Virus record (IMG/VR): IMGVR_UViG_3300032134_000020
Location: 1-24,353 of that record
Length of the DNA: 24,353 nucleotides
From: a virus
Strand: one strand, 5' to 3'
The first letter of the stretch is position 1. The number at the start of each line of letters is the position of its first letter. Of the stretch, positions 1-24,353 are shown piece after piece. The position numbers and the translations under genes are program-made. The notes below the pieces were generated by a model. The model saw only the letters and a list, made by a program, of their open reading frames with translations. It had not been told where the DNA came from and ran no database searches.

Positions 1-155
1 TAACGATGCCTACTAACATACTTAAAAATATTTCCTTTCAAGTATCCTCTATACTCTTCCGATTCCATACTGTCCCTTATCAAATCAATAGTTTCCATTG
101 TGTTACTATTGTAATGATCAGGGCTAGTAATTTGTTCCCATTCATCAGCATTCAT
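1..155 (-). CDS. DUF3310-family protein, 3' part cut off by the window edge
   Basis: The visible N-terminal 51 residues run off the left end of the window. They contain a PDHY motif near residue 12, then an ETIDLIRDSM segment and a YLKGNIFKYVSRHR segment. This is the typical layout of DUF3310 proteins, which are common in phage replication modules; phage T7 gp1.7, a nucleotide kinase, is as I recall a relative. The start ATG (155-153) follows a strong AAAGGAG Shine-Dalgarno sequence, and the gene sits 13 bases downstream of the previous minus-strand gene, so it is part of the leftward replication operon. The family call rests on motif recognition. A kinase-like role is inference only. Confidence 0.75.
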   Translation of the reverse strand, partial: MNADEWEQITSPDHYNSNTMETIDLIRDSMESEEYRGYLKGNIFKYVSRHR

Positions 156-168
156 TTGTAAATCTCCT

Positions 169-519
169 TTAATGTTTTACTTTGTTAGGATCAAACACAA
201 GAACATTATTTGAATTTTTGAACATCTCTTTTTTAAAAGATAAGTATTCTTCTTTTACAACCTCTGATCCTCTCTCTGCCAAATAATCTAGTTCATTATC
301 CAGCATATGCATTATTCCTTTAACTATTAAGACCGAAATATTTGAGGAGGATTCCTCCGATGTATCACTAAGCTTTCCCTCTTCTAGAGTTGTATCTATT
401 ACTTTAACAGAGAATATACTTTCATCTTCTGGATTAGGTTTAAAAATGATATACTGCCTACCCTCTTGTAGACATTCAATCTCCTCCTCATCAAAAGTTT
501 CATTCCAAGTGTCTACCAT
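169..519 (-). CDS. hypothetical acidic phage protein, 116 aa
   Basis: Unrecognised protein. I chose the ATG at 519 because AAAGGAG lies eight bases upstream of it. An ATG 27 bases further upstream (546) is in frame but lacks such a site and would overlap the preceding gene. The protein is rich in Glu and Asp, especially at the N-terminus and around residues 47-62 (a Ser/Glu stretch), and has a hydrophobic helix-like segment near residues 62-74. No catalytic motif is visible. It lies between a small PD-(D/E)XK nuclease and the DUF3310 gene in the leftward replication operon, which suggests a role in DNA metabolism or its control but does not prove it. Confidence 0.75.
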   Translation of the reverse strand: MVDTWNETFDEEEIECLQEGRQYIIFKPNPEDESIFSVKVIDTTLEEGKLSDTSEESSSNISVLIVKGIMHMLDNELDYLAERGSEVVKEEYLSFKKEMFKNSNNVLVFDPNKVKH

Positions 520-520
520 G

Positions 521-868
521 TTAGCATCTCCTTTTATAAAAGTCAAGAAAAAAATCTAAATCTAGCATAACTAACGGTTTTTTCCTGTTCATTTTTAGAA
601 TAACAACAGGTTCACCTTTTCCTTTATGTTCTTCTGCTTGAGAATATATATCGTAGATACCCTTAAATTTCTCTTGGTTCTTACATTCAATCTTTAATGG
701 GTACTCCTTATAAGCAGCAGGAGATAGCTTTACATCCATCCCTTGCTCTCCCATAATAGCCCCTTTGATATCATCAGGTTCTAGCTCCGGTGCATGATCT
801 AGCAGTTTAGATACTACTAAATTTTGTAAGGCACGTCCTTTCGCTTTTCTTGCTTTGGTAGTTGTCAT
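521..868 (-). CDS. small PD-(D/E)XK nuclease-like protein
   Basis: 115 aa. It has the core pattern of small PD-(D/E)XK nucleases: an N-terminal Lys/Arg-rich helix (KARKAKGRALQN), D45 in GMDVKLS, then E61 and K63 in the strand LKIECKNQE, a Gln/Glu helix near residue 77, and a late strand PVVILKMNRKKPLVML. The compact size resembles Holliday-junction-resolvase-like or VRR-type phage nucleases. Its start overlaps the stop of the upstream gene as ATGA, so it is probably translated by coupling; the nearest Shine-Dalgarno-like GGGGAG is rather far away. The likely role is processing branched or recombining phage DNA. Fold assignment is fairly secure; the substrate is inference. Confidence 0.7.
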   Translation of the reverse strand: MTTTKARKAKGRALQNLVVSKLLDHAPELEPDDIKGAIMGEQGMDVKLSPAAYKEYPLKIECKNQEKFKGIYDIYSQAEEHKGKGEPVVILKMNRKKPLVMLDLDFFLDFYKRRC

Positions 869-1230
869 GTTGCTTTTAGTAACTCCCCTAACTTCTGATC
901 CATATACTCCGCAGTTTTAGGACAAAAAGTCTTCATCTTACTAAGGTCTTCTCCTAACAAAGCTGGAGAATAAATGATAGTTGCTCCCCTTTGTGATAAA
1001 GTTTTTGTAGCTTTCACATCTACATCAAACTTCATAATGTTAGATTCAAATGTATCATCGAGCCAAAAGGATGCTTCAGAAGAACCAGCGGCTTTCTTCA
1101 TTCTTATGAAAATAACATTCTCCCCAGTTAAAGGATGTCCCTGTTCTTTATCATTACCAGTAAGAACGTAGCGTACCCTACTGTTAGTTCTAACATCTAA
1201 CTCTTTTATGATTGATTGAAATATGATCAT
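865..1230 (-). CDS. hypothetical replication-operon protein, 121 aa
   Basis: I do not recognise this family. The protein is a mixed alpha/beta candidate with several short beta-like segments (residues 17-24, 37-44, 83-88) and a basic C-terminal helix. There are no transmembrane segments and no obvious catalytic signature. The ATG overlaps the stop of the primase-helicase gene as ATGA and is preceded by GAGGAG, so start and operon membership are well supported. Its place between primase-helicase and a small nuclease suggests a replication accessory role, but this is only positional inference. Confidence 0.75.
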   Translation of the reverse strand: MIIFQSIIKELDVRTNSRVRYVLTGNDKEQGHPLTGENVIFIRMKKAAGSSEASFWLDDTFESNIMKFDVDVKATKTLSQRGATIIYSPALLGEDLSKMKTFCPKTAEYMDQKLGELLKAT

Positions 1231-2858
1231 TCTATCTCCTCGTACTCTTCTCTCTCTGTCATTCTACCAGTTTCGACAGAGTACAAGAGCCTACAAGCAG
1301 GTCCGGTTAAACCACTAAACCTATTCTTAATTACCCTTACTACAGTTGTATGCCTTTCTGTTTCATCCTCGTGTTGACCGTTTCTTTCTAAGCCTAACAC
1401 GATATCAGATAGTTGACCAATGCTACTAGAGCCTCTCAATTGAGATAGAGATGTTGCTGCTCCTTCCTCATGCCCAGCAGATGGAGGTCTTTTCAAATGA
1501 GATACTAGTATTAGAGATATATCTAGTTCTTGCACGAGCATTCTTAGCTTAGTCATAATTTCATCAATAGCTTTTCTTTCATCACCTTGCTGTTGATCTG
1601 AAATGACAATACTAACATGGTCTAGTACAACAAACTTACAGTTAAGCGCGTTAGCAAAGAACCTTACACAATGGAGAATAGAATCAATTGAGTTAGACCC
1701 AAAGTGATCGTAGAAGAATACTCTACCTGTCCCTAGTGTCTCATCAAAGGCACTTTTTCTTTCTTCTACAGTCGTATTATTAAACACTTCACTAATATGC
1801 AAGGGTTTATTAGCTGCTAGAGACATGATACCTAAACCACTTCTCTTTACACTCTCCTCCAGAAACATTAGCCCTACATTCTGTTGAGTGTTCTTCAAAG
1901 AGTGATACACAAGCTCTCTAACAAATTGGCTCTTACCTAATCCAGAACCAGCCGTTACGGTTATAAGTTCCCCCATTCTAATGCCATGGGTAAGCTTCTC
2001 TAGCCCTTCAAAAGGATAATGTACTTCTGCTTCGATAGCTTTCTCGTTTACAACGTCCCACAATTCATCACCAGAGATAATATTCTCTGGAGTGTACTGT
2101 TTAGCATTCCACCAATCTCGAACAAACTCCGTCTTCTTTCCTAAACATAGATACTCATTAGCATCCTTGAATTGTAGTGGCATTATCTTTGCTTTAGGAG
2201 CAAGAGTTTCTGCTAATCTAGTAGCAGCAGCTTTACCCGCATCATCATTGTCAAAACAAATAATAACATTATCAAAAGACATTAGAAAGTCATAGATATG
2301 CTTGTTAGTAATGTCTCTTTTAACTGATGCTGCACCATTCTTAATAGAAACGACAGGCCACTTCTGATTCTTCCCTCCCATCATTTCATAAGCAGACATC
2401 GCATCAAGCTCACCTTCACAAATCGTGATGTACTTTCCACCATTCCCAAACATATTCTGTCCAAACAACAAACTACCTTTAATGTTTCCTTCAGAATGAA
2501 AGGATTTAGTGGAAACGTTTCTAACCTTATTTGCAATAAGCATTCCTTGTTCATTGTAGTAAGGGTAAATATGTCGAGAAGGATTATCAGCGACAGTAAC
2601 ACCGTACTGTTTGCAGGTGTCAAAGGAAATTTTTCTATCTTCTATCGCTTTTAAAACCCCTGTTGTTTTAATAGGAGAGACTGGTTTTTCCATTTCAATA
2701 ACATTCCCACTGTTAGAATTAATACGGTAGGTACAAGTAGCACCATAACAGAACTTACTACCATCACCATACACCGCAACATTATCTCTACTGCCGCATT
2801 CAGGACATTCTTCACGACGGATAACTTTGCTTTTTGTTAAAGAGTAATCAGATGTCAT
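1227..2858 (-). CDS. T7 gp4-like DNA primase-helicase
   Basis: 543 aa from the ATG at 2858, which has GGAG six bases upstream; an in-frame TTG four codons earlier is a worse start. The N-terminal zinc-binding domain has Cys at about 18, 21, 37 and 42. A Toprim primase core follows, with ICEGELDA (catalytic Glu about 148) and FDNDDAG (Asp about 203, 205, 206). The C-terminal RecA-type DnaB/T7 helicase has Walker A GSGLGKS (about 304-310), LEES (catalytic Glu about 334-335), Walker B VVLDH (about 409-414), a sensor-type LVSHLKRP, and an arginine-finger-like KNRFSG near 513. The enzyme should unwind the fork and make RNA primers for the family A polymerase in this window. Length and domain order are normal for the family. 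It overlaps the genes on both sides. Confidence 0.95.
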   Translation of the reverse strand: MTSDYSLTKSKVIRREECPECGSRDNVAVYGDGSKFCYGATCTYRINSNSGNVIEMEKPVSPIKTTGVLKAIEDRKISFDTCKQYGVTVADNPSRHIYPYYNEQGMLIANKVRNVSTKSFHSEGNIKGSLLFGQNMFGNGGKYITICEGELDAMSAYEMMGGKNQKWPVVSIKNGAASVKRDITNKHIYDFLMSFDNVIICFDNDDAGKAAATRLAETLAPKAKIMPLQFKDANEYLCLGKKTEFVRDWWNAKQYTPENIISGDELWDVVNEKAIEAEVHYPFEGLEKLTHGIRMGELITVTAGSGLGKSQFVRELVYHSLKNTQQNVGLMFLEESVKRSGLGIMSLAANKPLHISEVFNNTTVEERKSAFDETLGTGRVFFYDHFGSNSIDSILHCVRFFANALNCKFVVLDHVSIVISDQQQGDERKAIDEIMTKLRMLVQELDISLILVSHLKRPPSAGHEEGAATSLSQLRGSSSIGQLSDIVLGLERNGQHEDETERHTTVVRVIKNRFSGLTGPACRLLYSVETGRMTEREEYEEIE

Positions 2859-2994
2859 TATATTCTCCAAAACCTCTGTTAGGCATAAAGTCTACAACAG
2901 CAGTAAGTTTTTCAATAGCAACAGTAAGATCGTTCATCCTAGTCATTAACTCATCCACTGTTTCCATAAGCTCATCAAATTCTTCTTCATTCAT
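2848..2994 (-). CDS. 48-aa coiled-coil-like small protein
   Basis: A short gene between exonuclease and primase-helicase. It starts with ATG directly after the exonuclease TAA (no gap) and ends inside the primase-helicase start (11-base overlap), which is typical of translational coupling. A weak AAGGAT precedes it. The protein starts MNEEEFDELMETVDEL and has heptad-like hydrophobic positions through about residue 35, so it probably forms an amphipathic or coiled-coil helix. No known family recognised. The tight fit between two replication genes supports a real gene. It could be a small adaptor or regulator of the replication proteins, but nothing shows this directly. Confidence 0.65.
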   Translation of the reverse strand: MNEEEFDELMETVDELMTRMNDLTVAIEKLTAVVDFMPNRGFGEYNDI

Positions 2995-3834
2995 TTACTT
3001 ATCCTTAAATTCATGTGTAATCTCTTCAACGGAAGGTTCTTTTAAAACCGTTGTAAGATACACTGGCTTGTTGCTGTATTTAAACACACGAACATCAGGA
3101 AAGCAATCAAATTTATATGCACAGTACACACAATCTGTAGACAATTTCATATTGCCAGACTTTCCCTCTGGAATAGGATCGTAGCATAAAGGTGGACGTT
3201 CATCTGAAGCAACAATATTTCTAAGATGTTCTACTCTCTTCTCGACGTTTATAGTGTCCATATCATCCACTGTGAAGAGCAGAAGTTCACCTGTAACCTT
3301 ATTCATAACGAGGAAATGTGCCCTTTCCGCACCTTCCGCTTCCATATAGCCACTCAATTGACCTAAGTAGCCAAAGCTATCCTTCTTGAAAAGAGTACCA
3401 TCTTTAAATTTCTTGAAGGAAAAATCACTGGCTGTTTTGACATCAACAATTTCACTGTCAATTTTACAGTCCATATGCCCATCAACACCAGAGATAGTTA
3501 CCTTCTTTTGCATATCGGTTACATCATGTCCTGCTTCCTTTGCTAGAAGCAGAAGCACCTCCTCTATCAAAGAACCGTAAAGGAACTTCATAAGGGTTGG
3601 ACCTGATGGAAGGGCTTGCTCTCTGGGATGTTTTAGTTCAAACCAAAGGCGTCTGTCTTTCTTACCGATGGAAGACATTCTTAAAGTAGTTTTACTACTT
3701 CTCCTAGCCTCTTCTACATGCGTAGTTATGATAGACTTAACACCGTCTAGAAAAGAGTTAAGATTATCCTCAGATATCTTATGCTCGTTTTCTAGAACAG
3801 TGTAGATGTCATCAACTAAATTTTCAATTTGCAT
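2995..3834 (-). CDS. Cas4/RecB-like PD-(D/E)XK exonuclease
   Basis: 279 aa. RecB-type nuclease motifs are clear: an Arg/Trp-containing motif near residues 59-67, GHMD with the active-site Asp at 122, EIVDVKTAS with D131 and K133, and QLSGYM with Q159 and Y163. The C-terminus has Cys235, Cys238 and Cys244 (CX2CX5C), the spacing seen in the C-terminal iron-sulphur clamp of Cas4 and AddB nucleases. The usual distant N-terminal Cys is missing, but Cys217 could serve as a fourth ligand. The protein probably degrades host DNA or produces single strands for recombination, like T7 gp6 in role though not in fold. It precedes the 48-aa gene and primase-helicase without gaps. Confidence 0.88.
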   Translation of the reverse strand: MQIENLVDDIYTVLENEHKISEDNLNSFLDGVKSIITTHVEEARRSSKTTLRMSSIGKKDRRLWFELKHPREQALPSGPTLMKFLYGSLIEEVLLLLAKEAGHDVTDMQKKVTISGVDGHMDCKIDSEIVDVKTASDFSFKKFKDGTLFKKDSFGYLGQLSGYMEAEGAERAHFLVMNKVTGELLLFTVDDMDTINVEKRVEHLRNIVASDERPPLCYDPIPEGKSGNMKLSTDCVYCAYKFDCFPDVRVFKYSNKPVYLTTVLKEPSVEEITHEFKDK

Positions 3835-3858
3835 TTCTCTCTCCTGTAAAGATAATAC

Positions 3859-3950
3859 TGAAGGGGGAAGGAATCGAACCTTCCGTTAGGTGTCGCACCA
3901 CCTTGACGCCTTATTGCGAATACGACCTCATTCACGAGCCATACCCCTCC
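3859..3950 (-). tRNA. degenerate or atypical class II tRNA-like element
   Basis: Read on the minus strand, the 92 bases form a seven-pair acceptor stem (GGAGGGG with CCCCTTC, one G-T pair), a perfect five-pair T stem (GAAGG/CCTTC) around a canonical TTCGATT loop, and a long variable arm (AGGTG/CACCT), as in Ser, Leu or Tyr tRNAs. A seven-base loop TTCGCAA would give anticodon CGC (Ala codon GCG), but its stem has a mismatch, and the D arm is weak (GGC/GTC) and lacks the usual GG. The CCA end is not encoded. Class II shape with anticodon CGC is contradictory, so this may be a decayed tRNA, an att-like remnant or a tRNA mimic. Confidence 0.45.
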
Positions 3951-3960
3951 ACAATTATAT

Positions 3961-4002
3961 GTATAGCTGCCCACTCAGCATTGCTGCCCTCGCCCACTAT
4001 AC
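3961..4002 (-). other. imperfect hairpin between single-stranded DNA-binding protein gene and tRNA-like element
   Basis: GTATAG (3961-3966) and CTATAC (3997-4002) are exact inverted repeats and enclose a second inverted repeat, CAGCA/TGCTG (3976-3986, one-base centre). The sequence between contains two related GCCCACT copies. The element lies in a 271-base stretch (3835-4105) that has no convincing gene other than the tRNA-like element. It may be a transcript-processing or stability structure between the two coding blocks. Confidence 0.35.
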
Positions 4003-4105
4003 TCCTCAGTCCCGTGACATTGTATTGTATCTTATGATTCTCACAGACTAAGCCCAGTTAGTTATCGTCCCTCTCTGTTAAAAGGGTGCTTCATCTCCTT
4101 CTGTA

Positions 4106-4492
4106 TTAAAAATCAGAATCTGCCTCGTAAACTACAAGGTTGGTAACCATAACCTTGTTCAGGTACATGCTAGTACCATACTGTGATACCATTGGATGAT
4201 CTTTGTTAAAGCCAACCTTAACTTTAACATCAGAGCCATTGCCAATCAAGGTTCCGTTCATCCCTTCCTTATCATTGTTTATGACAGGAACATCGAACTT
4301 AGACCTTGCAGTGATAAAATCTCCTCTTTCATCATCCCTATTCTTAGTAAGGACGCCATGCTTCTTTAAATTATCGAGAGTATCCTCTGACAGATTGCAA
4401 ACATCCATCTGATACTTTTCAGACATCTTATCTGGTGTACTCAGCTTAGCCCAGTACGCTTTACCTTGAAACACCATAGTTTCTCTAGCCAT
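4106..4492 (-). CDS. T7 gp2.5-like single-stranded DNA-binding protein
   Basis: 128 aa. The protein is beta-rich with an OB-fold-like alternation (residues 5-15, 59-72, 80-95, 108-124) and a short acidic C-terminus ending in YEADSDF. A terminal aromatic after an acidic tail is a hallmark of phage and bacterial single-stranded DNA-binding proteins, where the tail contacts polymerase and helicase. A strong AAAGGAG stands just upstream of the ATG, and a near-consensus sigma70 promoter lies at 4533-4561, so it can be transcribed separately from the polymerase. Similar short proteins sit next to the polymerase and exonuclease in many T7-like marine phages. Role inferred from tail, fold pattern and context; sequence similarity to T7 gp2.5 itself is low. 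Confidence 0.8.
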   Translation of the reverse strand: MARETMVFQGKAYWAKLSTPDKMSEKYQMDVCNLSEDTLDNLKKHGVLTKNRDDERGDFITARSKFDVPVINNDKEGMNGTLIGNGSDVKVKVGFNKDHPMVSQYGTSMYLNKVMVTNLVVYEADSDF

Positions 4493-4532
4493 TTGTTATC
4501 TCCTTTGTTTTGTTAAACTCTTTACTCTACAC

Positions 4533-4561
4533 ACTATACTCGCTCTTCTACTAAAAGTCAA
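4533..4561 (-). promoter_or_regulatory. sigma70-type promoter upstream of single-stranded DNA-binding protein gene
   Basis: On the minus strand TTGACT (4561-4556) and TATAGT (4538-4533) are separated by exactly 17 bases. It sits in the 89-base gap between the polymerase and the single-stranded DNA-binding protein gene and would start a leader of about 35 nt. It matches the host housekeeping consensus well, giving an internal start within the replication operon. Confidence 0.75.
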
Positions 4562-4581
4562 CCCCTAATTTAACTTTTTTT

Positions 4582-6330
4582 CTAATGCGTTTCAGCCCAC
4601 GTTGTGCCTACCTTCGCATCAGCATTGAGAAGGATATTCATATTGAACCCAATCCCAACTTCTTGCATTGTAGTATCTGCTATTTCACAGAGTTTGTCAA
4701 CATCTTTTTTATGACATTCATATTGTTGCTCATCGTGAATGGTATTAACGAGATGAGCATCCAACCCTAGCTTCTCTATCTCTTCATATAACAGAATGCT
4801 CCATTGCTTGCAGCATATTGCCCCTGCACCTTGTAGTAGGGTGTTAAGACTAGCATGAGGGGAACGAACCAACAAGCGCCTTCCATCAATGCCTCTGATG
4901 TACCCACGTTGGGCATACTGTTGTACCTTCTTAATCAAAGCACCTAACTTAGGCATGTTCTTGAAAAACTTTTGTTTCAATCTCTCCCCATCTCTTGAAC
5001 TGCCGTTAATGATGCTACCTATCTTTTGTGACCCAGCACCATAACACAGTGCATAGATAAAGGTCTTAGCAGATTCTCTAGTGGGTAATCCCGCCGCCTT
5101 CTGATTGAGCGTATGCGGATCGCCATTAACAACAGCTTCCGTAAACTCCTCATCATCCATATAGTGGGCAAGCATCCTCAATTCTAACCCTTTAGCATCT
5201 ACACCAACTAGAGAATAATTATCTGTATCTTCTACTGTCCAACAGCCTCTACTCTCCTTACCATAGGGCTTGTAAGATGCTACTACATTAGCCATGTTAG
5301 GTTCAGAATGTGTCATACGCCCTGTTATTGCCCCCATCGTGCGTACCTTGCCATGTACACGATTATCATTATCAACAGCATCTAACCATGCTTCAACTGT
5401 TTTCCAGCGTGTCTCTAACATCTTCCATTCAGATAATTGCTGTAGTGCTTTCGGCGCAGTAGCAGAGACAGTTTCCAGATTACGCTCACTAACTTTTGGA
5501 TTACCTTTAGGTGTAAACTCAACAGGCTTCCATCCGTACTCTTCCATTCTCTCGACAATCTGTTGTGGTGAAGCAAGATTGAATGGTTGAAATTCAACTA
5601 TACTAAACTCACCGCCTACAACAGTTTCATAGTTGGGTATTTGTTTAAGACCTACGCTAGACATTTCCCCATTTAATTTTATTTTAGGTACTACTTGCTT
5701 GATAAACTTTGCTCTATCTTTAATATTAAATAGAACTTCAGCTTCTATTTCTTTTGCTTTACTGTTCGTTTCAGTCATAAGCATGTGCGCTTTTTGTACA
5801 TTTAAGTAGAACCCATGCTTTTGTTGTTCATTGATAATAAACCTGATCTTATGTTCTAATTCGATGCTAGTATCTGAAAAATCTTTCTTCTCTTCATTCA
5901 TTAGATACTTATACAGTTTTGTTGTTATCTCTGTATCTTGAACACAATAGCTTACCATCTCTTTAGAGAGGCAGGTGAAGTCACTAAACTCGCCTTTTTC
6001 CATGCCAAGTCTGTGACCCCACGCTGCTAGCGAATGGCCTTTTTCTCTATTAGGACTAAATAGTTGCGAGAGTATAAGGGTATCCACTATTCTTTCTCTA
6101 CTAATATCCATATCCCATAACTTATTTAGTACAGGGATATCGAATGATAGTACGTTGTGTCCAATAATAGTATTGTAAGTGTCTAAATACCTCCTTAAAT
6201 TTACTTTGTCCTGAAATATTCTAACTTTTTTAGTAGTAGTATCTTGACAAACAACAACCCAAATCTTAGTAGCATCAAGACCATCAGTCTCAATATCTAT
6301 TGTAGTAGACTTATTGGACAATTGAAACAT
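4582..6330 (-). CDS. family A DNA polymerase with 3'-5' exonuclease domain
   Basis: 582 aa. The exonuclease domain has Exo I DIETDG (D12, E14), Exo II GHNVLSFDI (D64) and Exo III YCVQD (Y128, D132), so proofreading should be active. The polymerase domain has motif A VGVDAKGLELRM (D378), motif B RESAKTFIY (R418, K422, Y426) and motif C TIHDEQQ (H532, D533, E534). Y426 corresponds to T7 Tyr526 and E. coli Phe762; Tyr is the T7-type state. It is shorter than T7 polymerase and shows no obvious thioredoxin-binding insertion. It overlaps the upstream nuclease gene by 34 bases; AAGG lies about ten bases before the ATG. It copies the phage genome with the primase-helicase and single-stranded DNA-binding protein of this operon. 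Confidence 0.96.
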   Translation of the reverse strand: MFQLSNKSTTIDIETDGLDATKIWVVVCQDTTTKKVRIFQDKVNLRRYLDTYNTIIGHNVLSFDIPVLNKLWDMDISRERIVDTLILSQLFSPNREKGHSLAAWGHRLGMEKGEFSDFTCLSKEMVSYCVQDTEITTKLYKYLMNEEKKDFSDTSIELEHKIRFIINEQQKHGFYLNVQKAHMLMTETNSKAKEIEAEVLFNIKDRAKFIKQVVPKIKLNGEMSSVGLKQIPNYETVVGGEFSIVEFQPFNLASPQQIVERMEEYGWKPVEFTPKGNPKVSERNLETVSATAPKALQQLSEWKMLETRWKTVEAWLDAVDNDNRVHGKVRTMGAITGRMTHSEPNMANVVASYKPYGKESRGCWTVEDTDNYSLVGVDAKGLELRMLAHYMDDEEFTEAVVNGDPHTLNQKAAGLPTRESAKTFIYALCYGAGSQKIGSIINGSSRDGERLKQKFFKNMPKLGALIKKVQQYAQRGYIRGIDGRRLLVRSPHASLNTLLQGAGAICCKQWSILLYEEIEKLGLDAHLVNTIHDEQQYECHKKDVDKLCEIADTTMQEVGIGFNMNILLNADAKVGTTWAETH

Positions 6331-6764
6331 GATGATTTAGCCTTGTAGTCATTAGTAGGATCGACCGTACCTTTTTCAACAAACCTTGCCGCATTGAAAA
6401 AGTCCAGCTTACTAAGCATACCTAAATACCAACCGATTGTCAAGTCTTTTTTTACACGAACAAATGTGTAACTGTCACACTTCTGATGTATGTTGTATGC
6501 AGACACAGAACAAGAATATTCTGGTTGTGGCTTCACAGTTGTCAACTTAGTTTTAACATCTGTAGTACTACCATCAGGAAGAATTATATCGTACTCATAA
6601 TTACTCTTTAACTTTCCACCTAAAACTTTTAACACAATCTCTTCACCTAGCATACCCGCAACATTACCCCTACCTTTGCTGATAGAGTTTTTTAAAACGC
6701 CCATCTCTTTAGCTCTTGCGGAAGCATCTTCCATCATACTTTTTGTTATTTTTACTTCTTGCAT
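6297..6764 (-). CDS. PD-(D/E)XK endonuclease-like protein
   Basis: 155 aa. A helix with GMLGEE (E41/E42) is followed by YEYDIILPDG (D59) and TTDVKTK (D69, K71), the classic PD-(D/E)XK core. Beta strands around residues 84-90 (SCSVSAYN) and 98-117 follow (YTFVRVKKDL, then IGWYLGML). The start has GAGGAGG just upstream. The gene overlaps the polymerase start, a position where T7-like phages often carry endonucleases for host DNA breakdown or junction resolution. The nuclease fold is well supported; whether it resolves junctions or degrades host DNA cannot be told. Confidence 0.75.
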   Translation of the reverse strand: MQEVKITKSMMEDASARAKEMGVLKNSISKGRGNVAGMLGEEIVLKVLGGKLKSNYEYDIILPDGSTTDVKTKLTTVKPQPEYSCSVSAYNIHQKCDSYTFVRVKKDLTIGWYLGMLSKLDFFNAARFVEKGTVDPTNDYKAKSSCFNCPISLLQ

Positions 6765-6925
6765 ACATCCTCCTCAGTATAATAATCTTCCATCCCCTCC
6801 TCCACTGTGGGGCCAGTATCTTTTTTAACAGGTTTAATCTTCTGACCATACTTGCCAGAGAACAAGCCTTTTTTAACAGGATTATTAATCCACTTCCACA
6901 ATTTTTTATTCCTCTTTTCCTGCAT
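6752..6925 (-). CDS. hypothetical 57-aa basic/acidic protein
   Basis: I chose the ATG at 6925, which has GAGGAAG upstream; longer in-frame starts (6961, 6973) lie deep in the preceding gene and lack a ribosome site. The N-terminal half is Lys/Arg/Trp-rich (MQEKRNKKLWKWINN), the C-terminal half acidic (EEGMEDYYTEED) and ends CKK. It overlaps the upstream zinc-knuckle gene by about 20 bases and the nuclease gene by 13, which supports coupled translation. No family recognised; charge segregation suggests a nucleic-acid or protein-binding peptide. Confidence 0.6.
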   Translation of the reverse strand: MQEKRNKKLWKWINNPVKKGLFSGKYGQKIKPVKKDTGPTVEEGMEDYYTEEDVCKK

Positions 6926-7121
6926 AATCTTCCTCATTATAAAAGAGTATTTCAACAGCGTCAGGGTAGTCAATCATCGCATCTTCTATGCAATCATACA
7001 CCTCATCATGCTCGACCTGACCAGTGCCATAGCAGACGTGACACACACTACTAGTATTCTCTCCCCACATGATAGTACCTTCGACACAATCTTTGCAGTC
7101 CAGATATACTGTAGTATTCAT
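6906..7121 (-). CDS. small DnaJ-type zinc-knuckle protein
   Basis: 71 aa. Two CXXC knuckles, CKDC (9-12) and CHVCYGTG (27-34), form a zinc-binding unit; the second has the CXXCXGXG pattern of the DnaJ cysteine-rich domain. The rest is strongly acidic. GGAGG precedes the ATG, and the start overlaps the upstream stop as TAATG. Small proteins of this kind are widespread in phages and may act in protein binding or transcription control. Zinc binding is well supported by motif; function is unknown. Confidence 0.7.
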   Translation of the reverse strand: MNTTVYLDCKDCVEGTIMWGENTSSVCHVCYGTGQVEHDEVYDCIEDAMIDYPDAVEILFYNEEDYAGKEE

Positions 7122-7312
7122 TATTCTACCTCCACGATTATGTTATCTTTTTCAACACCGTATGCTGTTACCTCGAACGTTTCGCCGTTGGTGTCATAGA
7201 AAACAATCTCTCTAAATTCTACACCACTGTAAGTTGTGGTGACCCCGTGATTAGCTTTTCTAATAACAATTTTACTTACCTTATGCAAAGGCAAGGTGTC
7301 TACCATTGGCAT
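7121..7312 (-). CDS. hypothetical 63-aa beta-rich protein
   Basis: Unrecognised. Alternating hydrophobic residues give several probable beta strands (12-18, 25-29, 34-39, 45-51, 56-62). The start has GAGGAGG eight bases upstream, inside the end of the previous gene, and the stop overlaps the next start as TAATG, so it belongs to the leftward operon. No motif points to a function. Confidence 0.65.
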   Translation of the reverse strand: MPMVDTLPLHKVSKIVIRKANHGVTTTYSGVEFREIVFYDTNGETFEVTAYGVEKDNIIVEVE

Positions 7313-7315
7313 CGT

Positions 7316-7591
7316 CTAATCCTCCTCATCAAAAATATCTTGCGTAGGGCCGTTGATAGTCTCGTAGACCTCTTGATTAGACCTACCATGCTTGTCTAGC
7401 CACTCATTGATGGACATCCATGAGGCATCCTCCTCCATATACATCAACCAATCTTTAACTTTACCCATTTTCATCTCCTCTAAAACTTCATTCAGATTTA
7501 TGTATGATCCACTAGATGCTGATGTTGAACCAGCACATGCTCCTGTAGTAACAAACAACAGCACTACTAACAAGTTTTTAACTCTACTCAT
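7316..7591 (-). CDS. candidate phage lipoprotein or secreted protein, 91 aa
   Basis: The N-terminus is a signal peptide: MSRVK, a hydrophobic core NLLVVLLFVTT (6-16), then TGAC with Cys19. This resembles a lipobox, although position -3 is Thr instead of the usual Leu or Val. The mature part begins with Ser/Gly-rich AGSTSASSGS, a common lipoprotein spacer, and is otherwise acidic with helical segments. AAGGAG lies six bases before the ATG. In phages such small exported proteins can act in superinfection exclusion or lysis; neither is shown here. A TTGACA-17-TATAAA promoter sits immediately upstream, so it may be an early, independently expressed gene. Confidence 0.7.
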   Translation of the reverse strand: MSRVKNLLVVLLFVTTGACAGSTSASSGSYINLNEVLEEMKMGKVKDWLMYMEEDASWMSINEWLDKHGRSNQEVYETINGPTQDIFDEED

Positions 7592-7602
7592 TTTGATCTC
7601 CT

Positions 7603-7631
7603 TTTATAGCACATCTGTTGGTGAATGTCAA
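7603..7631 (-). promoter_or_regulatory. sigma70-type promoter immediately upstream of the lipoprotein gene
   Basis: On the minus strand a perfect TTGACA (7631-7626) and TATAAA (7608-7603) are 17 bases apart. The -10 box touches the Shine-Dalgarno sequence, so the predicted start point falls within a few bases of the ATG at 7591. The TGA of the upstream gene lies inside the -35 box. Confidence 0.65.
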
Positions 7632-7792
7632 CCAGAATTTTCAAGTAAGACTACTCTCCACTCTTTAACTGCTGACCATCTACGATATAGATCAAGAGCA
7701 TAGTCCTTCGCCTCATCTTCAGTGGCAAACTTCTTACCATTCCCAGCCCATGTGCCGGTGTTATCAGCTTGAACTTCTACTACATATTCCAT
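7628..7792 (-). CDS. conserved small phage protein, 54 aa
   Basis: I prefer the ATG at 7792, which has AAGGAA seven bases upstream; an upstream in-frame ATG at 7888 would overlap the neighbour gene and add an unusual hydrophobic leader. The protein starts MEYVVEVQADNTGTWAGNG and continues with an amphipathic helix (EDEAKDYALDLYRRW) and a C-terminal strand WRVV. I recognise this layout from many small phage proteins of unknown function. It ends in GGT TGA CA, placing its stop codon in the -35 box of the next promoter. Confidence 0.7.
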   Translation of the reverse strand: MEYVVEVQADNTGTWAGNGKKFATEDEAKDYALDLYRRWSAVKEWRVVLLENSG

Positions 7793-7817
7793 GTATATTT
7801 CCTTCATGTGTCCAGCA

Positions 7818-8114
7818 TTAACCATAACTCTTTTTATCACCCATATCATCACAATACACGCCCAACTTATCAACCATCTTTTTGTCATAGGTATCAGCTA
7901 TCTCTTTAGCCTCTTCATAGTAACCACCGATGCCGATGGTTTTCCATACTTGCTTTTCATAGTGCCAGCCATACACGTTATAGCCAACCATGTGCCTATC
8001 TTCGCAGGGTATCATAACATCATGTGCCCCGTCCTCGTGAAGTGTTATATCATAGTCATACACAGGCATGACAAAAGAGAACTTTGTGACTTTACGAGTT
8101 ATATATCTAGGCAT
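7818..8114 (-). CDS. hypothetical 98-aa protein
   Basis: Unrecognised. Start has AGGAG about seven bases upstream. The protein has several beta-like segments (10-24, 42-52, 56-63), many Tyr and Asp residues, and a helical C-terminal region (EEAKEIADTYDKKMVD). Cys37 and Cys88 are far apart and form no metal site. It is the first gene after a TTGACA promoter at 8147-8175. Confidence 0.65.
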   Translation of the reverse strand: MPRYITRKVTKFSFVMPVYDYDITLHEDGAHDVMIPCEDRHMVGYNVYGWHYEKQVWKTIGIGGYYEEAKEIADTYDKKMVDKLGVYCDDMGDKKSYG

Positions 8115-8146
8115 CTTTCTTCTCCTGAAGTTTGTTGAATGTTTCT

Positions 8147-8175
8147 AACATAAGCACTGTCGTGTTAGATGTCAA
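8147..8175 (-). promoter_or_regulatory. candidate sigma70-type promoter
   Basis: TTGACA (8175-8170) and TATGTT (8152-8147) on the minus strand, 17 bases apart, upstream of the 98-aa gene with a leader of about 25 nt. The stop TGA of the upstream gene is again embedded in the -35 box. Confidence 0.55.
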
Positions 8176-8417
8176 CCCCATAAAGCATTATTGATGACTT
8201 CTATTCTAACTTCTATAATCTCCTTTTCAGCTACACCATATTCACAGCTAGCAATAGCCATAGCCTCTTTAGCTGTATATGCTCTCACATATTCAACAGT
8301 GAGATCGCCTTCTTTATCTCCTTTGCCAATCCACCTAATAAGATAGGTAAACAGGCTGGGTCGATTTGGATATAGAATCTTAGTAATCATCCCGTGAGGT
8401 GTCAAGTACTTATTCAT
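8172..8417 (-). CDS. hypothetical 81-aa protein
   Basis: Unrecognised. The ATG at 8417 overlaps the stop of the upstream membrane-protein gene by eight bases, supporting this start by coupling, though the Shine-Dalgarno signal is weak. The C-terminal half reads as a beta-alpha-beta unit (LTVEYVRAYTAKEAMAIASC, then IIEVRIEVI). Proteins that modify or sense small targets sometimes have this pattern, but no family can be named. Confidence 0.6.
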   Translation of the reverse strand: MNKYLTPHGMITKILYPNRPSLFTYLIRWIGKGDKEGDLTVEYVRAYTAKEAMAIASCEYGVAEKEIIEVRIEVINNALWG

Positions 8418-8586
8418 AATCTTTCACCATAAAATACCATGCCACAACAATAACTATAGGCAACATGAACAACAAACCAAAGTGAAATAGACCGCCGTCG
8501 TAGTTCATAGCCATTTCAGCAGTGTATATATCACCTAGTAGTGCAGCTATAACGATTAGTGCATACATCGATCTTATCATTGACAT
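8410..8586 (-). CDS. 58-aa two-helix membrane protein
   Basis: AAAGGA stands seven bases before the ATG. Two hydrophobic segments, residues 8-20 (YALIVIAALLGDI) and 33-53, are joined by a short polar loop (AEMAMNYDGG); the C-terminus is charged (VKDYE). Topology would be hairpin-like in the inner membrane. It is the first gene after the promoter at 8616-8644 and is coupled to the next gene by overlap. Such small early membrane proteins can affect host envelope or superinfection; no family is recognised. Confidence 0.65.
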   Translation of the reverse strand: MSMIRSMYALIVIAALLGDIYTAEMAMNYDGGLFHFGLLFMLPIVIVVAWYFMVKDYE

Positions 8587-8615
8587 TTGCTAGTCCTTTC
8601 CATTTGTCTGGTATG

Positions 8616-8644
8616 ATACTAGAACAGAATTACCCATAAGTCAA
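8616..8644 (-). promoter_or_regulatory. candidate sigma70-type promoter
   Basis: TTGACT (8644-8639) and TAGTAT (8621-8616), 17 bases apart, minus strand, about 30 bases before the two-helix membrane protein gene. The -35 box overlaps a CATAAG word (read CTTATG on this strand), a word that also recurs in the control region. Confidence 0.5.
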
Positions 8645-8736
8645 CCATTGTTTTAACTATTCTAATTCAAACATTTCATATAGTGGATAAAGAAGTAGAT
8701 GATGTAGTTATTAATATACATTCGTATAGTATACCT

Positions 8737-8764
8737 TATATAGGGTGTTTTCATAAGTTGTCAA
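8737..8764 (-). promoter_or_regulatory. candidate sigma70-type promoter in gene-poor gap
   Basis: A perfect TTGACA (8764-8759) is followed by overlapping TATATA (16-base spacing, 8742-8737) and TATAAG (18-base spacing). ACTTATGA follows the -35 box. It lies at the end of the small ribbon-helix-helix-like gene and would transcribe leftward through the gap 8587-8760, which has no gene. Confidence 0.5.
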
Positions 8765-8934
8765 GGGGTAAGGAAAAACTTTTTTACACTGTTACAATAA
8801 TACAACACATCATAACGTGTTATCAGTAAGTGTGATAGTCGCTGCATGTTGTACTTTTGCAACACCTCCATAGTCGTATCAGTAAGCGTGATAGTAGGGC
8901 TCTGTTCTTTTTTTGTTCTACTTTTCCTTATCAT
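8761..8934 (-). CDS. ribbon-helix-helix-like small DNA-binding protein, 57 aa
   Basis: Start ATG at 8934 with AAAAGG upstream; a longer in-frame start at 9024 overlaps the preceding gene. A basic N-terminus (MIRKSRTKK) leads into PTITLTD, then helix TMEVLQKYN and helix LSHLLITRYDVLYY. This strand-helix-helix order with TITL-[ST]-[DE] resembles CopG/Arc-type ribbon-helix-helix repressors. The inter-helix turn is short and the similarity is by eye only. It follows a HicA-like gene by 73 bases, so it may be an antitoxin or regulator. A near-exact 19-bp repeat lies within the gene in two different frames. Confidence 0.45.
   Translation of the reverse strand: MIRKSRTKKEQSPTITLTDTTMEVLQKYNMQRLSHLLITRYDVLYYCNSVKKFFLTP
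8821..8895. repeat. 19-bp direct repeat pair
   Basis: TATCAGTAAGTGTGATAGT (8821-8839) and TATCAGTAAGCGTGATAGT (8877-8895) differ at one base and start 56 bases apart. Because they fall in different reading frames of the small gene here, selection may act on the DNA. This could be an operator or iteron pair. Confidence 0.7.
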
Positions 8935-9007
8935 TACTAAGACCTTTTCAAAATACAAACACCAATAGGCCGCTATTGCTAGCAGCCTATCAGTCTGTTT
9001 TGTTTTG

Positions 9008-9178
9008 TTAAGCAATAATAGCATATAAGTGTTTTATAATGCTATTAGGGTATTCTGGCCTATTGCTTAACGTGTAGGTTCTGGTATGCATTATCACCAT
9101 ATAGTGCCCCTTTTTGGTCTGTTTTATTGTTGCACCTTGTTTGCGCAATTGTTTGAATAATTGCTTTTGTTTAAGCAT
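9008..9178 (-). CDS. HicA-like small dsRBD-fold protein, 56 aa
   Basis: Short gene 20 bases downstream of the Gp88-family gene, with AAAGG eight bases before the ATG. The sequence follows HicA/YcfA toxins: a first helix QKQLFKQLRKQGATI, a strand leading to KKGHYMVIMH (the HicA active-site His lies in the equivalent G-[ST]-H/GH position, here H25), a strand TYTLSNRPEYP, and a final helix NSIIKHLYAI. It is at the short end for HicA. HicA proteins bind and cut mRNA. No HicB-like antitoxin is adjacent; a ribbon-helix-helix-like gene is. Similarity is by pattern, so the family call is tentative. Confidence 0.5.
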   Translation of the reverse strand: MLKQKQLFKQLRKQGATIKQTKKGHYMVIMHTRTYTLSNRPEYPNSIIKHLYAIIA

Positions 9179-9198
9179 GTCTCGCGCCTTTCTAATTG

Positions 9199-10035
9199 TT
9201 ATGCAGCGGCAGGGATATCTAGTACGAAGCCTGACGTATCATAGAATGCATTCCCTTTAGGCGTTAGTGCTACCGCCTTGTTGATACCATCAAGGAAACG
9301 CAAATCATGGATGTCACCACTAATAACTTTGCGCCCCTTGTATACCTTAGGCAATAAATCACTTTTGCCAATACGCAATACGAACGCTACATTTAACGGC
9401 TGTTCCCATGCTATGGTGTCGTTGACTTCATTGCGTGAGAATGTCAGAGAATAGTTAGGGATATGAGATACATCCCTATTCGGAACTTTTGTATAATCAT
9501 AGAACGTTATAGCAGGGAACATATTAAAAATATGCGGCTGTTCTCTTTCCCATAGTCTATCGCTTGTCCCGTTCAAGCGAATGCATGGAATAGCATTGGA
9601 ACGCTTTGCACGCCTTTCGTGCGCCGCTATTTCACGTTCAAGCTTGATCATGAATTGCTCTCTAAATTCTACATATAATATTGCCCTAACAATTCTAGCA
9701 ATATGAACATGGTGCGCGCCATTGTTAACCATATGGCGCTGTCCATGGCCACTAGTATTTAAACATTCAACACCACATCCCAAACTAGCAAACGCACAAA
9801 AGTTATAGCCGGACCATGAACTAGGCGCAAAATGCAATATGGCTGTCATATATCCAAACTTTTCACCCTTAATTACTTTTGGGTTTATTGTCAGAATGTT
9901 AGGCAATTTAGACCATGCCAACCTACCATTCGCCCTAGTGGCGTCAATGATCTTTTGTCGTGCCGCTTTGCGACATGCAATGATCAAGTTATCAGAATTG
10001 AATATTTCACGTAACTTTTTAGAAGCATTTGCCAT
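9199..10035 (-). CDS. Gp88-family protein (mycobacteriophage Gene product 88-like)
   Basis: 278 aa. The core resembles the Gp88 family: LTINPKV near 48-54, then YMTAILHFAPSSWSGYNFC, with Cys80, Cys87 and Cys91 in NFCAFASLGCGVECLNTSG followed by GHGQ. C-terminal features are IRLNGTSDRLWE (152-163) and FYDYTK (178-183). The Cys triplet suggests a metal or iron-sulphur site. Biochemical function of the family is not known to me. Start has AAGGAT upstream. It lies with an ArdC-like antirestriction gene in a block whose base composition looks less AT-rich than the flanks, suggesting acquisition as a cassette. Confidence 0.75.
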   Translation of the reverse strand: MANASKKLREIFNSDNLIIACRKAARQKIIDATRANGRLAWSKLPNILTINPKVIKGEKFGYMTAILHFAPSSWSGYNFCAFASLGCGVECLNTSGHGQRHMVNNGAHHVHIARIVRAILYVEFREQFMIKLEREIAAHERRAKRSNAIPCIRLNGTSDRLWEREQPHIFNMFPAITFYDYTKVPNRDVSHIPNYSLTFSRNEVNDTIAWEQPLNVAFVLRIGKSDLLPKVYKGRKVISGDIHDLRFLDGINKAVALTPKGNAFYDTSGFVLDIPAAA

Positions 10036-10049
10036 AATCGTAATCCTTA

Positions 10050-10217
10050 TTAGTTATTCATCCATTCATCAAACGATAACAACGGCTGTCCGGTATTAAC
10101 ATCATTACCTTTACCGTCGCTTGCACAATGCAAATATACATCATATGCATCCTCTAAACTACCTCTATTTGACAATTCCCATAGTTCGCTATTTGATAGG
10201 CTATTATATTTTGCCAT
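10050..10217 (-). CDS. hypothetical 55-aa acidic protein
   Basis: Unrecognised. I start it at the ATG at 10217 because the leader ATATGGGAAT lies before it at nearly the same distance as before the ArdC-like gene; an in-frame ATG at 10232 has no ribosome site. The protein is polar and acidic with a helical N-terminal half (NSELWELSNRGSLEDAYDVY) and a C-terminal FDEWMNN. It sits between ArdC-like and Gp88-family genes and may work with either. Confidence 0.6.
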   Translation of the reverse strand: MAKYNSLSNSELWELSNRGSLEDAYDVYLHCASDGKGNDVNTGQPLLSFDEWMNN

Positions 10218-10279
10218 TGTTTTAATTCCCATATGATAGTTAGCAAGCGCGACATTATTGCCCCGCTTGCTTTCTATCG

Positions 10280-11137
10280 TTACCTCTTTTCATTCATTAC
10301 CCATGCGGTCGCACGCTCAGCTTTTGAAAACGCTTGTTGCAATGCATTGGGATTATCTTGCAACATTTCAATCCAATTATTGAGATATTTTGCATGATCT
10401 TCGCGGGGTTCATTTATCATGCCAAGTTTAATCATGCTCATGGCGCTGCTACATTCCGCCACCAACTCCTCAAATGCATAACCTTTGCGATCTACACCAA
10501 ACTTTCGATCTAGTAAAGATTTATGGCCAGTAGCATGACCCAATTCATGGAATAGAGTACTATAAAAACCGTTTGTTGTTTTGAATTGTTCGCGCTCTGG
10601 CATATGCACATCATGCACGGCGGGACTGTAGTATGCACGATCACCACCATATATAACATTGATACCAGTGTTATTGACAACACTTTCCGCCTTACCATTA
10701 CGTTCCACACCATTAGGCAATGGCGTATCGTTTTTCTTGGCCAGTAATGGCGTTTCAAGTTGCGCGCCATTATAAACAGCATAAGCGCGCCAGCCCGCTA
10801 TAAATGTAGACTTTTCGCCGTCTTCATTTTTGTTTACGATTAATGGGCGGAGCAACCATGTTCTGGTTTTCAATTCGTCACGTCGCACGCGATATTTGCC
10901 ATTGGATTGCTTGCACTGATTATACGTTAACCAATGGGCACTATTCCAGTCATGCGACATTGCCGCCATTGATAGGATAAATGGATTAAATCCGCTAAAC
11001 TTATGGCCAGTTGAAATGTTCACATGTTCGCCTAAGTCTATAGACGTTTGGACCCATGGCTTGCTCCAATCGGTTCCATGTTTCCGCATAGCACTAATGA
11101 ACATATCCGCATTGATTTGAATTGCTTTATCTGACAT
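10280..11137 (-). CDS. ArdC-like antirestriction protein with zincin metallopeptidase domain
   Basis: 285 aa. The N-terminal half (about 5-125) has the ArdC single-stranded DNA-binding pattern, including WSKPW, SGFNPFILS and HWLTYNQ followed by a Lys/Arg-rich strand. The C-terminal half is a zincin: HELGH (197-201) gives two zinc His and the catalytic Glu, and the following FEELVAE (about 222-228) supplies the usual acidic third ligand. Plasmid ArdC proteins protect incoming DNA from type I/II restriction. It is the first gene of the leftward arm, about 570 bases from the strong leftward promoter, a position that fits early anti-defence. The start has an ATATGGGAAT leader instead of a classic Shine-Dalgarno sequence. 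Confidence 0.88.
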   Translation of the reverse strand: MSDKAIQINADMFISAMRKHGTDWSKPWVQTSIDLGEHVNISTGHKFSGFNPFILSMAAMSHDWNSAHWLTYNQCKQSNGKYRVRRDELKTRTWLLRPLIVNKNEDGEKSTFIAGWRAYAVYNGAQLETPLLAKKNDTPLPNGVERNGKAESVVNNTGINVIYGGDRAYYSPAVHDVHMPEREQFKTTNGFYSTLFHELGHATGHKSLLDRKFGVDRKGYAFEELVAECSSAMSMIKLGMINEPREDHAKYLNNWIEMLQDNPNALQQAFSKAERATAWVMNEKR

Positions 11138-11403
11138 TGGTTATTCCCATATTTGATTTAAGATGGACTATAAATAACACACAATCAAAAGGTTGGCAAT
11201 GGATTAAATGCATTGATATGTAATTAATTTTGACGCGCCTATCCTATCGCCAATTGGATGCATGGCATTGATAGCAAACAATATTCGAATGGACAGGGGT
11301 CTGGTCTGTTATGAAAATTAGGCGCCCCACTATATAAACCATAGGGAAACCATAGAGGCATGAAGCAATAAATTATGGCGCCGTCTCCATAAGATATCCA
11401 CAT

Positions 11404-11422
11404 GAGAATGATTATCATTCGC
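11404..11422. promoter_or_regulatory. Fur-box-like palindrome
   Basis: The 19 bases GAGAATGATTATCATTCGC match the classical Fur consensus GATAATGATAATCATTATC at 15 of 19 positions. The centre is a perfect inverted repeat, GAATGAT-T-ATCATTC (11406-11420). It is inside the leftward leader, about 300 bases from the promoter, so direct promoter occlusion is not obvious. Confidence 0.4.
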
Positions 11423-11449
11423 AACTGTAAAGAAAAATAAATAAATTGT

Positions 11450-11488
11450 GGGGATAGGGGGGGAAGGCAAGGGCCAGTGGGGGCGGGG
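11450..11488 (+). other. G-rich tract with quadruplex potential
   Basis: Five runs of three or more G occur within 39 bases (11450-11453, 11457-11463, 11471-11473, 11479-11483, 11485-11488) separated by short loops. In a genome this AT-rich, the tract stands out sharply. The G strand is the template for leftward transcription. Confidence 0.6.
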
Positions 11489-11585
11489 TGTGTAATATAT
11501 GAACTACTGAGCAATTTTTTCTAATTTTAAAGGAATTGTAAAAGTACAACATATTCAATGACTTAGCAAAAGACTCTATTCTAAG

Positions 11586-11764
11586 CATAAGAATATTTCT
11601 AGTAACAAAATCAATGCCTTATGAATCTATTCTAGTCCATAAGTAGTCATAAGATTAGAAGAAGTAGGAGAAAGTATCATAAGTATTAATATGGGGGGTG
11701 GGGTTCATAAGTATATATTATACACCTTCTGACGAATTTGTCAAGCTTTATTTTTTATCTTATG
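11586..11764. repeat. cluster of CATAAG/CTTATG repeats
   Basis: Seven copies in 179 bases: CATAAG at 11586, 11638, 11648, 11678 and 11706, CTTATG at 11618 and 11759. Several share a longer form, TACTTATGR on the minus strand. They flank the leftward promoter, as expected for binding sites of a regulator or initiator. Confidence 0.55.
11717..11744 (-). promoter_or_regulatory. main leftward promoter, consensus sigma70
   Basis: TTGACA (11744-11739) and TATAAT (11722-11717), both perfect, 16 bases apart on the minus strand. TGACGAATTTGTCA (11730-11743, plus-strand reading) forms an operator-like palindrome over the -35 box and spacer. A 30-bp stretch (11716-11745) is repeated in inverted orientation at the rightward promoter with two mismatches. 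Confidence 0.85.
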
Positions 11765-11832
11765 ATAACGTATTGATTTCATTAATTTTTATTTTTTAGA
11801 AAAATAGCCTTTATTCTACTTTTATAAAATAA

Positions 11833-11895
11833 CTTACATGCCTCAAAATACCCCTTTAGTATCAGTAGTTTAACATAGGCATGTAAGCTTTTTTT
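11833..11895 (+). terminator. inverted repeat with T-tract, terminator-like or attenuator-like
   Basis: CTTACATGCCT (11833-11843) and AGGCATGTAAG (11877-11887) are perfect 11-bp arms, followed after one base by seven Ts (11889-11895). The 33-base loop is long for a simple terminator. A second inverted repeat, AAAATACCC (11845-11853) with GGGTATTTT (11912-11920), interlocks with it, so the two helices form an entangled pair. Confidence 0.4.
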
Positions 11896-11897
11896 AG

Positions 11898-11928
11898 TTT
11901 TAGGTAAAACAGGGTATTTTAGGTAAAA
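11898..11928. repeat. 12-bp direct repeat TTTTAGGTAAAA
   Basis: Exact copies at 11898-11909 and 11917-11928, starting 19 bases apart (about two helical turns), 50 bases upstream of the rightward promoter. The spacing suits two copies of a regulator bound on one face of the DNA. Confidence 0.6.
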
Positions 11929-11976
11929 ATAGTTTCCTTTATTATCAACTACTTATAACTTTTTTTAATTTTTTAC

Positions 11977-12004
11977 TTGACAAATCTGTCAGAAGGTGTA
12001 TAAT
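11977..12004 (+). promoter_or_regulatory. main rightward promoter of the structural arm, consensus sigma70
   Basis: Perfect TTGACA (11977-11982) and TATAAT (11999-12004), 16 bases apart. TGACAAATCTGTCA (11978-11991) is a palindrome with five-base arms covering the -35 box and spacer. The 30-bp block 11976-12005 is the inverted twin of the leftward promoter. Transcription would start near 12011. Confidence 0.88.
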
Positions 12005-12010
12005 AGTAGG

Positions 12011-12187
12011 TAGAGCAGTAAAAAAGTCAAACCTTCTCACTTCACTTTTTACTGGAAGAGGGCTTATTCCTTACTGCTATACTTCTTCTATTAGACTTGT
12101 TCTAATAGGGGCGATAAAAGGACTTAAAAAGTGCAACTCGTAAGTCACTTTCCATGGTTTATCCTTTTATCAGATTAAAGGAACATT
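12011..12187 (+). promoter_or_regulatory. structured 5' leader with riboswitch-like Shine-Dalgarno switch
   Basis: Element 1: CAGTAAAAAAGT (12016-12027) pairs with ACTTTTTACTG (12044-12054), or alternatively AGCAGTAA (12014-12021) with TTACTGCT (12071-12078). Element 2: hairpin CTATTAGA/TCTAATAG (12088-12108, five-base loop), extendable by further pairs. Element 3: GATAAAAGGA (12113-12122) pairs with TCCTTTTATC (12162-12171). Inside it GACTTA/TAAGTC and AAAGTG/CACTTT interleave as a pseudoknot. TCCTTT (12162-12167) is also the exact complement of the ribosome site AAAGGA (12177-12182), so element 3 and Shine-Dalgarno sequestration exclude each other. No known riboswitch class recognised. Confidence 0.6.
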
Positions 12188-12412
12188 ATGGCTAGAAATT
12201 ATATAAAAGAGTATGCTAATTACCATTCTAAAGGTAAGCAAGTACAACGCCGTCAGGATAGAAATAAGGCTAGAGCGGATATGGTAAAGGCAGGAGCAGT
12301 ATCTAAGGGTGATGGAAAAGATGTACATCATGTAGATCATAATACAAAGAATACAAATAGAAATAACCTAAGAGTTATGTCTAAAAGCCGTAATAGAAGT
12401 AGAAAAGTCTAA
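12188..12412 (+). CDS. small HNH-type protein upstream of terminase
   Basis: 74 aa. The C-terminal half carries DVHHVDHN (H47, H48, H51) and NRNNLRVMSKSRNRSRK, the HNH beta-beta-alpha layout ending in a basic tail; the N-terminal half is Lys/Arg-rich. AAAGGA lies five bases before the ATG and may be controlled by the structured leader. Small HNH proteins next to terminase genes assist packaging cleavage in several phages, and this protein is the first gene of the packaging operon. It lacks a zinc-binding CXXC pair, so it may be a reduced or accessory version. Its stop overlaps the small terminase start as TAATG. Confidence 0.8.
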   Translation: MARNYIKEYANYHSKGKQVQRRQDRNKARADMVKAGAVSKGDGKDVHHVDHNTKNTNRNNLRVMSKSRNRSRKV

Positions 12413-12819
12413 TGTTGCCAGCTAAAAGAAATAGAGAACTTACCAAGAAACAGAGTGTCTTCTTAGATTCTCTGTTTGATAATGGTGGTAACGTTATTCA
12501 AGCGATGGATTCTGCTGGATACCATGTAGGTTCCAGAAGTAACCTTATGCACTCTGTAAAGCATGAGATTATTGAAAGAGCTAGAAATCAACTTGCTGGT
12601 TCTACTGTAAAATCAATTAACAGACTAGCAGAAGCTCTAGATGCTGATGGAACTATTCCTAATAGTCAGGTAGAAATACGAATGAAAGCAGCTAATGATA
12701 TTCTAGATAGAGTAGGTATTGGCAAACGTCAAGAGCTTGATATTAGAGCAGAAGTTGTTCATGGTGTTGTACTACTCCCACCGAAAGGTAAGGAAAGAGC
12801 GATGGTTTTAGATGGATGA
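12412..12819 (+). CDS. terminase small subunit
   Basis: 135 aa, directly between HNH and large terminase. The N-terminal region LTKKQSVFLDSLFDNGGNVIQAMDSAGY is a helix-turn-helix of the small terminase type (LT..Q..F......G....A...AGY). A central helix-rich part (residues 48-100) suits oligomer formation. It would recognise the packaging site and hand DNA to the large subunit. It overlaps the large subunit gene by eight bases. The call rests on pattern and strong gene context. Confidence 0.82.
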   Translation: MLPAKRNRELTKKQSVFLDSLFDNGGNVIQAMDSAGYHVGSRSNLMHSVKHEIIERARNQLAGSTVKSINRLAEALDADGTIPNSQVEIRMKAANDILDRVGIGKRQELDIRAEVVHGVVLLPPKGKERAMVLDG

Positions 12820-14377
12820 TGAACAAGAAAAACCTAAAAGACGCTATCAGTATAGCTCAAAACAAAAAGCAAAAATAAAATTTAGAAAAAAGATTGCTAA
12901 ACGTAAGAAAGAACTTAAATCCTTAGAGTTAAAGAACGATAATAGTAAGAAGAAGTCTAAAGGCGTTATTGAGAAGAAGATAAAAGCATCATCAAAAGCT
13001 GATATTATCTTTGAGCCAAATGAAGGGCCTCAGTACACTTTTCTAGCCGCACCTGAAAAAGAAGTATTGTATGGTGGTGCTGCTGGTGGTGGTAAATCGT
13101 TTGCTATGTTAATGGATTTACTACGTTATGCAGGTAATGGTAATCATCGTGCTTTGCTACTACGTAGAACATTAGCAGAACTAACAGAACTTATAGATAA
13201 AAGCAAACAAATTTACCCTCGTGCATTTCCCGGTGCTAAGTTTAAAGAATCTACTAAAACTTGGGTTTTTCCATCAGGAGCTACCGCACTATTTAGTTAT
13301 GTAGACCAAGATGATGATGTGTATCGCTATCAAGGAATGGCGTTTTCATGGATTGGTATAGATGAGTTAGGGCATTATCCTTCACCCTTTGTATGGAACT
13401 ATCTCCGTTCTCGTCTACGTACTACCGATCCAGATATTCAAACGTACATGAGAGCAACAGCTAACCCCGGTGGTGCTGGTGGTTGGTGGATTAAAAAAAT
13501 GTTTATCGATCCTGCTCCACCAGATGAACCGTTCTTTGCTACCGATACAGATAGTGGTAAAACTCTTGTTTTTAGTGTTACGCATGAAAGAGCAGGAGAA
13601 CCTTTATTTAGACGTAAGTTTATCCCTGCAAGATTGACTGATAATCCTTATCTTATGCAGGATGGTGAGTACGAGACGATGCTGATGTCTCTGCCAGAAG
13701 TACAAAGAAAGAGACTTCTGGAAGGAGATTGGAATGTTTCTGAAGGAGCAGCATTTAGCGAGTTTAATACGTTAGTGCATGTAGTTGAACCGGAGGAACT
13801 TCCTTATAACTGGATTAGAATACGTGCTTGTGATTATGGTTTTAGTTCACCTTCTTGCGTACTGTGGGGAGCTATAGATTGGGATGGGTGTATCTGGATA
13901 TATAGAGAGCTATACCAAACAAGACTAACAGCAGAAGAGTTAGCAGGAGTAATTTTAGAGCTAGAGGCTTTTGATCCCAATATGTACGCATCTATTCTAG
14001 ATAAGTCGTGTTGGAATAAGACCGGATTAGGGAAAAGCATTGCTCAGACAATGATTGAACGAGGACTTCGCTGGATTCCTTCTAATTCAGATAGAATGCA
14101 AGGTAAACAAGAAGTGCATAGGCGGCTACTAATGGATGCGTACAGTCATCCCCGATTAAAGATATTTAATACCTGTACTAATCTTATTCGTACTTTACCT
14201 TCTCTACCAATGAGCAAGACAAATAGTGAAGATGTTGATACCCGTGCTGATGATCATGCTTATGATGCATTACGATACATGTTTATGAGCCAACAAAGCA
14301 CCAGACCTCCTTCAACATCTTTTGGAATGACACATTTAAACAAACCTATGATACATGATAAAGTATTTGGATATTAA
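12812..14377 (+). CDS. terminase large subunit
   Basis: 521 aa. The ATPase domain has Walker A GGAAGGGKS (88-96) and Walker B WIGIDE (D184, E185); TANPGG (216-221) fits the motif III region. The RNase H-like nuclease has D341 in ACDYGF, D398 in ILDKSC and DDHAYDALRY (D480/481, D485). It drives ATP-powered packaging into the portal and cuts the concatemer. The first 63 residues form an unusual, very Lys-rich helical extension before the ATPase, which may help bind DNA or the small subunit. It overlaps the small subunit gene and ends two bases before the next ATG. Confidence 0.96.
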   Translation: MDDEQEKPKRRYQYSSKQKAKIKFRKKIAKRKKELKSLELKNDNSKKKSKGVIEKKIKASSKADIIFEPNEGPQYTFLAAPEKEVLYGGAAGGGKSFAMLMDLLRYAGNGNHRALLLRRTLAELTELIDKSKQIYPRAFPGAKFKESTKTWVFPSGATALFSYVDQDDDVYRYQGMAFSWIGIDELGHYPSPFVWNYLRSRLRTTDPDIQTYMRATANPGGAGGWWIKKMFIDPAPPDEPFFATDTDSGKTLVFSVTHERAGEPLFRRKFIPARLTDNPYLMQDGEYETMLMSLPEVQRKRLLEGDWNVSEGAAFSEFNTLVHVVEPEELPYNWIRIRACDYGFSSPSCVLWGAIDWDGCIWIYRELYQTRLTAEELAGVILELEAFDPNMYASILDKSCWNKTGLGKSIAQTMIERGLRWIPSNSDRMQGKQEVHRRLLMDAYSHPRLKIFNTCTNLIRTLPSLPMSKTNSEDVDTRADDHAYDALRYMFMSQQSTRPPSTSFGMTHLNKPMIHDKVFGY

Positions 14378-14379
14378 GC

Positions 14380-15906
14380 ATGGCTACAAAAAAACGTAAA
14401 GTACCTATCAAACTTACTATTTCTTTTGATGATGCTTATCAAGCATATCAAAAAGGAAAGAATACAGCACAAGAACCGGCCCTTCTGAAAAAGTTATACG
14501 CTGCTAAAAGAGCCGTTAAAAGGGCAGAAGAAGGCCCATATGATCATAAAAAAGTAAGACCTTCTACTTCTGGACGACGAAGAGAAGCTGGTAGGCTTTT
14601 TGGAAGACAAGAAGAAACTGTAGAACATGAGGGACGTTTACAGCGTATCCCCGGTTCCGTAGTTGGACCTAACGAACGACACAAACGAGTAACCCAAAAA
14701 GAGAAACAAAGAGCCGCTGATCTAACAGGATTAGGCTTAGAAATAGCAAGCTATGCAATAGGAGCAGGACAAATGATTGGATTAATTACAGGCGCAGCTA
14801 AACTTCTCACTCCAGCAGCAGCAAAGTTGTTTGCCAAAGGTGGTGAAAAAGCATTAAGCCAAGCTGCGATAAAGAGAGCTAACACAGCAGCTAGGAAAGC
14901 GGCTAAAGATAAAGCTGAGAAAGCTGCCTCTGAAAAAGCTGCTAGAGCTAAAAAAGTTGCTGGCGATAAGGCCGCAGCTAAGAGAGCCGCCGAGCAGACT
15001 AGACAACAGAACGAAGGAGCTGCTAGAGCAGCAGCTGCTAAGAAAGCGGCTGCTAAGAAAGCTGCTAAGAAAGCTGATCCTAAGACTTCTGCTAAGCCTA
15101 AGATTGTAAAAACGGGAGGTTTTGGACCAAAGAAACCTGTTTCACCGGAAGGAAGAATATTAGACGATCAGGCTAGACGAGCAGCGAGAGCAAGCCAACA
15201 GAAAGCTGTTGCTGCTAAGAAAGCTCCTAAGAAAGCTGCTGCTGCTAAGACTGCTGCTGATAAGAAAGCGGCTGCTGCTGCTAAATCTGCTACAGGGTCT
15301 AAGGTTGCAGCAGGTTCTACTGTTGCCGCATTAACTGCTGGACTTGTAGCAGCAGAGTTAAATGCTAATAAAGAAGATGCACCTACTACTAACAAACAAG
15401 GACCACGACGAACTCATGGAGGAAGAGGACGACCTATTCCAGAAGCAAAACAGCCTACAATTGGAGAACCTGTTGTAAGACAAGGGGCTGCTAAAAAGAA
15501 AGTTGGAGAACCTGTTGAAGGACAGGGCGCTGGACCTTCTGTACCTCCTACACTTCCTGTGCCTAGAGCTAAACCTAAAAGAGATAAAGATGCTGCTCTT
15601 AAACGAGATAAAGATAAAGCAACAAAATTACGTAGTGCATTAGATAAAATGTCTGCTGCTGAAAGAAAATCTCTTGGTCCTGTAACTAACTTTATGGAAA
15701 AATTTTTAGGTCTTAATAGAGATAAAGCAACTATTGAAAGAGATATGGCCGCAGATAAAAAAATAGAGGAAGAACTAAAGGACGAAATGTTAGAATTTTA
15801 CGGAAAAAAGAGAGGCGGTAAAGTTACTGCTAAACGACCCACCGCTAAGAAATACGCAATGAATAGGGGCGGTATGGCTTCTCTTCGTAAACCAACCAGA
15901 GCATAA
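14380..15906 (+). CDS. Ala/Lys-rich histone H1-like phage protein, 508 aa
   Basis: No family recognised with confidence. N-terminal basic region (1-110), then a hydrophobic, possibly membrane-active segment (116-145, containing IASYAIGAGQMIGLITGAA), a long Ala/Lys/Arg repeat region (about 145-300) built on AAKKAAKK, a second hydrophobic segment (310-326), a Pro/Gly/Lys-rich linker and a basic C-terminus containing KKYAMNRGG. The repeat region resembles histone H1 tails or TolA stalks. Between terminase and portal, such a protein could condense DNA, be packaged and ejected, or scaffold the head. Short tandem DNA repeats underlie it. The C-terminal motif is related to tags in other proteins of this phage. 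Confidence 0.85.
   Translation: MATKKRKVPIKLTISFDDAYQAYQKGKNTAQEPALLKKLYAAKRAVKRAEEGPYDHKKVRPSTSGRRREAGRLFGRQEETVEHEGRLQRIPGSVVGPNERHKRVTQKEKQRAADLTGLGLEIASYAIGAGQMIGLITGAAKLLTPAAAKLFAKGGEKALSQAAIKRANTAARKAAKDKAEKAASEKAARAKKVAGDKAAAKRAAEQTRQQNEGAARAAAAKKAAAKKAAKKADPKTSAKPKIVKTGGFGPKKPVSPEGRILDDQARRAARASQQKAVAAKKAPKKAAAAKTAADKKAAAAAKSATGSKVAAGSTVAALTAGLVAAELNANKEDAPTTNKQGPRRTHGGRGRPIPEAKQPTIGEPVVRQGAAKKKVGEPVEGQGAGPSVPPTLPVPRAKPKRDKDAALKRDKDKATKLRSALDKMSAAERKSLGPVTNFMEKFLGLNRDKATIERDMAADKKIEEELKDEMLEFYGKKRGGKVTAKRPTAKKYAMNRGGMASLRKPTRA
15034..15072 (+). repeat. tandem GCTGCTAAGAAA repeats
   Basis: Three exact 12-bp units (15034-15045, 15049-15060, 15061-15072), the first two separated by one GCG codon, encode AAKK repeats. 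A related, less regular array lies at about 15208-15286. Slippage at these units could change protein length. Confidence 0.8.
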
Positions 15907-15917
15907 GGAGAAATATT

Positions 15918-16187
15918 ATGCCAAGTAATTATCGTTACCCCGGCAAAGCCGACTTTGAAGGTGTATCAAAAGAAATGAAAACGCAGGGAATAAAGACAGG
16001 CGAAATGAGTGATGTAGATGCATCCAGCTTGTACCGTGAGAAGAAGGAAGGTGACTTGCTTGGTTCTACAAAAGTAGATTTTAGCCAGTTTACTAAAACT
16101 TCCAAACACAGCATGAAGAACGATGAAGCGGCTATTTTTAAAATGGCAGAGGATCATTCTCTATATGATACTTCTGGTAATCGTTAA
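15918..16187 (+). CDS. hypothetical 89-aa protein
   Basis: Unrecognised. GGAG lies about eight bases before the ATG. The protein is polar with no hydrophobic segment, and has a Lys/Asp/Glu-rich middle (EKKEGDLLGSTKVDFSQF). Its stop overlaps the next start as TAATG. Its place between the basic 508-aa protein and the portal suggests a virion or assembly role, without direct evidence. Confidence 0.7.
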   Translation: MPSNYRYPGKADFEGVSKEMKTQGIKTGEMSDVDASSLYREKKEGDLLGSTKVDFSQFTKTSKHSMKNDEAAIFKMAEDHSLYDTSGNR

Positions 16188-16399
16188 TGCCAGAGTACTT
16201 AAAACAGTTCTTAATGAAAGAGTATGGTGGAACTAAATGGTTCGAACGAAGGGTTAAGGAGCCGTCTTCTTGGGGGGCTATTGCTCTTATCCTAGTAGTA
16301 GGAGCAATGCTCTTTCAAACTTACCCGCTTTTTTGGCTTACAGGTGCAGCAGGATGTGCAGTTGTAGCTTTTGTACTGAAAGAGAAGAATGTCAATTAA
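16187..16399 (+). CDS. small membrane protein with two transmembrane segments
   Basis: 70 aa. A basic, amphipathic N-terminal part (MPEYLKQFLMKEYGGTKWFERRVKE) precedes two transmembrane helices, about 30-44 (AIALILVVGAMLFQT) and 47-64, and a charged C-terminus KEKNVN. Such two-helix proteins include class II holins and pinholins, so a lysis role is possible, but the position before the portal is unusual for that. It starts at a TAATG overlap and ends 11 bases into the portal gene. Confidence 0.7.
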   Translation: MPEYLKQFLMKEYGGTKWFERRVKEPSSWGAIALILVVGAMLFQTYPLFWLTGAAGCAVVAFVLKEKNVN

Positions 16400-18482
16400 C
16401 GACTTTGAAGAAAATGAACCTGAAATTATAGAACTGGATGCTGATGAGCTTCCCGGTTTAGCAGGTCTTATTAAAAGCAAGTTTGGTGATGCAGAGAATG
16501 GACGCCTTTCTGATGAACAGCGTTGGTTACTTGCTTACAAAAACTATCGTGGTATTTCAGACAGTTCGACTATGTACAGTTCTTCGGAAAAGTCCAAAGT
16601 CTTTTTGAAGATCACTAAAGTTAAGGTTCTTGCTGCTTTTGGTCAAATTTCTGATATTCTATTTGCTAATAATAAGTTTCCTTTGACAGTTTTACCAACA
16701 GATGTTCCAGTAGGAATTGCTGAATTTGGACATGTCCCTACTGAAGAAGAAAATGCTTTCTTACAAGATATGCCTGATGAAATGCTTAATACACCATTAG
16801 GTCAACTTAATCAAACTAATCAATCTGATAAAGATTTCTTAGCAGGATTAAAAGATAAGTATGGTAAGTCTTCATTAGTAGAAGGAGAGTCTATCTTAGG
16901 CACTCCACAGATTGATTTAGCATTAGAAGCAGCGAGAAACATGGAGAAAACAATCCATGATCAGCTTACTGATACAAATGCTATGAACGTACTAAGGCAT
17001 TCTATCTTTGAATGTTGTCTATTAGGTACAGGAGTTGTCAAAGGACCGTTCAACTACAATAAGACAGTACCTAATTGGAAGATAGAACAAGGAAAGAAAC
17101 AATTTATCCCAACAGAACGAATTGTTCCTCGTATCGAAGCAGTTTCTTGCTGGGACTTTTATCCTGATCCTTCTGCTACTTCTATTGAAGATTCAGAATA
17201 TATTATTCAACGACATCGTTTTAATAGACAGCAACTAAGAAATTTAATAAACCGTCCTTTCTTTGATGAAGACAGTATTAATGATTGTTTGGATGAAGGT
17301 CCAAATTATGAAGAAAGATATTTTGAATCCATTATTCGTACTGAAGATGATGAATCTCCTTATGCAGAAAAGAGATATGAAGTACTAGAATATTGGGGAA
17401 TGGTCGATGCTTCTTTTGCTAGAGAAGTAGGGATGAATGTTCCTGAAGAAGTAGGGCATTTAGATTCTGTACAGATTAATGCATGGATTTGTGGTCCTAC
17501 GATTATTAGATGTGTACTTAATCCTTTTATTCCAGCACGTCTTCCGTATCAAACATTTCCTTACGAGCTTAATCCTTATCAGCTATTTGGTATTGGTGTA
17601 GCAGAAAATATGCAAGATTCTCAACTCCTCATTAATGGGCATATGCGTATGGCTATTGATAATCTTGCTCTCGCTGGTAATATGGTTTTTGATGTAGATG
17701 AAACCCAGCTTGTCCCCGGTCAGAGTATGGAAGTATTCCCCGGCAAGATATTTCGTAGGCAGACAGGACAGTCTGGTGCAGCAATTAGCGGTATCAAGTT
17801 TCCTAACACTGCACCTGAGAACTTACAGATGTATCAGACTGCACGTCAGCTTGCAGATGAACAAACGGGTATTCCCTCTATTACACATGGACAAACAGGC
17901 GTATCAGGAACGGGCAGAACTGCTGCTGGTTTATCTATGCTATTAGGTGGAGCAGGACTAAGTATTAAAACAGTTATTAAGAATATAGATGACTCTTTGC
18001 TGAAGCCTCTTGGTGAATCTTTCTTTCAATGGAACATGCAGTTTAATGATGAAGAAGCAAATATTAGAGGCGATCTAGAGATTAAACCTAAAGGCATCGC
18101 ATCTGTAATGCAGAAGGAAGTACGAACACAAAGACTAACAACTCTTCTACAAACGATTGCTAATCCAATGCTTGCTCCGTTTATTAAGATACCAAACTTG
18201 ATTAAAGAACTGGCTATTTCTCAAGATATTGATCCAGATCAGTTAGTAAACGATGCTAATGAAGCTGCTGTATTTGCAGATATTTTAAAAGGATTAACGA
18301 ATGAACCCCAAAACGGCGAAGGCACTCCTCCCGCTGGTCAACAACCCCCAAATGTGGGAGGGGATGCAGGAGTACCTGTCGGAGCAGATACAATGGACGA
18401 ATCGGGCGTTGGTGGTGGAAATATCGGAGTTGGAACTGCGCCGCCTTCAGGGGAAAGCGGCTTTACTGGAAACGTTCAGTAA
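16389..18482 (+). CDS. portal protein
   Basis: 697 aa. Size, position between terminase and scaffold/capsid, and sequence features match large podoviral (P22-type) portals: an N-terminal helical region with WLLAYKNYRG, a core with VSCWDFYPDPSATSIEDSEYI near 250-270, the YQLFGIGVAE segment (about 396-405), and a long helical stem/crown with GQTGVSGTGRTAAGLSM (about 500-516). From about residue 637 the tail is low-complexity Gly/Pro-rich, exactly where another gene is encoded in a different frame. The dodecamer would form the DNA channel at the head vertex and dock the terminase. The ATG overlaps the upstream gene. Confidence 0.93.
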   Translation: MSINDFEENEPEIIELDADELPGLAGLIKSKFGDAENGRLSDEQRWLLAYKNYRGISDSSTMYSSSEKSKVFLKITKVKVLAAFGQISDILFANNKFPLTVLPTDVPVGIAEFGHVPTEEENAFLQDMPDEMLNTPLGQLNQTNQSDKDFLAGLKDKYGKSSLVEGESILGTPQIDLALEAARNMEKTIHDQLTDTNAMNVLRHSIFECCLLGTGVVKGPFNYNKTVPNWKIEQGKKQFIPTERIVPRIEAVSCWDFYPDPSATSIEDSEYIIQRHRFNRQQLRNLINRPFFDEDSINDCLDEGPNYEERYFESIIRTEDDESPYAEKRYEVLEYWGMVDASFAREVGMNVPEEVGHLDSVQINAWICGPTIIRCVLNPFIPARLPYQTFPYELNPYQLFGIGVAENMQDSQLLINGHMRMAIDNLALAGNMVFDVDETQLVPGQSMEVFPGKIFRRQTGQSGAAISGIKFPNTAPENLQMYQTARQLADEQTGIPSITHGQTGVSGTGRTAAGLSMLLGGAGLSIKTVIKNIDDSLLKPLGESFFQWNMQFNDEEANIRGDLEIKPKGIASVMQKEVRTQRLTTLLQTIANPMLAPFIKIPNLIKELAISQDIDPDQLVNDANEAAVFADILKGLTNEPQNGEGTPPAGQQPPNVGGDAGVPVGADTMDESGVGGGNIGVGTAPPSGESGFTGNVQ

Positions 18483-18537
18483 GTTACCAGAGATCGTTAA
18501 TAGCTCAATAAAAAATTATGAAATAGAGAAAAAATAG
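18301..18537 (+). CDS. 78-aa protein overprinted on the portal 3' end
   Basis: The first 182 bases overlap the portal gene in another frame and the rest extends beyond it. AAAAGGAT lies seven to eight bases before the ATG. The protein looks genuine: LLPLVNNPQMWEGMQEYLSE, then a long amphipathic helix with ELELRRLQGKAALLETFSKLPE. I have seen this kind of small helical protein (NP-x-MW...L..YL then LYRLQG) downstream of portals in other phages, usually not overlapping. The portal tail it overprints is low complexity. Function unknown; a small assembly or scaffold factor is plausible. Confidence 0.8.
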   Translation: MNPKTAKALLPLVNNPQMWEGMQEYLSEQIQWTNRALVVEISELELRRLQGKAALLETFSKLPEIVNSSIKNYEIEKK

Positions 18538-18538
18538 A

Positions 18539-19831
18539 ATGTCTAAACCTGTCGCACCTCTAATGTTCGATGAAACTACTGGTAAACCAGTAGTTATACC
18601 ACATGGTCTTTCGTCTGGCTATACTCTTCCCAGAATAGAACCAAATTATGATCGAAAAAATATGGCTAATGGTGGTCTTTTACCTCCACTTAATCAAGAT
18701 TTAACGGGAGAAGACGAAGACTTAACGGAGTTAGAAAGAATAACAGCTAGAGTAAAAACCTTAGAAAGCCAACAAAAACGAAATATAAATCAACCTATTG
18801 GTGATGAATTCGAAGGCGATGACGCCCAGAATGAAGGTGTAGATGCAGGAATAGGTACTCCTGAAAGTATGATGGAAGGTATAGGAGGTCTTATTGGTGG
18901 TATAGGTAAGTTAGGTGTTTTTGGGGCTGTACAAGGTATGATTGGTATGCACCAGCAACAAGAAGAAATAGATACGTCTGTCGCAGCGAGTACTGTTGAT
19001 GACCCAGTAGATGTTACTGGTCATGATCCAAGCCAAACAGGTATCACTGGACTAATAGGAATGCATGATGTAAGTGAAGAAGAGATTCAAGGACAAATAG
19101 ATACTGCAACAGCACAAGTTGCAGAAGAAGAAGCACAAGCAGCGCAAGCAGCGGCAGATGTAGGTGTTGTTGGTCAAGAAGAAGCTGATTCAGCAGCAGC
19201 AGGAGCAGCAGAAGCAGCAGCAGCAGCAGCAGGGGATGATGATGCGGAGGGTGATCCTTCTGAAGGCATCGCTGCTTCAGGAGGTCTTATAAGAGGCTAT
19301 CAAGAAGGTGCGATGGTTGAAGGACAAGCCGATACTACTATGGACACTGCTGGATTAGGCCCAATGGGACTAGTGGATGATATGGCAGGAGATCAAGTAA
19401 CAGGAGTTGAAGATGATCTAAATATGGAAGTGGAGGAAGGTGCATACGTTCTTAATGCAGACACAGTAGAACTAGTAGGGTTAAAAGATTTAAACCAGCT
19501 AACAAAAGATGCTATAGACATTGCAATCGAATCTGATATCCCTCTTCCTAAATCAGTTGATCCAACACAGAAAGTACCGATAAAGATATCCAATGGTGAA
19601 TTTGTAGTTCCTGCTATTCTTGTTCCTATTATTGGTTTAGAGAACTTAGAGAAGATGAATAAGCGCGGATTAGACTACAGAGAAAAGAATAAAGAAGAAG
19701 CTCCACCACAAGAAGCTCAACAGGAAGATGTTCCGGTTGAACCCTCAGAAGTTCCGTCTAGAGGTGTTCCCGGTGAGATAAATTTAGCTCAAGGTGGAGC
19801 GTTAGCTGATCAGATGAATCAGCTTATGTAA
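18539..19831 (+). CDS. acidic Ala/Gly-rich structural-region protein with paired GEFVVPA-like motifs
   Basis: 430 aa. Coiled-coil segment at about 60-80 (LTELERITARVKTLESQQ), a Gly-rich hydrophobic stretch (110-137), a Glu/Ala-rich region (185-235), then two related modules: EEGAYVLNADTVELVGLKDLNQL (about 300-325) and SNGEFVVPAILVPIIGLENLEKM (about 350-375). Phage proteins often carry such G-E-[FY]-V-[VI]-P-A modules in structural regions; function unclear. Short NGGLL, SGGLI and QGGAL motifs occur. The location before scaffold and capsid suggests an assembly or internal virion role. The pure codon repeats for Ala at about 19193-19232 are slippage-prone. Confidence 0.8.
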   Translation: MSKPVAPLMFDETTGKPVVIPHGLSSGYTLPRIEPNYDRKNMANGGLLPPLNQDLTGEDEDLTELERITARVKTLESQQKRNINQPIGDEFEGDDAQNEGVDAGIGTPESMMEGIGGLIGGIGKLGVFGAVQGMIGMHQQQEEIDTSVAASTVDDPVDVTGHDPSQTGITGLIGMHDVSEEEIQGQIDTATAQVAEEEAQAAQAAADVGVVGQEEADSAAAGAAEAAAAAAGDDDAEGDPSEGIAASGGLIRGYQEGAMVEGQADTTMDTAGLGPMGLVDDMAGDQVTGVEDDLNMEVEEGAYVLNADTVELVGLKDLNQLTKDAIDIAIESDIPLPKSVDPTQKVPIKISNGEFVVPAILVPIIGLENLEKMNKRGLDYREKNKEEAPPQEAQQEDVPVEPSEVPSRGVPGEINLAQGGALADQMNQLM

Positions 19832-19838
19832 AGTTTTT

Positions 19839-19860
19839 ATCATAGTCTTCGGACTGTGAT
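19839..19860 (+). other. nine-pair hairpin with TTCG tetraloop
   Basis: ATCATAGTC and GACTGTGAT pair over nine positions (one G-T) around the stable TTCG loop. It stands just after the stop of the 430-aa gene and before the scaffold gene. No T-tract follows, so it is more likely an mRNA-stability or processing element than a terminator. Confidence 0.6.
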
Positions 19861-19882
19861 TTAAAAGGAGCAGGATACCCAA

Positions 19883-19942
19883 TTGGCCCCTGCTAGTGAA
19901 CCAAAAGTGGCTACCCAAAGTTATCGCTTTGGCCCCAAGTGA
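19883..19942 (+). CDS. possible 19-codon mini-gene with TTG start
   Basis: TTG start with AGGA seven bases upstream (and AAAAGGAG further up), encoding LAPASEPKVATQSYRFGPK and ending seven bases before the scaffold ATG. It has no ATG and may be only a leader peptide or chance. The sequence looks protein-like, and the strong ribosome site otherwise has no gene. Confidence 0.25.
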   Translation: MAPASEPKVATQSYRFGPK

Positions 19943-19948
19943 GGTATT

Positions 19949-20782
19949 ATGATTGATGAAGAAAAAGTTGAAGAAGAATTTGAGCCTACCCCGTATAGTG
20001 GAGAATATCGAAGAAGTCTTTTAGACGCTGATGAGGAAGCTGAACCAGACCTTTCTGACCTTTCAGAAATTGAAAATACTCAGAAACAAGAAGGAATGCT
20101 TTCTAAGGAACAAGACCATAACTGGAAAAAGCGTTATGCCGATCTAAAAAGTTATCATGATCGTCAAAAAAACGAATGGACACAGGAAAGAGAACTTATC
20201 GAAGCTAAATCTCGTTTAGCTGAACAAAGTGCAGTTCTCTCAGAAATGCCTAAATCTCTTGAAGAGATTGAAGAATTTAAGCAAGAGTATCCTGAAGTTT
20301 ATGGTGTAGTTGAAACTGTTTCTAGGCTTCAAGCAGAAGCTAAATCAGAAGAACTAGAAAAACGAATTTCTGCTTTAAATCAAAGAGAAGAAGAAGCTCG
20401 TTATAAAACGTCTGAAGCAGAGTTGTTAGCTGTACATCCCGATTTTCTTGATCTAAAAACTGATCCAGAATTTTTAGGATGGTTAGAAGAACAACCTGAA
20501 ACTATTTCGAATGGTATCTATAAAAATAGAACTGATTCACAATGGGCTGCTCGTATAATCGACTTGTATAAACTTGATTCTGGCACCGTCAATCGAAAGA
20601 AGTCTAAACCTTCAAAAAGTGCAGCAACTGCTGTAACTAAAACTCAAAAAGCTATTTCGGTAGCAGACAGAGAAGATGTAAGGATTTGGACAAACGCTGA
20701 AATCTCCAAGTTGAAGCCACACGAATTTGAAAAATTAGAAAGCGAAATCGTTAAAGCTTCACGGGAGGGAAGAATAATTTAA
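19949..20782 (+). CDS. capsid scaffolding protein
   Basis: 277 aa, directly before the capsid gene. The N-terminus is strongly acidic (MIDEEKVEEEFEPTPY), followed by a long coiled-coil-prone helix region (about 45-155, including WTQERELIEAKSRLAEQSA and LQAEAKSEELEKRISALNQREEE), a small conserved-looking domain (LLAVHPDFLDLKTDPEFLGW, about 165-185) and a basic patch then helix at the C-terminus (KPHEFEKLESEIVKASREG), as in P22-like scaffolds whose C-terminal helix binds the coat protein. It would guide procapsid assembly and then leave. Start has GTGAGG close to the ATG. Confidence 0.85.
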   Translation: MIDEEKVEEEFEPTPYSGEYRRSLLDADEEAEPDLSDLSEIENTQKQEGMLSKEQDHNWKKRYADLKSYHDRQKNEWTQERELIEAKSRLAEQSAVLSEMPKSLEEIEEFKQEYPEVYGVVETVSRLQAEAKSEELEKRISALNQREEEARYKTSEAELLAVHPDFLDLKTDPEFLGWLEEQPETISNGIYKNRTDSQWAARIIDLYKLDSGTVNRKKSKPSKSAATAVTKTQKAISVADREDVRIWTNAEISKLKPHEFEKLESEIVKASREGRII

Positions 20783-20799
20783 CCGCAAAGGAGAGACAC

Positions 20800-21762
20800 A
20801 TGTCTGTAGGAACTTCGGCGGGTTACGACAATTTATCAGGTGGTAAATGGAACCCGTCTATATTCAGCCAGAAAGTCCTTAAATTCTTCCGTAGAGCGTC
20901 GGTTGCTGAAGCAATTACAAATACCGACTATTCGGGAGAAATCGAGAACTTTGGCGATACAGTGAAGATTATTAAGGAACCAACGGTTTCTGTATCTTCA
21001 TACACCCGTGGTGCTGTCGTCAATACCCAAGACCTCACTGACACTGAAATTACCTTGACCGTTGATCAGGGCAATTACTTTGCTTTTAAGGTTGACGATA
21101 TTGAAGAACGTCAGAGCCATGTTAACTGGGAATCACTAGCAACTTCTTCGGGTGCGTACTCGTTGAAGAAGGCTTTTGATTATAACATTCTAAAAGAGAT
21201 TAACGACAGTGCTGTTCAAGGCACTGCGACCACTGATACTGGTGCGGCTGGTGCTGCTATTTCCTGTAATACAGGTAATGAATGCGCCAACTATCTCGCT
21301 CGTATGGCTCAACAGCTTGATGCGAACGATGTACCGCAGGAGAATCGGTGGTTTGTCGCTAACTCTGGATTCTACGAGATTTTGAAACAGGCCGATGCTA
21401 AGTTGATGGACGCTAGTGTTACTGGTGAGAACCAATCAGCTTTGATGAATGGTGCTGTCACTGCTCGTAAGATTCATGGTTTCACGTTGTACCAAACTAA
21501 CGTCATCCAGACCGGCTCTGCCGGTACGGCTGCTGCGTTTACGTTTGGCCCATCTGCGACCAGTGGCGAGACTACTTGTCTTGCTGGTCATATGAGTGCA
21601 GTCTGCACCGCTTCGCACATTGCAAAAACCGAAGTCATCCGTGACCCTGATAGCTTTGCTGACATTGTACGTGGTCTCCACGTCTTTGGCCGTAAGGTTC
21701 TTCGTGGTTCCGGTAGTGGCTACAAGGGCGTCCTTCAGGGCGTCGTTGATTTGAACACGTAA
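20800..21762 (+). CDS. major capsid protein (HK97 fold)
   Basis: 320 aa. Typical features: N-terminal arm with FSQKVLKFFRRASVAEAITNTDYSG (about 22-45), FGDTVKIIKEPTVSV, a P-domain-like segment LTVDQGNYFAFKVDDIEERQS (about 86-106), a helical spine, and VPQENRWFVANSGFYEIL (about 178-195). The C-terminal part contains RKIHGFTLYQTN and the final strand with HVFGRKVLRGSG. AAAGGAG is well placed before the ATG. Codon use differs visibly from neighbours (nine of eleven Arg codons are CGT, many GTC/GGC/GAC codons), as expected for the most highly expressed protein. Confidence 0.93.
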   Translation: MSVGTSAGYDNLSGGKWNPSIFSQKVLKFFRRASVAEAITNTDYSGEIENFGDTVKIIKEPTVSVSSYTRGAVVNTQDLTDTEITLTVDQGNYFAFKVDDIEERQSHVNWESLATSSGAYSLKKAFDYNILKEINDSAVQGTATTDTGAAGAAISCNTGNECANYLARMAQQLDANDVPQENRWFVANSGFYEILKQADAKLMDASVTGENQSALMNGAVTARKIHGFTLYQTNVIQTGSAGTAAAFTFGPSATSGETTCLAGHMSAVCTASHIAKTEVIRDPDSFADIVRGLHVFGRKVLRGSGSGYKGVLQGVVDLNT

Positions 21763-21776
21763 GGGAGGACTAAACT

Positions 21777-22259
21777 ATGGCTACTTTTAATGCTACGCAT
21801 TCAGGCGGCGGTACTGCTGGTCACCCTTCTGGTGTCGCTAACGCCTATGTTATGACTTCACCTGTTTATGACGCAGTAGATAATACTGATTTGTCTCAAG
21901 GTGATATCGTACAACTTATGGATGTTCCTGCTGATACTATGATTATCGGCGGGTGTATCGAAACTCTTGAAGCATCTGGTAATGGTCAGATCACGTTCGA
22001 TGTGGGCTTTACTGGTGGAGATGTTGATTGTCTTGTTGATGGTGCAGCCTCTACGGCTATTATTACACCATTTCTAAGTGCAGCGTCTGGGGCAACTGCC
22101 TCTAATGCAGTATTGCTTACTGCTGCTGATACGATTGATCTTCTTGTTATTGATGGTGGATCAAGCCATTCGGCTGCATGGCGTTTTCGAGCGCATGTCG
22201 TACTGGTTGATGTATCTAAGAACCCTGTTGAATCCGCTACGGTGACGACGGGTACGTAA
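21777..22259 (+). CDS. probable head decoration or virion-associated protein
   Basis: 160 aa, 14 bases after the capsid gene with a strong AGGGAGGA ribosome site. The sequence is beta-rich and Gly/Ala/Thr/Ser-rich with an N-terminal Gly/His segment (HSGGGTAGHPSGVANAY), central strands (IVQLMDVPADTMIIGGCIE, ITFDVGFTGG) and C-terminal AWRFRAHVVLVDVS. Proteins of this size and composition right behind the capsid gene usually decorate or stabilise the head. Its codon use resembles that of the capsid gene, suggesting similar high expression. No exact family can be named. Confidence 0.7.
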   Translation: MATFNATHSGGGTAGHPSGVANAYVMTSPVYDAVDNTDLSQGDIVQLMDVPADTMIIGGCIETLEASGNGQITFDVGFTGGDVDCLVDGAASTAIITPFLSAASGATASNAVLLTAADTIDLLVIDGGSSHSAAWRFRAHVVLVDVSKNPVESATVTTGT

Positions 22260-22277
22260 CGCTTGAGTAAAGGTTTT

Positions 22278-22302
22278 GTAGGGTTCCTTTCAAAAACCCT
22301 AC
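22278..22302 (+). terminator. hairpin after the capsid genes, possible weak terminator
   Basis: GTAGGGTT (22278-22285) and AACCCTAC (22295-22302) form eight perfect pairs with a nine-base loop, right after the decoration gene. CTCTTT follows a few bases later but there is no real T-tract, so partial termination or transcript protection, setting a high capsid-to-downstream ratio, is more likely than full termination. Confidence 0.45.
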
Positions 22303-22340
22303 GCTACCCTCTTTGCTGTGTTCAAATTATGAGGTAACAA

Positions 22341-23009
22341 ATGTTTTTAAAGCTACTAGACGAAGAAGATACAACCTTTTTACGAAACCAACTTACGAAT
22401 AAGAAATTCGCAGATGGAAAGAAAACACAAGCTATTAGTAAGCTCTATGATATCAAACAGAATAAAGAAACTATCGTTCCTGAAAGAGTTAGAAAATACC
22501 TAATCGATCTTCTGTATAATAACTCATATATAGATTCAGTCTACTGTCCTAATAGAGTGTCAGTTAATTTTTATAACAGGTATACTGTAGGAGACTTTTA
22601 CGATTATCATATAGACTCATTCAAAGCATCACCAAAGTCTAATAATGTTTTCTATGACTACGGGTTCTCAATTAACTTGAATGATGATTATGAAGGTGGA
22701 GAGTTTATCATAAAGACAGAAGCAGGAGAAGTTGGTACTCAGTTACAAGCGGGACAAGCGGCTGTATTTCCAATTATCTTCCCGCATAAGGTAGGCAAGG
22801 TTACTAAGGGCGTAAGAGAAAATATTATAGGGTGGTTTTCATCAAATGTATCGTATGAGCAATTCTTTATATTAAAGCATCTACAGGAATCAGCAATGAC
22901 ACTTACAAGACTGATGAAAGAAGATGATGCTACAGCAGAAGTATACAATGAGTTACTCTTGAATAATACACTTGTTCAAAACTATTTAAAGAAACTTTGG
23001 GGGAAATAA
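22341..23009 (+). CDS. 2-oxoglutarate/Fe(II)-dependent oxygenase (PKHD-type)
   Basis: 222 aa. The double-stranded beta-helix residues are all visible: HxD as H90 and D92 in YDYHIDSF, the strand FSINLNDDYEGGEF (109-122), distal His149 in FPHKV, and Arg159 in GVREN for 2-oxoglutarate binding, followed by IGWFSS. This matches PiuC/YbiX-like PKHD hydroxylases. The C-terminal 50 residues are helical. It would use 2-oxoglutarate, O2 and Fe(II) to hydroxylate a protein or small molecule; the substrate is unknown. Such genes are frequent auxiliary genes in marine phages. GAGG stands upstream of the ATG, after the hairpin that follows the capsid block. Confidence 0.88.
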   Translation: MFLKLLDEEDTTFLRNQLTNKKFADGKKTQAISKLYDIKQNKETIVPERVRKYLIDLLYNNSYIDSVYCPNRVSVNFYNRYTVGDFYDYHIDSFKASPKSNNVFYDYGFSINLNDDYEGGEFIIKTEAGEVGTQLQAGQAAVFPIIFPHKVGKVTKGVRENIIGWFSSNVSYEQFFILKHLQESAMTLTRLMKEDDATAEVYNELLLNNTLVQNYLKKLWGK

Positions 23010-23010
23010 A

Positions 23011-23451
23011 ATGGCAGATAAAAAGAAGAGAAGTACAGGTTTTCAAGAACGTCTTAAAAAAGGAACTGTAAGAAAAGAATACGATAAAAAACTTAAAGAC
23101 AGGGCTTCTGCTAAAAAGAAAAAAGAAGATAAAGAGAAACGTCTTTCAGATGCTAGACATACGGCAAATATTGAAGCTGCTATACAAAAAAAACAAGTTC
23201 ATAAAACTGCGCTGAAAGAAGCTACAGAACAAGATGATTGGTCAATGAAACCTAGTTCTCCACTAGGAAAATATATGGAACACTATATTTCCAAAAATAT
23301 ACTTGATGATATAAGAAAAAAAGAACGTATGGATGATCCTTCATATAAATCAAAGATGAGTACAAGACCAGATAAAGAACTGGGTCGAAAATCAGGCGGC
23401 TATGTTAAAAAATATGCTAAAGGCGGTGGAGTACGAAAGGTACGAGCATGA
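23011..23451 (+). CDS. basic 146-aa protein with C-terminal KKYAKGGGVRK tag
   Basis: Lys/Arg/Asp-rich throughout, with an N-terminal KKKRSTGF, predicted long charged helices (residues 20-75) and the C-terminal tag GGYVKKYAKGGGVRKVRA. No catalytic family recognised. It starts one base after the oxygenase stop and overlaps the next gene as ATGA. Its tag is almost identical, in protein and DNA, to that of the next gene, pointing to duplication of the 3' end. Location suggests a small virion or assembly protein. Confidence 0.75.
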   Translation: MADKKKRSTGFQERLKKGTVRKEYDKKLKDRASAKKKKEDKEKRLSDARHTANIEAAIQKKQVHKTALKEATEQDDWSMKPSSPLGKYMEHYISKNILDDIRKKERMDDPSYKSKMSTRPDKELGRKSGGYVKKYAKGGGVRKVRA

Positions 23452-23452
23452 C
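23395..23452 (+). repeat. 58-bp tag repeat, copy 1
   Basis: From GGCGGCTATGTT to the CATGAC gene junction. It differs from copy 2 (23706-23763) at only five positions as I count them. It encodes the C-terminal tag plus the ATGA junction. Confidence 0.85.
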
Positions 23453-23762
23453 GGATATAAAGGACATGCTAAAAACTCCTAAAAAAGGAGGGTGGACACA
23501 AGAAGCAACAGAAGCGTATATGGTTAAGCATGGTATTAAAACTCTCGAAGAATTAGTAAAGTTAGTTTCTGGTCCAGAGAAAAAGAAACCAGATAGTTGG
23601 TCAAAGAAAGCAAGGACTGCAAAAGTCCCAAGAACAGGAAAACAAGATAAGGAAATGAGGGAACAAGGGGGTGGCCAATATGGACAGCCATATAGTAACG
23701 CACATGGCGGCTATATTAAGAAATACGCTAAAGGCGGTGGAGTACGAAAGGTACGAACATGA
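23448..23762 (+). CDS. basic 104-aa protein with C-terminal KKYAKGGGVRK tag
   Basis: Starts at an ATGA overlap. Residues 1-45 form a small domain (GWTQEATEAYMVKHGIKTLEELVKLV, a winged-helix- or SAP-like two-helix pattern). Then comes a Lys-rich linker (KKKPDSWSKKARTAK), a Gly/Gln stretch and the tag GGYIKKYAKGGGVRKVRT. No known function. It is joined to the previous gene by the shared tag and to the next by another ATGA-type overlap, so the three are one translational unit. Confidence 0.75.
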   Translation: MTDIKDMLKTPKKGGWTQEATEAYMVKHGIKTLEELVKLVSGPEKKKPDSWSKKARTAKVPRTGKQDKEMREQGGGQYGQPYSNAHGGYIKKYAKGGGVRKVRT

Positions 23763-23763
23763 C
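23706..23763 (+). repeat. 58-bp tag repeat, copy 2
   Basis: Second copy of the tag-encoding block, 311 bases after the first. Most differences from copy 1 are third-position changes that keep the protein tag, so the peptide itself seems to be under selection. Confidence 0.85.
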
Positions 23764-23947
23764 ATGTAATAATTGTGAATGTGATAACTGTCCTGACGAG
23801 TGTAATTGTGAGAACTGCACTCCTGAACAGTGTGAATGTAAGAAGGAAGCTGTTAAGCCTCAAGACGATTTCGGATATATAAGTAAAATGAATGGTAGTT
23901 CTTATGTTCCTACTTTTCATGACTATCTTCGTCAATTTGTATTGTAG
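23759..23947 (+). CDS. metallothionein-like Cys-rich protein, 62 aa
   Basis: Nine Cys in the first 27 residues (positions 3, 6, 8, 11, 15, 17, 20, 25, 27) arranged as CXXC and CXC, with almost no hydrophobic residues between them. This is a metallothionein-like metal cluster. The C-terminal 35 residues are ordinary and Cys-free (FGYISKMNGSSYVPTFHDY). It starts inside the previous gene's stop (ATGACATG). It might bind zinc or copper, or be a structural metal clasp in the particle. No exact family known to me. Confidence 0.72.
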   Translation: MTCNNCECDNCPDECNCENCTPEQCECKKEAVKPQDDFGYISKMNGSSYVPTFHDYLRQFVL

Positions 23948-23974
23948 GTATTAAAATCTATAGGATAGACATGA

Positions 23975-24241
23975 ATGGCATGGAGATGGACTGCACTCAT
24001 AGTATATCTGGTAATCTGTATATATGATTTCGTAGTTGTACCAGTATGGTTCGGACTAAATAGACCAGACCTTTCTACTTTCGTTTCGTACATAACAACA
24101 ATTCAAGACCCACTAGTACAGCTAGAGTTAATGAAGAAGATGACAGGACAGCATAACCCCTTTACTCTTATGGGAGGTGGCTTATTCCATCTAGCTTTCG
24201 GAGCATTACTTACCGGCTCAGTATTCGGTAAAGAAAAATAA
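23975..24241 (+). CDS. membrane protein, candidate holin
   Basis: 88 aa. N-terminal transmembrane helix (about 5-26, TALIVYLVICIYDFVVVPVWFG), a central amphipathic or weakly hydrophobic helix (35-57), and a C-terminal transmembrane helix (64-83, FTLMGGGLFHLAFGALLTGSVFG) with a short charged tail GKEK. Size and helix pattern fit small phage holins, and proteins that begin with this W-R-W...YDFVVVP arrangement are commonly annotated so in marine phages. No endolysin lies in the window, so lysis function is inferred. AGGAT lies about nine bases before the ATG. Confidence 0.65.
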   Translation: MAWRWTALIVYLVICIYDFVVVPVWFGLNRPDLSTFVSYITTIQDPLVQLELMKKMTGQHNPFTLMGGGLFHLAFGALLTGSVFGKEK

Positions 24242-24259
24242 TGATTAACGGGGATAAAA

Positions 24260-24353
24260 GTGCCTACTAAAAAAGATTCAAGACTTACGAGAGCAGGAGT
24301 ATCTGGTTACAATAAACCTAAGAGAACTCCTAAGCATCCTAAAAAGTCTCATG
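24260..24353 (+). CDS. DUF6321-type phage protein, N-terminal fragment
   Basis: GTG start with GGGGAT upstream. The 31 visible residues include KKDSRLTRAGVSGYNKPKR and TPKHPKKSH, the characteristic opening of a short basic protein (about 90-100 aa, DUF6321 as I recall it) found in many phages of aquatic bacteria. The gene runs off the right end. Function unknown. Confidence 0.75.
   Translation, partial: MPTKKDSRLTRAGVSGYNKPKRTPKHPKKSH

Follow-up and report, generated by a model that had tools for sequence, protein, structure and literature searches.

Few of the structured leaders on phage late operons have been charted, and the closest systems for comparison with the locus described here come from several settings. 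Retroviral dimerization initiation sites (DIS) are 6-nt palindromes in the 5' leader that vary among lineages yet are always palindromic (PMC5874298). The hatchet ribozyme is a small RNA in which a palindromic internal segment (ACGU) drives the formation of dimers, and the phi29 pRNA, a phage RNA linked to packaging, multimerises by loop pairing (PMC7357161). The putRNA of HK022, approximately 70 nt long with two stem-loops, is located just after PL and needs no dedicated protein partner (PMC9378689).

We analyzed a stretch of viral DNA of 24,353 nt (the window), in which a packaging operon runs rightward (+ strand) from a predicted start near position 12011 and opens with a leader that contains an element here called E2. 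E2 is a new phage leader RNA family with an unusual covarying palindrome, is absent from Rfam release 15, and was not found described in the open-licence literature. The phages that carry it have terminases similar to those of the HMO-2011 type, which is abundant in the sea. Like the DIS, E2 has in a 5' leader a hexamer that varies among lineages but is palindromic in each; the DIS, however, lies in the hairpin loop of a packaged RNA genome, whereas the E2 hexamer forms a junction strand within an mRNA leader, in a phage with a DNA genome, and is a candidate dimer site. The palindrome is kept without exception in E2 but not strictly in the hatchet, and E2 has neither an Rfam match nor any sign of a catalytic core. 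The pRNA is an RNA of its own and has two different loops that complement each other, while E2 belongs to a 5' UTR, has a single palindrome, and matched nothing in Rfam. With putRNA, the leader shares the placement of structured RNA directly after a phage promoter; E2 differs in being anchored to the start codon, and the sequences of the two were compared through Rfam only. Translational riboswitches and RNA thermometers are similar in their 5' UTR location, their helix near the Shine-Dalgarno (SD) site and, for the window's phage, their anti-SD strand. They differ from E2 in that it has no ligand core or conserved SD sequestration, and its helix stability varies widely.

The packaging operon and the fold of its leader

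The rightward transcript is predicted to start near 12011 from the position of a sigma-70-type promoter (TTGACA-16-TATAAT, 11977-12004, + strand) with 12 of 12 consensus matches. A start after 12113, named in a preliminary description of this DNA as incompatible with its reading, is thus not indicated, and the leader (12011-12187) showed no promoter-like site on the plus strand. An SD site, AAAGGA (12177-12182, +), is followed 5 nt downstream by the ATG at 12188 of the first gene, which encodes a small HNH protein of 74 aa (12188-12412, +; Pfam HNH_3, E 4e-7). Next are the genes for the small terminase subunit TerS, of 135 aa (12412-12819, +; tblastn against annotated HMO-2011-type TerS, best E 1e-21), and the large subunit TerL (12812-14377, +; PHROG 979, E 9e-62; Pfam Terminase_6N).

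The same control region contains a perfect leftward sigma-70-type promoter (11744-11717, - strand) that diverges from the rightward one, and the two sit within a 30-nt, 93% inverted repeat (11716-11745 and 11976-12005). The spacer between the -35 and -10 hexamers is a lineage-specific near-palindrome, for example CCGTGAAACGG in L006, and resembles an operator common to both promoters. The segment between the promoters, which neither predicted transcript includes, has an 18-nt inverted repeat (CTTACATGCCT...AGGCATGTAAG, 11826-11894) followed by a T run; the repeat is kept in L003, L006, and L010 and also in L408, which has no E2. The first sizeable gene of the leftward operon (10280-11137, -) encodes an ArdC-like anti-restriction protein (Pfam ArdcN and MPTase-PolyVal).

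The leader folds into three parts, E1 (12015-12077, +), H2 (12088-12108, +), and E2 (12113-12171), and its stability was better than that of shuffled sequences (z of -2.5). E1, the promoter-proximal hairpin, is formed by GCAGTAA/TTACTGC and an inner stem in both the MFE and the centroid fold. H2 (CTATTAGA/TCTAATAG) is confined to the lineages of the window, L003, and L006; in L006 it reads ATATTAAA/TTTAATAT, two compensatory changes, and in L010 it is not present. E1 and H2 correspond to the two hairpins previously claimed upstream of the long helix, and the alternative partner claimed for the first of these was also located, as a 9-bp pairing of CAGTAAAAA (12016-12024) with TTTTTACTG (12046-12054). 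This partner lies in the loop of E1 itself, with a similar arrangement in L003 and L006, and the pairing is possibly a folding intermediate.

The outer helix of E2, P1, joins the purine-rich, SD-like strand GATAAAAGGA (12113-12122, +) to TCCTTTTATC (12162-12171, +), which in the window's phage is also complementary to the SD. This perfect 10-bp pairing is as the preliminary description gave it and can be read directly from the DNA. A perfect 10-bp inverted repeat was present in only 2.4% of dinucleotide-shuffled leaders, so P1 is more than chance. Inside P1, the joining strand J1, CTTAA (12123-12127, +), ends in UAA in nearly all members of the curated member table. It is followed by the nested hairpin P2 (12128-12151, +), in which AAAGTG (12128-12133) pairs with CACTTT (12146-12151) around a 12-nt loop with U-N-A (12141-12143). 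Directly 3' of P2 is the palindromic hexamer CCATGG (12152-12157, +). A leader peptide beginning at a GTG or ATG within E2 was considered and rejected, as these start codons are not conserved.

Conservation of E2 among marine phages

Relatives were gathered by TerS searches of viral contigs, with TerS identities from 96% down to approximately 60%. These yielded 15 distinct versions of E2 (the window, L003, L006, L010, L096/L097, L098/L395, L396, L368, L397, L107, L399, L407, and L409), located between a promoter of the TTGACA-16-TATAAT type, in most relatives, and the first gene of the packaging operon. The shared order is P1, a joining strand ending in UAA, P2 with a 10- to 13-nt loop that usually has U-N-A, a hexamer of the form C....G, a U, and the 3' strand of P1, before which all members except the window group and L010 have a third hairpin. 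In L010, E2 was read by eye and its P1 is interrupted. The first gene after E2 is HNH in the window, L003, L006, and L010, TerS in L096, L098, L368, L397, L396, and L399, and an unknown ORF in L107, L407, and L409; TerS is the downstream gene common to all of the loci. Whatever the first gene, the distance from the end of P1 to the start codon was 14 to 27 nt in 11 of 12 members, while that from E2 to the promoter varied from about 17 to 185 nt. In L096, the leader before E2 (541-723) contains an ORF of 60 aa that has zinc-ribbon-like cysteine pairs and ends with a stop codon in the E2 joining strand.

Compensatory changes in relatives, suggested earlier as the check on the long helix, were strong: all 10 of the P1 pairs had changed on both sides. 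In P2, two-sided changes were found for 3 of 5 counted pairs and 100% of the cells were paired. For P1, P2, and the hexamer together, 15 of 18 pairs had two-sided changes and 98.6% of pair cells were standard; because the structure was chosen on the same sequences, this per-cell percentage is biased towards it and the two-sided changes carry more weight. The covariation score was 0.765, compared to 0.314 for shuffled controls and no more than 0.217 with the helix slid; the alignment behind these figures had the joining strands and third hairpin removed. Departures from Watson-Crick pairing on the + strand comprised 11 G-U and no A-C, the G-U cases representing approximately seven independent events by our own reading. 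This imbalance points to constraint on a sense-strand RNA and not on a DNA inverted repeat. It also makes it very unlikely that E2 is a cos or pac DNA packaging site, an inverted repeat beside terS with a symmetric nick site. Such sites often lie near HNH-terS-terL, and both the position adjoining these genes and the palindromic centre would suit one; duplex DNA, however, would not be expected to favor G-U over A-C on one strand, the contigs continue through E2, and the hexamer sequence changes freely. Taken together, these comparisons of related sequences show E2 to be homologous across a marine phage clade, with P1 and P2 constrained as sense-strand RNA. E2 is almost certainly a conserved structured RNA, and it is best explained as a cis-acting one at the 3' end of the 5' UTR of the packaging operon.

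The distribution of E2 was followed with several searches. A structural descriptor, refined from a first, looser version that was too noisy, matched 14 distinct sequences in 6.1 Mb of DNA (both strands), all in these operon leaders, versus 1.3 expected by shuffling. A covariance model trained only on the L096/L098/L368/L396/L397 group recovered the E2 of the window at 12114-12170 (E 1.5e-3) as well as those of L399 (2e-10), L006 (3e-4), and L107 (3e-3), and found L409 and L010 weakly (0.25 and 0.73), all of these E-values being rough owing to a short calibration. L407 and L003, in both of which E2 is plain, escaped the model when default filters were used. The model gave no further matches in the 346 kb searched, nor any E2 in 89 further loci, 77 of which have HNH genes outside this operon type, nor in cultured HMO-2011-type phages, in which TerS is inside the operon or behind other leaders. 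A scan of viral contigs with the DNA pattern TTCGTAAGNCGCTTNC gave, among the matches listed, true members that were already known, and the descriptor picked out no others from its matches. Other pattern scans of viral contigs gave mostly chance matches plus TerS-linked members, and a scan of 84,980 genomes gave 13 matches, none with P1, that were judged to be chance. No match to annotated phages was found by blastn. In L408, a promoter and TerS are separated by a leader of only about 20 nt with no E2, so the wider group as a whole does not depend on E2. The TerS operons of a further group (L412-L421) have a structured leader of another kind (GTTTCTCTTCACACTCAATATCCC...GGGATTATT...AGTGAG...GAGAAAC).

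These distributions do not fit gating of the HNH gene specifically, since E2 precedes TerS or unrelated ORFs elsewhere and the 77 other HNH loci lack it. They also do not fit a HEARO or IscB omega RNA: such RNAs are linked to an HNH-RuvC nuclease gene, the HNH gene here encodes only a 74-aa HNH_3 protein, and E2 is present without HNH in L096, L098, and L368.

The long helix and the ribosome site

The preliminary description read the leader as a switch in which the formation of P1, driven by a ligand, by temperature, or by kinetics, would leave the SD free, and the opening of P1 would let TCCTTT cover it. TCCTTT (12162-12167) is indeed the exact complement of AAAGGA, nine bases on, but a TCCTTT upstream of the SD was also present in 15% of dinucleotide-shuffled leaders, which makes the coincidence weak. 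In the window's own sequence the proposed competition is possible. The probability of P1 at 37 C was 0.81 for an RNA ending at 12190 and 0.02 for one extending to 12240, and the alternative fold, which covers the SD and start codon and also pairs CCATGGT with the start region, became slightly better than P1 once coding sequence was included. Since P1 is transcribed first, kinetics matter for the choice between these nearly equal folds. The competition is not conserved in relatives. In all 11 of those tested the P1 fold won by 4.5 to 16 kcal/mol, in several members P1 is a GC-rich helix of 14 to 15 bp, and in most the SD is mostly unpaired with P1 formed. The complementarity of each SD to its own P1 strand was no better than that of cross pairs among phages (p=0.31). 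Given these energies and this comparison, a conserved P1-versus-SD switch is unsupported and we consider the switch reading rather improbable for E2 as a whole, although a lineage-specific SD switch in the window's phage is possible according to the modelled folds.

Other parts of the riboswitch reading fared differently. That the operon has a structured, unclassified RNA leader is borne out by the compensatory changes in the long helix and the absence of an Rfam match, and the statement that no known riboswitch class is recognisable agrees with the Rfam scan, which had no gathering-threshold match in the window and nothing credible under permissive settings, whether at E<=10 for the region around the leader or, in six relatives, at E<=3. 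The two interleaved pairings described as a pseudoknot cannot coexist, because TAAGTC (12141-12146) and CACTTT (12146-12151) share base 12146. Moreover, GACTTA (12121-12126) occupies two bases of P1, and the pseudoknot is missing from L010, L096, L098, L107, L399, L407, and L409, where the nested P2 hairpin is conserved instead. A conserved L2-J1 pseudoknot was likewise ruled out, there being no co-variation. A thermosensor is difficult to reconcile with the cost of opening P1, which ranges from 2.9 to 16 kcal/mol among members. The layout is also not that of an aptamer, in that only about eight unpaired positions are conserved (UAA, U-N-A, C....G, and U), with no ligand-binding core. Mutually exclusive folds of the kind used as a riboswitch expression platform were not conserved, the window being bistable and its relatives not. 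A ligand-binding riboswitch is conceivable, although nothing observed here speaks positively for one. The same small set of conserved unpaired positions, and the lack of an Rfam match to any ribozyme, make it exceedingly unlikely that E2 is a self-cleaving ribozyme trimming the 5' leader, even though its compact helices and palindromic segment recall the dimerising hatchet and its ACGU (PMC7357161).

The palindromic hexamer and the proposed action of E2

The hexamer reads CCATGG, CGTACG, CCTAGG, or CCGCGG and is an exact palindrome in 100% of members. By parsimony on the TerS tree it has changed at least five times, in a small sample; between the close relatives L098 and L396 its centre has gone from AT to TA while most of the remainder is identical. 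A search that did not require a palindrome added no member among TerS leaders and found no non-palindromic version. The comparison of members thus shows that the hexamer has repeatedly changed its sequence and stayed self-complementary. Because no leader was found to hold a second copy, the hexamer could not achieve this pairing within one RNA. An exposed palindrome of approximately 6 nt kept across lineages, as in DIS-type sites, was found in every member, with at least five double changes. Always palindromic, repeatedly changed, single-copy, and DIS-like, the hexamer is most simply read as a site of dimerization, which suggests pairing between two leader RNAs. The isolated hexamer duplex was calculated at -7.8 to -12.1 kcal/mol; at the concentrations of an mRNA, the six base pairs of a single palindrome make a modest contact unless they are pre-organised. 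A role of the hexamer alone at the DNA level is possible, because the palindrome is also symmetric in DNA.

We propose that P1 and P2 would form once transcribed, ahead of the emergence of the ribosome site, and that P1 would hold its pyrimidine-rich 3' strand off the SD, leaving the leader open for translation by default. The exposed palindrome would then pair with its counterpart in another leader RNA, and the resulting dimer, possibly held by a dimeric protein, would change either how readily ribosomes reach the first packaging gene or how stable the mRNA is. For the window's phage, the fold covering the SD and start codon is close enough in energy to provide a possible off state, as a lineage-specific addition. 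We favor this default-open, leader-pairing reading tentatively, at somewhat less than even confidence. The broader proposal, that in this new RNA family the packaging-operon leader self-pairs through its lineage-specific palindrome and mRNA dimerization controls the production or delivery of the packaging machinery, is more doubtful still. The covarying palindrome nevertheless makes a specific and cheaply checked prediction of RNA-RNA dimerization for the mRNA leader of a DNA phage; gene control through mRNA homodimerization, if true, would be one of few such cases in nature.

Leader hairpins that bind proteins are a familiar feature of phage mRNAs, and E2 might instead be a translational operator, bound beside the ribosome site by a phage protein, for example a dimeric or ring-forming one such as TerS, that turns expression of its own operon down or up; in that case the palindrome would be a symmetric protein site or part of a protein-held RNA dimer. 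The fixed spacing to the start codon irrespective of the first gene, the presence of TerS downstream at all E2 loci, and the precedent of such hairpins are in keeping with an operator. A fixed protein site should keep its sequence, yet the hexamer and most unpaired letters vary, and we regard this explanation as unlikely, if the nearest competitor to leader-leader pairing.

Since the distance of E2 to the start codon is kept and that to the promoter is not, E2 is likelier to act on translation initiation or on the fate of the mRNA than on RNA polymerase. This spacing bears directly on whether E1 and E2 could be a put-like elongation element that binds RNA polymerase near the promoter and suppresses termination along the late operon. 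Two structured elements do lie directly after a strong promoter in several phages, as the two stem-loops of HK022 putRNA lie just after PL (PMC9378689), and E1-like hairpins are widespread among related phages. However, E2 occurs without E1 in L368 and L397, no Rfam match was found, and the palindrome would be left unexplained, so that a put-like role for E2 appears quite improbable.

The case for E1 itself is one of architecture only, as z-scores for short-leader folds did not distinguish rightward from leftward leaders (means of -1.06 and -0.75). Relatives have an E1-like architecture with other sequences: many HMO-2011-type phages (L113, L114, L116, L117, L125, L132, L139, L145, L157, L407, L409, and L101), and also L295 (Pelagibacter phage HTVC033P), have after their rightward packaging promoter a hairpin built of an outer stem, asymmetric loops, and inner and middle stems. 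The sequences are quite different among these carriers, and the E1-like hairpins may represent a second, wider RNA family, possibly put-like.
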